From: Rhodococcus sp. SBT000017
Lineage (GTDB): Bacteria > Actinomycetota > Actinomycetes > Mycobacteriales > Mycobacteriaceae
NCBI RefSeq assembly: GCF_003688915.1
Contig: NZ_REFU01000001.1
Location: forward strand, 2,728,001 to 2,792,000
Direction: 5' to 3'
Length of the DNA: 64,000 nucleotides
Shown: positions 1-64,000 of the stretch, in pieces
Position numbering within the stretch: the first letter of the stretch is position 1
Layout of the letters: each line of letters opens with the position of its first letter
The notes under the pieces: model-generated
What the model saw: the letters and a program-made list of their open reading frames with translations, nothing else
The model's database searches: none
Told to the model about the DNA's origin: nothing
Program-made: the position numbers and the translations under genes

Positions 1-1340
1 CGACCGGCATCCGGGGCGGCGAGCAGCACGTCGTCGATCAATCGGCCGGCGAACACGTGGACTTCCTGACTGACGATCGCCACGTGCCGCCGTAATCCTG
101 CGCTACCCAGCGCATCCAGCGATGCACCGCCGACTCGAACCGTCCCGGACGTCGACGCCATGGAACCGGCCGCGATAGCTGCGATCGTGGATTTGCCTGC
201 GCCGGTGGATCCGACGAGTGCGACGGTCTCGCCCGCGCCGACCCGCAGGTTCACTCCGTGCAGCACCTCGTGGCCGGATTCGTACTCGTGCCGCAGATCG
301 GTGACGTCCAAGGTGGCGTCGGCGGGTACGGAACCGTCGCCCACGGGTCGCTCGTCGGCAATGTCGATGACACCGACCAGGCGCGCCAACGATGCTCCGG
401 CGGACTGGATGTCGTCGAATGTGAACAGCAGGGTGCCGATCGGATTGAACAGGCGGTGGAACAGCAGCGCTGCGGCTGTGGTCTCGCCGACGGTGACGTT
501 ATCGCCTCGCACGAGCAGGAATCCGGCCAGCAGGATCACCGACAATCCGACGCATTCGGCGCGATTGCTCCGCGATCCGAATCGGGTGAACAACCGGAAC
601 ACGTCGACGCCGATGTCCCGGGCCTTCGCCGACGCTCTGTCGATCTCGCCCAGGTGCGCCGACTCGAGCCCGTACGCGCGAACGGTTTTCGCGCCCTGCA
701 TGCTGCTGACGAACGATTGGGCTCGCTCGCCCATCGCGACCCGTTCGGCCGCGTACTTCGGTGCCGAGCGCGGCAGATACCACCGAAGCGCAAGCACATA
801 CATCGGCAGCGCGACGAGCCCAGCCAGGCCGAGCCGCCAGTCGATGCCGAGCATCGTGATCATGCTCAGGCATACGAGCAGGAACGCCCCGACGAGCTGC
901 GGGATCACCTCGCCGATCGACTTGGCCATCACCGCGACGTCGTCGCCCACCCGGGAGAGCAAGTCGCCCTTGCCCACTCGTTCCAGTGTGGCAACGGGCA
1001 GATGCAGTGCGCGCCGCACGACGGCCTCGCGCAGCGACGCCAGAATGCCCTCACCGAGTGTGCTGATGAGGTAGCCGCTGAAGCCGGTGACGATGCCGCC
1101 GATCACCGCGGCCACCGAGATCACCACGACGACCCCGACGATCGCCGACGTGTCTGCACCGTCGCGGACGCGGTCGACCAGAACACCGAGTACGTAGACG
1201 GGCACCAGCGACATGGCCGCGGCAACTGCGCCGAGCAGCAGCGTCACCGCTGTCCGGGTCTTTCGCAGCTTCAGCTGTTCCAGCAACCACCGACCGGAGC
1301 GCGCACCGGTGGCGATGGGAAGCAGTTCGGGGGCGGTCAT
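1..1340 (-). CDS. ABC exporter half-transporter, ATPase-competent partner (partial)
   Basis: N-terminal part of a fused permease/ATPase ABC exporter; the 3' end lies beyond the left edge. Translation from the ATG at 1340 gives about five hydrophobic membrane segments, then a nucleotide-binding domain with an intact Walker A (GSTGAGKST, near residue 377) and a Q-loop (IVSQE). The signature and Walker B would lie outside the window. The start ATG overlaps the stop of the upstream gene (ATGA), so the two are translationally coupled. That partner has degenerate ATPase motifs, which is typical of heterodimeric exporters in which one subunit carries the catalytic machinery. Substrate unknown: drug, lipid, peptide or siderophore exporters are all possible. 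Confidence 0.85.
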   Translation of the reverse strand, partial: MTAPELLPIATGARSGRWLLEQLKLRKTRTAVTLLLGAVAAAMSLVPVYVLGVLVDRVRDGADTSAIVGVVVVISVAAVIGGIVTGFSGYLISTLGEGILASLREAVVRRALHLPVATLERVGKGDLLSRVGDDVAVMAKSIGEVIPQLVGAFLLVCLSMITMLGIDWRLGLAGLVALPMYVLALRWYLPRSAPKYAAERVAMGERAQSFVSSMQGAKTVRAYGLESAHLGEIDRASAKARDIGVDVFRLFTRFGSRSNRAECVGLSVILLAGFLLVRGDNVTVGETTAAALLFHRLFNPIGTLLFTFDDIQSAGASLARLVGVIDIADERPVGDGSVPADATLDVTDLRHEYESGHEVLHGVNLRVGAGETVALVGSTGAGKSTIAAIAAGSMASTSGTVRVGGASLDALGSAGLRRHVAIVSQEVHVFAGRLIDDVLLAAPDAG

Positions 1341-3085
1341 CGCAGCACCGTCTCCTTGTACTGCGCGTCCGAGGACGCGAGATCGTGGTGCGTTCCCTCG
1401 GCGACGACGCGGCCGTCGTCGACGACGAGAACGCGATGGGTCACCGACAGCAGCGCGGGGCTCGTGGTGATGAGAATCGTTGTCTGCGACGCTCGTTCGG
1501 TGTGCCGGAGTTCGGCGATCCCGCGGGCGATGGCGTGCTCGGTGACGGCGTCGACGGCGGTGGTGGGATCGTGCAGGACCAGGACCGGGGCGTCGACGGA
1601 CAGTGCTCGCGCCAACGCGACTCGCTGGCGTTGGCCGCCGGACAGGCTGGCTCCGCGGTCGGTGACGGCGTGATCGAGACCGGCCGCGTGCAATTCGACG
1701 ACGTCGGTGGCCGCGGAGGCCTGCAGCACGACATCGAGTTCGGCGTCGGGCCGCTCCCGGCCGGCGGTGACGTTGCTGCGGACGGTGCCCGCGAACAGGT
1801 CGGTGATGTGGGGTTCGACGAGCACGGTCTCGCGGGCGCGTCGAAGATCGATCTCTCCCGCCGGAATGCCGCCGATGCGAACCGATCCGGTGTAGTCGGC
1901 GTCGGAGATCTGACCGGACAGCAGCGCGGCGAGCGCTTCCCCGTCCTGCGGCCGGTAGGCGACCACACCGAGCATCTCGCCCGGTTCTGCACGGAACGTG
2001 AGCCCGTCGAGCGATCGGAACCGAATGTCGTCGACACCGAGGTCGGAGCCTGCGGGCACCGCCGATTCCGACTGCGGCAGAACGTGATCCGCACCGAGCA
2101 CCAGGGCCAGCCGGTCGGCCGATCCGCGCACCATCGCCACGACGCCGGGGATCCTCGCCAATCCGGTCAGGGGTTCGATGACGAACTGCGCAAGGCCGAT
2201 GACGGTGATCAACTCACCGACCGAAATGCGGCCCTGCAGCGCGAACCAACCTGCGGTACCGGCGATCCCGACGGCCAGCAACGCGTTGACCGTCGCCGAG
2301 AGGCCCTGATAGACGTTGTTTGCGCGAGCCAGCTTCAGAGTCGCGGCCAACGCCGTTCGACTCGACGTCACGAATCGCTGCGTCGCGGCATTCTCGGCAC
2401 CGATTCCGCGTAGCGGCCGAACACCGCTGACCAGATCGGTGGCCATACCCGACACAGTGGCCACCTCGGCCTGCTGCGCGGTGGCAGCACGAGTGAGCAA
2501 CGGAGCGAGACGTTGCAGCGCGATCAGGATGACCGGCGTCCCGATGACCACGGCGAGACCGAGCGGAACGTCGATCACGATCAGCGCTACGGCAGACGCG
2601 ACGACCGCCACGGCCGATGCGAAGACCCGCGCGATCAGATCGAGGATCCACGACTCCTTCTCGGCGTCGGACGTCGAGACCGTCAGCAGCTCCCCCGCCG
2701 ACAGCTCGGTACGCACACCCCGCGGATCGAGGACGCGGCCGGCGACCTCCACGCGCACCAGATGCGCCTCCCGCTCGATCGCGACGACGATGATGCGGGC
2801 ACCGATACGCCACGCGTACGACAGGGTGACGAACAAGGCCGCCAGACCGACCAACGAGACAACCATCGCGGTCACATCACCGGTGTCGATGGCCCGCGAG
2901 ACGATCAGTCCGATCGCCACCGGGACCATCGTTTCGCACAGTTGATGCACCCCGAACAGCAGCGACGAGACGATCAGGCGGGTGCGATGCCGTCGTACGG
3001 TACGGCGCAGAATCGCGGAGCCGGTGGCCGGAGAAGGCACCTCCACCACTGTCCGAGCATGGCGGAGCGGCACAGAATCGGTCAT
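1337..3085 (-). CDS. ABC exporter half-transporter with degenerate ATP site
   Basis: 582-residue permease/ATPase fusion and first gene of a two-gene exporter operon. The N-terminal half holds the membrane segments; the C-terminal half is the nucleotide-binding domain. The Walker A region reads GVVAYRPQDGEAL (near residue 373) and lacks the GxxGxGKS/T loop. The signature LSGGQRQR is intact (near 478). Walker B ends LVLHDPTTAVD, with His and Asp where Asp-Glu is expected. In known heterodimeric exporters one composite site is degenerate and the other works; this subunit would supply the signature for the good site. The start was taken at ATG 3085, where the family-like sequence begins; an in-frame extension to 3130 exists but adds nothing recognisable. 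Confidence 0.85.
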   Translation of the reverse strand: MTDSVPLRHARTVVEVPSPATGSAILRRTVRRHRTRLIVSSLLFGVHQLCETMVPVAIGLIVSRAIDTGDVTAMVVSLVGLAALFVTLSYAWRIGARIIVVAIEREAHLVRVEVAGRVLDPRGVRTELSAGELLTVSTSDAEKESWILDLIARVFASAVAVVASAVALIVIDVPLGLAVVIGTPVILIALQRLAPLLTRAATAQQAEVATVSGMATDLVSGVRPLRGIGAENAATQRFVTSSRTALAATLKLARANNVYQGLSATVNALLAVGIAGTAGWFALQGRISVGELITVIGLAQFVIEPLTGLARIPGVVAMVRGSADRLALVLGADHVLPQSESAVPAGSDLGVDDIRFRSLDGLTFRAEPGEMLGVVAYRPQDGEALAALLSGQISDADYTGSVRIGGIPAGEIDLRRARETVLVEPHITDLFAGTVRSNVTAGRERPDAELDVVLQASAATDVVELHAAGLDHAVTDRGASLSGGQRQRVALARALSVDAPVLVLHDPTTAVDAVTEHAIARGIAELRHTERASQTTILITTSPALLSVTHRVLVVDDGRVVAEGTHHDLASSDAQYKETVLR

Positions 3086-3190
3086 TTGCTGCAGCCTATG
3101 GCATCGGGAACTGGCGATGGGGCGCCACATTTACATAGAGTCGGGACCAACGAACACCGTGTAAGCCCAGCAGAGAGTACGGAGAACACC

Positions 3191-3364
3191 ATGCCTGCCA
3201 AGACCTCCACCGACAACGACATCGCCGACGAAGACATCGTCCCACTCGAGTACGAGACGGCCAGCCAGGCTCAGCGCGTCGTCGCGGCCTACGCGACCGA
3301 TGCCGACGAATGCCGCATGTTGCTGTCGATGTTGGGTATAGATCCCGTAGCGAAGACCGACTGA
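3191..3364 (+). CDS. Small conserved acidic protein upstream of otsA
   Basis: 57-residue protein with no signal peptide or membrane segment, rich in Asp/Glu at the N-terminus, with a C-terminal part reading LLSMLGIDPVAKTD. The ATG is preceded by GGAG at a normal distance. It sits 51 bp upstream of otsA on the same strand. From memory, M. tuberculosis has a similarly sized uncharacterised protein (Rv3489) directly upstream of otsA, so this is probably its counterpart and co-transcribed with otsA. No function can be assigned. Confidence 0.7.
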   Translation: MPAKTSTDNDIADEDIVPLEYETASQAQRVVAAYATDADECRMLLSMLGIDPVAKTD

Positions 3365-3415
3365 CACTCTTCGCAGGACTGTTTACCCAAGGATCTACAA
3401 GCGGATTGGACAGTT

Positions 3416-4864
3416 GTGGCTGACGCCTCGCAGGGTTCGGATTTTGTCGTCGTAGCCAACCGGTTGCCGGTCGATATGGAAAAGCTCCCGGACGGGAGCA
3501 CGCGATGGAAGCGAAGCCCTGGCGGGTTGGTCACCGCTCTCGAACCGATTCTGCGCGCCAACAAGGGCGCGTGGGTGGGGTGGGTCGGCGTCTCGGACGT
3601 CGACGTCGAACCCTTCGTCGAGGACGGCTTGCAGCTGCGTCCGGTCACGATCAGCGAGAAGGAATACACCCAGTACTACGAGGGCTTCTCCAACGCGACG
3701 CTGTGGCCGCTCTATCACGACGTCATCGTCAAGCCGGAGTACGACCGCGACTGGTGGAACGCCTACGTCGAGGTCAACCGACGGTTCGCCGAGAAGACCT
3801 CCGAGGCTGCAGCACAGGGCGCGACGGTCTGGATCCAGGATTATCAGCTCCAGCTCGTCCCGAAGATGCTGCGGATGCTGCGCCCCGACCTGACCATCGG
3901 GTTCTTCCTGCACATCCCGTTCCCGCCGATCGAGCTGTTCATGCAGATGCCGTGGCGCACCGAGATCGTCGAAGGACTGCTCGGTGCCGACCTCATCGGT
4001 TTCCACCTGTCCGGCGGCGCGCAGAACTTCCTCTACCTTGCCCGACGCCTCGCCGGGGGAACCACGTCCCGCGGAACCGTCGGAGTGCGGTCCAAGTTGG
4101 GCGTCGTGCAGGTCGGCTTCCGGACCGTGCGAGTCGGCGCGTTCCCGATCTCCATCGATTCCGGTGACCTCGACACCAAATCGCGTTCCAAGGCCGTCCG
4201 CGATCGCGCCAAGCAACTGCGCAAGGATCTGGGCAACCCCAAGCGCATCATGCTCGGCGTCGATCGCCTGGACTACACCAAGGGAATCGACGTTCGGCTC
4301 AACGCGTTCCGCGAACTGCTCGAAGAGGGCCGCGTCGACCCGGCCGAGAACGTCATCGTGCAGTTGGCGACGCCCAGCCGTGAACGCGTCGAGAGCTACG
4401 TCGCGATGCGCGGCGAAATCGAGCAGCAGGTGGGACGCATCAACGGCGAATACGGCCAGGTGGGCCACCCGGTGGTGCACTACCTGCACCGGCCGATCCC
4501 CCGCGACGACCTGCTGGCCTACTTCGTCGCCGCCGACGTCATGCTGGTCACTCCGCTGCGCGACGGCATGAACCTCGTCGCCAAGGAGTACGTGGCCTGC
4601 CGCAGCGATCTCGGTGGTTCCCTGGTGCTCAGCGAATTCACCGGTGCCGCAGCCGAACTGCGCCAGGCATACCTGTGCAACCCACACGACCTGGACAGCG
4701 TCAAGGACGCGATCATCGGAGCCCTCGAACAGGAACCGGAGGCGGGCAAGCGCCAGATGCGCGCCATGCGCAGGCAGGTTCTCGCCCACGACGTCGATCG
4801 CTGGGCCCGCTCCTTCCTGACCGCGCTCGCAGCACCGGCGGAGGGCACCAACCTCACCCGATAA
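3416..4864 (+). CDS. otsA: Trehalose-6-phosphate synthase
   Basis: 482 residues, GT20 family. It transfers glucose from a nucleotide sugar to glucose-6-phosphate, giving trehalose-6-phosphate in the cytoplasm, the first step of the OtsA-OtsB route. Visible family motifs: NRLPVD and SPGGLVTAL near the N-terminus (glucose-6-phosphate/UDP loop), [28 protein letters not shown] in the sugar-nucleotide site, and [14 protein letters not shown] near residue 390. Length is normal. Translation starts at GTG 3416. No otsB is in the window. A strong hairpin terminator follows within 15 bp, so the transcript ends here. The trehalose product links it functionally to the GH13 gene at 14.6 kb. Confidence 0.96.
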
Positions 4865-4876
4865 ATTCGCTTCTCA

Positions 4877-4915
4877 GAAACCGTCGACGGCTGCTACTTT
4901 GCCGTCGACGGTTTC
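4877..4915 (+). terminator. Rho-independent-type terminator after otsA
   Basis: A 14-bp perfect stem (4877-4890 pairing with 4902-4915) built around CCGTCGACGG, with an 11-nt loop and a T-rich stretch on the 3' side (TTTCTTTTC). It lies 13 bp past the otsA stop codon. Confidence 0.85.
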
Positions 4916-5011
4916 TTTTCATGCATTCCAACAGTGAGGAGGTGGGCATCGTGGCCACCTGGACGAGCGCACACCCGAGCCCACGTCACTCCTCTCCGAA
5001 GGAACCCTCGC

Positions 5012-6028
5012 ATGTCCTCTCTACTTCACTACGGCCTCGATCAGCATTGGCTGGATGAGTTCGAAAAGCTCTCTCAGGACGCAGTTCTCGCCCGCGTCGT
5101 TCGCGTCGACCGCGGTGGATTCGATGCCGTCACCGAGAACGGAATCGCTCGATGTACGGGCGGTGCCATCTGTACCGGGGATTGGGTGGCACTCGACGAA
5201 GAATCGTTCCGGCTGATGGCCATTCTCCCGCGCCGGACCGCCATCGAACGCGCCTCCGCCGGAACCACATCCGACACACAGGTTCTCGGAGCCAACGTCG
5301 ATACCGTTGTCGTCACGGTGGCGTCGGACACCGCCCTCGACCTCGGTCGCGTCGAGCGCTACATCACCCTCGCCTGGGGCAGCGGCGCTGTTCCTGTTCT
5401 CGCGATCACCAAGACCGACAGCGGTAGCGTCGCCGAAGAATTGTTGCTGGCCGCCGCGCCGGGCGTCACCGTGTGCAGCACCAGTGCAGTGTCGGACGGC
5501 GGAATCGATTCGCTGGCAGCACATCTGCGCGGCACGGTTGCACTGATCGGACCGTCGGGATCCGGAAAGTCGACACTCGGCAACGCCCTGTTGGGTGGTT
5601 CGGTTCTCGCTACCGGTGCTACCCGCGAGGGCGACAGCAAAGGCAGGCACACGACGGTGCATCGGGAATTGGTGCCGATTCCTTCCTCGAGCCTGGTGCT
5701 GTTGGACACCCCGGGTTTGCGTTCGGTGGGCGTCCAGGGATCGGAAGACGCTGTGGCGAGCGCTTTCTCCGACATCGATCAACTCGCCGCGTCGTGTCGA
5801 TTCGGCGATTGCGCGCACGAACACGAACCCGGATGTGCGGTCCTTGCCGCCGTCGATGCGGGTGAGCTCACCGAGAGAAGGTTGGGAAACTACCGAAAAC
5901 TGTTGCGGGAGAACGCCTGGGTCACCTCGCGGCACGACGCCCGAGCGCGCAGCGAGAAGCTGCGGGAGTACAAGCAGATCTCGAAGTCGCTACGCCAGAA
6001 ATACGCCGTCGACGGAAAGAGGAGGTAA
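5012..6028 (+). CDS. rsgA: Ribosome small-subunit-dependent GTPase A
   Basis: 338 residues. Circularly permuted GTPase that assists 30S subunit maturation. An N-terminal OB-like segment is followed by G4 (TKTD), then G1 (GPSGSGKST, near residue 183), and G3 (DTPGLR). The C-terminal zinc knuckle CRFGDCAHEHEPGC is intact and is followed by a basic tail. The G4-before-G1 order is diagnostic. The ATG at 5012 follows AAGGAA; an in-frame extension to 4934 carries no recognisable family sequence. It stands between the otsA terminator and a convergent small gene. Confidence 0.93.
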   Translation: MSSLLHYGLDQHWLDEFEKLSQDAVLARVVRVDRGGFDAVTENGIARCTGGAICTGDWVALDEESFRLMAILPRRTAIERASAGTTSDTQVLGANVDTVVVTVASDTALDLGRVERYITLAWGSGAVPVLAITKTDSGSVAEELLLAAAPGVTVCSTSAVSDGGIDSLAAHLRGTVALIGPSGSGKSTLGNALLGGSVLATGATREGDSKGRHTTVHRELVPIPSSSLVLLDTPGLRSVGVQGSEDAVASAFSDIDQLAASCRFGDCAHEHEPGCAVLAAVDAGELTERRLGNYRKLLRENAWVTSRHDARARSEKLREYKQISKSLRQKYAVDGKRR

Positions 6029-6029
6029 G

Positions 6030-6260
6030 TCAGCTCTCGTCGAACAGTGAGGGGCTGTCGGTCTCCGTCTCGTCCTGCCGAGCCGAACCTTCACTGCTCG
6101 ACGCCTTGCGCACCACCTCGACCGTGGTGGTGCGTACCGACAACCGATGGCCGTCGTGATGCTCGAGCAACGCCAGACCCTGACGGATCTCGAGCACCTT
6201 CCACGGGCCGGCGTGCCCGGACGCCTGAACCAGGTCGCCTGGTGCGATCTCGGAAGCCAC
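6030..6260 (-). CDS. Small conserved protein, KOW/SH3-like
   Basis: 76 residues. Not assigned to a named family. The N-terminal part reads EIAPGDLVQASGHAG followed by short beta-rich segments ending in TTTVEVVRKA, which resembles a small SH3/KOW-type barrel; the tail is acidic and polar. The GTG start at 6260 is preceded by GGAGAA five bases upstream, a better site than the in-frame ATG at 6311. It converges with rsgA, one base separating the two reading frames. Confidence 0.6.
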   Translation of the reverse strand: MASEIAPGDLVQASGHAGPWKVLEIRQGLALLEHHDGHRLSVRTTTVEVVRKASSSEGSARQDETETDSPSLFDES

Positions 6261-6374
6261 TGTTGTTCTCCATTCAGCGAGCAATCGGGTTCGAGCAAGT
6301 CTGTGACACACACCCTATCGGGCATGCACTGCCCGCATCTCACTTGCTCGTCGAACAATTTAGGAGTACTCATG

Positions 6375-6400
6375 TAATAGTTGTAGATATACAAGCATTA
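6375..6400. promoter_or_regulatory. MarR-type operator candidate upstream of efflux pump
   Basis: A 26-bp dyad with the form TAAT-N2-TTGTA-N4-TACAA-N2-ATTA; both arm pairs match perfectly. It ends 4 bp before the Shine-Dalgarno of the MFS gene. Inverted TTGTA-like repeats of this length are typical MarR-family operators, and the MFS gene is followed by a MarR-type gene in the same operon, so autorepression is the natural reading. Confidence 0.7.
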
Positions 6401-6414
6401 TCGCGGAGGTGAAC

Positions 6415-7830
6415 GTGGCCGAGCTGACTCGACGACACCGGTATCTCGTGCTCGGCATCTGCTGCCTGAGTCTGTTTCTCGTCAGCACCGACAACACGAT
6501 CGTCAACGTCGCGCTGCCGTCGATGCGCGCAGATCTGAATGCATCGGTCTCGGGGCTGCAGTGGATCATCGATGCATACACGCTGGTCGTGGCATCACTG
6601 CTGATGCTCGGCGGCTCGATGGCCGACAAGTACGGCCGCAAGCGCTTCTTCCTGATCGGCACCGGAACATTCGTCCTCGGTTCTCTGCTGTGCAGCGTCG
6701 CCCCGTCGCTCGGCTGGCTCGTCGCCTTCCGCATGCTCCAGGCAATCGGTGGCTCGATGATGAATCCCGTCGCGATGTCGATCATCACCAACACCTTCAC
6801 CGATCCGAAAGAACGCGCCGGAGCCATCGGCATGTGGGGTGCCGTCGTCGGAATCTCCATGTCGGCCGGTCCAGCGCTGGGCGGCATCCTCGTCACCGGT
6901 GCCGGCTGGCAGTCCATCTTCTGGATCAACGTCCCCGTCGGGATCTTCGCGCTGGCGATGACACTGAAATTCGTCCCGGAATCCAAAGCCGAACACTCAC
7001 GCAAGTTCGATCCCGCCGGCCAGTTCCTGATCTTCGCGTTCCTTGCGTCCCTGGTGTTCACCATCATCGAAGGTCCCGCGAAGGGGTGGGGATCGCCGCT
7101 GATCGTGTTCACCGGTGCCGTCGCCGTCGGCTCTCTCGTCGGGCTACTGGTGGTCGAGTCGCGAATCGAGGAACCGCTCATCCAACTGAAGTTCTTCCGA
7201 AGCGCGCCGTTCAGCGGAGCGACGGTAATCGCTGTGTGCGCGTTCGCTTCCCTCGGCGGATTTCTGTTCCTCAACACCCTCTACCTGCAGGACGTGCGCG
7301 GATACTCACCATTGCACGCCGGTCTCTACACCCTGCCGATGGCGTTGATGACGCTGATTTTCGCGCCGATCTCCGGTCGCATCGTCGGCACCCTGGGAGC
7401 GCGCATTCCGCTGCTCGTCGCGGGAATCGGCTTCGTGGCCTCGGCGCTGATGCTCACCCGACTGACTCCGACGACGTCGTTCGCGTGGCTGGCCGTCGCA
7501 TACGTGATTTTCGGAATATCCTTCGGCATGGTCAACGCCCCGATCACCAACACCGCGGTGTCCGGAATGCCGCGCAGTCAGGCCGGAGTGGCATCCGCCA
7601 TCGCGTCGACGAGCAGGCAGGTGGGTCAATCGCTCGGCGTGGCCGTCGTCGGATCCATCGTCACGGCGAGCATCGTCGGCGAGATCTCCGACGGCTTCAC
7701 CGCCGCCGCAGTACCAGCGTGGTTCGTCATCGCAGGCGCAGGCGTGGTCGTCACCGTGCTCGCAGTGGTCACCACCGGCCGATGGGCACGCGCGACCGCC
7801 GAACGAATCGACCAACCGGTGCTCGTATGA
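6415..7830 (+). CDS. MFS efflux transporter, DHA2 (14-TMS) type
   Basis: 471 residues, about 14 hydrophobic segments, EmrB/QacA-like. The first segment carries DNTIVNVALPSM, a hallmark of the DHA2 drug:proton antiporters, and the loop between segments 2 and 3 has motif A (GGSMADKYGRKR). Probably exports toxic organic compounds. The GTG at 6415 was chosen because GGAGG lies five bases upstream; an in-frame GTG at 6409 overlaps that site. The stop overlaps the start of the MarR gene (ATGA). Expression is probably controlled by that regulator through the dyad at 6375-6400. Confidence 0.9.
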   Translation: MAELTRRHRYLVLGICCLSLFLVSTDNTIVNVALPSMRADLNASVSGLQWIIDAYTLVVASLLMLGGSMADKYGRKRFFLIGTGTFVLGSLLCSVAPSLGWLVAFRMLQAIGGSMMNPVAMSIITNTFTDPKERAGAIGMWGAVVGISMSAGPALGGILVTGAGWQSIFWINVPVGIFALAMTLKFVPESKAEHSRKFDPAGQFLIFAFLASLVFTIIEGPAKGWGSPLIVFTGAVAVGSLVGLLVVESRIEEPLIQLKFFRSAPFSGATVIAVCAFASLGGFLFLNTLYLQDVRGYSPLHAGLYTLPMALMTLIFAPISGRIVGTLGARIPLLVAGIGFVASALMLTRLTPTTSFAWLAVAYVIFGISFGMVNAPITNTAVSGMPRSQAGVASAIASTSRQVGQSLGVAVVGSIVTASIVGEISDGFTAAAVPAWFVIAGAGVVVTVLAVVTTGRWARATAERIDQPVLV

Positions 7831-8231
7831 CCGGCTCAGAGGCGGCCCTTGTCTGGCGCGAGATGCGCGCGCTGATGCTCGAGAAGCACGACACCCGCCG
7901 AGCCGTCGCCGACGCCACCGGGATGAGTTTTCTGCGAGCCAAGCTGCTGACCAGATTGCTCACGGGCGATCGGACGGTCACCGAGCTGGCCGAGATCCTC
8001 GCCTCCGATGCGCCGTACGTCTCGCTCAACGTTCGAGAGTTGGAAAAACGTGGATTGGTGGTCCGTACCGAAGACCCCACCGATCGCCGACGCCGAATCA
8101 TCGGACTCACCGATGCCGGACGCCTCCTCGCCGAGAAGGCCCGAGCCATCGCCGACGCCCCTCCGCCGGAATTCACGACGATATCTGCCGAAGACCTGGC
8201 GCATCTGCGACGGATTCTGCAGCTGCCCTGA
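7827..8231 (+). CDS. MarR-family transcriptional regulator
   Basis: 134 residues with the winged-helix layout of MarR proteins: recognition helix near TVTELAEILASDAPYVSLNVREL, then the wing motif EDPTDRRRRIIGLTDAGRLL, which is strongly diagnostic. Start ATG overlaps the stop of the efflux gene, so the two are one operon. The most likely role is repression of this operon with relief by a transported compound. The ligand is unknown. Confidence 0.9.
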   Translation: MTGSEAALVWREMRALMLEKHDTRRAVADATGMSFLRAKLLTRLLTGDRTVTELAEILASDAPYVSLNVRELEKRGLVVRTEDPTDRRRRIIGLTDAGRLLAEKARAIADAPPPEFTTISAEDLAHLRRILQLP

Positions 8232-8242
8232 TTTCTGAGCGT

Positions 8243-8989
8243 TCAGCGGCGGATGGCGTCTAGTGGTGTGCCGATCTCGACGAGCGCGCGCACGGTCGCC
8301 GCCTCCATTCCGGGTGAGCCACAGACCAGGATCTGGCGATCCGGGAACGGCCCCTGGGTGGCGACGACGTCGGCCACACTGCCCTCCCAGCAATGCTCGG
8401 GCTCGAAGAATGATGCGCTGGAACCGATCTCGGCATGAATGCGGTCGTTCCATCGATCCGACGCCCACGGCTCGTGCAGTTGATCGACCACGGGTACCAC
8501 CGTCAACCACGGGAACTCCGCCGCCATCAACCACAGCATGTCCCCGGCATACAGGTCGCGGGGAGACTTGCCGCCGACGAACAGCGTCACGTTCGGCGGC
8601 TGTTCGCGGCGCGTGAGGTCGAGCAGTATCGCGCGCAACGGAGCGAGGCCGGTACCGCCCGCGATCATGACGACGTCGCGCCCCGAATCGTCGACGTGCA
8701 GACTGCCCTGCGGATCGCTGATCTGCCACACATGACCGGGCCGCGTCTCGTTGACGATCGATCCGCTCACCCAACCGGCCGGAACGGCTCGAACGTGGAA
8801 CTCCAGCTTTCCGTCTCGCGAAGGCGGGAGTGCGGGTGAGTAGCGCCGCGTCAGCGCAGCGTTCTGGGGAACTGTGACCGACACCGACTGTCCGGCTTGG
8901 AACGGCACCGCGTCGCCTTCGAGTCTGATCACCGCGAGATCGTTCCGAAGGCGGTGATACTGAACGACCGTCGAACTCCACGCCTGCAT
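8243..8989 (-). CDS. Ferredoxin-NADP reductase-type flavin oxidoreductase
   Basis: 248 residues. FAD-binding beta-barrel domain with RRYSPALP (flavin-binding RxYS motif, near residue 50), followed by a NAD(P)-binding domain with AGGTGLAPLRAI and the C-terminal VCGSPGMEAATVRALV motif. This is the reductase module seen in flavohaemoglobins and phenol hydroxylase reductases, but there is no globin and no 2Fe-2S domain, so the electron acceptor is a separate unknown protein. Start taken at ATG 8989; the reading frame remains open upstream but runs into the GC-rich repeat at 9079-9179, which argues against an earlier start. Confidence 0.8.
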   Translation of the reverse strand: MQAWSSTVVQYHRLRNDLAVIRLEGDAVPFQAGQSVSVTVPQNAALTRRYSPALPPSRDGKLEFHVRAVPAGWVSGSIVNETRPGHVWQISDPQGSLHVDDSGRDVVMIAGGTGLAPLRAILLDLTRREQPPNVTLFVGGKSPRDLYAGDMLWLMAAEFPWLTVVPVVDQLHEPWASDRWNDRIHAEIGSSASFFEPEHCWEGSVADVVATQGPFPDRQILVCGSPGMEAATVRALVEIGTPLDAIRR

Positions 8990-9078
8990 GTGGACCAGAA
9001 TAGGGGCCGACGCCGGGTGTCTCGCAAACCCGCGCGCGGTTCGCCCATTGCCGGTACCGCCGCCCCCGGGTCGAGCCA

Positions 9079-9179
9079 GCAAACGCGCGCGCGTCTGCTG
9101 AACGCGCGCGGAATGGTGACCCGATCGCTGGCGAATCCGCGCGCACCTGACGAACGCGCGCGCGTTTGCGAAGAAGTGA
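9079..9179. repeat. 101-bp GC-rich repeat, copy 1
   Basis: Pairs with 9272-9372: both are 101 bp and align without net length change, with conserved blocks such as GCGCGCACCTGAC and GCGCGCGTTTGCGAAGAAG. Each copy begins and ends with an alternating-CG palindrome of the type CAAACGCGCGCGCGTTTGC. The region between the flavin reductase start and the hspR end carries no gene. A weaker related palindrome occurs at about 9021-9046. Confidence 0.85.
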
Positions 9180-9271
9180 GCAGGAGACCCGCCACTCAAC
9201 TCCCGTGAACCGGCTCAACCCTGGTGGGCCAGCTCTGCCCGAGGTTCGGCACCGTCGCCCGGCACGCCTGC

Positions 9272-9372
9272 GCAAATGCGCGCGCGTTTGCTGAACGCTC
9301 GCGGAATAGTGACCGAATGACCGACGAGAATGCGCGCACCTGACAAATGCGCGCGCGTTTGCGAAGAAGCGA
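9272..9372. repeat. 101-bp GC-rich repeat, copy 2
   Basis: Second copy of the repeat described at 9079-9179, ending one base before the hspR stop codon. On the minus strand it lies immediately 3' of hspR, so its hairpins could act as the transcript end of the dnaK operon. No T-tract is present. Confidence 0.85.
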
Positions 9373-9373
9373 A

Positions 9374-9790
9374 CTAGCGCTGGTGCTTCGGCTTCCAGAC
9401 CACCAGGGCATTGCGTTGGATCGGGACCAGGTCGCGGCGATAGCTGGCGTGCACGTTGGCCAGATCCTGGGCCAGCTCGGACACCCGCGCCTGCAGTGCC
9501 TCGACCTGGTTGGTGAGCTCGATGATGCGCTTGATGCCGGCGAGGTTGACGCCTTCGTCCTGCGAGAGTCGCTGCACTTCACGAAGCAGTGCGACGTCAC
9601 GCGGGGAGTAGCGGCGCCCACCGCCGGTGGTGCGATGAGGGGTGACCAAGCCGAGTCGATCGTAGGTACGCAGCGTCTGCGCGTGCATGCCCGCCAACTG
9701 CGCCGCGACGGAGATCACGAAGACCTGGGCGTCGGGGTCAGCTTGCCCGCCACCGGCTTTCGCAGGTCCACCCTCGGGAGGGACCGACAT
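9374..9790 (-). CDS. hspR: Heat-shock repressor HspR (MerR family)
   Basis: 138 residues. MerR-type helix-turn-helix (VISVAAQLAGMHAQTLRTYD, then GLV) followed by the wing segment GGGRRYSPRDVALL and a coiled-coil-like helix. HspR represses dnaK operons by binding HAIR inverted repeats with DnaK as co-repressor; two HAIR-like sites lie in front of dnaK (13523-13543 and 13578-13598). The start ATG at 9790 overlaps the dnaJ stop (TGATG). Last gene of dnaK-grpE-dnaJ-hspR. Confidence 0.95.
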   Translation of the reverse strand: MSVPPEGGPAKAGGGQADPDAQVFVISVAAQLAGMHAQTLRTYDRLGLVTPHRTTGGGRRYSPRDVALLREVQRLSQDEGVNLAGIKRIIELTNQVEALQARVSELAQDLANVHASYRRDLVPIQRNALVVWKPKHQR

Positions 9791-10965
9791 CACACACCTG
9801 CCCACCCGGCCCGCGGGTCGAATCCGCTGGCCTTCTCGGCTTCCAGATAAGTCTTCAGAGCGTCGGTAGCAGCATCGTCCAGTTTCTGTGGGACGGCAAC
9901 CTTGACGGTCACCATCAGATCGCCGGTACCGGATTTCTTCGGGATACCGCGGCCACGCACCCGCAGCACTCGGCCGTCGACGGTTCCCGGTGGAACCTTC
10001 ACGCCGACGCGCCCCTCGAGGGTGGGCACCGACAGCGTGGTGCCGAGCACCAGTTCTCCGTAGCTCACCGGAACGGTCACCGTCAGGTCGTCGCCCGTGC
10101 GGCCGAACACCTTGTCGGGCTTGACGCGAACCGTTACGAACAGATCGCCCGACGGCGCTCCGCGCAGGCCGGCTTCGCCCTGACCGGCGAGGCGCACCTT
10201 CTGGCCGTCACTGATGCCGGCCGGGACACGCACGGTGATGGTGCGGGTGCGGTTCTGCACTCCGGTTCCGCGGCAGTCGACGCACGGGTCGTCGATGATG
10301 GATCCGGTTCCGCGGCAGTCGTCGCACGGCTCACTGAAGCCGAACGCGCCTTGGTTTCGGTTGACTACGCCTTGGCCGTTGCATTTGGGGCACACCCGCG
10401 GGCTGGTTCCGGGCTTCGCGCCGCTGCCGTGGCAGGTGGTGCACGAGGACGGGCTGGTCAACTTCAAGGGGACCGTCACGCCTTGCGCCGCTTCACGGAA
10501 CTGCAGCGAGGTCTCGGTTTCGACGTCGCTGCCCCGTCGGGGCCGATTGTTCTGGGGGCGCTGCTGTGCGCCGCCTCGATTGAACAGGCCACCGAAGAGG
10601 TCGCCGATTCCGCCGTCGCCGCCGCCCTGACCGAAGATGTCACCGACGTCGAAGGTCTGGCCACCGCCGCCGAATCCGCCTGCGCCGGGTGAGAATCCAC
10701 CGCCGCCACGGCTACCGAAGCCGCCGGAGGCGAACAGCCGTCGTGCTTCGTCGTATTCCTTGCGCTTGGCCGGGTCGGCGAGAACGGCATGCGCCTCACT
10801 GACCGCCTTGAACTTGTTCTCGGCCGAGGCGTTGCCGGGATTGGCGTCGGGATGGTTGTCCCTGGCCAACTTTCGGTACGCCTTCTTGATCTCTTCTGCA
10901 GTCGCGCTGGAGGAAACGCCCAGCTCCTTGTAGAAGTCCTTCTCGATCCACTCCCGCTGGCTCAC
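9790..10965 (-). CDS. dnaJ: Chaperone DnaJ
   Basis: 391 residues, class I J-protein. J-domain with the HPD motif (DNHPDANPG), glycine/phenylalanine-rich linker, four zinc-finger CxxCxGxG-type repeats (for example [24 protein letters not shown]), and C-terminal substrate-binding domains. It stimulates DnaK ATP hydrolysis and delivers substrates. GTG start with AGGAGG nine bases upstream. It is 31 bp downstream of grpE in the operon. Confidence 0.97.
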
Positions 10966-10996
10966 CGGGCGTTTCCTCCTCTCGCGCTATTTCTGT

Positions 10997-11640
10997 CTAC
11001 TGCTCGTCGGACGCGGGTGCATCCGATTCCGGTGTTGCTGTGTCCTGACCTGCGCTGTCCACGACGCCGACCATCGCGGTCCGCAGGACGCGCTCGCCGA
11101 GCTTGTAGCCCTTGCGCATCAGCGTTCCGACGACCGGACTGCTGCCGTCGCCCTCGTGGGAGACGGCCTCGTGGATGGCCGGGTCGAAGGCGTCGCCCTC
11201 GGCTCCGAAAGTGGTCAGGCCGATGTTCGAGAACACCCCTGCCAACTTGTCTGCCACTGCCTTGAGCGGTCCGGTTTCGAGATCGCCGTGCTGGCGGGCT
11301 CGCTCGAGGTCGTCGAGAACCGGAAGAAGCTGCGAGACGACGGACGCCTTCGCGTTCTCCGCTCCGGTCTGCTTCTCACGGTCGGTGCGACGCCGGTAGT
11401 TGGCGTACTCCGCCGAGACGCGCTGCAGATCTGCGGTGAGTTCGGCGACCTGCGTATCACGCGGGTCCTCCACTACGTCACCGTCGACGGTCCCTTCGTC
11501 CACCGAGTCGGGCTGGGGCGCGGTCCCGGTGCCCACCAGGGGCTCCGGAACTGCGTCACCTTCCCGTACTTCACCGGTCTCGGGATCGATCTTTCGCTTG
11601 TCCACGAAAGTGACCGGTTCTTGCTCGGTGTTACCCGACG

Positions 11641-11644
<4 letters not shown>
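10997..11644 (-). CDS. grpE: Nucleotide exchange factor GrpE
   Basis: 215 residues. Acidic disordered N-terminus, long central helix ([22 protein letters not shown]) and a C-terminal beta domain with [11 protein letters not shown] and the GRVLR-like [14 protein letters not shown] motif. It releases ADP from DnaK. The GTG start overlaps the dnaK stop (GTGA), so translation is coupled to dnaK. Confidence 0.96.
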
Positions 11645-13485
<1,841 letters not shown>

Positions 13486-13522
13486 AATGTTTCCTCCTGT
13501 TATTGCGTGGATTCAGTCCCTG

Positions 13523-13543
13523 GGTGAGCGAACTCCGCTCAAG
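13523..13543. promoter_or_regulatory. Degenerate HAIR element (HspR operator)
   Basis: GGTGAGC-N7-GCTCAAG; the right half matches the HAIR consensus CTTGAGT-N7-ACTCAAG well and the left half partly. It lies 38 bp upstream of the dnaK start and 34 bp from a near-perfect HAIR. Confidence 0.6.
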
Positions 13544-13577
13544 TTTGCACAACGGGATCTTCTCCGTCAACTTCCAA

Positions 13578-13598
13578 CTTGAGCCTCATCCACTCAAG
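13578..13598. promoter_or_regulatory. HAIR element (HspR operator) of dnaK operon
   Basis: CTTGAGC-N7-ACTCAAG, one mismatch from the HAIR consensus, with the exact 7-bp spacer. hspR is the last gene of the downstream operon, giving a standard autoregulatory loop. Confidence 0.9.
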
Positions 13599-13650
13599 GC
13601 TGCTGACCTGCACAACGGAGGGTGTGGCGAATTTGTTCCCCGGGAGGAGC

Positions 13651-13706
13651 GCTGCGCGCACGTGAGCGGAAACTCGACCCCCGCTACGAGCTTCTGCTCA
13701 CGTGGG
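13651..13706 (-). repeat. Dispersed intergenic repeat, copy A
   Basis: Read on the minus strand this 56-bp stretch matches 52724-52780: both contain GTGAGCAGAAG, TCGTAG, CGAGTTTC and CACGTGC in order, ending in GCAGC. The copies are 39 kb apart in noncoding DNA. Internal CACGTGAGC/GCTCACGTG arms allow a hairpin. Confidence 0.75.
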
Positions 13707-13788
13707 GCGAAGTCCCTCCACAGCAGTACGCCGCGACGATCAGCAGGGATCGTCGCGGCGCAGCGGGGAGAAAGCGTGGAGAGAGGAA

Positions 13789-14289
13789 CTACTCGGCAGG
13801 CTCCTCGACCGGGGCCGGGATGCAGCTGTAACTGAGCAGGCCGGCGGTGATGTTGTTCATGAAATCGGCGTCGAGTGCACTGGCGAACGCTGCGGCACCT
13901 GCGGGGCGAGCAACCCATTCGCGGTCGACGCTGGGCACCGAGTAGGTGACGGACTGGCCCGCTTCGATGGTCTCCTCGAAGTTCTGACCCTGCACGCCCG
14001 GCAGTGCGCCGTAGTTGACGTTGACGTTCGACGCGTCGTCTGCGCCCACGTTGTCGACCTTGACCTGCAGTGCGACGACGCCACCTTCGGGTGCGTCCTC
14101 GACCGTGGTGTCGCAGACGGCGGCCATGGTCACCACCAGGTCGGGGCTTTCGAGAACGACCGAGCCGAGCGGGCCGACGGGTTCGGGGTCAGGTTCGGCC
14201 GATGCGGCAGGTGCGAGGGCAACCGCACCGATGGCGGCGGCCAGAGCGGCCGTCGAGGCCAGGATCGATGTGCGGGCAAGACGTCGCAT
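13789..14289 (-). CDS. Small secreted protein, CARDB-like
   Basis: 166 residues with a clear signal peptide: basic start (MRRLART), hydrophobic core, cleavage near APAASA-EP. The mature part is acidic and beta-rich, with a segment VALQVKVDNVGADDASNVNV that resembles the CARDB/DUF11 adhesion-type fold in which a pair of partners is described as not overlapping. Two cysteines remain. Start ATG 14289 follows AGGAG; an in-frame ATG two codons upstream is less well placed. Monocistronic. Probably an exported envelope protein of unknown role. Confidence 0.75.
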   Translation of the reverse strand: MRRLARTSILASTAALAAAIGAVALAPAASAEPDPEPVGPLGSVVLESPDLVVTMAAVCDTTVEDAPEGGVVALQVKVDNVGADDASNVNVNYGALPGVQGQNFEETIEAGQSVTYSVPSVDREWVARPAGAAAFASALDADFMNNITAGLLSYSCIPAPVEEPAE

Positions 14290-14472
14290 GAACAACTCCT
14301 GTAGCTGAAGGGGATGTGACTCATGAGTCTGGTGTGACAGATGGGTCAGTTGGTACCTGACTCACTATGTCCTAAAGGAATCAGACATTCCACACCAGGC
14401 GGTCTCGATTCGATGACGTTCGCATATCGAAGGAAAAGGCCCCTGACGAATCACATCCGTGTAGTTCGGCGT

Positions 14473-14521
14473 AGGTTTCACCGGTCGGCGAGCCAGGTTT
14501 CACCGGTCGTCGATTAGGGGA
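14473..14521 (+). promoter_or_regulatory. Direct repeats and shared motif upstream of GH13 gene
   Basis: AGGTTTCACCGGTCG occurs twice (14473-14487 and 14495-14509), 22 bp apart, about two helical turns. It is followed directly by CGATTAGGGGA (14511-14521), which also occurs in the iniB/Hsp70 intergenic region at 23385-23395. A palindrome CCCTACGTAGGG follows at 14547-14558. No assigned regulator. Confidence 0.55.
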
Positions 14522-14586
14522 ACCACAACCCTGCGGATCGGCCGCGCCCTACGTAGGGTTGAAGAAAAGCGAGGCTACGGAGGCAC

Positions 14587-16767
14587 ATGGATCCCGAAGT
14601 GCAGCACGAACCGAGCGAGATCACCTACGACGAGAAGTTCTATCCGGCTCGGCCGAAACCACTTCGACCATCAGTGCGTCGCGCCAATCGGAGCAACAGT
14701 CCCACCCCCGACAGCGAGCCGGTGGCGTCGAATCCCGAGTACGTGGACTGGCTCACCGAACAGTCGATGTTGCGGGACGCCAAGTTGATTGCCGAGCAAC
14801 TCTCGGGCAAGGGCAGCATGTGGCAGAACCCGTATGCCGACCCCGATCCTCGCGCCGCCGTCGAGCGCGCACCGGTGTGGTTCACCGCGTACCCCATCTC
14901 GGTGATCAACGCCCCGCAGACGAGCTTCCTGAGCACTCTCGGCGACGAGAAATTGTGGCAGGCCTTCTCCGAAATCGGTGTCACCGCAGTACATACCGGC
15001 CCGGTGAAGGTGGCCGGCGGCATCCACGGTTGGCGCCCGACTCCCTCGGTCGACGGACACTTCGACCGCATCGGCATGCAGATCGACCCCGCGTTCGGAT
15101 CGGAAGAAGAGTTCCGACGCCTCTGCGTGGTGGCCTCGGCGTACGACGGCATCGTGATCGACGACATCGTGCCAGGCCACACCGGTAAAGGCGCGGACTT
15201 CCGACTCGCCGAGATGGCCGTGGCCGACTACCCCGGTATCTACCACATGGTCGAGATCGAACCGCAGGACTGGCATCTGCTGCCGCGAGTGCGCGCCGGG
15301 GCCGATTCGCAGAACATCGACGCCGAGGCCGAGGCCAATCTCGCCCGCGCCGGATACATCATCGGTCAGCTGCAGCGCGTGATCTTCTACGAGCTCGGCG
15401 TGAAGGAAACCAACTGGAGCGCAACGCCTCCCGTCGTCGGCATCGACGGCGTCGAGCGTCGCTGGGTGTACCTGCACTACTTCAAGGCCGGTCAGCCGTC
15501 GATCAACTGGCTCGATCCCTCCTTCGCCGGAATGCGACTGGTGATCGGCGACGCATGCCATTCCATCGCCGATCTGGGTGCAGGTGCATTGCGGTTGGAC
15601 GCCAACGGTTTTCTCGGTGTGGAGCGTCGAGCCGAAGGACCGGGCTGGTCCGAGGGCCATCCGCTGTCCGAGGCGGCGAACCATCTGATCGCCAGCGTGG
15701 TGCGCAAGATGGGTGGGTTCACCTTCCAGGAGCTGAACCTGACGATCGACGACATCAAGGCCATGGGTGCCAACGGTGCCGATCTGTCGTACGACTTCAT
15801 CAATCGCCCGGCCTATCAGCATGCGCTCGTCATGGGAAACACCGAATTCCTCAGGCTCACCATGACTCTGGCCCGCGATCACGGCGTCGACACGGCGTCT
15901 CTTGTGCACGCGTTGCAGAACCACGACGAGATGACGTTCGAGCTGATCCACTTCGCGACCCTGCACGCCGAGGACGAGTTCACCTACGGCGGCGAGGCTG
16001 TCAAGGGCAGCGATCTGGGCGATCGCATCCGCGGTGAACTGACCGATCGACTCACCGGGCGCTGGGCACCGTACAACCGGACGTTCACCACCAACGGAAT
16101 CGCTTGCACCACAGCAAGTGTGATCACCGCATCGCTCGGCATCCGCGATCTGGACCGGATGGACGAGCGAGACATCGAGACGGTCAAGCGGGCCCACCTA
16201 CTGCTCGCGATGTACAACGCGTTGCAGCCGGGCGTGTTCGCACTGTCCGGCTGGGATCTGCTGGGCATCCTGCCGATCGCAGCCGAGGAGGTCGACGACC
16301 TCATTCGCGAAGGCGACACCCGCTGGATCAACCGCGGCGCACACGATCTGATGGGGTACTTCCCCGAGGCCGTGCGGTCGGAATCGGGCATCCCTCGTGG
16401 GCGCAGCCTGTACGGTTCGCTCCCGGAGCAGCTGGCGGATCCGCAGTCGTTCGCCCGCCAGTTGGCCCGAATCATCGAGCTGCGCAAGAAGTTCGGTATC
16501 GCCACCGCCCAGCAGATCGACATTCCGACGGTCTCGCACAAGGGCCTGCTGGTGATGGTGCACGAGCTCGGGCAGGGAACCATCCAGGCCACGGTGCTCA
16601 ACTTCTCGTCCGAGGAGATCAGCGCGACCATCCAGTCGAAGCATCTGGTGCCCGGCACCACTGCCATCGACGTCTCCGACGACAACGAGATCGCCACCGT
16701 CGACGAGCTGAACAGCTTCCCGATGACCCTGCGTCCGTACGAGGGTGTGCCGGTGGTGCTGCGCTGA
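14587..16767 (+). CDS. GH13 alpha-glucosyltransferase/trehalose-synthase-like enzyme
   Basis: 726 residues, a divergent alpha-amylase-family (GH13) protein resembling the trehalose synthase/maltose alpha-glucosyltransferase branch. All three catalytic carboxylates can be placed: nucleophile D338 in [10 protein letters not shown], acid/base E382 in FTFQELNLT, transition-state stabiliser D447 in QNHDEMTF; the region I motif [10 protein letters not shown] is also present. The N-terminal 80 residues are basic and proline-rich, unlike typical TreS. Length exceeds the usual TreS. GGAGG precedes the ATG. It probably interconverts maltose/trehalose or acts on related glucans; the exact reaction cannot be fixed. 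Promoter repeats at 14473-14521 suggest dedicated regulation. Confidence 0.8.
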
Positions 16768-16806
16768 GACCGCAGCAAGTCACCGCCGGCGGATAGACTC
16801 CTGCAC

Positions 16807-17367
16807 GTGGCCGAAGAACAGAACGACCCGACATCGCGGAAGCCCCGGCCTCCCCGACCGCAACCACCGCGGCCCGATGTTGCCGTCGAGCCACTGCGGC
16901 CACGGCAGGAGCCCACTCACTCGGTCCTGCCGAAGGTCGCGAGTGTCCTGTGGGCTCTGACAGCGGCACTGGTCCTCGGGTTGGCCGCCGCGATCGCCCT
17001 GAACTGGGAGTCGGTGCTCTCCGGCGTCGAAACTGCGGTGTCACAGCAGGATTCGACGGCCAGTGCCGCCGACGTCCGCAACACCGCCTCGGCAACGCTG
17101 CTCTCCAGCGGGGCCGCAGCGGCGGTGCTCGTGCTGCTGGGATTCGTCGCTCTGAATCTACTGCGCAACGCGGCGATGTCGTCCAAGGTCCTGATGGGAG
17201 CGGTCGGACTCCTGACCATTGGAGCGGCCGTCACGTTCTCGACCTTCGTGTCCGACGCCTCCGCCCTGCTCGGCGGCGTCCTGCAGTGGGGGCCGTTCGT
17301 CGTGGCGGGGACTGCTGCGGCCGCCACGATCGTGGCCCTCATACCCCGAGGATCCTCACGCCAGTGA
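16807..17367 (+). CDS. Proline-rich membrane protein, four helices
   Basis: 186 residues. The first 40 residues are basic and Pro/Arg-rich (KPRPPRPQPPRP) and should be cytoplasmic; four hydrophobic segments follow at about 45-65, 100-118, 126-145 and 155-178. No family recognised. The GTG start at 16807 lacks a strong Shine-Dalgarno. It lies 39 bp after the GH13 stop on the same strand, so co-transcription is possible, and its end overlaps the convergent iniC by 12 bp. Confidence 0.65.
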   Translation: MAEEQNDPTSRKPRPPRPQPPRPDVAVEPLRPRQEPTHSVLPKVASVLWALTAALVLGLAAAIALNWESVLSGVETAVSQQDSTASAADVRNTASATLLSSGAAAAVLVLLGFVALNLLRNAAMSSKVLMGAVGLLTIGAAVTFSTFVSDASALLGGVLQWGPFVVAGTAAAATIVALIPRGSSRQ

Positions 17368-18816
17368 GGCGAGTATCCCTTCGGCGCTGCGGGCCGCCGT
17401 GGCGCACGAGGTCGAGGTGAACCGGTCCAGCAGTGGATGCTCGGACAATGCTCGCCACTTGTGCACGGCCGCCAGCGCGGTGTCGCGCTGCTGAGCGCGT
17501 CCGGCATCGGGAGGCAGATCGAGACGTTCGGTGGCGGCGATGCCGAAGCCGCCGATGATGCGCTGCAGCTCGAGCAGCGCGCCGTCGGGCAGTTTCGGTG
17601 TGGTGGAGCGTAATCGGCCGAGCAGACGCAGTTCGGCAAAACCGTGCACGTCGGCGAGCATTCGGCCGGCCTCGGTGCGCAGCGCGCGGGATTCCGGCCT
17701 GAACTCCAGGATCCGTTGCAGGGCAACCAGAGCCGAATGCAACTTCAGTTGGTCGGCGCGTTGACCGAATTGCACGTCGATCACCGAACGAAGTTCGGTC
17801 AGCCCGCTGCGCTCGACCAGATCGGCAGCCAGCGTGGGTGAATCGCGCACCCCGAGCCGAATCAACGTCACTGCCATCCGAATGCCGAACAGCCCGAAAC
17901 GGTCGACGATGCTGGCCCGCAGCGATGCGTCGACGGGCAGCGTGCTCTCCGCGCGTACGAACCGATCGGCCGAGAGCATCGCCAACTGCAGATCCTCGGT
18001 CGGCACGGTAGCGAGCATCTCGAACGCTGCGAACTCGTTCTGCCGCAACGTTTCAGCGCCGAGCGCCAACAATCCAGCGACCGGAACCACCGCCTGACAC
18101 AGGCCGGTGGCCTCGAGTTCGGACGCGAATCGCGCAGCGACTTCCTTGGCCGACATCATCGCGTCCATCCGCCCCGAACCCACCTCGTCGGCCCGCGAAA
18201 CGACACCGATCACCCCGAGCGGTCCCGAATCGCCGCCCACATGTGCGCCGATCTGCCCGAGAAACGACACGTCCGTGGCATTAAGGGTGCGCAACAGATA
18301 CACGACGGCGTCTGCGCCCGAGGACGAATTCTCGGGCGTGAGCATCGCCAGCGTGCGCGCCGACACGTCTCGCGAGAGAGACGAGGTACCGGGGGTGTCG
18401 ATGATCGTCGTCTGCGCCAGAGCGCTTGCGGGCCATTCGACGTCGAGTCGGTCGACCTGTGCGGCCGTCAACGACCCGAGGTCGAAGGTCAATCGCCCGT
18501 CGCGCCGTTGCACCGGCACGTTCGCGGCCCGGTCGCCGTCGTACCAGGCCGTGACGGCAGGAGTGACGCCGTTGCGGTACCACGTGACGACCTTCGTGCA
18601 CTCGGTTGCGTCGGTCGGGGCAATATCCTGCCCGACAAGAGAATTGAGCAGGGTGGACTTTCCTGCCTTGAGTGATCCCGCGAGGGCCACTCGCAGCGGC
18701 TCGTCCAGACGGTACAGGCATTCGTCGAGCATCCAGGACGCTTCGGCATCACCGGAGTACGTCGATCGTGCCGCCGAGATGAGGTCGCGTGCCCGAGCCA
18801 GAGCCGCCACACTCAT
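17356..18816 (-). CDS. iniC: IniC-like dynamin-family GTPase
   Basis: 486 residues. G1 loop GSLKAGKS at 47-54, G3 DTPGTSSLS, then a helical C-terminal half. Size and position after an IniA-like gene match mycobacterial IniC (about 490 residues). It has no obvious membrane paddle, unlike IniA, so it may be a soluble partner. Start overlaps the iniA stop (ATGA). In mycobacteria iniBAC is induced by cell-wall inhibitors such as isoniazid and ethambutol, and IniA is a membrane-remodelling dynamin-like protein; the same envelope-stress role is inferred here. Confidence 0.85.
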   Translation of the reverse strand: MSVAALARARDLISAARSTYSGDAEASWMLDECLYRLDEPLRVALAGSLKAGKSTLLNSLVGQDIAPTDATECTKVVTWYRNGVTPAVTAWYDGDRAANVPVQRRDGRLTFDLGSLTAAQVDRLDVEWPASALAQTTIIDTPGTSSLSRDVSARTLAMLTPENSSSGADAVVYLLRTLNATDVSFLGQIGAHVGGDSGPLGVIGVVSRADEVGSGRMDAMMSAKEVAARFASELEATGLCQAVVPVAGLLALGAETLRQNEFAAFEMLATVPTEDLQLAMLSADRFVRAESTLPVDASLRASIVDRFGLFGIRMAVTLIRLGVRDSPTLAADLVERSGLTELRSVIDVQFGQRADQLKLHSALVALQRILEFRPESRALRTEAGRMLADVHGFAELRLLGRLRSTTPKLPDGALLELQRIIGGFGIAATERLDLPPDAGRAQQRDTALAAVHKWRALSEHPLLDRFTSTSCATAARSAEGILASLA

Positions 18817-20621
18817 ACCGCGACGTCCTTGACGAGTGCCACTGCCCGAGAGTTCAGTTCGGCAACCACCCGCATCTCGTTCTCCAGCGCAGCGATGCGA
18901 GCGGTGCGGTCCGTGTTGTCGGCGGCCGCAGCCTCCTGCGCCGACCGAAGCGACTCGTTGAGCGAACGCAGCGTCTGCTCGGCGATCGAGGTGAAGTGAT
19001 CACGCAGGACTCGCTGGATCTGCCGCAGTCGGTCCTTGGACTCCTTGCCCACCTGAAAACTGACGTCGTCGGTGAAACGGCGGATCGCCATCTTGGCCTC
19101 GGACCGGCGCGCCTTGATCCGATTCTCCTTGTCCTCCTTGTACGCCTTGGTACCGAGCAACACTCCCGCGCCGATGGAGATCGGGTTGAGCAGGCTCAGC
19201 CCCACGAACGTGGTCATCAGACCGAACATCAGCACACCGCCGTAGGACCCGCGCATTCCCACGAGAAGCTTCTGGGTGATCCCGACGCGACCGGACTCCA
19301 GCTCGGCCAGGGACGAAACGGGATCGAGGACGTTGTCCAGATCACCGAGATCGAGATCGGGCAGCGCTGCCGCCCCGGACGAGGCGAAGTGTTCGGCCAC
19401 CAACTCCGAAAGCCACAGTGCCCGTTCGTGAGCCCAGACGAAGTTGTCGCCCACCGACGCGGCGATCTGCTCCTCGAGCCACTCGCCGAGTTGCGGCCAG
19501 TCCTTGCCCGGATCCCCCTCGTCGACGGTCTCTTCCGCTTCCCGAGTGACGCGCCGCAACCGGTCGCGCAGATCGTGATCGATGTCGGAGGCGAGATCGG
19601 CGATTCCGTCACCGAGCGTCTGCTGCCACTGCGACGAACGCTTGTGCAGTTCTTCGGCAGCGGACTTGGCACGCTGCAGACCGGCGACAGCCGCGGCAGC
19701 CCGCTCCGGATCCTTCAGTGCCGCAAGCTCACTGCCGAACGAGAGCGTCAGGTGCTCGGTGACCGATCGGACATCGAGCGAGACCGAGGAGCGTGCCAGC
19801 ACATCCGCCCGGGCCACCACGTTGTCACGCAGAAACGCGTAGAGCTGTTGGAAGCCGGACTCGGCGTTGAGTTCCTCGTCGTTCAAACGCAGTGCATGCG
19901 AACGCAACAGAGACGACACCGGCAACATCTGGACGTCGATGCCTGCGCGCTCCAGATGTCCACGATTTGCCTCGACTATCTGCCGCCAGTGCGGATACAG
20001 ATCGATCTTGGTGATCAACACCGCCACGGCCGGGCACAGTCCCTGCACCTGGCGGAGGAACGACAGTTCCGGCTCGGTGAATTCGCGGGATGCGTCGGAC
20101 ACGACGAGCACTGCGTCGGCCGACGGGATGAGGCCCAAAGTGCCTGCAGCGTGCGGATTTCCGTGACCGCCGACGCCAGGGGTGTCGACGAGGACCAGGC
20201 CGTCGGCGAGCAACGGGCTCGCCACGCCGATGTCCAGGCGCAACACTTCCCGGCCCTGAGCGAGGGGACTGTCCGGGGTGACCGTCGTGATCTCCTCGGG
20301 CGGAACGTCGACTCGGATGGGCTCGTTGCCCGGATCGGCGAGTACGAGCTGCGCGGACAGGCTCTCGGCGTTGGACACCACAGTCGGGATGGCGGTGGTC
20401 TCGTCGTCGCCGACCGAGCACACCGTCAGATTGAGCAGCGAATTCACGAACTGACTCTTGCCCTGCTTGAGCGGTCCGACCACGATGATGCGTCGTCGTG
20501 GATCCAACACTCGCGAGCGCGCCGCCTCGACTCGATCCACCAGGTCGGATCTTCCCGCCGATGTCGCCACCGCCGCGGTACGGCTCAGCAGCTCGGCCAG
20601 CTCCGTAGATTGCCCGTCCAT
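18813..20621 (-). CDS. iniA: IniA-like bacterial dynamin-like GTPase
   Basis: 602 residues. G1 GPLKQGKS at 49-56, a G2 threonine in ETTAIPT, G3 DTPGVGG, G4 TKIDL; a long helical stalk; a hydrophobic pair of segments (VLMFGLMTTFVGLSLL and SIGAGVLLG) expected to form the membrane-inserting tip; and a coiled C-terminal helix. This is the organisation of bacterial dynamin-like proteins that bind and cut membranes. Start placed at ATG 20621; an in-frame extension to 20675 begins with less conserved sequence. It follows iniB after a 149-bp spacer that contains a hairpin. Confidence 0.88.
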   Translation of the reverse strand: MDGQSTELAELLSRTAAVATSAGRSDLVDRVEAARSRVLDPRRRIIVVGPLKQGKSQFVNSLLNLTVCSVGDDETTAIPTVVSNAESLSAQLVLADPGNEPIRVDVPPEEITTVTPDSPLAQGREVLRLDIGVASPLLADGLVLVDTPGVGGHGNPHAAGTLGLIPSADAVLVVSDASREFTEPELSFLRQVQGLCPAVAVLITKIDLYPHWRQIVEANRGHLERAGIDVQMLPVSSLLRSHALRLNDEELNAESGFQQLYAFLRDNVVARADVLARSSVSLDVRSVTEHLTLSFGSELAALKDPERAAAAVAGLQRAKSAAEELHKRSSQWQQTLGDGIADLASDIDHDLRDRLRRVTREAEETVDEGDPGKDWPQLGEWLEEQIAASVGDNFVWAHERALWLSELVAEHFASSGAAALPDLDLGDLDNVLDPVSSLAELESGRVGITQKLLVGMRGSYGGVLMFGLMTTFVGLSLLNPISIGAGVLLGTKAYKEDKENRIKARRSEAKMAIRRFTDDVSFQVGKESKDRLRQIQRVLRDHFTSIAEQTLRSLNESLRSAQEAAAADNTDRTARIAALENEMRVVAELNSRAVALVKDVAV

Positions 20622-20706
20622 ACGCTCGTGCTCACAACCGTTCTTTTCGACTTCCGCAGTACCTGGGCTCAACATCCGCCCAGGAACGAACTCTAGCTAC
20701 GACTCA

Positions 20707-20734
20707 GCCCCGAGTGTCGGTGAACACTCGGGGC
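20707..20734 (-). terminator. Hairpin between iniB and iniA
   Basis: A perfect 11-bp stem around CCCCGAGTGT/ACACTCGGGG with a 6-nt loop, 36 bp after the iniB stop codon. No T-tract. It could act as a partial terminator or a 3' end protector, so that iniB transcript exceeds iniA-iniC. Confidence 0.6.
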
Positions 20735-20769
20735 CGAATCGTGTCAATGCCCGCCCGTAGGCGACAGGA

Positions 20770-23271
20770 TCAAGGCTGCGTGGGGTCGAAGTCGTGGTCG
20801 ACGGTCACATGGCCGAGAGAGTCCGCTGCCGAATCCACCGAACCGTGCAGGCTCGAATCGCTGAACAGGCTCGAATCGGCCTCGCCCTGACCGAAGACGT
20901 CCGAGTCGACGCTCGACCAGCCGGTGCCGGTCGCGGTGGCCGTGGAATCGAACGAGCTGGAGTGATCGAACGATCCCGACGCCGCGGAGGAAAGGCTGCC
21001 GCCGGCGTCTGCCAGTCCCTCGGCACCCGACTGCAGGCCACCGGTGAGGCTGCCCGCGGCCTGGCCACCGATGTCGGCAGCGGAATCAAACCCGCCGCCC
21101 GCGGAAGCCGCAGCGTCCGCACCAGCATCCAAACCCGCACCGACAGTGGACGCGAAGTCGCCTCCGATCGAGGCACCGGTGTCCAGTCCTGCACCGACGT
21201 TGGAGGCGAACTCTCCGCCCACCGAGGTTCCGGCGTCGACGACTCCGCCCGCGGCACCTTCGAGGCCTGCACCTGCGGACGCTGCCGCATCGATTCCGGT
21301 GCTGATGCCACCGGACACGGCTCCTTCGAGTCCGGCACCGGCCGAGGCCGCAGCATCCACGCCGCCGGCGACTCCGCCTGCCACGCCGCCTGCGATGCCG
21401 CCGCCGAGGCTGCCGAGTCCGGCCAGTCCACCGGTCAGGCCCGCACCTGCATCACCCACACCGGCGAGCCCGCCGGCCACATCTGCACCCACATTTCCGA
21501 CGGCTCCCAGGCCACCGGCCACATCTGCACCCACATTTCCGACGGCTCCCAGGCCACCGGCCAGATCAGCACCGACGTTTCCGACACCCGCCAGACCACC
21601 GGTCAGATCAGCACCGACGTTTCCGACGGCTGCCAGGCCACCGGTCAGATCAGCACCGACGTTTCCGAGGCCTGCGAGTCCTCCGGTGAGGCCCGCGCCC
21701 AGTCCACCGATTCCGGCCAGGCCGCCCGACAGGTCTGCGCCCACTCCGCCGACTCCGGCGAGTGCTGCTTCGACGGTGCCCGAGAGGTCTGCTCCGGCGG
21801 CAACCGCTGTGTCGATCGCTCCGACGAGTCCGGCGCTGACGTCGGCTCCGGCACCGAGTGCGGCTCCGAGGTCGAGTGCTGCGCTGGTGTCGAGTACCGA
21901 TTCGAGGGCGGTACCGAGCTGGGCTCCAGCTGTTCCACCGACACCGAATGCCGTTCCGAGGATGCCTTCGAGGCCACCGGCAACTCCGCCCGCGACTCCG
22001 CCTTCGAGTCCGCCGACAAGTCCGCCGCCGATGCCGGCTCCTGCGCCGATCGTGCCGTCGAGTGCGGCGTCGAGAGCAGCGGTGAGGCTGCCGACTGCGC
22101 TGGTGTCGAGGTCGAGCGCTGTTCCCAGTGCGCCGCCGACCACTGCGCCGAGGTTGCCGCCCGCGGCCAGCAGAGCGTCGACATCGAGATCGGCGAGCGC
22201 ACCGGCGTCGAGGACGGCTCCGAGTGCGGATCCGATGGATCCTGCGATGGCACCGTCTGCGGCGAAGAGACCACCCAGGCTCGCGCCGACTCCGCCGGCG
22301 AGGTCGCCGACCAGTGCGCTGCCTGCACCGAGAGCGCCGTCCAGTGCTGCGCCGATGTCGGTGGTCAGATCTGCTCCGATGGTTCCCAGTCCGCCGAGTG
22401 CGCCGCCGATTCCCGCGGTCAGAGCGGCACCGAGGTCACCCGCGATGTCCAGTCCGGCTCCGGCACCGAGTGCGGCGTCGAAGACTCCTCCGAGGGCCGC
22501 GCCGAGCTCTGCGCCGACGGTTCCGCCGACTCCGAAGACCGCACCGAGAGCGCCGGCCAGGCCGCCCTGGATGTCGGCCAGAGCGCCGAGGTCCACGGCA
22601 CCGGTCGCGCCGATGGCGGCGTCGAGTGCTGCCTGCAGCTGGGCGGCGATGTCTCCGCTGATCTCGCCGCCGATGCCTGCGCCTGCTCCGATCAGTCCGG
22701 TCAGTGCAGCGCCGAGTCCGACGGTTCCGCCGAGCAGACCGTCGAGGTCCAGATCCAGACCGCCACCGAGCCCGAGGCCACCCTCGATGCCTGCACCTGC
22801 ACCGAGCAAGGCGTCGAATGCGCCGCCGAATGCGGTGCCGAGCTCCAGACCGATCTGGCCTCCGACTGCCAGTGCTGCGGCGAGTGCTGCCTGCAGGGAC
22901 GCTGCGATTTCCCCTGTCACATCGACGCCGCCGGTCAGGCTGCCGCCTGCTGCGAGTCCGCCGCCTGCTACTGCACCGGCGGCAAGTCCGAGTCCGGCCG
23001 ACAGTCCGCCGCCGAGGCTCGCGCCTCCGGCGAGTGCGCCGTCGAGTCCCGCGGATCCGCCTGCGCCCAGGATGGCCGAGAGCTGGCTGCCCGCACCGGC
23101 GAACAGTCCCGACTCGGCGACCAGGGGTGCCACCGCGACGATGTCGGCATGAGTGACGTCACCGAGTCCCGCGGCGGCCAGCGTCGTCTCGGGGTTGGCG
23201 CAGTAGGCAGCTGCGGCCTGGTCGTCGCGCAGCAGGCTGAGGATGAAATCGAGTACGGCGTTGGTAGCCAT
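20770..23271 (-). CDS. iniB: IniB-like glycine/alanine-rich protein
   Basis: 833 residues. A short N-terminal domain of about 60 residues (ATNAVLDFILSLLRDDQAA...) matches the start of mycobacterial IniB (LIDYILSLFRSED). The rest is low-complexity Gly/Ala/Leu/Val-rich sequence resembling GLGGGLSAGLG; residues near 516-630 form eight tandem 14-residue repeats of the type GGLAGVGNVGADLT. The C-terminus is Ser/Asp-rich and polar. No signal peptide. It is much longer than IniB of M. tuberculosis (about 480 residues). First gene of iniBAC. Function unknown; the sequence suggests a self-assembling or surface-associated fibre. Confidence 0.85.
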   Translation of the reverse strand: MATNAVLDFILSLLRDDQAAAAYCANPETTLAAAGLGDVTHADIVAVAPLVAESGLFAGAGSQLSAILGAGGSAGLDGALAGGASLGGGLSAGLGLAAGAVAGGGLAAGGSLTGGVDVTGEIAASLQAALAAALAVGGQIGLELGTAFGGAFDALLGAGAGIEGGLGLGGGLDLDLDGLLGGTVGLGAALTGLIGAGAGIGGEISGDIAAQLQAALDAAIGATGAVDLGALADIQGGLAGALGAVFGVGGTVGAELGAALGGVFDAALGAGAGLDIAGDLGAALTAGIGGALGGLGTIGADLTTDIGAALDGALGAGSALVGDLAGGVGASLGGLFAADGAIAGSIGSALGAVLDAGALADLDVDALLAAGGNLGAVVGGALGTALDLDTSAVGSLTAALDAALDGTIGAGAGIGGGLVGGLEGGVAGGVAGGLEGILGTAFGVGGTAGAQLGTALESVLDTSAALDLGAALGAGADVSAGLVGAIDTAVAAGADLSGTVEAALAGVGGVGADLSGGLAGIGGLGAGLTGGLAGLGNVGADLTGGLAAVGNVGADLTGGLAGVGNVGADLAGGLGAVGNVGADVAGGLGAVGNVGADVAGGLAGVGDAGAGLTGGLAGLGSLGGGIAGGVAGGVAGGVDAAASAGAGLEGAVSGGISTGIDAAASAGAGLEGAAGGVVDAGTSVGGEFASNVGAGLDTGASIGGDFASTVGAGLDAGADAAASAGGGFDSAADIGGQAAGSLTGGLQSGAEGLADAGGSLSSAASGSFDHSSSFDSTATATGTGWSSVDSDVFGQGEADSSLFSDSSLHGSVDSAADSLGHVTVDHDFDPTQP
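21390..21725 (-). repeat. 42-bp tandem repeats inside iniB
   Basis: About eight tandem units of 42 bp, coding for 14-residue repeats (consensus GGLAGVGNVGADLT). Two neighbouring units are identical over at least 36 bp (21475-21510 and 21517-21552), a sign of recent duplication. Boundaries are approximate. Confidence 0.8.
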
Positions 23272-23373
23272 CGTGGGTCTCCTTGACGAGTGGTACTTCG
23301 TGGTTGATCACAAAGCTATGCACTTCGGAGCCCCCGCCCAACGGGGCCGATCCCCCTACTCCCCCGGGGGTTG

Positions 23374-23413
23374 CCAGGGGACTTCGATTAGGGGATCTCG
23401 GCGCTTTAGGGGA
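23374..23413. promoter_or_regulatory. TTAGGGGA repeats in iniB/Hsp70 divergent promoter
   Basis: Three direct repeats on the plus strand: CCAGGGGA (23374-23381), TTAGGGGA (23388-23395) and TTAGGGGA (23406-23413), with centres 14 and 18 bp apart. They lie 103-142 bp upstream of iniB and about 150-185 bp upstream of the Hsp70-like gene. The middle copy is embedded in CGATTAGGGGA, identical to 14511-14521 in front of the GH13 gene. Candidate IniR operator by position. Confidence 0.5.
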
Positions 23414-23559
23414 TTTCTCTCGTTGTGCGCTCTAACCTGCTGTGAGACGTAACGAATAGGTAGCTTCTGCCGACAGTGCGTGTGACGGCAGTTGTACCGA
23501 CGGCAGGGCGAGACGAAGGCGGCGACACGACAATGAGCGGCAGGAGTGGAGCCCGCGGA

Positions 23560-25338
23560 ATGACAGAGACAGGGCTCGGCATACGCATCGGTTCGGTGAC
23601 GGCGGTGGCTGCACTGGACACCGATCCCGTCACCTCGGTGGTCAAGCGTTCGGCACTCGACCTCCGTCCGGGCGAAGCCCCGCGTCTGGCAGAGCTGTGG
23701 GACCGTTCGACGCGGAATCTGATCAGCGGATTCGCCGACCGCGTCGGCGATCCGGTGGAGCTGATCGACGACGACGGCCGCAGTCACCGCGCCGAGGACC
23801 TCTATGCCACCGCTACTCGCGCACTCGTGGCCGAGGTCTCCGCCGGAACCGACGCCGCCCCTACCGTCGTCGTCACCCATCCCACCCGCTGGACCGCGTA
23901 CACCGCCGAGGTTCTCGGTGAAGCACTGGACCGCGCCGGACTCGCCGACGTCACGCTGGTCCCGGAGTCCGTCGCCACGATGCGGTGGCTCGAAGTCACC
24001 CGCGGACCACAGTCCGACGGCCTGGCCGTGGTGTACGACCTCGGTGCGACCGCACTCGACGTCACGCTGATGCGCACCGGCTCCGAGGCAGGCCCCGTCG
24101 GCACCGGAATTCACTCGCAGGAGTTCGGCGGAGCGCAATTCGATCACGCGATCATGCAGCACGTCCTCGACACCGTCTCGGGAAGCCAGTCCTTCGAGTT
24201 CGATCCCTTCGATCCCGATACCGTCGGCGCGCTGGTGGAACTGCGAGCCCGCTGCGGCGAGGCGAAGGAACAGCTCTCCTACGACACGTCGACGTCACTG
24301 ACGGTCGACCTGCCGGGCCTGCACACCGAGGTTCGTCTGGTGCGCTCCGAGCTCGAAGAACTGGTGCGCGCATCACTGCTGGGTTCGATCGGAGTGGTAC
24401 GCGACGCCGTCACCGCCGCGGGCCTCGACGTCACCGACATCGACCAGGTGGTCCTCGTCGGTGGCAGTTCGGCCATCCCGCTGGTCGCCGAACTCATGTC
24501 GTCCGAACTGCGCGCTCCCGTGGTGGCCGGACCGCGGCCCGAACTGACCGTCGCAATCGGTGCCGCAATTCTCGGCAGTGACATCGCCGACGCGACCGCC
24601 GCCGACAACGCCGCAGCCCTGGCTGCGGTGCCCACCATGGCCGTGGCGTCCGCTGCGGCAGCCGCACCGATGCCTCGCCCCACTCCCCGGCCCGCACCGA
24701 CGCCCACCGCCGTCGAATCCGACGCAGGGATGTCCGGCCGTAAGAAGGCAGGCGTCGTGGCCGGATCCGTTCTCGTCCTCGCGCTTCTCGCCGGCGGAGG
24801 CCTGTCGGTGGGAACGGCGTTGACCTCCGACAACACCACTCCGGCAGAATCGAATGCAGAGACCTCGATCTCGAGCACCGAGACACCGGGAACCACCGCG
24901 GCGGTGGCGGATGCCGCGACGACGACGGCGGCCACCGGCGAGAACGGCGCTGCCGCTCCCGGATCCGGGGGTTCTCCCACCACGGTGGTCAACGCCGACG
25001 GCACGGTGACACAGATCGACCCGGCGACCGGGGCTCCGGTCGCGGGATCCCCTGCCCCGGCACCTGCGCCTGCGGGTAACGGCGCGGCAACCGTGCCGAC
25101 CATCCCGCCGGTCACTGCTCCGACCGTTCCCAACTACCAACCGCCTGCCGTGCAGGTTCCCCCGGCACCGAACGTGCAGGTTCCCAGCTATCAGGGCCCC
25201 ACCCTCGGCGATGTCGGACAGGGCGTCGGGAACGGGCTCGGCGGAGTGGTCGGCGGTGTCGGTGACGGGCTCGGCGGTGTCGTCGGCGGCGTCGGTGACG
25301 GACTCGGCGGAGCCCTCGGCGGCCTGACCGGCCGATAG
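23560..25338 (+). CDS. Membrane-anchored Hsp70-like protein with Gly-rich tail
   Basis: 592 residues from ATG 23560. The N-terminal 350 residues are an actin/Hsp70 fold: a degenerate phosphate-1 loop (GIRIGSVTAVAAL; Arg where DnaK has Asp), phosphate-2 VYDLGATALDVTLM, adenosine motif VVLVGGSSAIPLV. Next come an Ala/Pro linker, one transmembrane segment (GVVAGSVLVLALLAGGGL, near 430-447), a Thr/Ala/Pro-rich stretch and a final Gly/Val repeat resembling GGVGDGLGGVVGG. Topology: Hsp70-like domain inside, tail outside. Divergent from iniB, 7 bp upstream of iniR. Other in-frame ATGs exist at 23476 and 23533. Function unknown; the tail composition resembles IniB. Confidence 0.75.
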   Translation: MTETGLGIRIGSVTAVAALDTDPVTSVVKRSALDLRPGEAPRLAELWDRSTRNLISGFADRVGDPVELIDDDGRSHRAEDLYATATRALVAEVSAGTDAAPTVVVTHPTRWTAYTAEVLGEALDRAGLADVTLVPESVATMRWLEVTRGPQSDGLAVVYDLGATALDVTLMRTGSEAGPVGTGIHSQEFGGAQFDHAIMQHVLDTVSGSQSFEFDPFDPDTVGALVELRARCGEAKEQLSYDTSTSLTVDLPGLHTEVRLVRSELEELVRASLLGSIGVVRDAVTAAGLDVTDIDQVVLVGGSSAIPLVAELMSSELRAPVVAGPRPELTVAIGAAILGSDIADATAADNAAALAAVPTMAVASAAAAAPMPRPTPRPAPTPTAVESDAGMSGRKKAGVVAGSVLVLALLAGGGLSVGTALTSDNTTPAESNAETSISSTETPGTTAAVADAATTTAATGENGAAAPGSGGSPTTVVNADGTVTQIDPATGAPVAGSPAPAPAPAGNGAATVPTIPPVTAPTVPNYQPPAVQVPPAPNVQVPSYQGPTLGDVGQGVGNGLGGVVGGVGDGLGGVVGGVGDGLGGALGGLTGR

Positions 25339-25345
25339 GTCGACC

Positions 25346-27856
25346 GTGACCAGTACCCGTTCCGAACTCGTCGGCATCGAGCGCGCCGATCGCTTCGTCC
25401 GTGATGCGCTCGACGCCAACGGATTCCATGTCGTCGTCGGAGTGAACGGATCCGGTCGATCCGCGGTTCTCGCGTCCGTTGCGGCGTCGGTGGACGTGTA
25501 CACCGGCACCATCGCCGACGCGCCGTCCGGCTCGACGGTTCTCGTCGATGACGCGCACCTGCTACCGGAGCAGCGTCTCGACGAGATCGCCGCGGCTGCA
25601 ACACGCTCGGACATCACCCTGATCGTCGCCACCGCGCCGCGGAGTTTCGATTCACGCATCGAGAAGTTGATCGCGTCCGCCGGTTCCAACCGAGTGACGC
25701 TGGTTCCGCTGGACAAGGTGGCCATCGCCGCGCGGGCAGCAGCGACCGTCCGGCCGATCTCGGCGTCGCTCGCCGCTGCCGTCGCCAAGGCAACCGGCGG
25801 AATCCTCGCCGCTGTCGACGCGGCACTCGGCGCGCTCGGCGGCGACCGTTCCGATCCGGCTCCGCTTCGCGTGGTCGCCGAATCGATTGCCGAACAACAC
25901 CGCCGGATGCTGATCGGGACCACCGACGACACGCGGGCACTGCTGCTCGCAGCTCGATTCGGCGTCACACCCGACCCTGCATCGGCCGCGCAGATCGTGC
26001 CGCGCGCGACCGATGTCGAGTCGATCGTCGACCTGGCCTGCAGCTCCGGCATGCTCGACACCACGGGCACGTTGATTGCGTCCGCCGAGGCCCCACTGAT
26101 CGAGATGATCGGAGACGGGCGCTGCCGCGTCCTGCTCTCGGCCGTCACCGACGTAGCCACCCGATCTCGCCTGCTCGACGCCACCGCGGCCCGTGCGTTG
26201 GCAGAGCGGGGCGTCGTTCATGCCGGGCTCGCCGATTACCTTGTTCGACAGGCTGATTCGGCTCCAATCGATGCCGCCGGTGCCCTGTACGACGCGGCGG
26301 TCGAGGCGGGGTTCGATTCGGTGGTGCTGGCTGCGAGAAGGTCCGAGGTCGCGGCGGCAACCGGAGATTTGGACGAGGCTGCGAGATTCGCCGATGTGGT
26401 TCTCGATGGTGCTGCCGGGTGCGATGCGACGCATCTGCGGACGGCGGTGCGAGTGTCGGCGTCGGTTGCAGCGCAACGCGGAATGGCCTCGCGCAGTGCG
26501 CAGTTGTTCACGTGGCTCGGCGAGGATCGACTCGGACCCGATGCCGTGTGGGCCGCCCTCTCCGCCGCAGCGGCCGGTGATCGCGCCGCCGCCGACCGTT
26601 CGATCACTGCCGTGTCCGCACTCGCGCCGACGTCGAGCATCGCGTCGGGCAGTCTGCTCGTCTCCGGAGTGATCGGGTCGATCGATTCGCGGAGCGCAGC
26701 GGCCTCCAGCGCTGCCGCGAATGCACTGATGCGAGCAATGACGTTGACGGGCAACACTTCCGATCGCTGGTGCACCCCGGATACCGCCGCTGCCGTCTCG
26801 GCCTTGCACGCGGTGCACTGCGGCGACCTGCCCCGTGTCGATTCCATCGTGGCGCGAGCACTTCCCGAACACCGCCCGGGATCCGAGGCGCACACCAGGC
26901 TGAGCCTCGTCGGAGCCTGGGCGTCGATGCTGCGGGGAGATACCGCCGATGCAGGTGCCGCGATCGAGGCACTGCGGATTCCGGTGTCGCACGTGCGCAA
27001 TCAGTTGTTCCTGCACGCGATTCGGGTGGGTCTGGCTCGCAGGTCCGGTGACGCAGGGTCGCTGATCACGGCATGGACCCAGGCGCAGAACGTGATCTCC
27101 GAGTACTCCGTCGACCTGTTCGCGCTGCTACCCCTGGGCGAATTGCTCTTGGCCGCAACTCGACTCGGCCAGGTGGACCGCGTCGAGCATCTGGTGGCGC
27201 AGGCCACCGATCTGCTCGCGGCGCTCGGCGACCCACCCGTCTGGGCGTCGGCGCTGCATTGGTACCAGGTTCAGGCGGCGATCGTGGCCCAGACCCCCGA
27301 CGCGTTGGTGCCGCACGCCAAGGCTCTGGCCGCTGCCGCTCCGACCCATCCGTACAGCGCCGCACTCGCCGCTGCCGGTCGCGCATGGCTCGGGGTGTTG
27401 CAGGGCAGGCCCGACGCGACCGAGGTGGAGAATTCCGCGCGCACACTCACCGCCTTCGGACTGCCCTGGGACGGAGCCCGATTGGCCAGCGAGGCCGCGC
27501 TGACCGTCACCGATACTGCGACGGCAACCTCGCTGTTGCACATCGCCAGGTCGTTGCGCCAACCCAGCTCGACTCAGCGCGACAACCCGAGATCGACGCC
27601 GCAGCCGACGGGCTCGCTGAGCGAACGCGAGGCCGAGGTCGCCGAACTGCTCGTCCTCGGAGTCACCTATCGGGAGGTCGGCAGCCGGCTCTACATCTCC
27701 CCGAAGACCGTCGAGCATCATGTGGCCCGCATCCGGCGCAGGCTCGGTGCCCAGTCGCGGTCGGAGCTGATCTCGATGCTGCGCGCCATGGGCTACGGGG
27801 CCTCGACCAGCGCAGGCGTCGACCCTGTAACTGTGCGAGGACCGGGAGCGACATAA
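25346..27856 (+). CDS. iniR: IniR-like LuxR/STAND transcriptional regulator
   Basis: 836 residues from GTG 25346. An N-terminal P-loop-like segment reads GVNGSGRS (near 32-39; Arg replaces the Walker A Lys), followed by VLVDDAHLLP as Walker B. A long helical TPR-like region follows and then a C-terminal LuxR helix-turn-helix (LSEREAEVAELLVLGVTYREVGSRLYISPKTVEHHVARIRR, near 755-795, split here in reading only). Length and position next to iniBAC match mycobacterial IniR (Rv0339c type), an activator of iniBAC reported to respond to free trehalose. Co-directional with the Hsp70-like genes on both sides, so the operon may encode both sensor and effectors. Confidence 0.85.
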   Translation: MTSTRSELVGIERADRFVRDALDANGFHVVVGVNGSGRSAVLASVAASVDVYTGTIADAPSGSTVLVDDAHLLPEQRLDEIAAAATRSDITLIVATAPRSFDSRIEKLIASAGSNRVTLVPLDKVAIAARAAATVRPISASLAAAVAKATGGILAAVDAALGALGGDRSDPAPLRVVAESIAEQHRRMLIGTTDDTRALLLAARFGVTPDPASAAQIVPRATDVESIVDLACSSGMLDTTGTLIASAEAPLIEMIGDGRCRVLLSAVTDVATRSRLLDATAARALAERGVVHAGLADYLVRQADSAPIDAAGALYDAAVEAGFDSVVLAARRSEVAAATGDLDEAARFADVVLDGAAGCDATHLRTAVRVSASVAAQRGMASRSAQLFTWLGEDRLGPDAVWAALSAAAAGDRAAADRSITAVSALAPTSSIASGSLLVSGVIGSIDSRSAAASSAAANALMRAMTLTGNTSDRWCTPDTAAAVSALHAVHCGDLPRVDSIVARALPEHRPGSEAHTRLSLVGAWASMLRGDTADAGAAIEALRIPVSHVRNQLFLHAIRVGLARRSGDAGSLITAWTQAQNVISEYSVDLFALLPLGELLLAATRLGQVDRVEHLVAQATDLLAALGDPPVWASALHWYQVQAAIVAQTPDALVPHAKALAAAAPTHPYSAALAAAGRAWLGVLQGRPDATEVENSARTLTAFGLPWDGARLASEAALTVTDTATATSLLHIARSLRQPSSTQRDNPRSTPQPTGSLSEREAEVAELLVLGVTYREVGSRLYISPKTVEHHVARIRRRLGAQSRSELISMLRAMGYGASTSAGVDPVTVRGPGAT

Positions 27857-27899
27857 CGACCGAGCAGAATTCCCCGAGTCGAGAACAGGTAGCAGCCCC

Positions 27900-29054
27900 A
27901 TGACCGAGCAGCTCGGCAATGCGAGTGTCGGCGCACCGGACGTCGGCCTCTACCTGGACGACGAACGCGCCGTCGCCGCCGTGTCCCATCCGATTGCGCC
28001 CGGACCGTCGTTGCATCTGGCATCACTGCACTCGACCGTGCTCAACACTCATCCCGACGGCACCGTCTCGCTCGGAGATGCGACCGACGACGACTCCGAG
28101 GCCTACACCCACTTTCTCGACTCCCTCGCCGACGGCGTGGGTGTCACCGGCAGCAAGGGCACCGTCTTTCCTGCCGAGCAACTGACGTCGATGGCCCTGC
28201 TGTGCCTGCTCACCGAGGTGGCGTCGTCCATCGGTCTGCGGCCCGGCGATCTGGCCGCGGCCGCGACCTACCCCGCCCGGTGGACGGCCGAGCAGGTGTT
28301 CGCGCTGCGTTCGGCGATGAACGCGCACGGGCTCGCACACGTCTCGCTGGTCGCCGAAGCGGAGGCGCTCGCCGCGTGGAACGCATCGGTCCTGCAGACC
28401 CTGCAGAAGAAGGACACCGCCGTAGCCGCCGCTCGCGGTGCTGCGATTCTGGCGGCGCAGTTCCCCGTCGACGCCGTCACCGAGCGGTTCGCGGTGCTCG
28501 GCGCGACCAGATCCGACCGTCGCCCGCTGTTCGCGGCTGCAGCGTTCGCCGCCGCGTTGACCGTCGGTGCCGCGCTCGTCGCGCTGCAACTCGGCACGTC
28601 CACCGACACCGCAGTCCCCACCATCGACAACGCCCAGGTGGTGCCGCCCACGTCGTCGATCGGCTCCGGATCGGGTGGCCCGATCGACTTCCCCACCGTC
28701 GTCGTGGAGCCGGCCGCCGAGATCGCTCCCGTCGTTCCGCTGCCGGCCACCACGACGGAAGAGACGACCACGGCAGAAACCTCCGACCTCCCGCGGCGCG
28801 AGCCGCCCGAGATCGACATCGAGACGCAGCCGGCGATCGAGGCACCCGAGGACACCGACACCGAGGAGCCCCCGATCGTCGTCGAACCGGTCGAGCCGGA
28901 ACTGCCGATCGAGGAACCCACCGACGAGCCCGTCGAGACTCCCGAATCCGACCAGGCCGCCGAGCAGCCCGCATCCGAGCAGGGTCCGGCGGCCCGCGGC
29001 GGCACACCCTCCGACCGAGCGTCGAACGACCGATCGACAGGGGAAACTCCATGA
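27900..29054 (+). CDS. Truncated Hsp70-like membrane protein
   Basis: 384 residues. The first 175 residues match the N-terminal part of the neighbouring Hsp70-like proteins (ATYPARWTAEQVFALRSAM, then GLAHVSLVAEAEALAAW). The sequence then jumps directly to AVAAARGAAILAA, which in the paralogues comes after the adenosine motif. The phosphate-2 and adenosine motifs are therefore absent; about 200 residues of the fold are missing without loss of reading frame. A transmembrane segment (LFAAAAFAAALTVGAALVAL, near 210-230) and an acidic Pro/Glu/Thr-rich tail follow. It cannot bind ATP as an Hsp70 does. Last codons overlap the next gene (ATGA), so it is part of the operon. Confidence 0.75.
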   Translation: MTEQLGNASVGAPDVGLYLDDERAVAAVSHPIAPGPSLHLASLHSTVLNTHPDGTVSLGDATDDDSEAYTHFLDSLADGVGVTGSKGTVFPAEQLTSMALLCLLTEVASSIGLRPGDLAAAATYPARWTAEQVFALRSAMNAHGLAHVSLVAEAEALAAWNASVLQTLQKKDTAVAAARGAAILAAQFPVDAVTERFAVLGATRSDRRPLFAAAAFAAALTVGAALVALQLGTSTDTAVPTIDNAQVVPPTSSIGSGSGGPIDFPTVVVEPAAEIAPVVPLPATTTEETTTAETSDLPRREPPEIDIETQPAIEAPEDTDTEEPPIVVEPVEPELPIEEPTDEPVETPESDQAAEQPASEQGPAARGGTPSDRASNDRSTGETP

Positions 29055-30709
29055 GCGGTGCCGGGCATCTCGGAATCACCGTGGGCAACACGAGGTCCGT
29101 CGCGGCCTACCGCGCATCGGTGGAGGACGAACCGACGATCGTCGTCCTGCCGACGACCCTGCGATTCGACGAGGACGGCCGCGCCCACCTCGGAGAACCC
29201 GCCGACACGGCCCCGTTCACCCGGTTCGTCGATCTCGTCGGTCAGCAGGAGCATCTCGAGCCCGACGCCGATGCGTACCGCGCCGAGGACTTGATGGCCA
29301 ACGCCGCCAACTGCCTCGTCACGATGGTGTCCGCCAAGGCCGGGGTGGCCGGCGACATGCCCGTCACGACGATGACGTACCCGACGCGGTGGACCCGCGC
29401 CGCCGTCGCACTGCTGCGTGACGCCCTCGATCACACCGGCCTCACCGATGTCGCCCTGGTGCCCGACGCCAAAGCCACCAGCGCGTTCGCGCAGCCGAGC
29501 CCGGGAGCGGCGGTCACGGTGGTCGACATCGGGGCCACCGGCACCGACATCTCCACCTATCCCGGAGGTGGGACGGTGCGCAGCACCGCCGTCGGTGGCG
29601 ACGCCTTCACCGATGCACTCTTCGATCACGTGGTGACCGATCGCGAGCACATCGACCTGTCCGACGCGGCAGTCCTGGCGGCCCTTGCAGGCGTCGTCGC
29701 CTCGTGCGAGGCCGCCAAACAGACCCTGAGCACGGCCGACGTCGCCACGATCTCGGTCGAACTCCCCGGTGTCTCGCAGTCCACGACGGTGACACGAGAC
29801 GAGTTCGCAAGCCTCGTCGCGCCGTTGATCGGCCGGCTCGACGTGCCGGAGACCGGCACCGTGATACTCACCGGCGGCAGCGCCGCACTCCCGTCGATAG
29901 CGACGGACATCGGTGAACGCTCGTCGGGCCGAGTGCTCGTCGAGCCGCTCGCTGCGACCCGCGGCGCACTGTTGCTCGCCGAGGTCGAGGACGTCGACGG
30001 CAACTCCCTGGTGACCGGGGCCGCGCCGGTCGTCACCCGCAACGACGGCACGGAGTCCCTCGACACCGACGCCATCCCGGTCGTCGCACCCGAGCCGTCC
30101 CTCGCGTTCTCCGAGGCAATTCCTGCGGTCGCTCCGGTGTTCGACCATTCCGAATTTCGATCCGAGCCGATCGTTCCGGTCGACGAGAACGCGTCGACCA
30201 CCGGTTACGCACCCGTCGCTCCGGCCGTTGCCGCTGGATCGGTCGGGGCGAAGAAGGAAAGAAGCGAGCGGTCGCGGACGATCGCCACCATCGTCGCAGG
30301 CGCAGCGGCAGGCGTCGTCATCGTCCTCGCGATCGCAGCACTGAGCGGAGTGTTCGGTGACGCTCCCGCCGCGACACCTCCGACCGTCACCGATGCAGGC
30401 TCGCCGATCGTCACCTCGACGCGCGCACCCTCGACCACCACCGCCACCCCCGTCGAGCCGGTCTTCGTTCCCGAGGTCGTCGAACAGACGCCGAACGAGC
30501 CGTACATCGCGCCCGAGCCCGCTCCCCTGCCTGCTCCGCCGCCCGCGCCGGTACCCGCCCCTCCGCCCGTGGTCCCCACCACGACGCCAGTGGTCCCCAC
30601 CACGACTCCGGTGACGACCACCCCGGTCACGACCACGACCACGACCACTGCTACGACCACGACCTCAGCCGCGGCGACAACCACGCCCGACGAGGTCACC
30701 AACCCCTGA
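29051..30709 (+). CDS. Membrane-anchored Hsp70-like protein with Pro/Thr tail
   Basis: 552 residues. Actin/Hsp70 fold with degenerate phosphate-1 loop (LGITVGNTRSVAAY; Thr in place of Asp), phosphate-2 VVDIGATGTDISTY and adenosine motif VILTGGSAALPSI. A linker leads to one transmembrane segment (IVAGAAAGVVIVLAIAAL, near 417-434) and a Pro/Thr-rich extracytoplasmic tail with runs such as TTTTTTATTTT. Start ATG overlaps the stop of the truncated paralogue. Last gene of the Hsp70-iniR-Hsp70-Hsp70 operon. Confidence 0.8.
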   Translation: MSGAGHLGITVGNTRSVAAYRASVEDEPTIVVLPTTLRFDEDGRAHLGEPADTAPFTRFVDLVGQQEHLEPDADAYRAEDLMANAANCLVTMVSAKAGVAGDMPVTTMTYPTRWTRAAVALLRDALDHTGLTDVALVPDAKATSAFAQPSPGAAVTVVDIGATGTDISTYPGGGTVRSTAVGGDAFTDALFDHVVTDREHIDLSDAAVLAALAGVVASCEAAKQTLSTADVATISVELPGVSQSTTVTRDEFASLVAPLIGRLDVPETGTVILTGGSAALPSIATDIGERSSGRVLVEPLAATRGALLLAEVEDVDGNSLVTGAAPVVTRNDGTESLDTDAIPVVAPEPSLAFSEAIPAVAPVFDHSEFRSEPIVPVDENASTTGYAPVAPAVAAGSVGAKKERSERSRTIATIVAGAAAGVVIVLAIAALSGVFGDAPAATPPTVTDAGSPIVTSTRAPSTTTATPVEPVFVPEVVEQTPNEPYIAPEPAPLPAPPPAPVPAPPPVVPTTTPVVPTTTPVTTTPVTTTTTTTATTTTSAAATTTPDEVTNP

Positions 30710-30784
30710 GCTGCGCGAACACTGATTCTGCGCCCGATGCCCTAGGGTGGGTCGCTGATGCCAAGCACCCGATGAAGGGATTTC

Positions 30785-32083
30785 ATGCGTAACACCGGGG
30801 CGCTGCGTGCCGCAGTGCTGTGTTCGACGGCTTTTGTTCTTCTTGCTTCGTTCTCCGGGACAGCAGCAGCGGACCCCGTCGTCCAGTCACCCGCCGATCA
30901 GCTTCCCCGCGAGCTCGTCGAAGCCGTGCAGCGAGATCTGAAGATCTCCCCGCAGGAGTACCTCGATCGTGCCGCCCGCGCGCAGGAACTCTCTGCTTAC
31001 GCATCGGACTTCCGGGCCAGCCGTCCCACAGATTTCGCCGGTGCCTGGATCGGACCCGACGGCAATCCCGTCGTCGCCGTCACCTCGCCTGCTGCGGCAC
31101 AGGCCGTCGCCAAGGACGGATACGCCACCGCGCAGTCGCCCGTGTCGGCAGACGGACTCGAGAAGTCGCTGGCAGATCTCAACAGTTGGATCGCCGGCCT
31201 CCCCCGCGAGATCTCCGAGCAGATCAACGGAACCGCCATCGACTTCATCGACAATCAGATCGTCATCGACCTGGTGAACAGCCCGATCGGCAGCGCGCTG
31301 AATCTGCCGACCCTGCTGGCGAACATCAAGGTCATCCTCTCGCCCGGCGGAAACAAGCCGGTCGACCCGACTCCGATGGGCGGCGACACCTACGTCACCA
31401 CCTCGGGACCCATCGCCGACGCTCCGGCTACCGACATCAGTATCTGCTCGTTCGGCTTCAACGCCGTCGACTCCTCCGGTGCCGCCGTCAATCTCACTGC
31501 AGGCCATTGCAATCCCAACAAGGCCACCGGATCCGGCGGCGCACCGGTCTACCTTCCCGATCCGGCCGACATCTCGCGCAGCACGCAGATCGGGTCGTTC
31601 GATCGGTCGAGTCTGGGCGCTGCGGACGGCCTCGACTGGTCGGTGATCGCCCTGAACGACACCGGGATCGCATCCGGACTCGACCGTCCTACCGTCCGTG
31701 GAGCGAACGGCAGCACCGTCACCGTCACCGGAACCGCGGCACCGGTCATCGGAGCGCCGGTCTGCAAGTCCGGGCAGTCGTCGTCGTTCACCTGTGGAGT
31801 GGTTGCGGCCGATCGCGTCGAGACGCAGCTCTACATGGAGGACGGCACCTCCCGCACCGTGCGCGGATTCGCCAGCACCGCATGCACTCTCGCCGGCGAC
31901 AGCGGCGGTGCCATCGTGACCGGAACGCTCGCGCTGGGAATCACCAGCGGATCCAACAGCGGCGGGGCACCCGATTGCAACGAGGCCAACCTCGCGCTGG
32001 CGCAATACGGCGGCACCGCGAGCCTGGGCATTCCCATCGATCAGGTCACGAGCGCGACCGGAGCCACACTGCGCTCCGAGTAG
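30785..32083 (+). CDS. Secreted S1-family serine protease, paralogue 1
   Basis: 432 residues. Signal peptide (MRNTGALRAAVLCSTAF..., cleavage after TAAA), then a helical pro-region (LPRELVEAVQRDLKISPQEYLDRAARA) like those of alpha-lytic/streptogrisin proteases, then a chymotrypsin-like domain. Triad: His in NLTAGHC, Asp in GLDWSVI, Ser in LAGDSGGAIV. Cysteines flank the His and Ser in the usual disulfide positions. GAAGGGA precedes the ATG. It is followed 86 bp later by a paralogue. Role: extracellular proteolysis; substrate unknown. Confidence 0.88.
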   Translation: MRNTGALRAAVLCSTAFVLLASFSGTAAADPVVQSPADQLPRELVEAVQRDLKISPQEYLDRAARAQELSAYASDFRASRPTDFAGAWIGPDGNPVVAVTSPAAAQAVAKDGYATAQSPVSADGLEKSLADLNSWIAGLPREISEQINGTAIDFIDNQIVIDLVNSPIGSALNLPTLLANIKVILSPGGNKPVDPTPMGGDTYVTTSGPIADAPATDISICSFGFNAVDSSGAAVNLTAGHCNPNKATGSGGAPVYLPDPADISRSTQIGSFDRSSLGAADGLDWSVIALNDTGIASGLDRPTVRGANGSTVTVTGTAAPVIGAPVCKSGQSSSFTCGVVAADRVETQLYMEDGTSRTVRGFASTACTLAGDSGGAIVTGTLALGITSGSNSGGAPDCNEANLALAQYGGTASLGIPIDQVTSATGATLRSE

Positions 32084-32169
32084 TGGGTACGTCGGGGGCC
32101 GTCCACCGCCTATAGTCGTACAACAGGTGAACGGCATCACATCTGGCGATGCCCGGGGGAGAGGTATCT

Positions 32170-33279
32170 ATGCGTCGCCGAGCGTTCCGGCTGTCGACTG
32201 TTGCAGTTCCGCTTCTGGCGACGATGGCGGTGTTCGCACCGACCGCGAGCGCAGAACCACGATTGCCTCCCGCCCTCGCCGACGCCGTGGCCCGCGACCT
32301 CGGGCTGACTCCGCAGCAATTCCTCGATCGCGCAGACGCGGCACGCCGGCTGGCCGAGTTCACCGACACCGTCGGTTCCGGCGGAGTCACGAGTGCGTGG
32401 CTGGATGCGGACGGACGGCCCGTCGTCGCGGTGGCGGACGGACCGAGCAACGCCGACGTGGCCGACGCCGCGTCGGCCAGCGGTTTCGGGATCGACGCAT
32501 CCGGCATCGTGCTCCCGCCGGCGGTGCACAGTGCCGTCGAGCCGCTGTTGGACCTGCTCCCGTTCGATCCGTCACCGATCGCAGGCCCGATTCGCGCGAG
32601 TTCGTATCTGGGCGGCGACAGCTTTCTCGCGGGTACACCGGCCGGCCTCGGTCAGCGCTGCTCACTCGGGTTCAATGCCGTCGACCCGACGCACGGATCG
32701 GTCAACATCACTGCGGGCCACTGCAATCCGAGTACCACCGATACCGGTTCGGCGGCAGTGGCGGGCGCGTACCCGATGTTCGGCAGTCTCGTGGGCTCGA
32801 AATTCGGAACCTTCTACCGAACCAGCCAGTCGCGCAACGATTACGCCTTGATCGACATCGACGATGCCAACGTCGCCGAATTCGAGAGCAACGCCGTCCG
32901 AGTCCCCGGAGCGGCACCACTGCACATCACCGGGACAGTCGATCCGATCGTGGGCGCTCCGGTCTGCAAATCCGGATCCCGAACCGGATTCAGTTGCGGC
33001 ACCATTCTTTCCACGGGCCAGCACGTCGTACTGGGCGACAATGTCCTGGACCGTGGTTTCTCCACCTCCATCTGCGCGCTGCGCGGCGACAGCGGCGGCC
33101 CCGTCGTCAGCGGCACTCTCGCCGTCGGGATCGCCAGTGCATCGAACGTGGGCGATCAGCCCTCCTGCGAGGTCGCTACCGTCGTCAGCATGCTGCAGGG
33201 TCAGCGGCCCGAGCTGTTCGCGACCCCCATCAACGACGTACTCGCCGAGAACCCCGGTCTGACCATCCGTACGTCCTAG
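32170..33279 (+). CDS. Secreted S1-family serine protease, paralogue 2
   Basis: 369 residues. Signal peptide ending near PTASA, pro-region LPPALADAVARDLGLTPQQF, and a chymotrypsin-like domain with His in NITAGHC, Asp in RNDYALID (the Asp position is less certain than in paralogue 1) and Ser in LRGDSGGPVV. Shorter than paralogue 1 because the loop before the protease domain is reduced. The ATG at 32170 follows GGGGAGAGG; an in-frame ATG at 32149 is less well placed. Its TAG stop overlaps the TAG stop of the convergent acyltransferase gene by two bases. Confidence 0.86.
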   Translation: MRRRAFRLSTVAVPLLATMAVFAPTASAEPRLPPALADAVARDLGLTPQQFLDRADAARRLAEFTDTVGSGGVTSAWLDADGRPVVAVADGPSNADVADAASASGFGIDASGIVLPPAVHSAVEPLLDLLPFDPSPIAGPIRASSYLGGDSFLAGTPAGLGQRCSLGFNAVDPTHGSVNITAGHCNPSTTDTGSAAVAGAYPMFGSLVGSKFGTFYRTSQSRNDYALIDIDDANVAEFESNAVRVPGAAPLHITGTVDPIVGAPVCKSGSRTGFSCGTILSTGQHVVLGDNVLDRGFSTSICALRGDSGGPVVSGTLAVGIASASNVGDQPSCEVATVVSMLQGQRPELFATPINDVLAENPGLTIRTS

Positions 33280-34394
33280 TTGTTCGACGGGCGCAGACGT
33301 GACAGCACCGCGTAGGCGACCTTCCGCGCGTACGCGACCCGGGGGGAAAGCTCCCAGCGAAGCAGCAAATCGACCAAGATCGGCGAGCCGACCGTGCGGC
33401 TGGGTACGCCCACCACAGCCAACACGTCGTAGCCAGAGGTGGACCACGCCTTCTTGTTCTCGTTGACACCTACACCCTGGTCCAACACGGTCACGTCGAG
33501 TTCGTCGTGCGTCTGGATCAGCCATTCCACCATCTGATGACCGGGTTGGTACTTCGCAACTGCAGGATCGTGGTGCGTCAGCCACGACTCGAGTCGCGAT
33601 CCTGTGCGGATGCAGATCTCGTGCGCGCACCATCGCCCGTCGACGCTCACTCCTACAAGAGCCAATCTGCCGGCCGCTGCTTCACCGAGCAGAAAGGCCT
33701 TGGCCGACGCCGAGGGATCGGCAGGCGACTTCTCCGCGAGGTAGTCGGTGCGATCGGTGTGACGCGTCGACGCGGCAGCCAACCTGGAAATGTCTGCCCA
33801 ACGCAGCTCGAGGTGCTCGGCATCGCGGATGGTTTCCACCACCAGGGGACTCCCGGACCGCTCGGCCTGACGTCTGTACTTCTCGAGCCGCTTCAGTGAT
33901 TTGTGCCCACGCACATCGCGTGCGGTACTGCCCGGCGGTACGTCGATAACCGGAACTCGCTCCCGCACGAGCGAGTCCGAACGCCACCGCGGGTGCGCAC
34001 CGAGCGCCTCGATGGCAGTTCGGTTGTCGATCATCGAGTCCGCATAGTAGATCAGACCGTGATCGTCGATCGAATCCCACAGAACGCGAGACGACGCGTC
34101 GTCCTCACTGAGCAATTCGGTCGGGACGCCCTGCCCGGTCCCGAGAATCTTCGCCACCTTCACCGGACCCACTCGCGTGACGAACATCGGTGCCAGTGCC
34201 ACCAAACGCCCACCTCGACGTACATGCACGAAGGCGAGCTCACTTCCCGCCGGCCGTGGGGCATTCAGTGCGTAACCGGGACGGAAGGAGAAGACCGTGC
34301 CGACCCGTTCCGCCAACGCATCCCACTCATCGCGTAGCTCGTCGGTGAGCCTTGTGTCCATGCCCCCACAAAGGGGTTCACAGTCGGTTTTCAT
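33276..34394 (-). CDS. GNAT-type (BioF2-like) acyltransferase
   Basis: 372 residues. Carries the Acetyltransf_6/BioF2-like domain seen in FemAB-related and cellulose-biosynthesis CelD-type proteins: RGHKSLKRLEKYRRQAE, then a C-terminal segment LTHHDPAVAKYQPGHQMVEWLI typical of this domain. Probably acylates a surface polymer or small molecule. Start ATG 34394; an alternative ATG at 34361 also fits. Monocistronic, and preceded by an A/T-rich stretch that may hold its promoter. Confidence 0.7.
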   Translation of the reverse strand: MKTDCEPLCGGMDTRLTDELRDEWDALAERVGTVFSFRPGYALNAPRPAGSELAFVHVRRGGRLVALAPMFVTRVGPVKVAKILGTGQGVPTELLSEDDASSRVLWDSIDDHGLIYYADSMIDNRTAIEALGAHPRWRSDSLVRERVPVIDVPPGSTARDVRGHKSLKRLEKYRRQAERSGSPLVVETIRDAEHLELRWADISRLAAASTRHTDRTDYLAEKSPADPSASAKAFLLGEAAAGRLALVGVSVDGRWCAHEICIRTGSRLESWLTHHDPAVAKYQPGHQMVEWLIQTHDELDVTVLDQGVGVNENKKAWSTSGYDVLAVVGVPSRTVGSPILVDLLLRWELSPRVAYARKVAYAVLSRLRPSNN

Positions 34395-34494
34395 GGGTTT
34401 TACTTTACGGTCGGTTTACTTAATACGCATACGACTTGTTCTCGTCGATTCGCTCGGCTGATGGCATTCGACTGTCGACGGCGCCTCGGACGAC

Positions 34495-34531
34495 GCAGGG
34501 CCCGCACTCTCGTCGAGAGTGCGGGCCCTGC
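34495..34531 (-). terminator. Perfect 16-bp hairpin after secreted-protein gene
   Basis: 34495-34510 and 34516-34531 pair perfectly (GCAGGGCCCGCACTCT stem) with a 5-nt loop. It lies 20 bp past the stop of the minus-strand gene at 34551. No T-tract, as is common in GC-rich actinobacteria. Confidence 0.8.
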
Positions 34532-34550
34532 TTGGCGTAGAAGCTGAAGG

Positions 34551-35213
34551 CTAGTTGGCCCAGACCGTGGTGCCGGGTGCCGCGTTCAGCGTGTTGATCA
34601 AGTCGATTCCGGCAACGACCAGAGTCGGGCCACCGGCAGCGATCGTGCCGAGGATGCCCCCGACAGTGGCGGCGATGGGGATGGTCACAACCCCGCCGAC
34701 GCCCGCCAGTGGAAGACCCAGCACGAAGCCGACGCCTACACCGATGGCGGTTCCGGTGAAGCCACCGATCGCGGTCGCGATGCCGAGCTGCGAGGCGAAG
34801 TTCTGCTGCGCCTTGAGGTTCTCCTCGGGCGAGGCGACGGTCGTTGCGCCGATGCTGCGCGAGTTGGCCGATGCCTTCGTGAAGTCGAGGTCCGGAACCA
34901 GGCGCAGGGTCTTGCCGTCGTCGTCGACGTTCTGCTCGTACGGGAAGTTGAGTCCGCCGAGGTTGAACGAGAGCGGAAGCGTCACGAGGGTGTTGTCGGC
35001 AGCGTCGAGGACGTCGACCGTCTTGCCGTCGTCGGCGACCTTGAAGACGCCTGCGTCGATGGTGGTGACGATCGTGCGATCTTCGAGATCGACGGTGTAG
35101 TTGGTGTCACCGGGGGCCGTCTCATCGGTGGGCTGTGCGTACGCGGTTCCGCTGGCCAGGCCCATCGCGACTGCGACGAGGGCCGACGTGACGACCAGTT
35201 TGCTGAGTTTCAT
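34551..35213 (-). CDS. Secreted protein with C-terminal Gly-rich hydrophobic region
   Basis: 220 residues. Signal peptide MKLSKLVVTSALVAVAMGL with cleavage near TAYA-QP. The middle is a soluble beta-like region (NYTVDLEDRTIVTTIDAG). The C-terminal 90 residues are Gly/Ala/Val-rich and hydrophobic (IGGFTGTAIGVGVGFVLGLPLAGVGG split across several blocks), reminiscent of membrane-inserting or glycine-zipper segments. Similar small secreted proteins are common in Rhodococcus/Nocardia, but no named family was recognised. Start ATG 35213 is where the signal peptide begins. Confidence 0.7.
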   Translation of the reverse strand: MKLSKLVVTSALVAVAMGLASGTAYAQPTDETAPGDTNYTVDLEDRTIVTTIDAGVFKVADDGKTVDVLDAADNTLVTLPLSFNLGGLNFPYEQNVDDDGKTLRLVPDLDFTKASANSRSIGATTVASPEENLKAQQNFASQLGIATAIGGFTGTAIGVGVGFVLGLPLAGVGGVVTIPIAATVGGILGTIAAGGPTLVVAGIDLINTLNAAPGTTVWAN

Positions 35214-35458
35214 GTGGAGTTCAGTTCCGTTTCTGTGCATTGAGTGCTTGGCAGTACCGCTAGGCAACCGTCAAACGCAAAGTCACCCCGATGACGCGTC
35301 TGCGACTTATGGTGCGCTCAGGAATTGTAACGTACGAATCGGACCGGTCGTTGTCCTTTTGCAACCCATCCGCTGCCTGTCAGTTACCCACTGTCACAAA
35401 CATTTTGGATATTCGCAGCACAGCGGCTCGAGTCACGTCATGCTGAGGTCGGAGATGT

Positions 35459-35476
35459 CGATCGTTCGAACGATCG
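35459..35476. promoter_or_regulatory. Perfect 18-bp palindrome
   Basis: CGATCGTTCGAACGATCG, self-complementary over all 18 bases, about 330 bp upstream of etfD and 245 bp upstream of the secreted-protein gene. Candidate operator; regulator unknown. Confidence 0.4.
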
Positions 35477-35687
35477 AGAAACACCGGGCGCGTGATCCCA
35501 CCGGCAACAGGTGGGTCTCCGCGACATACGGCCGCGCGCAGGGAGTAGGTAAGGACTGCCTTCTCGACAGCACCTCGACGGCCTACGCATACGGTGATCT
35601 GCGAGACAACCTACTGACGAGTTCAGCCCGCCCGTCGGACGGCCTCATTTCAGCACCCACCAGCATCGCTTCACCCGGTGATGCTAA

Positions 35688-35727
35688 GTTACCCGTCAGT
35701 ACAGCGAAATTGCTACTGGCGAGTAAC
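35688..35727. promoter_or_regulatory. Inverted-repeat operator candidate upstream of etfD
   Basis: Arms GTTACCCGTCAGTA (35688-35701) and TACTGGCGAGTAAC (35714-35727) are complementary at 12 of 14 positions, with a 12-bp spacer. Each arm also looks like a TTAC...GTA half-palindrome, as in TetR-type operators. It ends 76 bp before the start of etfD. Confidence 0.5.
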
Positions 35728-35803
35728 ATAGACCGTCATCCAGCTCTACGGGCTGAACCCGCGGTAGCCCTTCCAGCTGCCACCTTTAGCGAAAGGCCGC
35801 GAC

Positions 35804-38800
35804 ATGAACGCCCTGACGATCACGTTGGGCACAGTCGGTGCTCTGCTCAGCCTCGTGTGTTGGTACGTCTTCATTCGCGGGGGCCTGCGGATGTTCAACA
35901 TCGTGCGCATCGGCCAGCCGGCACCCGACCGCTGGCGACCGATAGTCCCTCGCTTCAAGCAGATGATGATCGAGTTCCTTGCCCACACCAAGATGGTCAA
36001 GTTCCGCACGGTCGGCTGGGCGCACTGGCTGGTCATGATCGGCTTCATGCTCGGTGCCATCGTCTGGTTCGAGGCCTACGGTCAGACGTTCAACCCGGAG
36101 TTCCACTGGCCCATCGTCGGTGACACCGCGGCGTACCACCTCATCGACGAGTTGCTCGGCCTCGGCACCGTCATCGGCATCACCACGCTGATCATCATTC
36201 GCCAGCTCAATCACCCGCGGAAGCCCGAGCGTCAGTCTCGCTTCGCCGGCTCCGGGTTCAAAGCGGCCTATTTCGTCGAAGCCGTCGTCCTCATCGAGGG
36301 CTTGGGCATGGTGTTCGTCAAGGCAGGCAAGATCGCAACGTATGGGCATGGGAACCCGTACACGGACTTCTTCACGATCCGCTTGGCCGAACTGCTGCCC
36401 GCCAACTCGAACATGGTCGCAGTCTTCGCGTTCGTCAAGCTGATGTCCGGCATGATCTGGCTCTACATCGTCGGTTCGCGCATCAACTGGGGTATCGCGT
36501 GGCACCGCTTCACCGCGTTCCCCAACATCTACTTCAAGCGCATGGACGACGGCACCGTGGCCCTCGGCCCGGCCAAGCCGATGATGTCCGGCGGCAAGGT
36601 CCTCGAGATGGAAGAGGCCGACCCCGACGTCGACGCGTTCGGTGCAGGCAAGATCGAAGACTTCAGCTGGAAGGGCTGGCTCGACTTCACCACGTGCACC
36701 GAGTGCGGCCGCTGCCAGTCGCAGTGCCCCGCCTGGAACACCGGCAAGCCCCTCTCCCCCAAGCTGCTGATCATGTCGCTGCGCGACCACAGCCACGCCA
36801 AGGCCCCGTACCTGCTGGCCGGCGGCAAGAAGGACATGGCTGGCGACGAGGTCGGACTCGTCGACGCCGAGGGCAACGTCGACCAGAAGGCGCTCGACGC
36901 CATCCCGCAGAACGCTCGCGACGAAGCCGATCGCAAGCTCGTCGCCGACGCCATCGAGGGCGGCATCATCGATCCCGAGGTGCTGTGGAGCTGCACCACC
37001 TGCGGTGCCTGCGTCGAGCAGTGCCCGGTGGACATCGAGCACGTCGACCACATCATCGACATGCGCCGCTACCAGGTGCTGATCGAATCGGAGTTTCCGT
37101 CCGAGCTCGCAGGTTTGTTCAAGAACCTCGAGAACAAGGGCAACCCGTGGGGTCAGAACTCCAAGGACCGGCTCAACTGGATCAACGAGATGGACTTCGA
37201 CATCCCGGTCTTCGGCCAGGACGCCGATTCGTTCCAGGACTACGAGTACCTCTTCTGGGTCGGCTGCGCCGGTGCCTACGAGGACCGCGCGAAGAAGACC
37301 ACCAAGGCCGTCGCCGAGCTGCTCGCCACAGCAGGCGTGAAGTTCATGGTGCTCGGCGCGGACGAGACCTGCACCGGCGACTCCGCTCGCCGCGCAGGCA
37401 ACGAGTTCCTGTTCCAGCAGCTCGCCATGCAGAACATCGAGACGCTGAACAACGTCTTCGAGGGTGTCGAGCAGAACAAGCGCAAGATCGTCGTCACCTG
37501 CGCCCACTGCTTCAACGCACTCGGCAACGAGTACCCGCAGGTCGGCGGTGACTACGAGGTGGTCCACCACACGCAGCTGCTCAACCGCCTCGTGCGGCAG
37601 AAGAAGCTGATCCCGGTGGCCTCGGTCAGCCAGGACATCACCTACCACGACCCGTGCTACCTGGGCCGTCACAACAAGGTGTACGACGCCCCGCGTGAGC
37701 TCATGGCCGCGTCGGGCTCCAACCTCAAGGAGATGCCGCGCCACGGTGAGCGGTCCATGTGCTGTGGTGCCGGTGGCGCACGCATGTGGATGGAAGAGAA
37801 CATCGGCAAGCGCATCAACATCGACCGGGTCGACGAGGCACTGGCGACCAACCCGAAGAAGATCGCCACGGGTTGCCCGTTCTGCCGAGTGATGCTCACC
37901 GACGGTGTCACCGCACGTCAGGAAGGCGGCGCACACGAGGGCGTCGAGGTCGTCGATGTCGCGCAGCTGATGCTCGAGTCGATCACCCGCGTCGAGTCCT
38001 CGGTGCTGGCCGAGAATATCAAGGTCATCCCCCGCGAGCGCACTCCCGAGGAGAAGCTGGCGACCGAGAACGCCGCCGAGGTCGAAGAGGCCGAACGCAT
38101 CGCACCCGTCGAGGAGCCGGCCGAGGCGAAGTCCGCTCCGGCAGCTCCGGCTCCCAAGGCCGGCGGCGGACTGAAGATGAAGGGTCTGGCCAAGGCTCCG
38201 GGAGCCAAGGCACCCGGTTCCGCTGCACCGGCCGACACTGCCGACGCAGAACCCGCCGCCAAGCCCAAGGGTCTCGGCATGGCCGGGGGCAAGGCACCCG
38301 GCGGCAAGGGCCTGCAGATGAAGGGCAAGGCACCCGGCGCGAAAGCGGCTGCACCTGCCGACGCCCCCGCGGCGACCGAAGCACCTGCTACCGCAGAGAC
38401 CTCGGAGTCGACTCCGTCGGTCAAGCCCAAGGGTCTGGCTGTGAAGTCGGGCTTCAAGAAGCCGGGCGCGAAGGCACCGGGTAAGTCTGCCGCCGAAGCG
38501 CCGGTCTCCGAAGCGCCGGAAACCTCGGGTGAGGCTACGGAATCGGCCTCTGCTGCAACCGAATCCAAGCCGACCGTTCAGCCCAAGGGTCTGGCCGTGA
38601 AGTCCGGATTCAAGAAGCCGGGAGCCAAGGCACCGGGTAAGCCTGCCGCCGAAGCGCCGGTCTCCGAAGCACCTGCGGCAGAGGCTCCTACCGCCGAGGC
38701 GCCGGTTGCCGAGGCCACGGCGTCGGAGGCACCCGCTACCGAGGCTGCGGCCGAATCCAAGCCGACCGTCCAGCCCAAGGGTCTGGCCGTGAAGTCCGGA

Positions 38801-39046
38801 TTCAAGAAGCCGGGTGCACGCACGCCCGGTGCGGCAGCAGCGACTCCCGCTGAGCCGAAGACTGCAGAGCCCGAGAAGGCCGAGCCGACTCCGGAAGCCG
38901 CTGCACCCGAGGTACCGAAGGCCGAGGCGTCGGACACTGCCGGTGAGGCCGCATCCAACGGCTCCGATGATCGGACTCCGCCCCAGCCGAAGGCCGGTGG
39001 ACTCGGATTCGCTCCGGGAGCCAAGGTTCCGGGTCGCCGGAAGTAA
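35804..39046 (+). CDS. etfD: EtfD-like membrane iron-sulfur oxidoreductase with repeat tail
   Basis: 1080 residues. About five membrane helices in the first 250 residues (NarI-like); two 4Fe-4S clusters (CTECGRCQSQCP at 298, CTTCGACVEQCP near 399); two heterodisulfide-reductase CCG-type cysteine domains (TCAHCFNALG, HDPCYLGRHN with CCGAGG and GCPFCR). From position 780 on, a low-complexity Lys/Ala/Pro tail contains tandem copies of KPKGLAVKSGFKKPGAKAPG. The M. tuberculosis homologue Rv0338c (EtfD, 882 residues as I recall) re-oxidises EtfBA and so drains electrons from acyl-CoA dehydrogenases into the respiratory chain; the same role is inferred. The tail makes this protein longer. Confidence 0.85.
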   Translation: MNALTITLGTVGALLSLVCWYVFIRGGLRMFNIVRIGQPAPDRWRPIVPRFKQMMIEFLAHTKMVKFRTVGWAHWLVMIGFMLGAIVWFEAYGQTFNPEFHWPIVGDTAAYHLIDELLGLGTVIGITTLIIIRQLNHPRKPERQSRFAGSGFKAAYFVEAVVLIEGLGMVFVKAGKIATYGHGNPYTDFFTIRLAELLPANSNMVAVFAFVKLMSGMIWLYIVGSRINWGIAWHRFTAFPNIYFKRMDDGTVALGPAKPMMSGGKVLEMEEADPDVDAFGAGKIEDFSWKGWLDFTTCTECGRCQSQCPAWNTGKPLSPKLLIMSLRDHSHAKAPYLLAGGKKDMAGDEVGLVDAEGNVDQKALDAIPQNARDEADRKLVADAIEGGIIDPEVLWSCTTCGACVEQCPVDIEHVDHIIDMRRYQVLIESEFPSELAGLFKNLENKGNPWGQNSKDRLNWINEMDFDIPVFGQDADSFQDYEYLFWVGCAGAYEDRAKKTTKAVAELLATAGVKFMVLGADETCTGDSARRAGNEFLFQQLAMQNIETLNNVFEGVEQNKRKIVVTCAHCFNALGNEYPQVGGDYEVVHHTQLLNRLVRQKKLIPVASVSQDITYHDPCYLGRHNKVYDAPRELMAASGSNLKEMPRHGERSMCCGAGGARMWMEENIGKRINIDRVDEALATNPKKIATGCPFCRVMLTDGVTARQEGGAHEGVEVVDVAQLMLESITRVESSVLAENIKVIPRERTPEEKLATENAAEVEEAERIAPVEEPAEAKSAPAAPAPKAGGGLKMKGLAKAPGAKAPGSAAPADTADAEPAAKPKGLGMAGGKAPGGKGLQMKGKAPGAKAAAPADAPAATEAPATAETSESTPSVKPKGLAVKSGFKKPGAKAPGKSAAEAPVSEAPETSGEATESASAATESKPTVQPKGLAVKSGFKKPGAKAPGKPAAEAPVSEAPAAEAPTAEAPVAEATASEAPATEAAAESKPTVQPKGLAVKSGFKKPGARTPGAAAATPAEPKTAEPEKAEPTPEAAAPEVPKAEASDTAGEAASNGSDDRTPPQPKAGGLGFAPGAKVPGRRK

Positions 39047-39124
39047 CCTCACACCCTTTTTACCGACTGCGCGCCCTTGCTCAATTCAGAGCAGGGGCGC
39101 GCAGTCGTCAGTAGGGGTGTGAGG
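39047..39124. repeat. Dispersed hairpin repeat, copy 1 (also etfD terminator)
   Basis: Nested hairpin: outer stem CCTCACACCC/GGGTGTGAGG (39047-39056, 39115-39124), inner stem CGACTGCGCGCCC/GGGCGCGCAGTCG (39064-39076, 39095-39107), tip TGCTC/GAGCA. It starts at the etfD stop. Related copies, sharing GAGCAGGGGCGCGCAGTCGT, are at 40155-40212 and 46380-46441. Confidence 0.85.
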
Positions 39125-39139
39125 TCCCCCGGCCCTCGG

Positions 39140-39167
39140 TTATCCACAGGCACACCAGTTATCCACA
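39140..39167. promoter_or_regulatory. Two perfect DnaA boxes
   Basis: TTATCCACA at 39140-39148 and 39159-39167, same orientation, 19 bp apart, 52 bp before the DUF559 gene. They match the consensus DnaA box exactly. No dnaA, dnaN or gyrase gene is nearby, so this is not the chromosomal origin. Confidence 0.6.
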
Positions 39168-39218
39168 ATCGGCCACTTGGGGGTTGTCGAAAGCGATTGC
39201 GCCCGAGAGCATTTCTTC

Positions 39219-40208
39219 ATGACCCGCATAGTCTCGCGATCCGACGCTCTCTCCCGCGTAATTTCCGACGCAGAGCTGCAGCGCTACTGCCGAACGCGAG
39301 CGTGGCGTCGACTCCGTCCCGGAAGGTTCGTCAGCAGAGACAAATTCGACGCACTGCCCAGGGAAGACAAGCATCGGGTCATCGCCGAGGCCGTGTTCGA
39401 CGCGACCATCGCCCCCGATGCCGTGGTCAGCCATGTGAGCGCAGCAATATTCCACGGTCTCGACGTATGGAATGCCGACCTGAGCCGAGTGCACATCACG
39501 CGCAATCGTGCCCGTGGCGGCGGTCGTAGCAGCGCCGTTCGAGCAGTGCACACCTCGCCGTACACCGACGACGAGGTCGTGGACTTCGACGGCGTGCGAG
39601 TCACAGGCCTGGCGCGCACCGTTGCCGATTGTGCTCGCTCACTTCCGTTCGATACGGCCGTCTGCGTCGCGGACTTCGCTGCGAGAACCCGCGGCCTCAC
39701 CACCGAAGATGTTCTTGCAGCATTGGATTCATGCCCCAACCACCCCGGCAATCGGATGGCGCGTCGAGTCGCAGAATTCATGGACGGCAGATCCGAGAGT
39801 GTCGGGGAATCACGCGCCCGGGTGTTGCTGCATCAGCTGGGTTACAGCCCGCAACTACAGGTGCAGATAGTCGATGAGCGCGGCTTCGTCGGGCGCGTGG
39901 ATTTCGATCTGCCCGACATCGAGACCGTTCTCGAATTCGACGGCAAGGTGAAGTACGGACGCTACGTGCCCGAGGGGAAGTCTGCGGCCGATGTGTTGTG
40001 GGACGAGAAGCGTCGCGAGGATCGCATCCGCGCAACCGGCCGCCAGGTGGTGCGCATCGCCTGGTCGGATCTCGATCACCCCGAGTTCGTCGATCGGAGG
40101 CTCCGCGATGCTGCCGACAGAGCGCGACGCCACCGAGCGACCTCTTTACGGACCGCGCGCCCCCGCTCACGTCAGAGCAGGGGCGCGCAGTCGTCAGAAA
40201 GTGTGTGA
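39219..40208 (+). CDS. DUF559 / AbiEi-like DNA-binding protein
   Basis: 329 residues. N-terminal winged-helix-like part (VISDAELQRYCRTRAWRRLRPGRFVSR) typical of AbiEi-type antitoxin proteins; C-terminal PD-(D/E)XK-like DUF559 domain with VLEFDGKVKYGRY and VLWDEKRREDRIRATG. No toxin partner gene is adjacent. The last 18 residues (RPRSRQSRGAQSSESV part) are encoded by the dispersed hairpin repeat, and the stop lies inside it. Start ATG 39219 was chosen because the conserved region begins there; an earlier in-frame ATG at 39177 exists. Such genes are multicopy and often mobile in Rhodococcus-type genomes. Confidence 0.75.
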   Translation: MTRIVSRSDALSRVISDAELQRYCRTRAWRRLRPGRFVSRDKFDALPREDKHRVIAEAVFDATIAPDAVVSHVSAAIFHGLDVWNADLSRVHITRNRARGGGRSSAVRAVHTSPYTDDEVVDFDGVRVTGLARTVADCARSLPFDTAVCVADFAARTRGLTTEDVLAALDSCPNHPGNRMARRVAEFMDGRSESVGESRARVLLHQLGYSPQLQVQIVDERGFVGRVDFDLPDIETVLEFDGKVKYGRYVPEGKSAADVLWDEKRREDRIRATGRQVVRIAWSDLDHPEFVDRRLRDAADRARRHRATSLRTARPRSRQSRGAQSSESV

Positions 40209-40212
40209 GGTC
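40103..40212 (+). repeat. Left 110-bp direct repeat bounding the sbnAB segment
   Basis: From CCGCGATGCTGCCGACAGAG to GTGTGAGGTCC. It matches 46328-46441 with few differences and a 3-4 bp length change. It includes the 3' coding end of the DUF559 gene plus the dispersed hairpin. The first half is absent from the copy at 39047, so this pair shares a longer ancestry. Confidence 0.85.
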
Positions 40213-40253
40213 CACTTCCGGCTCTGCCCATCTGATTCGCTCGCGTAGCGAGC

Positions 40254-41690
40254 TCACAAAACGATCATCAAAGCAGCACCGATCACCATGATCAGCACGA
40301 CGAGGCCAAGAATTTTGAAGCCGAACCTCAGCATGCGTGTCTCTTCGTCGCGAGTTCCTTTGCCTGCCACTGCGAGAACAAGAAGAGTCTCGGGAACGGA
40401 CGCAAAAATCGAATGCCCAGCGCCACTGTTCTGCAAGGCAACTGCAGCGGAGCCAGCACCGAAGAAATCACCGATATTCTGTTGCGGAATGACCATCAAC
40501 GCATTGGCACCGGTGTTCGATCCCACCAGGTAACCAGAAATCACGGCCAGCAAGGGAACGAACACAACGAAACCGATGTCACCTGCTCGACCAACCAATG
40601 CAGCGAGATCACCAACCGCCCCAGAGTAATTCATGAGTTGAGCAGCCGCGGCGAACCCGAACAAAGCAACCAGCGGTTTCCAACCGCCTTGCGCGGCAAT
40701 CCGGATAGCGCTGACGTTCACATAACGCCAACCGAAACCCACGGACACGATCAGCAACGCGAGACCGGGAGAGAGCAAGGGCTCGAATGAAACTCGCCCA
40801 GCGTGCAGCGCTACCGCGGTTCCCCAACCCGTTGCAGCGTCGGCGACACGCGCAACCAAAATAAGTGCCACGACCACTAGAAACGGAGACAAGGCCCGCC
40901 ACGGTGGTGCCGTGGCGGCCTGACGACGAGCTGCCAGGAGTATGTAACCGAGTACGCCGGTCACCGCCCCTGCTGTGACGCCGGCGAGTGGCACCAACCC
41001 GACGAAGTTCATACCTATGAGCACCAGCGCGAACGTGACGCCCAATCCTGCCGCAACGACGATGGTTCGGGTGCGTTCGGCTCGATCGGAGACCAGCAGC
41101 GCAGTCACGATCGCGAAGGCCGGAAAGATGGCTGCGCTGAACAACGATGATTGAAAACCGATGTCGCGGGCGGTGTTACCCGATAAGTCGGCAGCCACCG
41201 TGGTTGCCAAACCAGCGGTGCCCCAGGGCATGATCGTCAAACTGAGCATTGAGGCCAGCAAGGCCTTCGCTCGGGGTAGCAGTTGCAACAGGACCGGCAC
41301 GGTGACAAGGAGCGAGACGCCGAAGCCTGTGATCGATTCGAGTGCCGGTGCAAATCCGACGGTGAGAATGACGGTCGCGGTGGCAGGACTGACGGGCCAG
41401 CGCTCGATCCACCCGACGATTGTCGCGTGCGTGCCGTTGCGACGCAGCACTTCGTTGAGCAGCAGTCCTGGGAAGATGATGAGTCCTGCATCGGCGGTCA
41501 ACAGGATTCCTGCTTCGAGCGCAGGTGGGGATGCCTCCACGAGTGCGGCAGTACCGAGTACGACGGCAAACATTGCGGCGGCAGCAAGGACCGAAGCCAG
41601 CGCGACCTGCCACGCGGCACGTCGGACGATCAGTACGCCGACCACGACGATGACGGCCGGGACAAGGACGATCATCAGTTCGAGGGTCAT
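40254..41690 (-). CDS. Lactate-permease-family transporter (LctP-like)
   Basis: 478 residues, about 12 hydrophobic segments. Family motifs of L-lactate/glycolate permeases: FAPALESITGFGVSLLVT (conserved GFGV loop), IMPWGTAGLATTVAADL, and near the end SGYLVGSNTGANALMVIPQQNIGDFF, where lactate permeases have GGFLTGSNTASN. Shorter than classical LctP (about 550). Its start overlaps the stop of the FAD gene (ATGA) as the fourth gene of sbnA-sbnB-FAD-transporter. Possible substrates are a small carboxylate or the product of the cluster; direction of transport is not evident. Confidence 0.8.
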   Translation of the reverse strand: MTLELMIVLVPAVIVVVGVLIVRRAAWQVALASVLAAAAMFAVVLGTAALVEASPPALEAGILLTADAGLIIFPGLLLNEVLRRNGTHATIVGWIERWPVSPATATVILTVGFAPALESITGFGVSLLVTVPVLLQLLPRAKALLASMLSLTIMPWGTAGLATTVAADLSGNTARDIGFQSSLFSAAIFPAFAIVTALLVSDRAERTRTIVVAAGLGVTFALVLIGMNFVGLVPLAGVTAGAVTGVLGYILLAARRQAATAPPWRALSPFLVVVALILVARVADAATGWGTAVALHAGRVSFEPLLSPGLALLIVSVGFGWRYVNVSAIRIAAQGGWKPLVALFGFAAAAQLMNYSGAVGDLAALVGRAGDIGFVVFVPLLAVISGYLVGSNTGANALMVIPQQNIGDFFGAGSAAVALQNSGAGHSIFASVPETLLVLAVAGKGTRDEETRMLRFGFKILGLVVLIMVIGAALMIVL

Positions 41691-43267
41691 AGTTCGACCG
41701 CAACTCTGGGCTGCACGCTGCCCACCAACTCCATGAGGATCACGTCGAGTTCTCGGTGGGCTCGAGACGGAACTGCCGGCGAGGGAATGTAGTGGTTGTA
41801 GTACGAATACCCCTCGGCAGGTGGCCCGACAACGCATATCGACTGGGGTCCAGCGCTGGTGTGCAATCGGGCTCCTTCGATACGTCCTGCAGGTAAAAGC
41901 GAAGGCGCAGCGGCAGAGGTCTCTCTGGCATCCAGGATTTCGTCGACGGTGACGACCGAGGGGACGGTCAATTGTCGTGACACGACCTGGAACCCATCGC
42001 CTACTGGTGTGAGTATGGGATCGGGGCCCGGTCCCAGTTGCAATATTCCTGACTGGTGAAGTGCGATCAACTCCGCGATGCGTTCTTTCTGCGGTCCGAT
42101 GACCAGGCGGTTGATCAGGTTGGGGGTAGCGGCGAAGAATGCTGCCTTCACCATCGGGTGCGCGTCGTCCACGGCTTGGCGAATATGTTCGCGATTGGTT
42201 CGCAGAGCTTCCAGAGTGGCTTTGTAGTTGCTCTTGGGAATACCTGCTGAAGCCTCGGTCAAGTCCCATCTGGCGTCGGCAAAGACGGTTCTCGAATACG
42301 TTTCGTGATCGACCCACATCTTGTCGTCTGAAAGCTTGTTGTGTAGGCGCTGCTGTTCGCGGTCGTTCAATCGCGGCGATAGTTCATCGATGAGCATTCT
42401 CTGGGCGCTATTTCGCGGATCCGTCGACGCGGTGAAGTACTTGCAAAGGAGAGAATCGACATTGTCTGCGAACAGATCGCTCGCATGGGCTCGACCATAT
42501 GGATCAGTCTCGGGTCTGGCTGCGGGCAGTTGGCCAGATCGGCTGGTGAGGGTGAGGAAGGGCTCCTCGCCGCTGGGATGGTAGGTGAAGATTCCAGCGG
42601 TGTCACGAGTGAAACGGCCGCCGCGCCCGACAGTGAGGTGCGCGACAAGATCCATGGAAGTCAGACCCATGCCCCTGAGCAAAAGTCGTCGGCGCGGAGG
42701 CACGCGGTCCAGCTCGAGCTGACGGGCGGACCGATCTGTTCCATGACCGGTGGCGATGATGACCAAGTCGTAACGCAGCTCGGTCGAATCTGTCGCCGTT
42801 CTGACAGTTGCGCCTGTAGACAGCGCGCGCACGGCGGTTGCTTCGTTGCGGTGCACCTTCACCGTGAGACGGTCGGTGTCGGTCGTGAATCGGGCCGCTG
42901 CTTCGGCGAGATACTTGCCGATCAGGCCACGAGGCAGAAAGTCCGTGCGTTCCGGCCGTCGCTCATCGCCATACTCGACCACCGTCTGGCCGTTGTCTCG
43001 AACCCATTCGTAAAACGTGGGACCCGGCGTGGTCGGGGCTCCCGGGATAACCATCTCGGCGTCGGTGTACACCGTCAGTTGGGACGCAATGGTGTTCAGT
43101 CGGATGAACTCGGGGAGGTCGGGATTGTGCACCCCCCAACCGTCCGATCGACTCGAGTCGAAGACGTCGATCGTGGCTGCAAAGTCTGTCTCGGACAAAT
43201 GCGCTCCGACACGTTCGAGGGCGACCAGTCCGCGAGGTCCGAAGCCGACTATGGCAACTCGAATCAT
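41687..43267 (-). CDS. FAD/NAD(P)-binding oxidoreductase
   Basis: 526 residues. N-terminal dinucleotide-binding motif VAIVGFGPRGLVALERV (GxGxxG), then DGWGVHNPDLPEFIRLNTIASQ and a second nucleotide motif region LVIIATGHGTD. This arrangement is seen in the NAD_binding_9-type flavoproteins, distant relatives of N-hydroxylating monooxygenases. Start ATG 43267 has GGAG six bases upstream; an ATG at 43279 is also in frame. It begins 14 bp after the sbnB stop. In this operon it might oxidise or hydroxylate the diaminopropionate product; that is inference. Reaction unknown. Confidence 0.75.
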   Translation of the reverse strand: MIRVAIVGFGPRGLVALERVGAHLSETDFAATIDVFDSSRSDGWGVHNPDLPEFIRLNTIASQLTVYTDAEMVIPGAPTTPGPTFYEWVRDNGQTVVEYGDERRPERTDFLPRGLIGKYLAEAAARFTTDTDRLTVKVHRNEATAVRALSTGATVRTATDSTELRYDLVIIATGHGTDRSARQLELDRVPPRRRLLLRGMGLTSMDLVAHLTVGRGGRFTRDTAGIFTYHPSGEEPFLTLTSRSGQLPAARPETDPYGRAHASDLFADNVDSLLCKYFTASTDPRNSAQRMLIDELSPRLNDREQQRLHNKLSDDKMWVDHETYSRTVFADARWDLTEASAGIPKSNYKATLEALRTNREHIRQAVDDAHPMVKAAFFAATPNLINRLVIGPQKERIAELIALHQSGILQLGPGPDPILTPVGDGFQVVSRQLTVPSVVTVDEILDARETSAAAPSLLPAGRIEGARLHTSAGPQSICVVGPPAEGYSYYNHYIPSPAVPSRAHRELDVILMELVGSVQPRVAVEL

Positions 43268-43280
43268 CGATCGCTCCATC

Positions 43281-44234
43281 CTAGAAGAACTCCACAATGG
43301 CGGGGTGTGCGGTGTTATCCAAGACATGGACAGCGGCCGCAATGTCAAGAATTCCGAGACCGAACGGCGACACTATGACCGGTCGATCGTCCAGGGACAC
43401 TTCACCGGCGAGCAGTTCGGGAATTGTTCCGTTGATGAAGTCCAGGTGCCCTACTTCGCTACTTGCGAGCTGGAGAGAAGTGCCCTCGCGCACAGCATGT
43501 TCCGCGTCGTCCACGATGTTCTGTGCGTCTAGGAGAACGGAAGGTTCCAGATCACGGAGTGAGACGTGCAGGACTACTTGACCATCTCGAAAAGGACGCG
43601 ACACGAACGGAGCCTGAGCGGTTGTTGCGAACACGACCAGATCCGAGTCCAGCGCTTGCTCGAGACCAAGTGTCTGAGTGACTCCTATCGAATGAGTCAG
43701 CTCAGCGGCGCGAACGGGGTCGTTGTCATGGACTGCGACGGGGGCGCTCAGGCCGAGGTGGTGAAGGTAGTCGAGGATGCTGACCCCGATATAGCCCGCG
43801 CCGATCAGTCCGATGGACCCAGGCCCGTTCCCGCGGTTTCGATAGATGGAATCCGCCGCCAACGCAGCGGATGCTGCCGTGCGGGCAGCGTTGATCGGCG
43901 AGGCCGCGATAAACGCAACGGGATAACCGGTCTGCATATCGTTGAGCACTATCGATGCGAAGGCTCTGGGACGTCCCGATTCCAGATTCGCAGGGAAGCT
44001 GGAAACCCATTTCACGCCCGCATAGTCTCGACCGGTCGAATTCGTAAACCGCGAAAGCAACGCAATAATACGGTCCGCTGGACGGTCCGCGAAACGAAGA
44101 AAGTGCGAGCGTGGGGTCTGCTCAGGGTTGACGCGGTGCGCCTTGTACGCGGCCGCAACAAGTTCCAGAACGGAATTTTTGTTTTGCAGCGCATGGGATG
44201 TTTGACTCTGATTGACGATAGAAACCGCGTTCAC
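43281..44234 (-). CDS. sbnB: SbnB-like N-(2-amino-2-carboxyethyl)-L-glutamate dehydrogenase
   Basis: 317 residues, ornithine-cyclodeaminase/mu-crystallin family, SbnB branch. N-terminal SHFLRFADRPADRIIALLSRF and KWVSSFPANLESGRPRAFASI are characteristic of SbnB rather than ornithine cyclodeaminase; Rossmann motif IGLIGAGYIGVSILDYL. SbnB oxidatively splits the glutamate adduct made by SbnA to L-2,3-diaminopropionate and 2-oxoglutarate with NAD. The GTG start overlaps the sbnA stop (GTGA), so the two are coupled. DNA here is visibly richer in A/T than the flanks. Confidence 0.88.
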   Translation of the reverse strand: MNAVSIVNQSQTSHALQNKNSVLELVAAAYKAHRVNPEQTPRSHFLRFADRPADRIIALLSRFTNSTGRDYAGVKWVSSFPANLESGRPRAFASIVLNDMQTGYPVAFIAASPINAARTAASAALAADSIYRNRGNGPGSIGLIGAGYIGVSILDYLHHLGLSAPVAVHDNDPVRAAELTHSIGVTQTLGLEQALDSDLVVFATTAQAPFVSRPFRDGQVVLHVSLRDLEPSVLLDAQNIVDDAEHAVREGTSLQLASSEVGHLDFINGTIPELLAGEVSLDDRPVIVSPFGLGILDIAAAVHVLDNTAHPAIVEFF

Positions 44235-45217
44235 GGCTGGAGCTCATTTCTTGTTGGTGTTGCCGATACAGAGGGTACAACTGCGCCAAATGTTGTCGCG
44301 ACCCAGCAATCGTCGAAAATTGTGTTCAAATATCGTTGACCAGAATCCGGTGAGATACCGACCACGACATCGTGTTTTTTGAAACCTGAATCGTATCGGC
44401 GAATGGCTGCCATGACGCTTCCAGTGCTACCGCCCGCCAGCAGACCGTGCTCCCTCGCGAGGCGGCGGCATTCGACAACCGCGGCCAGTTCGTCCACGAG
44501 TTCGATATTGTCGACATCGAGGCCCTGTACGTGACCTGGACGCCTGCTGGTACCAAGCCCTGGGATGTATCGCGGAGCAGGATCGTCCCCGAAAGTCACA
44601 GATCCGACAGTATCGACGGCGACCACCGTGGTAGCCGTTCCCAGACGGCTCAAATAGTCGACTACACCGCGGATGGTGCCCCCTGTGCCGACTCCGATAA
44701 ACAGATAGTCGATGTGGTGAAATGCTGCGGCAAGCTCCGGACCAGTTAACGCCATGTGTGCAATCGGGTTACTTGGATTCTGATATTGGTTCAGCCAGAT
44801 CGCGGTTGAGTCGGTAGCTATGATCTGATCGATAGCAGCCAAACGCGTACCGAGATACCCCCCGTTTTCATCGCGATCACACACCCGGTGGATCTCTGCG
44901 CCGTAGGCTTGCATCTCTGCAATCGCAGCCACATTGCTATTGGGATCGACTACACACCGAAACTTGTAATTTCGAGCGGCACAAATCATTGCCAAAGCAA
45001 TGCCGAGGTTCCCGGACGACGATTCGATAATCAACCTTCCCGAAAGGTCTCCGTGTTTCTTCTCGGCGTCGCTGATCAGATATCGAGCGGCCTTCATTTT
45101 TACTGATCCAGCAGTGTTCAAGTGCTCGACTTTGAGGTACAACTCATCCGTGTATACGACTCCTGGTAGCTGAAGATATGGATCGAATGTGGTCAGTTCT
45201 TCCGGCCGGACGGCCAA
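44231..45217 (-). CDS. sbnA: SbnA-like N-(2-amino-2-carboxyethyl)-L-glutamate synthase
   Basis: 328 residues, cysteine-synthase-fold PLP enzyme. PLP lysine in NTAGSVKMKAARYL, phosphate-type loop ESSSGNLGIALA, and GVGTGGTIRGV. The SVKMK sequence in place of the SVKDR of cysteine synthases is typical of SbnA-type enzymes, which join O-phosphoserine and glutamate. Start is a TTG: 45217 is eight bases after GGGGAGG, while the alternative TTG 45223 is only two bases from it, so 45217 is preferred. First gene of the operon, divergent from lysR. Confidence 0.88.
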   Translation of the reverse strand: MAVRPEELTTFDPYLQLPGVVYTDELYLKVEHLNTAGSVKMKAARYLISDAEKKHGDLSGRLIIESSSGNLGIALAMICAARNYKFRCVVDPNSNVAAIAEMQAYGAEIHRVCDRDENGGYLGTRLAAIDQIIATDSTAIWLNQYQNPSNPIAHMALTGPELAAAFHHIDYLFIGVGTGGTIRGVVDYLSRLGTATTVVAVDTVGSVTFGDDPAPRYIPGLGTSRRPGHVQGLDVDNIELVDELAAVVECRRLAREHGLLAGGSTGSVMAAIRRYDSGFKKHDVVVGISPDSGQRYLNTIFDDCWVATTFGAVVPSVSATPTRNELQP

Positions 45218-45303
45218 GGTCAATCCCTCCCCGGTTTCGCTGCTGAGTGCAATGGCTCACTCATGTCATATCCGCACTACGCGCATCGAGCAGGAACGAA
45301 ACT

Positions 45304-45321
45304 AGCTCAGCTGGCAGAGCT
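45304..45321. promoter_or_regulatory. Candidate LysR operator
   Basis: AGCTC-N8-GAGCT dyad in the 144-bp gap between sbnA and lysR, about 40 bp before the lysR start. It contains a T-N10-A core, close to the LysR-type T-N11-A pattern. Confidence 0.4.
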
Positions 45322-45361
45322 GGAGGTAATGCCGAATCAGCGCGCACTATGCTTCTGAAAC

Positions 45362-46243
45362 ATGGGACTGGAACTTCGTCACCTGCAGGCGCTCATCGCA
45401 GTGTCCGAGGAGGGCAGCATTTCTCGTGCTGCGCGCCGTTTGCATGTTGGACAGCCGGCTCTCTCTCGCTCCATTGCGCAGCTCGAACGCGAAATCGGAG
45501 CTCGACTGTTCGACAGAACGTCTGCCGGCGCGACGCTGACGACAACCGGTGAGGCCTACCTCGTCAGGGCCTCGCGGGCGATCTCGGCGTTCGATCTGGC
45601 CGTGCAACCTCCCGAGTCGGTGGGCACAGTCATAGTCGGCTACGTGTGGTCGGCCTTGGGATCTCTGACCAACACAGTGTTCGAGACGTGGAATGCCACC
45701 AAACCACAGGAGCAGTTGATGCTCAAGAGGTTCGCGAGCCGCACCTCCGGTGTCGAATCGGGAGAGGCCGACCTGGGGATAGTTCGGCAGGGAATCGCCT
45801 CGGTCAGCTTTTCCAGCTCGTTGTTCGGTGAAGCAAGGGTCGTCGCACTGTCCCAGCGGCATCGGTTGGCGGACCGTCCGGAGCTCGCACTCTCCGACCT
45901 TTCGGACGACATCATCGTGCTCGATATCATGTCGGGCACAACCACAATGGACCTATGGCCTGCCCATACCCGTCCCTTCAGTCGACCGATCGAATGTGGA
46001 TCGGTGGACGAATGGAACCATCATGTGTCGCTGGGCCACGGAATCGGAATCACAGCCGAGTCGACGCCACACATGCACCCTTATCCAGGGATCGTCTACG
46101 TACCCATGAAAGCGACGACGCCGCGCATCGAAGTCTTCTGCATCTGGGACAGTCCCCACTTGACCCCGGTCGCTACCGAATTCTGCGCAATGGTTCGGAC
46201 GGTTCACAAACATCAGCTCACCTCGAAATCCGAACCTTCCTAG
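45362..46243 (+). CDS. LysR-family transcriptional regulator
   Basis: 293 residues. N-terminal helix-turn-helix LRHLQALIAVSEEGSISRAARRLHVGQPALSRSIAQLE is a textbook LysR signature (quoted as two adjacent blocks), followed by a ligand-binding domain of normal size. Divergent from sbnA with a 144-bp shared promoter, so it probably activates or represses the sbnA operon in response to a related metabolite. The gene ends 84 bp before the right direct repeat. Confidence 0.88.
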   Translation: MGLELRHLQALIAVSEEGSISRAARRLHVGQPALSRSIAQLEREIGARLFDRTSAGATLTTTGEAYLVRASRAISAFDLAVQPPESVGTVIVGYVWSALGSLTNTVFETWNATKPQEQLMLKRFASRTSGVESGEADLGIVRQGIASVSFSSSLFGEARVVALSQRHRLADRPELALSDLSDDIIVLDIMSGTTTMDLWPAHTRPFSRPIECGSVDEWNHHVSLGHGIGITAESTPHMHPYPGIVYVPMKATTPRIEVFCIWDSPHLTPVATEFCAMVRTVHKHQLTSKSEPS

Positions 46244-46327
46244 GCCTGCGCGTCAGCGACATGTCCGAAGCGGATGGATAAGGAATCGACTTCGTCTGAC
46301 CTCGAGCAGCACAACCAGCTCAGACGA

Positions 46328-46441
46328 CCGCGATGCTGCCGACAGAGCGGGACGTGGCAACCGAGCGACCCTTCTACCGACCGCGCGCCCCCGCTCACGT
46401 CAGAGCAGGGGCGCGCAGTCGTCAACAGGGGTGTGAGGTCC
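46328..46441 (+). repeat. Right 110-bp direct repeat; remnant of a DUF559 3' end
   Basis: Matches 40103-40212. In the equivalent frame it still encodes a DUF559-like C-terminus (RDAADRAGRGNRATLLPTAR, then RSRQSRGAQSSTGV and a TGA), with no gene body before it. It also contains dispersed hairpin copy 3. The rest of the 46244-46535 gap shows nothing else. Confidence 0.85.
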
Positions 46442-46535
46442 CCCCACTCCCACTGCATCCCCCCTCGGAAGTGGCCGAATCGGACATCGTGAGTATGGTC
46501 GGACTCGAAGGCGTACCGACAAGTAGGGAGCAGGC

Positions 46536-46805
46536 ATGACCGACGACGCGGACAGGCTCTTTCGCCGCTACGACGAGTGGTGGACGGCTCTGTCACCGGA
46601 CGATCGAGCGCACGTCGAGCAGTGTTGCGAATCCGGCCGCACCGACGAGCGCCTCTGTGCACTCATCCGCGAACACGACGGCCCATCGAAGGCAGCGTTC
46701 GAGGCGGGCAGCAAATTGTCCGAGGGCAACAGCAAGTACTGCGCTATCCCCAGCGCGCTCCTCGAATTCCTGGAAGCGAAGCGCGCGCACCCGCCACTCA
46801 GCTAG
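46536..46805 (+). CDS. Small hypothetical protein
   Basis: 89 residues, no signal peptide or membrane segment, helical and charged: DDADRLFRRYDEWWTALSPD at the start, LREHDGPS-like middle and a basic C-terminus. Contains three cysteines. ATG preceded by GGGAG nine bases upstream. Not recognised. It converges with and overlaps the S9 peptidase gene by 8 bp. Confidence 0.6.
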   Translation: MTDDADRLFRRYDEWWTALSPDDRAHVEQCCESGRTDERLCALIREHDGPSKAAFEAGSKLSEGNSKYCAIPSALLEFLEAKRAHPPLS

Positions 46806-48711
46806 AGGGACGCCACAGCTCCAGCTGTGGAATTCCGGGCGGCGTGAAGCCCATGACCTGGCCGTAGAAGGACAGTTCGGATTCTCGCGCGTTCACCTGT
46901 GTTTCCAGTTTGCGGAATCCGTGCGACTCCCCCGCATAAGCCAGGTAGGCGTGCGGAATTCCCTTCTTCACCATGGCATCTCGGAACCGTACGGCCTGTG
47001 ACGGCGGCACGATCGGATCGTCGAGCCCCTGCAACAACAGCACCGGGCAGGACAGTCCGTCGACGTTGTTGACCGGCGCACGGGTGCGGTACAGGTCGAT
47101 GGCCTCGGGCAACGGTCCGATGAGCCCGTCGATGTAGCGGGACTCGAAGTCGTGGGTCTCGGCGACGAATAGCTCCAGCTCGGCAACACCGAAGTACGAT
47201 GCGCCGCAAGCGAACACGTCGGAGGATGTCAGCGCGGCCAACACCGTCCAACCGCCTGCGGATCCGCCTTCGATGGCCAACCGGCGTGGGTCGGCGAGTC
47301 CGCTGTCGGCCAACCCCTGCACCGCGGCGATGGTGTCCTCGACGTCGACCACTCCCCACTGCCCGCGCAGTCGGTTGCGGTATTCGCGGCCGTATCCACT
47401 CGACCCGCCGTAGTTCACATCTACGACGCCGATGCCGCGGCTGGTGAAATAGGCGAACAACGGGTTCAGAGCGGGGGCGACGTGCGCGGTCGGGCCGCCG
47501 TGAACGAACGCGACGTACGGTGGCAGTTCGCCGTCCAACCCCTCGTACGACGGGTTGCGCGGCGCATAGGTGATGGCGTGCACCTCACGGTTCGGCCCCT
47601 GGAATGTCACCTGACGACCCTCGGGCAGGTATGCGCTGTCGGGTACGGATTCGAAACCCGAACGTACCGAGGTCAGTTCGCCGGATTCCAGGTCGAGGGC
47701 GAACAAACCGGCGGCCACCCGAGCTCCGCCGCACTTGAGGAGCACGGTCGACCCGGAGCGCCCACCGAGCCCCACCGAGGTCACACCGTCGAGCGCGATG
47801 TCCTCGAGTGCCCCGGATGCCGAATCGAGTACCGCGAGGGTGTCGGTGCCGACGGCGCGCACGGTGAGCAGCTTCCCGTCGTCGAGCACGGAGTACCAGC
47901 TCGATCCCAATCGCCACAGCGGAGCCCCGAAGTCGGCGTCGAGCGCCCGAAGCGGTGTGACCGATCCGTCGAGCGTGACCGAATACAGGTTCCACCAACC
48001 ACTTCGGTCGCTGATGGCGTACAGCGATTGGTTGTCGATCCATTCCGGCTGCATCACCGATTCCTCGGTCGAGCCAAGGAGCACGGTCCATGCGCCGGGA
48101 TCAGCGAGGGAGGCAACGCGTAGTTCGGTTCCGTCCCAGGGCATCTGGGGGTGGTTCCACGCAATCCATGCGATGCGGGTGCCGTCGGGTGAAAGTTTCG
48201 GGAACGCAAGGAAGTCCGAGCCCGCCACCAGCGAACGCACCCCGCTGCCGCCGAGATCGATCGCCACGATGTCTCGTGACACCGCACCTGCGTCGTGCAT
48301 CTCGCGAACTGCGATCACGTCGGTGCCGACCACCGAGAGATCGGCGTACCGGATGCTCGACGCCACAGCCGGTTTCGGAGTCAGCGGCACGGGTGCGCCG
48401 CCGGGGGTGAGTCGGTAGACGCGTTGATCGGAGAATTCGGCGAACACCAGGTCGCCGGCCGCCGTCGCGGTCCAGGCTCCCCCGCCGTATTCGTGGACGC
48501 GGGATCGGGCGTTGAACGGCGCGGGCAGAACAGGCTGCACTTCTCCGTCGACATAGCGGCAGATGGCCGTCCGGCCCTGTTCGGCGGGCCGTAGTTCCGA
48601 CCACCAGATCTCGCTGCCGACGAAGCACCCACCCTCGACGGGGTGGCCCGCCGACGACAGATCTGCTGCGGTGATGGGCGAGGGCCAGGATCCGAAGGCG
48701 AGAGCAGTCAC
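46798..48711 (-). CDS. Prolyl-oligopeptidase-family (S9) serine peptidase
   Basis: 637 residues. N-terminal beta-propeller-like region (HEYGGGAWTAT, then WDGTELRVASL) and a C-terminal alpha/beta-hydrolase: Ser in EGGSAGGWT, Asp in LQGLDDPIVPP, His in AGESHGF. The oxyanion-type motif GGSSGYGREYRNRL typical of dipeptidyl/acylaminoacyl peptidases is present. Cytoplasmic. The GTG at 48711 was chosen as start because it opens with the propeller; an in-frame ATG at 48792 is possible. Confidence 0.85.
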   Translation of the reverse strand: MTALAFGSWPSPITAADLSSAGHPVEGGCFVGSEIWWSELRPAEQGRTAICRYVDGEVQPVLPAPFNARSRVHEYGGGAWTATAAGDLVFAEFSDQRVYRLTPGGAPVPLTPKPAVASSIRYADLSVVGTDVIAVREMHDAGAVSRDIVAIDLGGSGVRSLVAGSDFLAFPKLSPDGTRIAWIAWNHPQMPWDGTELRVASLADPGAWTVLLGSTEESVMQPEWIDNQSLYAISDRSGWWNLYSVTLDGSVTPLRALDADFGAPLWRLGSSWYSVLDDGKLLTVRAVGTDTLAVLDSASGALEDIALDGVTSVGLGGRSGSTVLLKCGGARVAAGLFALDLESGELTSVRSGFESVPDSAYLPEGRQVTFQGPNREVHAITYAPRNPSYEGLDGELPPYVAFVHGGPTAHVAPALNPLFAYFTSRGIGVVDVNYGGSSGYGREYRNRLRGQWGVVDVEDTIAAVQGLADSGLADPRRLAIEGGSAGGWTVLAALTSSDVFACGASYFGVAELELFVAETHDFESRYIDGLIGPLPEAIDLYRTRAPVNNVDGLSCPVLLLQGLDDPIVPPSQAVRFRDAMVKKGIPHAYLAYAGESHGFRKLETQVNARESELSFYGQVMGFTPPGIPQLELWRPSS

Positions 48712-48812
48712 GCCGTCCACCCTAGTGAACTGACGTGCACGTAACGCGTTGTTCACCGGCCCTTCAACCGTGACCCGGATGATAGGAGTCAAGTAGCACT
48801 AGGGGGAACACC

Positions 48813-49040
48813 ATGCGCCGGACCACTACCCATTCGGTGGACCACGAGATTCTGACATTCGGCCGAACCTGGCGTGGGTACGGCGGTGGCAGCGACGAGG
48901 ACATCTACGTGGCATTCGGCGTCGACGCGCGTACCTAATTCCAGCGATTGCGTCGAATCCTCGATTCGCCCGTCGCCGAGGAGCTGTCGCCGGACGAGCG
49001 GGCCGCGATTGCCGACATCTGCCGGTTGCGACTCGCCTGA
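48813..49040 (+). pseudogene. DUF3263-like small gene with in-frame stop
   Basis: An open frame starts at ATG 48813 after AGGGGGAA and codes for HEILTFGRTWRGYGGGSDED and a following DIYVAFGVDART, then hits TAA at 48936-48938. The same frame continues with FQRLRRILDSPVAEELSPDE... to a TGA at 49038. DUF3263 proteins have this layout, with a Tyr where the TAA lies (for example RYYQVLN). One base change TAC/TAT to TAA explains the break. The N-terminal 41-residue product could still be made. Confidence 0.75.
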
Positions 49041-49047
49041 GCCGGCG

Positions 49048-49785
49048 CTACACCGGCGTCAGCAGCTCCGGGCTGTTGTTCTTCACGCTGTTCACCGCGG
49101 TGCTCACCTCGTAGGGCTCGAGACGTGGTTCGGGGATCGCGGCCAACATGTCCTGAACCGCGCCGAGGTCGGTCACGGTGGGATCGAGCCAACTCGCGCG
49201 CAGATCAGGTGGGAGTACGACGGGCGAGCGATCGTGAATGTGTCCCAGCGCGTCGGCAGCCGGCGAGGTCAGCACGGTGACCGACCAGACCCAACGCGAC
49301 TCGTCGTCCTCGGCCTTGGTGGGGTCTCGCCACAGCTCGTACAGGCCCGCCATTGCCAATACGCCCCCAGGAGTGGAGCCTGCGGAACGACCCGTGTCAC
49401 CGTCGTGTAAGAAGTACGGCACCTTCGCGCCGTCGCGCTTCTCCCACTCGTAGTAGCCGTCGGCAGGGACGATGCATCGCCGACGGCTTGCTGCCTTCTT
49501 GAACGACGGCTTCTCGGTGATGGTCTCGGACCTGGCGTTGATCAGCCGGGAACCGATTTTCGCGTCCTTCGCCCACGACGGGATCAGGCCCCAGCGCACC
49601 GACCGCAGTTGCCGCACGGCGTCGGCCTCGGGTTCGTCCTTCGGCGGCCGTTCGAGCACCGTCCGGACCGTCTGTGTGGGGGCCACGTTGTAGGACGGCG
49701 GCACCTCCGCGCCGACGGTCTCGGCGATGTCGAACACCGCCTGCAGGTCGCTGTCACTCCGGGTACTGGCATACCGTCCGCACAT
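49048..49785 (-). CDS. SRAP-domain protein (YedK/HMCES type)
   Basis: 245 residues beginning MCGRY; Cys2 becomes the N-terminal catalytic cysteine after Met removal. Family motifs: YNVAPTQTV, RWGLIPSWAKD, INARSETITEKPSF, CIVPADGYYEWEK, and the histidine in HDRSPVVL. SRAP proteins form a stable crosslink with abasic sites in single-stranded DNA, protecting them. Start fixed by MCGRY. It converges with the DUF3263-like pseudogene and diverges from alaT. Confidence 0.92.
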   Translation of the reverse strand: MCGRYASTRSDSDLQAVFDIAETVGAEVPPSYNVAPTQTVRTVLERPPKDEPEADAVRQLRSVRWGLIPSWAKDAKIGSRLINARSETITEKPSFKKAASRRRCIVPADGYYEWEKRDGAKVPYFLHDGDTGRSAGSTPGGVLAMAGLYELWRDPTKAEDDESRWVWSVTVLTSPAADALGHIHDRSPVVLPPDLRASWLDPTVTDLGAVQDMLAAIPEPRLEPYEVSTAVNSVKNNSPELLTPV

Positions 49786-49887
49786 GGAACGAGATTGTTC
49801 CACCTGGCACCGACAACCCGAGCGAAACAACCCCGCGCGAAACAACCTTGTGGAAACCGATACCGCCCACCTGGCACGATGTGACGG

Positions 49888-51138
49888 GTGACCACTCCGC
49901 AGATCCATTCCCAGCCGCGATACCGCACGTTGCAGCAGTCGACCAAGCTGCAGAACGTGCTGTACGAGATCCGCGGACCGGTACACGCCCACGCTGCCCG
50001 CCTCGAGGCCGAGGGGCACCGCATCCTCAAGCTCAACATCGGCAATCCGGCACCGTTCGGATTCGAAGCTCCCGATGTGATCGTGCGGGACATGATCGCG
50101 GCGCTGCCGGTGGCCCAGGGGTATTCGGAGTCCAAGGGCATCCTGTCGGCCCGCCGGGCCATCGTGACGCGCTACGAACTCGAACCGGGCTTCCCGGAGC
50201 TCGACGTCGACGACATCTACCTCGGCAACGGGGTGTCCGAGCTCATCACGATGACGATGCAGGCGTTGCTCGACGACGGTGACGAGGTGTTGATCCCGGC
50301 CCCGGACTACCCGCTGTGGACGGCGATGACGACGCTGTCCGGCGGCAAGGCCGTGCACTACATGTGCGACGAGGAGAACGGGTGGAATCCCGATCTGGCC
50401 GACATCGAGTCCAAGATCACCCCGAAGACCGTCGCACTGCTGGTGATCAATCCCAACAACCCGACGGGCGCGGTGTACTCGAAGGAGGTGCTGCAGGGCA
50501 TCGTCGATCTGGCACGCAAGCATCAGCTGCTGTTGCTCGCGGACGAGATCTACGACCGGATCCTCTACGACGACGCAGAGCACACCTCGCTGGCGAGCCT
50601 GGCTCCCGATCTGCTCTGCCTGACGTACAACGGACTGTCCAAGGCGTATCGAGTGGCCGGTTACCGCGCCGGATGGCTAGCGATCACCGGACCGAAGGCG
50701 CACGCCGCAGGTTTCATCGAGGGTATCGACCTTCTCGCGTCGACGCGGCTGTGCCCCAATGTGCCAGCGCAACATGCCATTCAGGTTGCACTCGGCGGAT
50801 ATCAGAGCATCGAGGATCTGATCCTGCCCGGCGGCCGCCTGCTCGAGCAGCGCGACGTCGCATGGGAGAAGCTCAACGCGATCCACGGCGTCTCGTGCGT
50901 CAAGCCACGGGGTGCGCTGTATGCGTTTCCGCGCCTCGATCCCGAAGTGCACGAGATCTACGACGACGAGAAGCTCGTCCAGGATCTGCTGCTGCAGGAG
51001 AAGATCCTGGTGGTTCAGGGCACCGGATTCAACTGGCCCGGCCACGATCATGTGCGCATCGTGACGCTGCCGTGGGCACGAGATCTGGCGGTGGCGATCG
51101 AGAGGTTCGGTAACTTCCTCGCGTCGTACAAGCAGTGA
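49888..51138 (+). CDS. alaT: Alanine aminotransferase (AlaT/AspC type)
   Basis: 416 residues, fold-type I PLP aminotransferase. Motifs: LNIGNPAPFGF, NPNNPTGAVY, ADEIYDRILYDD, and the PLP lysine in YNGLSKAYRVAGYRAGW. The sequence LQQSTKLQNVLYEIRGPV near the start is typical of AlaT (Rv0337c type). It interconverts pyruvate/glutamate and alanine/2-oxoglutarate. GTG start at 49888. Functionally related to ald at 53 kb through alanine. Confidence 0.92.
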   Translation: MTTPQIHSQPRYRTLQQSTKLQNVLYEIRGPVHAHAARLEAEGHRILKLNIGNPAPFGFEAPDVIVRDMIAALPVAQGYSESKGILSARRAIVTRYELEPGFPELDVDDIYLGNGVSELITMTMQALLDDGDEVLIPAPDYPLWTAMTTLSGGKAVHYMCDEENGWNPDLADIESKITPKTVALLVINPNNPTGAVYSKEVLQGIVDLARKHQLLLLADEIYDRILYDDAEHTSLASLAPDLLCLTYNGLSKAYRVAGYRAGWLAITGPKAHAAGFIEGIDLLASTRLCPNVPAQHAIQVALGGYQSIEDLILPGGRLLEQRDVAWEKLNAIHGVSCVKPRGALYAFPRLDPEVHEIYDDEKLVQDLLLQEKILVVQGTGFNWPGHDHVRIVTLPWARDLAVAIERFGNFLASYKQ

Positions 51139-51352
51139 GACGCCAAGTTACCGAAAAGTAGTTGAAAGTGATGCACAAAACATCGGGGCGATCACGCCTG
51201 AACGACGAATGATCTGTACATTGGCGGACGGCACTTCGGTGCCCGCGAGCCCTGGTCGTACCCCTCCCCCCCCCGGGTCGGTCAGGTGGTGGCGGGGGAC
51301 GCCCCCTGCTCCCCGCCACCGAGCTCCTCGCATCGGCCACTAGCCTGGCACC

Positions 51353-52711
51353 GTGGAATCACACGGCAATCCTCCCGACGGCAGTAAGCCGAGCCTCGGA
51401 TCTCAGGTGGGGCATGGTCACGGGCACGGCCACAGTGACGCACCGGTGCCGTTGGGGCCGGTAGCGGCCAAGGTCGTCGTCGGACTCCTGGTCGCCATTG
51501 CGATCGCCGTGATCGGCGGTGCCATCGCTCTGTGGCCCAGCCAGCAGAGCATCGATATCCCGCTGCCGTTCCAGACCTCCGGCGGAGGTGCGGTGTCCAC
51601 CGAGGCCGGCACCATCACCTCGCAGAGCATCGGGCCCTGCGGCAGTCCCGACGCAGGCCGAGCGTTCACCGGCGACCCGACGCCTGCAGTCAACGACTCG
51701 TACGAATGTCAGCGCAGCATCGTGGATATCACCACCGGTGAGGACGCAGGCAAGCGGACGGTACTCGAGATCGCGCCCGGTCCCGGCCAACCGACCCTGA
51801 GCGCCGGTGAGGACATTCGGCTGGTTGTGCAGACCGACCCCGCCGGTGGGGTCCGCTACTCCTTCAACGACTACTCGCGCGGGCTGCCGCTGGCACTGAT
51901 CGTCGGTGTGTTCGCCGTGGTCATCTGTGTCGTCGCCCGCTGGCGGGGATTCCGCGCACTGGTGGGCCTGCTCATCGCGTTCGCCGTGCTGGTGGTGTTC
52001 ATGCTGCCCGCCCTGCTCGACGGTGCACCCGCCATTCCGGTGGCCCTCGTCGCCGGGGCGGTGATCCTCTACGCCGTGCTGTATCTGGCGCACGGGGTGA
52101 ATCTGCGCACCAGCTCGGCGCTGTTGGGCACTCTCACCTCCATGGCGGTGGCGGCGGTGCTGTCCTACGTCGCCATTCGCATGACCCACCTGACCGGGTT
52201 GTCCGAGGAACAGAACACCGCCGTCCAGACATACATCGGCAACGTCAGCGTCACCGGCCTGCTGTTGGCCGGCTTCATCATCGGCTCACTCGGAGTGCTC
52301 AACGACGTGACGATCACGCAGGCGTCGGCCGCCTTCGAGCTCGCCTCGGTGGACGAGACGGCATCGCGACGCGAGATCTTCACTGCCACGATGCGGGTGG
52401 GGCGTGACCACATCGCCAGCACCGTCTACACGCTCGTGCTCGCGTACGCCGGTGGCGCGCTGCCGCTGCTGCTGCTCTTCAGCGTCGCCGACCGGTCGAT
52501 CCAGGACGTGCTCACCGGAGATTCGGTGGCCATCGAGATCGTGCGCTCCGCGGTGGGCGGTGTGGCGCTGGCGTTGTCGGTTCCGCTGACCACGGCGATC
52601 GCCGTGCTGCTCGCGCGTCCCATCAACGTCACAGGACCCTCGAACCGAGCAGAGCGCCGGGCCGCGGTATCCACCCGCAAAACCCGGCGCTCCGGCCGCC
52701 ACAGTGCGTGA
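51353..52711 (+). CDS. YibE/F-family membrane protein
   Basis: 452 residues. One N-terminal transmembrane helix preceded by a His/Gly-rich cytoplasmic stretch (GHGHGHGHSD), an extracytoplasmic domain of about 110 residues with two cysteines, and about seven more helices. Motif GSLGVLNDVTITQASAAFEL in the membrane part is characteristic of YibE/F proteins. Function unknown; some relatives neighbour metal or envelope genes, and the His-rich segment could bind metal. GTG start at 51353. The 214-bp gap before it holds a 9-C run and nothing else clear. Confidence 0.85.
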   Translation: MESHGNPPDGSKPSLGSQVGHGHGHGHSDAPVPLGPVAAKVVVGLLVAIAIAVIGGAIALWPSQQSIDIPLPFQTSGGGAVSTEAGTITSQSIGPCGSPDAGRAFTGDPTPAVNDSYECQRSIVDITTGEDAGKRTVLEIAPGPGQPTLSAGEDIRLVVQTDPAGGVRYSFNDYSRGLPLALIVGVFAVVICVVARWRGFRALVGLLIAFAVLVVFMLPALLDGAPAIPVALVAGAVILYAVLYLAHGVNLRTSSALLGTLTSMAVAAVLSYVAIRMTHLTGLSEEQNTAVQTYIGNVSVTGLLLAGFIIGSLGVLNDVTITQASAAFELASVDETASRREIFTATMRVGRDHIASTVYTLVLAYAGGALPLLLLFSVADRSIQDVLTGDSVAIEIVRSAVGGVALALSVPLTTAIAVLLARPINVTGPSNRAERRAAVSTRKTRRSGRHSA

Positions 52712-52785
52712 GAGCGGCTGCGACCCATGTGAGCAGAAGTTCGTAGTGGGCTACGAGTTTCTATGCACGTGCGGCGCAGCCGCTC
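52712..52785. terminator. Bidirectional hairpin with dispersed repeat copy B
   Basis: Stem GAGCGGCTGCG (52712-52722) pairs with CGCAGCCGCTC (52775-52785) around a 52-nt loop. The loop carries most of a 57-bp repeat (52724-52780) related to 13651-13706 on the other strand. It lies between the convergent YibE/F gene and ald. Confidence 0.75.
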
Positions 52786-52791
52786 ACCCGC

Positions 52792-53874
52792 TCAGGCGAA
52801 TGCAGCCGCGACGGTCTCCGAGAGCAAGGCACCGTTGTGCGTGCTCAGTCCGGCTTTGAGACCCGAGTCCGCCTCGCATGCAGCTTCCCAACCCTTGTCG
52901 GCGAGTGCGACGACGTACGGCAGGGTCGCGTTGGTGAGCGCGTAGGTGGAGGTGCGCGGAACGGCACCGGGCATGTTGGCGACGCAGTAGAACACCGACT
53001 CGTGCACCTTGTACGTGGGATCGGCGTGGGTGGTCGCGTGCGAATCCTCGAAGCAGCCGCCCTGATCGATGGCGATGTCGACCAGAACCGAACCCGGCTT
53101 CATGCGCTGAACCAGACTGTTGGACACCAGCTTCGGTGCCTTGGCACCGGGCACCAGCACTGCGCCGATGACGAGATCCGCTGCGAGAACGGCCTGTTCG
53201 AGCTCGTAGGCGTTCGATACCAGCGTCTTGACAGCCCCGCGGTACTGATCGTCGATGGCGCGTAGCGCCTTCACGTCGAGATCGAGCACGGTGACGTCGG
53301 CGTGCATGCCGAAAGCTATTGCGGTGGCGTTCCTTCCGGAGACGCCGGCTCCGATCACCACGACATTGGCAGGGCGCACTCCGGGCACTCCGCCCATCAG
53401 AACTCCACGTCCGCCTTCGCTCGACATCAGGTGGTAGGCACCGGCCTGCGGGGCGAGGCGTCCGGCAACTTCGCTCATCGGAGCGAGCAGCGGAAGCGAA
53501 CCGTCTGCGGCAGTGACGGTTTCGTATGCAATGGCTGTGGTACCCGACTCCAGCAGCGCATCGGTGCATTCCTTGGATGCGGCGAGATGCAGGTAGGTGA
53601 ACAGCACCTGCCCCTTGCGCAGACGCGAATACTCCTCGGCGATAGGTTCTTTGACCTTGAGCAGGAGGTCGGCCGTCTCCCAGACCTCGTCGACATCGGT
53701 GAGGATCTGTGCGCCGGCGGCTTTGTAGTCGGTGTCGGTGAACGACGATCCGGCCCCTGCCTCGGTTTCGATGATCACTTCGTGTCCTCGCGAGACCAGT
53801 TCGTGCACGCCCGCCGGGGTGATGGCCACCCGGTATTCGTGGTTCTTGATCTCGCGTGGAATTCCGATCTTCAT
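52792..53874 (-). CDS. ald: Alanine dehydrogenase
   Basis: 360 residues. Reversible NAD-dependent oxidation of L-alanine to pyruvate and ammonia. Motifs: [17 protein letters not shown] at the start, the substrate lysine in LLKVKEP, catalytic His in YLHLAAS, NAD-binding [18 protein letters not shown], and the Asp in [12 protein letters not shown]. Divergent from an Lrp/AsnC regulator with a 116-bp A/T-rich gap, matching the mycobacterial ald/aldR arrangement. Confidence 0.96.
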
Positions 53875-53990
53875 GGCGGCCTCCTCGGTGGTGGGTGGCG
53901 TGAAGCCGGGGCTCCATCCGTGTAGGCCAACTATGAATTATCTACGAAATAGCCGCAACGGAAGTGAATATAATTCTATACACTCCGAAA

Positions 53991-54515
53991 ATGGCGAGCA
54001 ATAGTTCATTCGAGACGGGTAGCAAAGGGTCCCAGCCGAACGATGTTCGGCCGATCCCACTGGACCGAATCGACCACATCCTGCTCGACGAGCTCCGCCG
54101 CGACGCCCGAACACCCAACAACGCACTCGCTGCCGCGGCCGGTGTAGCTCCATCCACCGCGCTGGCCCGAGTTCGTGCCCTCGTCGAACGTGGCGTCATC
54201 CGCGGCTTTCACGCCGAGATAGATCCCGAGGCTCTCGGACAGGGCATCCAGGCCATGATCTCGGTTCGGCTGCAAGCGGATGCTCGACGGCGCATCAGCG
54301 AATTCGGATCGAAGATCGCCTCGCGGAAGGAGACGCTGAACATCTACTTCATTGCCGGTGCGGACGACTTCCTGGTGCATGTGGCGACCGTCGACACCGC
54401 CACCCTTCGTGACTTCGTCGTCGAGAATCTCAGTGCCGACCCTGCCGTGGCCGCCACCGAGACCATCCTCATCTTCGAGCACATCCGACCGCGAAACACA
54501 CACGCGGACAAGTGA
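53991..54515 (+). CDS. aldR: Lrp/AsnC-family regulator of ald (AldR-like)
   Basis: 174 residues. Lrp-type helix-turn-helix (IDHILLDELRRDARTPNNAL, then APSTALARVRALVERGVIRGF) and a C-terminal RAM ligand domain. In mycobacteria AldR controls ald in response to alanine; position supports the same role. Start ATG 53991; an earlier in-frame ATG (53964) lies in the A/T-rich promoter and is less likely. It converges with the Hsp70-like gene at 54522 with 6 bp between. Confidence 0.9.
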   Translation: MASNSSFETGSKGSQPNDVRPIPLDRIDHILLDELRRDARTPNNALAAAAGVAPSTALARVRALVERGVIRGFHAEIDPEALGQGIQAMISVRLQADARRRISEFGSKIASRKETLNIYFIAGADDFLVHVATVDTATLRDFVVENLSADPAVAATETILIFEHIRPRNTHADK

Positions 54516-54521
54516 GTTCGA

Positions 54522-56447
54522 TCAGGGAGCGGGAGGAGCAACCGGCGGGAACACCGGCAACGTGAAGTCCGGGAAACCCGGGATCAGCGGAGGCGGCTGC
54601 TGCGTCGTCGGAGGAACGGTCTCGACGGGCGGCGACGGAGCAGGCTCGGCCGTGGCCGTAGTCGGCTCCGGCGTCCACGGCTCCTGGTAGACCTCGGTCT
54701 CCGGCGGGACCGTGGTCGGTTCGACGGTCGTGGTCGGTGCAGGCGCGGGCGGCGGCAGGACAGGAGCGGGTATCACCGGTGTGGGAGCCACCGTGGTGGT
54801 GACAGCAGGAGCTTCGGTCTGGCTGCGACTGACCGAGGTGTCGACCACCTGCGGTGTGTTCTGTTGGGTGAGCATGAACGCGGAAAGGCCGACCACCAAC
54901 GCAAGACCGAGCGCGAGAACACCTCCGGTGCGAAGCTTGCGCCGAGCCCGGGTGCGATCATCCTCGCCGTCGTCGTCGTCGTAATCGGCGTCGAGCCAGT
55001 AGACGTTCTTCAGCTGGAACGGAACAGGCTTGCCGTCGTCGGCTGCCTCGGACCGGGCAGCAGAACTCTCGGCAGACGAATCCCCCGTGTTCGCGCTCAA
55101 CGCAACGACCTCCCCGTCGACCCGCACCCCCTGCACGTGGTCGTCGAGAACATCTTCCACTACCGGTGATGTCTCCGGAACCGAATCGACTGCACCGGAG
55201 TCGGATGAGTCGGTGAACCTCGAGGACGCGAACTCTCCCGCCGTGCCGGTGGGCTCGGCAACCGTGTCCTGAGCCTTCGAGCCCTCGCTGATCGGTGCCG
55301 CCGCGATCCAGGGACGGGCGGGCACAGGTCGCGCTGCCGCAGGAGCCTGGACAGGTACGGGCGGGGCGGCGTGCTGAGATTCCGTGCGAGCCGGAACCGG
55401 TCGGACCGGCGCAGGCAGCGGAAGCGGTACCGGAGGCGACACGGGTTCCGAGCGAACCTGCGACGTGGATGCGATCGACGCAGCGGACTCCGCCGGCCGG
55501 CCGGCGTCCGGTGCTCGTCGTGTTCCGGTTCGCGTGCGCGAATGCGGTCGCGCAGTCAGTGCCGCTCCACGTGCGGCAACGGTCTCGGGCTCGGTCGGCA
55601 CGATCGACGGCAGTTCGAGCAGCGGTCCGACGCGTTTCTGCACGATAGGCATGCGTGCGCCGCCGCCGATCAGTACGACGGCGTCGATCGGAACGTTGGC
55701 CCCGATCATCACCTCGCGCGCGAACTCGATGGCCTCGTCGAGTAGGTCGGTGATGAGCAGCTCGAAGTTCTCACGGGAGAGCAGGATCATGCCGCTCGCA
55801 TCCGGCAGACACACCGCGTCCTGAGTGGACAGGCGTTCCTTGGCGATTCGGCAGCGCTTCTCGAACAGCGGCATGTCGGGTTCGGTCGGGTTCTTGCCGA
55901 GGCGTTGGAGCTGATTGTTGCGGACGTAGGCGTCGAGCAGATCTCCGCTGTACTCGCCGGATCGCTGCGAGGCGATGACGGTGCGCTGCACCAGGTCCAC
56001 GACGCTGACGGTCAGTCCGGAACTGCCGAGGTCGAACAGGGCGACCGAACTGCAGTTGCGGGCTTCGCCCGTCGCTGCCAGGTACTCGACGACAGCTTCC
56101 ACCTCGTGGACCAGGTGATAGTTGTGCAGATGCGCACCGGTGAGGGCAGCGTGCAGGGCGTCGGCCTGACGGGGGTCGCGATAGGCGACGCCGGTGGCGA
56201 GTTCGGGCTCGGTTTCGGCTGCGGCACCGATCGATTCGGCGGCCAGATGCGGAAGGTCTCCGCCGACGCTGTCGATGAGTTCGTTGCGGAAGAACAGAGG
56301 CCGGTCGATGTCGGTGACCAGGCCGGAAGGGTCGGAGGCGGGTGCCCCGAACTGCTCGGCTCGGGGCTGCGCCGTGCGCACGGCTCGGGTCCCCATGGAC
56401 ACCCCAAGCAGCACAGTCACGGTGTTCGGCCTCACTTCGATCGGCAA
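54522..56447 (-). CDS. Membrane-anchored Hsp70-like protein, long linker
   Basis: 641 residues from TTG 56447 (GTG 56435 is an alternative). Degenerate phosphate-1 loop LLGVSMGTRAVRTA (Ser for Asp), phosphate-2 LFDLGSSGLTVSVV, adenosine motif VVLIGGGARMPIV. The actin-like part ends near 305; a Pro/Ala/Ser-rich linker of about 200 residues leads to one transmembrane segment (GVLALGLALVVGLSAFML, near 510-528) and a Pro/Thr/Glu-rich outer tail. Related to the proteins at 23.6 and 29.1 kb but located in a different region. Second gene of a two-gene operon. Confidence 0.75.
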   Translation of the reverse strand: MPIEVRPNTVTVLLGVSMGTRAVRTAQPRAEQFGAPASDPSGLVTDIDRPLFFRNELIDSVGGDLPHLAAESIGAAAETEPELATGVAYRDPRQADALHAALTGAHLHNYHLVHEVEAVVEYLAATGEARNCSSVALFDLGSSGLTVSVVDLVQRTVIASQRSGEYSGDLLDAYVRNNQLQRLGKNPTEPDMPLFEKRCRIAKERLSTQDAVCLPDASGMILLSRENFELLITDLLDEAIEFAREVMIGANVPIDAVVLIGGGARMPIVQKRVGPLLELPSIVPTEPETVAARGAALTARPHSRTRTGTRRAPDAGRPAESAASIASTSQVRSEPVSPPVPLPLPAPVRPVPARTESQHAAPPVPVQAPAAARPVPARPWIAAAPISEGSKAQDTVAEPTGTAGEFASSRFTDSSDSGAVDSVPETSPVVEDVLDDHVQGVRVDGEVVALSANTGDSSAESSAARSEAADDGKPVPFQLKNVYWLDADYDDDDGEDDRTRARRKLRTGGVLALGLALVVGLSAFMLTQQNTPQVVDTSVSRSQTEAPAVTTTVAPTPVIPAPVLPPPAPAPTTTVEPTTVPPETEVYQEPWTPEPTTATAEPAPSPPVETVPPTTQQPPPLIPGFPDFTLPVFPPVAPPAP

Positions 56448-56595
56448 AAGTCTTCGGACGCGGTTCAGCTCGTCCAGAGCGCCAGGCTACCGCCTCGGCC
56501 GAATCGGCGGGGAGCGCGCCCCGGAGGTGGACGCACCCGGGCGTGAGGGAACCGGTCCCGCCACCTAGCCGGCCCGCGCGAACCGGACCTCCGGT

Positions 56596-58035
56596 CTATT
56601 CCGGCAGTTCCGAATCGACGACCGGTTGGTACAACTCGCCGTCGTAGCTGAACGCACGCTCGTACAGGTCTGCGTCGGACAATCGAACGGGCCCCAGGAC
56701 GGGCAACTCGGCGGGCCCCGGAACGGCCGCGTCGGCCGGACCCGCGGCGGCAGAAAGCGCCGCGGCGAACGTGGAATCGAAGGGAACCTGCTGGTCGATC
56801 AGCGGAGTGGGTGGCGGCGTGTTTCCCCGGGTGAACACCAGCCCCACCACGGCAACGACCAGCAGACTCACGGCGGCGAGCACGGAAGCATCACGAATCG
56901 ACCAGGTGCGCGGGCCGCGGCGAACCGGCTCGGCGACGACGCCGGGCTCGGGTACCTGAGGCTCGAGGACCGCGGGTTCGAGCACGTCGGGTTCGAGCAC
57001 CTCGGGCTGCAGCAGCGCGGGTTCGACGAGGTCGGTCTCGAAGGTGGTCGACGGGATCGTCAGATCCTCGGTCGCGAGTTGGTCGACGGTCAGGTCGTCG
57101 ACCATCCAGTCCTCGACGGTGTCGAGGCCGGTTGTCTCCGGTGCATCGAGTGTGTCGGGAGCGGCGAGTATCTCGGGTGCATCGAGCAGTTCCGACGCGT
57201 CGTCCGGGACGGTGATGATTCCCACATCGAGGTCGAGGGCGGCTTCGGCGGGTCTCTCGTCGAGTGCAGCGCCTTTGGCGATGGCCATCGCAGGTGCATC
57301 AGGCACGTGGACGGGAACGTTCCACTTGTCTTCGATGATGGTGCGCACTGCGGGAATGCCTGCACCGCCGCCGATCAGCAGTACTGCATCGGGCGCCTGC
57401 TTGGAGGCCCAGTCCAAAGCGTCGGAGACGAGCGGGGTGATCTCTCGCTCGAATTCCTTTCGGCTGAGCAACATCGGGCCGCGGTTGGGTGCCCTGACGC
57501 CCACCGACGAGCTCACCAGCTCCTTGAGCTCACGGAAGAAGGCCTGGTACTCCTGGTCGCCCTCGGGTCCGACCGGAGCCGGCAGAATCCCCTTCGCCAT
57601 CACGATGCCTCGGACCACTTCGTCGAAGCGGTCGCCGCTGATGTCGACGGTGCGTGCGGTCCACTCGACGTACTCGCCGGCAACATCGAGTGCAGTGGCC
57701 GAGAGGCCCTTCTTGCCCAGGTCCACGACCAGGACGTAGTCCTTGTCGGCCAGTTCCGGAACGGTGCGGGCGTAGGCGAGCAGGGCGCGGGACTCCTCCA
57801 CCATGCGAGCCTTCGGCACGGTGCCGTCGCCGAGGGTCTCCAGCAGCGCCGTCACCGCTGCGGTGTCCCATCCGGCGAGAACTATGTCCTCGAAGGGCCC
57901 GAGGTCGACGAGCTTGCCGGGCAGCAGGTCGTGTGCGCCCTCTGCGTCGATGGAGTCCTCGACGCGGCGGCCGTCGGCGATGTACGCGATGCGCACGGCA
58001 CCGGTACCCACTGACACCCCGCAGACTCCACCCAT
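56596..58035 (-). CDS. Membrane-anchored Hsp70-like protein
   Basis: 479 residues from ATG 58035. Degenerate phosphate-1 loop CGVSVGTGAVRIAY (Ser for Asp), phosphate-2 VVDLGKKGLSATAL, adenosine motif VLLIGGGAGIPAV. Then an acidic linker with repeats of the type LEPxVLEPxV, a transmembrane segment (VLAAVSLLVVAVVGLVF, near 395-412) and a short outer region without a Pro/Thr run. Divergent from the carrier-protein operon, with the dyad at 58157-58179 between them. It probably forms an operon with the 54522-56447 gene after a 148-bp gap. Confidence 0.75.
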   Translation of the reverse strand: MGGVCGVSVGTGAVRIAYIADGRRVEDSIDAEGAHDLLPGKLVDLGPFEDIVLAGWDTAAVTALLETLGDGTVPKARMVEESRALLAYARTVPELADKDYVLVVDLGKKGLSATALDVAGEYVEWTARTVDISGDRFDEVVRGIVMAKGILPAPVGPEGDQEYQAFFRELKELVSSSVGVRAPNRGPMLLSRKEFEREITPLVSDALDWASKQAPDAVLLIGGGAGIPAVRTIIEDKWNVPVHVPDAPAMAIAKGAALDERPAEAALDLDVGIITVPDDASELLDAPEILAAPDTLDAPETTGLDTVEDWMVDDLTVDQLATEDLTIPSTTFETDLVEPALLQPEVLEPDVLEPAVLEPQVPEPGVVAEPVRRGPRTWSIRDASVLAAVSLLVVAVVGLVFTRGNTPPPTPLIDQQVPFDSTFAAALSAAAGPADAAVPGPAELPVLGPVRLSDADLYERAFSYDGELYQPVVDSELPE

Positions 58036-58156
58036 CGACCAGACAGTCCTTCGCAGATTGTGTTTCGACGCCCGATCCGGCGCCCGTACGAGCCCCCGCT
58101 CCACTCGAAGTGTACGGCGGTCGAGATGCCCGATGCGGGCATCCCGGTAACGCTAC

Positions 58157-58179
58157 TAAACAATCTACGATATTGTTTA
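58157..58179. promoter_or_regulatory. A/T-rich dyad between Hsp70-like and carrier-protein operons
   Basis: TAAACAAT-N7-ATTGTTTA, perfect 8-bp arms in a GC-rich background, 122 bp from the Hsp70-like start and 107 bp from the carrier-protein start. Candidate shared operator. Confidence 0.55.
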
Positions 58180-58285
58180 AGAGGGTCTGGGGAGACTTTG
58201 GGTCGAAAAGGCGCACAGCCAGCCGACCCTGAGTCGACGACGAGGCCGTCCGGTCTCGTGGTTAACGCGATCGGTGGAGGTTTCG

Positions 58286-58543
58286 ATGCAGACGCTCAAT
58301 GCTCACGACGTGGTTCGAGTGCGAACCGTTCTGGAGAAATTCGGAAAGCTGCCGGTCCCCGTGGAGGGCATCGACGAAGCTGCCGATCTCTACGACAGCG
58401 GCCTCACCTCGCACGCCAGCGTCAACGTGATGATCGCGCTCGAGGACGAGTTCGACGTCGAATTCCCCGACACCATGCTGCAGAAGTCGACCTTCGGCAG
58501 CATCAACGCGATCGCCGCGGCCATCGCCCAGCTGACGGACTGA
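58286..58543 (+). CDS. Acyl/aminoacyl carrier protein
   Basis: 85 residues with the four-helix carrier fold: LYDSGLTSHASVNVMIALEDEF (read as two blocks) holds the phosphopantetheine serine, S42 in GLTS. The context with an amino acid:[carrier protein] ligase suggests it carries an amino acid rather than a fatty acid. ATG 58286 follows GGTGGAGG; a GTG at 58274 is less well placed. First gene of a tightly packed operon. Confidence 0.88.
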   Translation: MQTLNAHDVVRVRTVLEKFGKLPVPVEGIDEAADLYDSGLTSHASVNVMIALEDEFDVEFPDTMLQKSTFGSINAIAAAIAQLTD

Positions 58544-58547
58544 GGCC

Positions 58548-59702
58548 ATGACCACCGTCTACGAGAGCTCGATCGACCAGTCGATCACCGACGTGCTGGC
58601 CGTACTGCGGACCTACGCCGACGAGGTCGACCGCGATGCCCGTTTTCCCACCGAATCGGTGGATGCGCTGCGCGACGCCGGCCTGCTCGGGGTCGGAATT
58701 CCGCGGGAGTTCGGCGGAGGCGGGGCAACACTGACCGACATAGCCCGGATCTCGCGTGCCCTCGGTGCCGAGTGCGCATCGACGGCGATGATCTTCGTGA
58801 TGCACCAGTCGCAGGTGCTCAGCATCGTCCGCCACGGCAAGTCCGACGCCATGGCCGACCTGCAGCGTCGCATCGTGACCGATCGCATACTGGTGGCGTC
58901 CGCCACCACCGAGATCAACATCGGCGGCGACGTCCGCTCGAGCAGTTGCGCGGTGGAGTACGACGGCGAGCAGATCACGCTCAGCAAGAACGCACCGGTC
59001 ATCTCCTACGGCGAGTACGCACAGATCGTGTTGGCGACGGCGCGGCGCAGCGTCGACAGCCCGCCGAGCGATCAGGTGCTCGTGGTGTGCGAGAAGCCCG
59101 ACGTGACGCTCGTCAAGACCGGAACCTGGGACACCCTCGGCTTCCGTGGCACCTGCAGCCCGGGCTTCATGCTGGACGCGCGCACGACGACGTCGAACAT
59201 TCTGGGCGACAACTACGGAGACATCTCCGCTCAGACCATGCTTCCGGTGGCGCACGTGCTGTGGGGATCTGCGTGGCTCGGCATCGCCGACGCGGCGGTC
59301 ACCAAGGCCCGCAAGTCGGTACAGAAGGCCGCACGCAAGACTCCGGGAACCCCGCCGCCGAGCGCGCTGCGTCTCGCGGAGCTGATGGTGGTGCACGAGC
59401 AGTTGGTGGACACGGTGTTCGGTGCCGCAGCCAAGTTCGAGGCCGTCGCCGACAGCCCCGCCGAGCTCGGAGCCATCGGTTTCGCGCTCAAGATCAACAA
59501 CGTCAAGGTCACCGCGTCGACGCTCGTCATCGACATCGTCGGCAGGGCACTGCAGATCTGTGGCATCTCCGGCTACCGACAGGGCGGCGAGATGAGCATC
59601 GGCCGTCATCTTCGTGATGCGCACGGGTCCGCGATCATGGTCAGCAACGAACGCATCCTGGGGCACAACGCCCAGCTCTCCCTCGTCTACAAGGGCAAGT
59701 GA
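58548..59702 (+). CDS. Acyl-CoA dehydrogenase-family flavoprotein
   Basis: 384 residues. N-terminal helical domain (RFPTESVDALRDAGLLGVGI), middle beta domain with GTWDTLGFRGTCSPGF, C-terminal helical domain with DIVGRALQICGISGYRQGGEMSIGRHLRDA (typical FAD/C-terminal motif, read as two blocks). In this operon it may dehydrogenate an aminoacyl group on the carrier protein, as prolyl-carrier dehydrogenases do; that is inference from context. Stop overlaps the next start (TGATG). Confidence 0.85.
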   Translation: MTTVYESSIDQSITDVLAVLRTYADEVDRDARFPTESVDALRDAGLLGVGIPREFGGGGATLTDIARISRALGAECASTAMIFVMHQSQVLSIVRHGKSDAMADLQRRIVTDRILVASATTEINIGGDVRSSSCAVEYDGEQITLSKNAPVISYGEYAQIVLATARRSVDSPPSDQVLVVCEKPDVTLVKTGTWDTLGFRGTCSPGFMLDARTTTSNILGDNYGDISAQTMLPVAHVLWGSAWLGIADAAVTKARKSVQKAARKTPGTPPPSALRLAELMVVHEQLVDTVFGAAAKFEAVADSPAELGAIGFALKINNVKVTASTLVIDIVGRALQICGISGYRQGGEMSIGRHLRDAHGSAIMVSNERILGHNAQLSLVYKGK

Positions 59703-60649
59703 TGACTACTACGCACTCCGCACCGGAGACAGAGATCAGCGAACTCGATTCCGCCCGAGCAGCATTCCGCGCCGAGCTCATCGACGCCGGCCTGCTGGTA
59801 CCCAGCTCTATTCCCGGATTGTACGGGCGCAGTGGCGAATTCGAGGACATCATCGAGTTCGTCGACGCCCGAGTCACCGAGGCCGGGGTTGCCGAACACG
59901 GCCGTCAGGCCACCAGGTTCCGATTCGCTCCGGTCTTCCCCCGGGAAGCGTTCGAGCGCACCGACTACATCGCGTCGTTCCCCAACCTCACCGGTGCCAT
60001 CAACACGTTCGAGGGCGACAACAAAGAACACGCGGCATTGTTGGCCGAGCGCTCTGACGGTAAGGACTGGGATCACTTCCTCCAGTCCGCGGGCACCATG
60101 CTGGTCTCGGCTGCCTGCCATCCGTCCTACTCGATGCTCACCGGCACGCTGCCCGAAGAGGGCACGCTGATGGACGTCTACGGCTACTGCTTCCGGCACG
60201 AGCCCGCGGTGGATCCGGCTCGGATGCAGGCATTTCGGATGCACGAGTTCGTTCGAGTGGGCACCCCCGACGATGCGATCGCGCACCGCGAACGCTGGGT
60301 ACCGCGCGGCCTGCAGGTACTGGCAGATCTGGGACTGGAAGCCGAGGCGGTCATAGCCAACGACCCCTTCTTCGGTCGCGCCGGACGCATGCTCGCGGCG
60401 AACCAGCGCAACGAGAACCTCAAGACCGAACTGGTCGTCAAGCTCTACGGAGATCTCGACGAGGGCACCGCGGTCGTCTCGTGCAACTGCCACCGTGATC
60501 ACTTCGGGCACACCTTCGGCATCGAGACCGTCGACGGCGAACCGGCCCACAGCGCATGCGTCGGGTTCGGCATGGAACGCATCGCACTGGCGATGCTCCG
60601 CACCCACGGTCTCGATCGATCGAGCTGGCCTGCCGCACTGCGCAACTGA
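59702..60649 (+). CDS. Amino acid:[carrier protein] ligase (SerRS-like)
   Basis: 315 residues, class II aminoacyl-tRNA-synthetase-like fold without tRNA-binding domain. Cysteines in SAACHPSY (near 138) and VVSCNCHRDHFG fit the zinc site of this family, and GFGMERIALAML is a class II motif 3. These enzymes activate glycine, alanine or similar and load it on a dedicated carrier protein, here presumably the protein encoded at 58286. ATG 59702 overlaps the previous stop; a GTG three bases upstream is also in frame. Confidence 0.88.
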   Translation: MTTTHSAPETEISELDSARAAFRAELIDAGLLVPSSIPGLYGRSGEFEDIIEFVDARVTEAGVAEHGRQATRFRFAPVFPREAFERTDYIASFPNLTGAINTFEGDNKEHAALLAERSDGKDWDHFLQSAGTMLVSAACHPSYSMLTGTLPEEGTLMDVYGYCFRHEPAVDPARMQAFRMHEFVRVGTPDDAIAHRERWVPRGLQVLADLGLEAEAVIANDPFFGRAGRMLAANQRNENLKTELVVKLYGDLDEGTAVVSCNCHRDHFGHTFGIETVDGEPAHSACVGFGMERIALAMLRTHGLDRSSWPAALRN

Positions 60650-60690
60650 TCGATACCGCTTCACCCGTGTGTACACGAAGGACCAAATCT

Positions 60691-62463
60691 GTGAACAGTT
60701 CCCGCACCGCTCCCCGGCGCATCGGCTCAGTTCCCGCCGAGTCCTCTTCGCGTACGGCGGGCGGCAAGTACCCGACGTGGTTCGGCCCGTCCGACGCGCC
60801 GCTGTTCGGCACCGTCCATGTGCCGTCCGGCGGTCGGGCGCGCGGCGGTGTCGTCCTGTGCCCGCCGCTCGGCAAGGAGCAGGTCGATTCGTATCGCGGC
60901 ATGACCCTGCTCGCGCAGAAGCTCAGTGCGCAGGGACTTCTGGTGCTGCGGTTCGACTACCGCGGCACCGGCGATTCGTGGGGTGATCAGGATCGGCCCG
61001 GCGCGGTCGAACACTGGCGGCGGAGCATCGTCGAGGCCGTCGACTACGTTCGCGGTTGCGGGGTGAGCGAGGTCGGCCTCGTCGGTCTGCGCGTCGGTGC
61101 CTTGCTGGCGTGTTCGGCCGCCGCCGAGTGCGGGCCGCTCACCGCGATGACGCTGTGGGATCCGGTCGTCAAAGGACGGTCGTATCTGCACGAGCAGCGC
61201 GCGCTGTATTCGGTGAGCGTCACCACCGACTCCGACACCGATCCCCGGGTGTCGATCATCGGCGCTGTGCTGCATCCCGATTCGGCTGCGGACTTCTCCG
61301 CGCTCGACGCCGCGAAGACGAAGACCGACGCGCCGGTGCTGGTCGCCACGCGCGCCGAACGAGGCGATACGAAGCCGGTTCGCAAGCTCGTCGAGACTCT
61401 CTCGGCTCAGGAGCACACGTTGACCGCGCACGACGACTTTCTCGAACCGAGCGATTTCGAGGTCATCATCCCGACGACCGACATCGCGTACCTCGCGACG
61501 TGGACGGCATCGAAGTTCCCCGTCGAGCCCTCGGGCGAAATCGAGCTGCAGCCTCGCTCGGCGTTCGTGGTCGACGGAATCCACGAGAACATCGAATACC
61601 TCGGCGCGCAGCAGCTTTTCGCGATTCGCTCATCCTCGGATCGATGCCGGGCAGGCGGTCCGACCGTGGTGCTGTACCCCACCGCCAACGAGCATCGCGT
61701 CGGCCCGGTGCGCATGTGGGTGGAACTGGCCCGGCTCCTGCCCCGGTTCGGGGTCTCCACGGTGCGCTTCGATCGGCGCGGCACCGGCGAGAGCGGCAGC
61801 GTCGGCGATGGGGAGTTGACCCGGCTCTACAGCGACGAGGGCAACGAGGACGCACTCACCGCCGTCCGGCAGTCGGGGACCACCCCGGACAACGTCCTGG
61901 TGGCCGGAATGTGCTCCGGCTCGTGGTATTCCAGCTTCGCCGCCCGGGAACTGGGGGTTCGCGCTGCAGTACTGCTCAACACCCTGGACTGGACCACTCG
62001 TCGTCTCGAATTCGTCAAGCGTTCCTCGATGCACATCGAGGAAACCGGGCTGAAGGCTCGCGCACTCGACCGTCTGCACCACTGGGGTGTGCGGATCAAG
62101 AACGCACTGCAGCCACGGATTCCGTACGCGCTGTGGATCTGGCTCGGGCGACGCGGCTTGATCCAGGTTCCCGAGATCTCGCTGCGCATTCTCAGCGACC
62201 GTCGGGTGCAGACGCGAGTTCTGCTCTCCCCCAGCGATACCGCCTGGTTCGAGACCAATCGGGGCCCGGAGGGAATGCGCCGGCTCCAGCGCCGGTCGTC
62301 CGTACCGACCGTCACCTCCTTCGCGTCCGGTGATCACTCGCTCTACGGTCGCGATCTCCGAGAGAACGTGCGAGCAGAACTGGTGACGGCCGCCTCCGCT
62401 GCCTTCGATATCGAGATCGCCGCACCGTCGCCTCCCGTGCCGGTGGGGAAGGTTCGATTGTGA
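60691..62463 (+). CDS. Tandem alpha/beta-hydrolase fusion
   Basis: 590 residues containing two alpha/beta-hydrolase domains. Domain 1 (about 20-270): VVLCPPLGKEQVDSYRG, VLRFDYRGTGDS and the nucleophile elbow VGLRVGA, with Arg where Ser belongs. Domain 2 (about 330-580): VRFDRRGTGES and elbow AGMCSGS, with Cys at the nucleophile position. From memory, exosortase-associated hydrolases of types 2 and 1 have GLRLG- and GLCD-like elbows, so this looks like a fusion of those two. GTG 60691 follows GAAGGA. Stop overlaps the flippase start (GTGA). Confidence 0.75.
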   Translation: MNSSRTAPRRIGSVPAESSSRTAGGKYPTWFGPSDAPLFGTVHVPSGGRARGGVVLCPPLGKEQVDSYRGMTLLAQKLSAQGLLVLRFDYRGTGDSWGDQDRPGAVEHWRRSIVEAVDYVRGCGVSEVGLVGLRVGALLACSAAAECGPLTAMTLWDPVVKGRSYLHEQRALYSVSVTTDSDTDPRVSIIGAVLHPDSAADFSALDAAKTKTDAPVLVATRAERGDTKPVRKLVETLSAQEHTLTAHDDFLEPSDFEVIIPTTDIAYLATWTASKFPVEPSGEIELQPRSAFVVDGIHENIEYLGAQQLFAIRSSSDRCRAGGPTVVLYPTANEHRVGPVRMWVELARLLPRFGVSTVRFDRRGTGESGSVGDGELTRLYSDEGNEDALTAVRQSGTTPDNVLVAGMCSGSWYSSFAARELGVRAAVLLNTLDWTTRRLEFVKRSSMHIEETGLKARALDRLHHWGVRIKNALQPRIPYALWIWLGRRGLIQVPEISLRILSDRRVQTRVLLSPSDTAWFETNRGPEGMRRLQRRSSVPTVTSFASGDHSLYGRDLRENVRAELVTAASAAFDIEIAAPSPPVPVGKVRL

Positions 62464-64000
62464 AGCACCGCGCTCCCCGGATCCTGCCGCCCAAGCACGA
62501 ACAGCTCGAACAGCTTCGGTGGTATCCGGTCGAACCGGCTCGGTTCGACCTGGGTCTGATGAACAGCCCGACGATGCCGGTGCCGACCGTGCCGCGGCAC
62601 GATCCCGTGCACTCGGTGGACGTTTCTCCGGTCGCCGACGTCGTCGAACGACCGGCACCCGAGACCGGACCGGGTTCGAAGGCCTCCGATCGCAACCTCG
62701 CGCTCAACTCGATGGCCCTGATGCTCTCGACGGCCATCACCGGCGCACTCGGCCTGCTGTTCTGGGCTGCGGCCGGTCGGCTCTATCCCGTGGCCGAGGT
62801 GGGCAGCGCGTCGGCGGTCATCACCTCCGCGGTGATGCTCTCGACGCTGTCCAATCTGAGCCTCGGTTCGATGTACGAGCGATTCCTCCCGATCTCGGGC
62901 CGGTTGGCCAAGTCGTTCATCGTGCGCGGCTACCTCACCGTCACTGCATTCGCGTTCGTGCTCGGCGGCGGCTTCCTGCTTGTTGCGCCGGTGGACGAGA
63001 TGTTCACCAACACCGCTGAAATCGTGTCGTTCCCGTTCTTCGTCGCGGTGCTCGCGGTGTTCGCGCTGCAGGATCAGACCTCGTCCGGCCTGGGCGTCGC
63101 ACGCTGGGCGGCCGCCAAGAACGTCTTCCACGCCGTCCTCAAGTTCGTGTTGCTATTGGCGCTGTTCTCGACCGAGCGCAGTACCTCGATCATCTCGGCC
63201 TGGGCAGTCCCCGCAATCGTGGCGTCGATCTTCGTCCTGCGCGCGATCATGAAGAACGTCCGCACCGAACAGCGGTACGCCGGCAAGCCGGACCTGCCGC
63301 CCAGGCGCGAGATGTGGGCCTACTTCGGCTCGGCATACGGCATCACCGCGCTGGGATCCCTCGCTCCGCTGCTCGTGCCGATGATCGTCGTCGCCACCCT
63401 CGGTGCCGAGCAGAACGCCTACTTCTCCCTCACCTGGTCGATCGTCAGCGCGCTCTACATCCTGATCAGTGTGTTGATCGGACCGTACGTGGCCGAGGTC
63501 GCTGCCCACCCCGAACAGTTCCACCGCCTGACGAAGCGGTTCATGAGCCTGGTGTGCATCGTCGCGGTGGGTGGGTCGATCTTCCTGGCGTTCGTTGCGC
63601 CGTTCGGTCTCGGATTGATCGGCCAGGGCTACCGCGATCAGGGCACCATCATCGTGCAGTTGGCCGCGCTGACCATCCCGCTGTCCGTCGTCGGTTCCCT
63701 GTACGACGGTTTGGCTCGGGTCCGTCGACGCATGCGACTCGCCGTGATCGTGCAGGTGGTGGCCACCTCGATCATCATCGGCGGCTCGGTGGCGCTGTCG
63801 TCGTCGATGGGCATCGCGGCCGTCGGCTGGGCGTACCTCGCGGCCGAGGCGTTCGGTGCCGTCGTCCTGATCGTGCCGCTCGTGCGGTGGATTCGTGAGC
63901 TGTCCGCAGGCAGCAACGGTGAGTCCGGTGACGACCAGGGCCCGTCGGGCTCCCCGGGCCCCCGCGGGCCGATCGACGACAGCGACGCCCGTCCACCGCG
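62460..64000 (+). CDS. Polysaccharide flippase-like membrane protein (partial)
   Basis: N-terminal 513 codons visible; the gene runs past the right edge. A soluble N-terminus of about 85 residues precedes 11-12 hydrophobic segments arranged as in MATE/Wzx-type polysaccharide exporters (GLLFWAAAGRLYPVAEVGSA near the start, GPYVAEVAAHPEQFHRLTKR in the middle). The last visible residues are hydrophilic and Gly/Pro-rich. It probably flips a lipid-linked glycan. GTG start overlaps the hydrolase stop. Confidence 0.75.
   Translation, partial: MKHRAPRILPPKHEQLEQLRWYPVEPARFDLGLMNSPTMPVPTVPRHDPVHSVDVSPVADVVERPAPETGPGSKASDRNLALNSMALMLSTAITGALGLLFWAAAGRLYPVAEVGSASAVITSAVMLSTLSNLSLGSMYERFLPISGRLAKSFIVRGYLTVTAFAFVLGGGFLLVAPVDEMFTNTAEIVSFPFFVAVLAVFALQDQTSSGLGVARWAAAKNVFHAVLKFVLLLALFSTERSTSIISAWAVPAIVASIFVLRAIMKNVRTEQRYAGKPDLPPRREMWAYFGSAYGITALGSLAPLLVPMIVVATLGAEQNAYFSLTWSIVSALYILISVLIGPYVAEVAAHPEQFHRLTKRFMSLVCIVAVGGSIFLAFVAPFGLGLIGQGYRDQGTIIVQLAALTIPLSVVGSLYDGLARVRRRMRLAVIVQVVATSIIIGGSVALSSSMGIAAVGWAYLAAEAFGAVVLIVPLVRWIRELSAGSNGESGDDQGPSGSPGPRGPIDDSDARPP

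Follow-up and report, generated by a model that had tools for sequence, protein, structure and literature searches.

Genes and repeats at the locus

The window, a 64,000-nucleotide stretch of the Rhodococcus sp. SBT000017 genome, contains a segment of five genes placed between two direct repeats. An SbnA-type L-2,3-diaminopropionate (L-Dap) synthase (44231..45223), an SbnB-like dehydrogenase (43281..44234), a FAD/NAD(P) enzyme with a Pfam match to the NAD_binding_9 domain, here predicted to be an L-Dap N-oxygenase (41687..43267), and an LctP-like permease (40254..41690) are all encoded on the minus strand, and a LysR-type regulator (45362..46243, plus strand) is divergent from this operon. Family profiles gave the same five assignments that an earlier note had made from the letters of the window. 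SbnA exceeds the TIGR03945 cut-off (360.5 bits against 349.95), finds SbnA entries 5d84-5d87 as its best PDB matches and keeps the Lys of the AGSVK stretch, the PLP lysine. The place matching Ser185 of Staphylococcus aureus SbnA is Gly here; it is variable among relatives and is not decisive. TIGR03944 is the best family for the SbnB-like protein, at 284.4 bits and under the curated cut-off of 326.9, while the LctP-like protein matches PF02652 (44.5 bits, cut-off 27) and stays far under the cut-off of TIGR00795 (31.6 against 341.15).

The left flank is formed by a FeS reductase-type gene, named from its ORF reading (35804..39046, plus strand), and a DUF559-like gene (39219..40208, plus strand). 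To the right lie a gene for an 89-aa protein (p89; 46536..46805, plus strand), which borders the empty site described below, and an S9 peptidase gene (46798..48792, minus strand). The DUF559-like gene (scanned at 39222-40208) gave no Pfam or NCBIfam match at 0.001 and is absent from the genome's six PF04480 matches; it does match a paralogue at C1:2188604-2189272 (E 5e-13), which overlaps one of them. Since the link runs only through this paralogue, ‘DUF559-like’ is the safe name.

The direct repeats of about 110 bp reported earlier at 40103-40212 and 46328-46441 were borne out by alignment, BLAST and shuffles. The left repeat (40103..40213, plus strand, 111 bases) consists of 26 bases of the DUF559 coding end followed by a hairpin, HP-M (40129-40213). 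The last codons of the gene and its stop (40206-40208) fall inside HP-M, so that the repeat is indeed the 3′ end of this gene, as the earlier note had it. The right repeat (46328..46441, plus strand, 114 bases) carries the DUF559 tail and HP-R (46357-46441) and continues into the spacer that is native at the empty site. The two align with 103 identities in 110 columns and 5 additional gap bases (89% by BLAST, overall about 89-94% alike); in ungapped comparison the first block matches at 26 of 27 bases and the hairpin block at 76 of 85. The repeat core pattern was expected 0 times in 100 shuffles. Clear edges lie at 40213 and about 46328.

Most of the repeat (85 of 111 bases) is a repeated intergenic hairpin (HP), a third copy of which, HP-L (39043..39127, plus strand), lies 5′ of the DUF559-like gene and overlaps the stop of the FeS reductase-type gene. 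It has the strongest fold of the three (plus-strand z of –12.6, against –3.4 for the middle and –4.9 for the right copy). The repeat had been described as a gene-end duplication; the gene end stands, but most of the repeat is a hairpin found across the genus, whose neighbouring third copy had been overlooked. The hairpin model matches 31 of 37 genus genomes, and this genome has at least 8 sites; four further sites in it are located between called ORFs. The hairpin found no Rfam match at E 0.1, and none of the open-access papers listed described it. Like REP-type palindromes it is short, intergenic and repeated across the genome; unlike them it is 85 bases long and present in few copies. REP elements are associated with a RAYT transposase. 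A reading of the DUF559-hairpin pair as a single mobile element was rejected, as other hairpin pairs flank other genes.

Composition, empty sites and distribution

The segment has a foreign composition. Its GC content is 58.7% versus 66.1% for the rest, the lowest of all 6.1-kb intervals tried (step 200), and GC3 is 0.56-0.70 in the five segment genes versus 0.71-0.85 in seven flanking ones. The A/T richness noticed earlier (GC 0.587 against 0.661, with lower GC3) is thus real.

We compared the site with 13 orthologous loci fetched from among 37 genus genomes, the window being placed by its relatives in Rhodococcus/Rhodococcoides. The FeS reductase-type gene is upstream in all 13, and the segment is absent from all 13; its presence in every relative, the condition named as counting against the earlier note, thus does not hold. 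Nine of them have an empty site, with full-length DUF559, p89 and the peptidase following one another; DUF559 is present at the site in Rhodococcoides kyotonense KB10 too. The segment genes are also rare in the family: the FAD gene was detected in 1 of 401 genomes at 1e-60; at 1e-70 sbnA turned up in 3 of the 401, the other copies being 45% and 41% identical. Nocardia sp. NPDC051570 encodes FAD (53% identical), SbnB (70%) and LctP (71%) proteins, each on a 473,607-base contig. Proteins with 98-99% identity occur in P0001 and P0081. The absence from all 13 loci fetched, and the near-lack of the operon in the family genomes that were searched, support the earlier proposal of an acquisition at the DUF559 end.

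Hairpins and the route of insertion

The hairpins of the two repeats are mixed. Right halves of HP-M and HP-R resemble hairpins found at FeS gene ends (matches 37.1 and 38.2 of 43) more than those at DUF559 ends (29.9 and 30.8), whereas the left half of HP-M shows a small class difference (32.1 versus 30.6 of 42). Because the left halves differ so little, and because the right half does not tell the two classes apart in two relatives (L053 and L054), the window hairpins may possibly be a kept ancestral form. In two other relatives (G003 and G011) DUF559 is missing and one HP is kept; in G011 an HP-flanked lipoprotein module is likewise missing with one HP kept. Taken with the mixed window hairpins, these absences of HP-flanked modules suggest that HPs may serve as recombination joints in the genus.

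A complete foreign transcription unit, sbnA-sbnB-FAD-lctP with a divergent LysR gene, would have been inserted at a DUF559-like 3′-end hairpin, leaving a gene end and a hairpin on either side. The most likely route is homologous recombination with DNA bearing the same gene-end and hairpin sequence. We give a probability of about one half to the whole of this reading, namely a foreign L-Dap-oxidising operon and its regulator inserted in this way. No donor carrying a DUF559 end was found, so the recombination step is an inference. Recombination ‘between DUF559 copies’, as suggested before, should read recombination through the hairpin plus gene end.

Integrative elements typically have direct repeats that copy the 3′ end of a gene. 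The window repeats do so for the DUF559-like gene and have clear edges, which would fit a vanished element that used the DUF559 3′ end and hairpin as its attachment site, with the repeats as attL and attR and a later loss of the integrase gene. Unlike integrase-type islands, the segment has no integrase among its five genes (the reported absence of integrase and transposase holds for these five), the repeats are only about 89-94% alike, and no other island was seen between DUF559 and p89 in the 13 loci, one of which (L061) is rearranged and was read in part. We regard such an element as unlikely.

A break at the hairpin, with offset nicks ~111 bp apart, could instead have captured a foreign fragment by end joining, fill-in then duplicating the target. 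The layout is what a target duplication about a strong palindrome would leave, and Ku/LigD end joining is present in this bacterial group; against this capture, which we consider quite improbable, stand the mixed hairpin in both repeats, a divergence of the repeats that requires age, and the lack of a distinguishing sequence trace.

The right repeat had been read as a DUF559 end without a gene body, a remnant of a separate tandem DUF559 gene being named as the finding that would count against the earlier proposal. Here 27 bases are clear; beyond them, to the left, the match is doubtful. The score of a weak resemblance to DUF559 ahead of 46328 was reached by 0/300 and 0/1000 base shuffles in one relative (L057) and, summed over ten sequences (the window and nine relatives), by 1/1000. 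The same score, however, was reached by 243 of 1728 60-mers across the window (one inside DUF559 itself), and nhmmer found no DUF559 match there; a longer remnant is therefore treated as not established. A tandem duplication by unequal crossing-over of the two hairpins flanking DUF559, with the operon then replacing most of the second copy, would draw on this likeness and is the least probable route, as the same score recurs in real window sequence and no DUF559 upstream spacer was detected right of 40213.

A predicted L-Dap N-oxygenase operon

SbnA and SbnB would make L-Dap. The segment resembles staphyloferrin B and CmnB/CmnK-type L-Dap synthesis in its SbnA equivalog and in having TIGR03944 as the best SbnB family; unlike the staphyloferrin B cluster, it has no siderophore synthetase or NRPS among its five genes, and its SbnB is under cut-off.

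At E 0.01 the FAD protein has a single PDB relative, the L-aspartate N-hydroxylase of Streptomyces sp. V2 (8cp2/8cp5, E 3.6e-21; CreE/FzmM/AlnM type). Homology extends to four arginines, R13, R409, R412 and R416 of 8cp2, kept as R12, R356, R359 and R363. Unlike the Streptomyces enzyme, the FAD protein has Glu360 in place of the aspartate contact Asn413 (hand-counted on the alignment), an SYYNHY-type stretch where Asn-type relatives carry HWVTAAGIRP, and sbnA and sbnB as neighbours. A second aspartate contact, Arg577, falls past the end of the 8cp2 alignment and, judging from Asn-type relatives, seems replaced. PMC10404684 reports that N413E in the aspartate enzyme abolishes aspartate hydroxylation and keeps NADPH oxidation. 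The FAD enzyme appears to form a branch of its own within the aspartate N-hydroxylase family.

The residue is partially linked to gene neighbourhood. The Asn413 place is acidic in 6 of 7 family contexts with both sbnA and sbnB nearby (the window included), and none of nine Asn-type contexts has both. Since nine acidic contexts (one, L208, badly aligned) are without the pair, and Gly stands at this place in one context with both genes (L215), an acidic residue alone does not mean L-Dap. The three genes sbnA, sbnB and FAD are adjacent in the window, on a Deefgea and an S. nigrescens plasmid, and in one further genome (G948).

Membership of the 8cp2 family would also suit an ordinary aspartate N-hydroxylase supplying nitrosuccinate or nitrite, with L-Dap as a separate end product. 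The Glu at the Asn413 equivalent, the lack of a lyase among the five genes and the 6/7 and 9/9 partition of contexts make this improbable. Our prediction is an L-Dap N-oxygenase operon: the flavoenzyme, with Glu for Asn in its substrate site, would oxidise one L-Dap amino group, and the LctP-like permease would move a small product over the membrane, presumably outwards. Substrate and product are deduced here from protein families and gene context.

Among the open-access papers listed, none dealt with an L-Dap N-oxygenase of this FAD family. For L-alanosine of Streptomyces alanosinicus, PMC7347517 and PMC11705231 describe L-Dap as a building block and propose N-hydroxylation of carrier-bound Dap by AlnG, an acyl-CoA-dehydrogenase-like enzyme. 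The segment differs: its flavoenzyme belongs to a different family, and none of its five genes encodes a carrier protein.

A phylum search with the single FAD protein at 1e-25 gave 1 of 396 genomes; a FAD-family profile, run on a different taxonomic family, matched 29 of 260 genomes, so the single-protein search understates the family. A scan of the genome contigs for the FAD protein returned 25 pattern stretches, none confirmed. It is conceivable, though less likely than not, that the acidic-pocket branch contains a widespread mobile L-Dap N-oxygenase, whose operons of three or four genes (sbnA, sbnB and the N-oxygenase, in some cases also a permease) yield free N-hydroxy, nitroso or nitro L-Dap without carrier protein or NRPS, the Rhodococcus cassettes being exchanged via hairpin joints. 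If the predictions made here are right, a single residue in the aspartate enzyme's entry chamber, changed from Asn to Glu/Asp, would split a nitro-forming flavoenzyme family into two substrate classes, a compact route to an N-oxygenated diamino acid would be predicted, and hairpins would give a simple rule for sites of accessory cassette gain and loss in Rhodococcus.

The cluster on Deefgea piscis plasmid NZ_CP054144.1 reads sbnA-sbnB-FAD-thrH-lctP in one direction. It differs from the segment in its extra thrH and DinB genes and in its place between IS66 and IS30 genes. Its FAD protein is 27% identical to that of the window and its LctP protein 31% by blastp, although the window LctP-like protein gave no match among plasmids at 1e-20.

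Origin of the five-gene segment

The direct repeats of about 110 bp that the earlier note had placed around the five genes (LctP-like, FAD enzyme, SbnB-like, SbnA and LysR) proved real, with 103 identities over 110 aligned columns and 5 gap bases. A first ungapped block (40103-40129 versus 46328-46354) is identical at 26 of 27 bases, and a second (40129-40213 versus 46357-46441) at 76 of 85; the chance expectation for the repeat core is nil. This 85-base part is a hairpin (copies HP-M and HP-R), with a third copy, HP-L, at 39043-39127. As also claimed, the left repeat is the 3′-end of the DUF559-like gene. The final codons and stop of this gene are encoded by the hairpin; the right repeat leads, in the window, into spacer sequence that is native to the empty site. 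Long in-frame direct repeats of the KPKGLAVKSGFKKPGAKAPGK type occur in the neighbouring FeS reductase-type gene, in its 3′ portion (38405-38865).

The low GC noted before was borne out (0.587 versus 0.661 in the rest of the window); non-overlapping 6.1-kb windows span 0.638-0.698 (n = 229). The FAD gene was found in one of 401 family genomes (E 1e-60) and sbnA in three (E 1e-70). Near-identical proteins aside, the closest matches come from Nocardia sp. NPDC051570 (FAD 53%, SbnB 70%, LctP 71%), where each gene lies on a 473,607-base contig; given the equal contig sizes, the three probably form one operon. The next-nearest LctP is from Nocardia halotolerans (65%).

Thirteen orthologous loci (L050-L061, L063) were fetched by place; they were located through hairpin or DUF559 matches, and thus cover 13 of 37 genus genomes. 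By tblastn at 1e-8, segment genes were absent from all 13. Nine loci (L050, L051, L053-L059) have the order FeS gene, hairpin, DUF559, p89 (an 89-aa protein), S9 peptidase, and also the DUF559-end hairpin, as a short match only in L057 and partial in L059. DUF559 is reduced to its end in L052, and truncated in L061, where a p89 match is absent. L060 and L063 have a single hairpin without DUF559; since Rhodococcoides kyotonense KB10 (L085) has the order FeS-hairpin-DUF559-S9, loss of DUF559 is the simpler reading. We conclude, with a probability of about 0.9, that the segment was acquired at the DUF559-end site.

In genome G022 (L052, 7079-7367) most of the DUF559 body is gone, with the break inside the left hairpin. 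Elsewhere in the own genome (contig C1, 1282175-1283075; L015, L019) a DUF559-like relative that is interrupted by an internal stop and runs over two frames is likely a pseudogene.

Hairpins as possible recombination joints

Halves of HP-M and HP-R were scored against 12 FeS-end copies (HP-L and 11 from relatives) and eight DUF559-end copies, all from relatives other than L052 and L059. Right halves (of 43) scored 37.1 (HP-M) and 38.2 (HP-R) against the FeS-end class versus 29.9 and 30.8 against the DUF559-end class. Left halves (of 42) lean the opposite way: 30.6 versus 32.1 for HP-M and 31.8 versus 35.5 for HP-R. Judged by sequence likeness, HP-M and HP-R thus seem to be hybrids with HP-L. 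Right halves of L050, L051 and L055-L057 are reversed (FeS-end 25.0-28.0, DUF559-end 32.4-35.7), as is, more weakly, that of L058 (30.2 versus 33.6); those of L053 (33.7 versus 31.1) and L054 (31.8 versus 31.7) are not. Alternatively, HP-M and HP-R may have kept an ancestral form rather than mixed with HP-L. Homologous recombination through hairpin and gene end is a tentative route of insertion, to which we give slightly less than an even chance.

A hairpin model (R1), made from 30 copies including three from the window, matched 31 of 37 genus genomes at E 1e-4 and at least eight own-genome sites; BLAST with the DUF559-end query matched 20 of 37. Four further own-genome sites all lie between script-called ORFs, three of them no more than 25 bases away from an ORF stop (one such ORF is doubtful). 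The hairpin had no Rfam match. Rhodococcus and Rhodococcoides rank best among the named relatives, which would place the window there.

The FAD enzyme and its gene contexts

SbnA scores above its cut-off and SbnB below its own. PDB matches of the FAD protein comprise one sequence only (8cp2/8cp5), an L-aspartate N-hydroxylase deposited with PMC10404684. In the printed alignment with 8cp2, R409-x-x-R412-N413-x-x-R416 corresponds to R356-x-x-R359-E360-x-x-R363 of the FAD protein. In aspartate N-hydroxylase, N413E is reported by that paper to abolish hydroxylation but to leave NADPH oxidation in place. Among 84 proteins (80 hits ranked by likeness to the window's FAD protein, that protein itself and three plasmid proteins), 37 carry Asp at the Asn413 place and 31 carry Glu; Asn is present in six, and the other 10 have a different residue or a gap. 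At 1e-60, the family profile found a member in 29 of 260 genomes of one other family. Because Glu at this place would suit an ammonium group, L-2,3-diaminopropionate (Dap) may be the substrate, a prediction with about even odds.

Thirty-five gene contexts were compared (30 fetched loci, four plasmid loci and the window). Both sbnA and sbnB occur in seven, six with Asp/Glu at the Asn413 place; the exception, L215, is distant, has Gly, and its sbn genes are ~5 kb off. None of nine Asn-type contexts has the pair; three (L194, L196, L198) have a weak sbnA-like match (32-35%). The pair is likewise missing from 10 other-residue contexts and from nine acidic-type (Asp/Glu) ones, namely L191, L192, L199, L200, L201, L207, L075 and L077 (within the fetched stretch) and the badly aligned L208. 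The adjacent order sbnA-sbnB-FAD is found in the window, L188, L074 and Deefgea. In L204 (2734-13534) and L205 (6914-13926) an acidic-type FAD gene lies ~3 kb from sbnAB; L204 has NRPS-type neighbours (adenylation, carrier, thioesterase, condensation), and for L205 the neighbour scan covered one gene. The L204 arrangement is possibly a carrier-bound Dap version.

A second hairpin-flanked module

Upstream of an LtrA-like gene lies another hairpin-flanked module, a lipoprotein and a 133-aa protein. It is present within 1.5 kb in 13 of 29 genomes having the LtrA gene (for example L064 4613-5803, L065 5530-6741, L066 5563-6784, L067 4745-5962 and, in the own genome, contig C2 near 777734, L251); in 12 of the 13, a hairpin separates the module from LtrA. 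Fifteen of the 29 have neither module nor hairpin, and in genome G011 the module is missing but a single hairpin is present.
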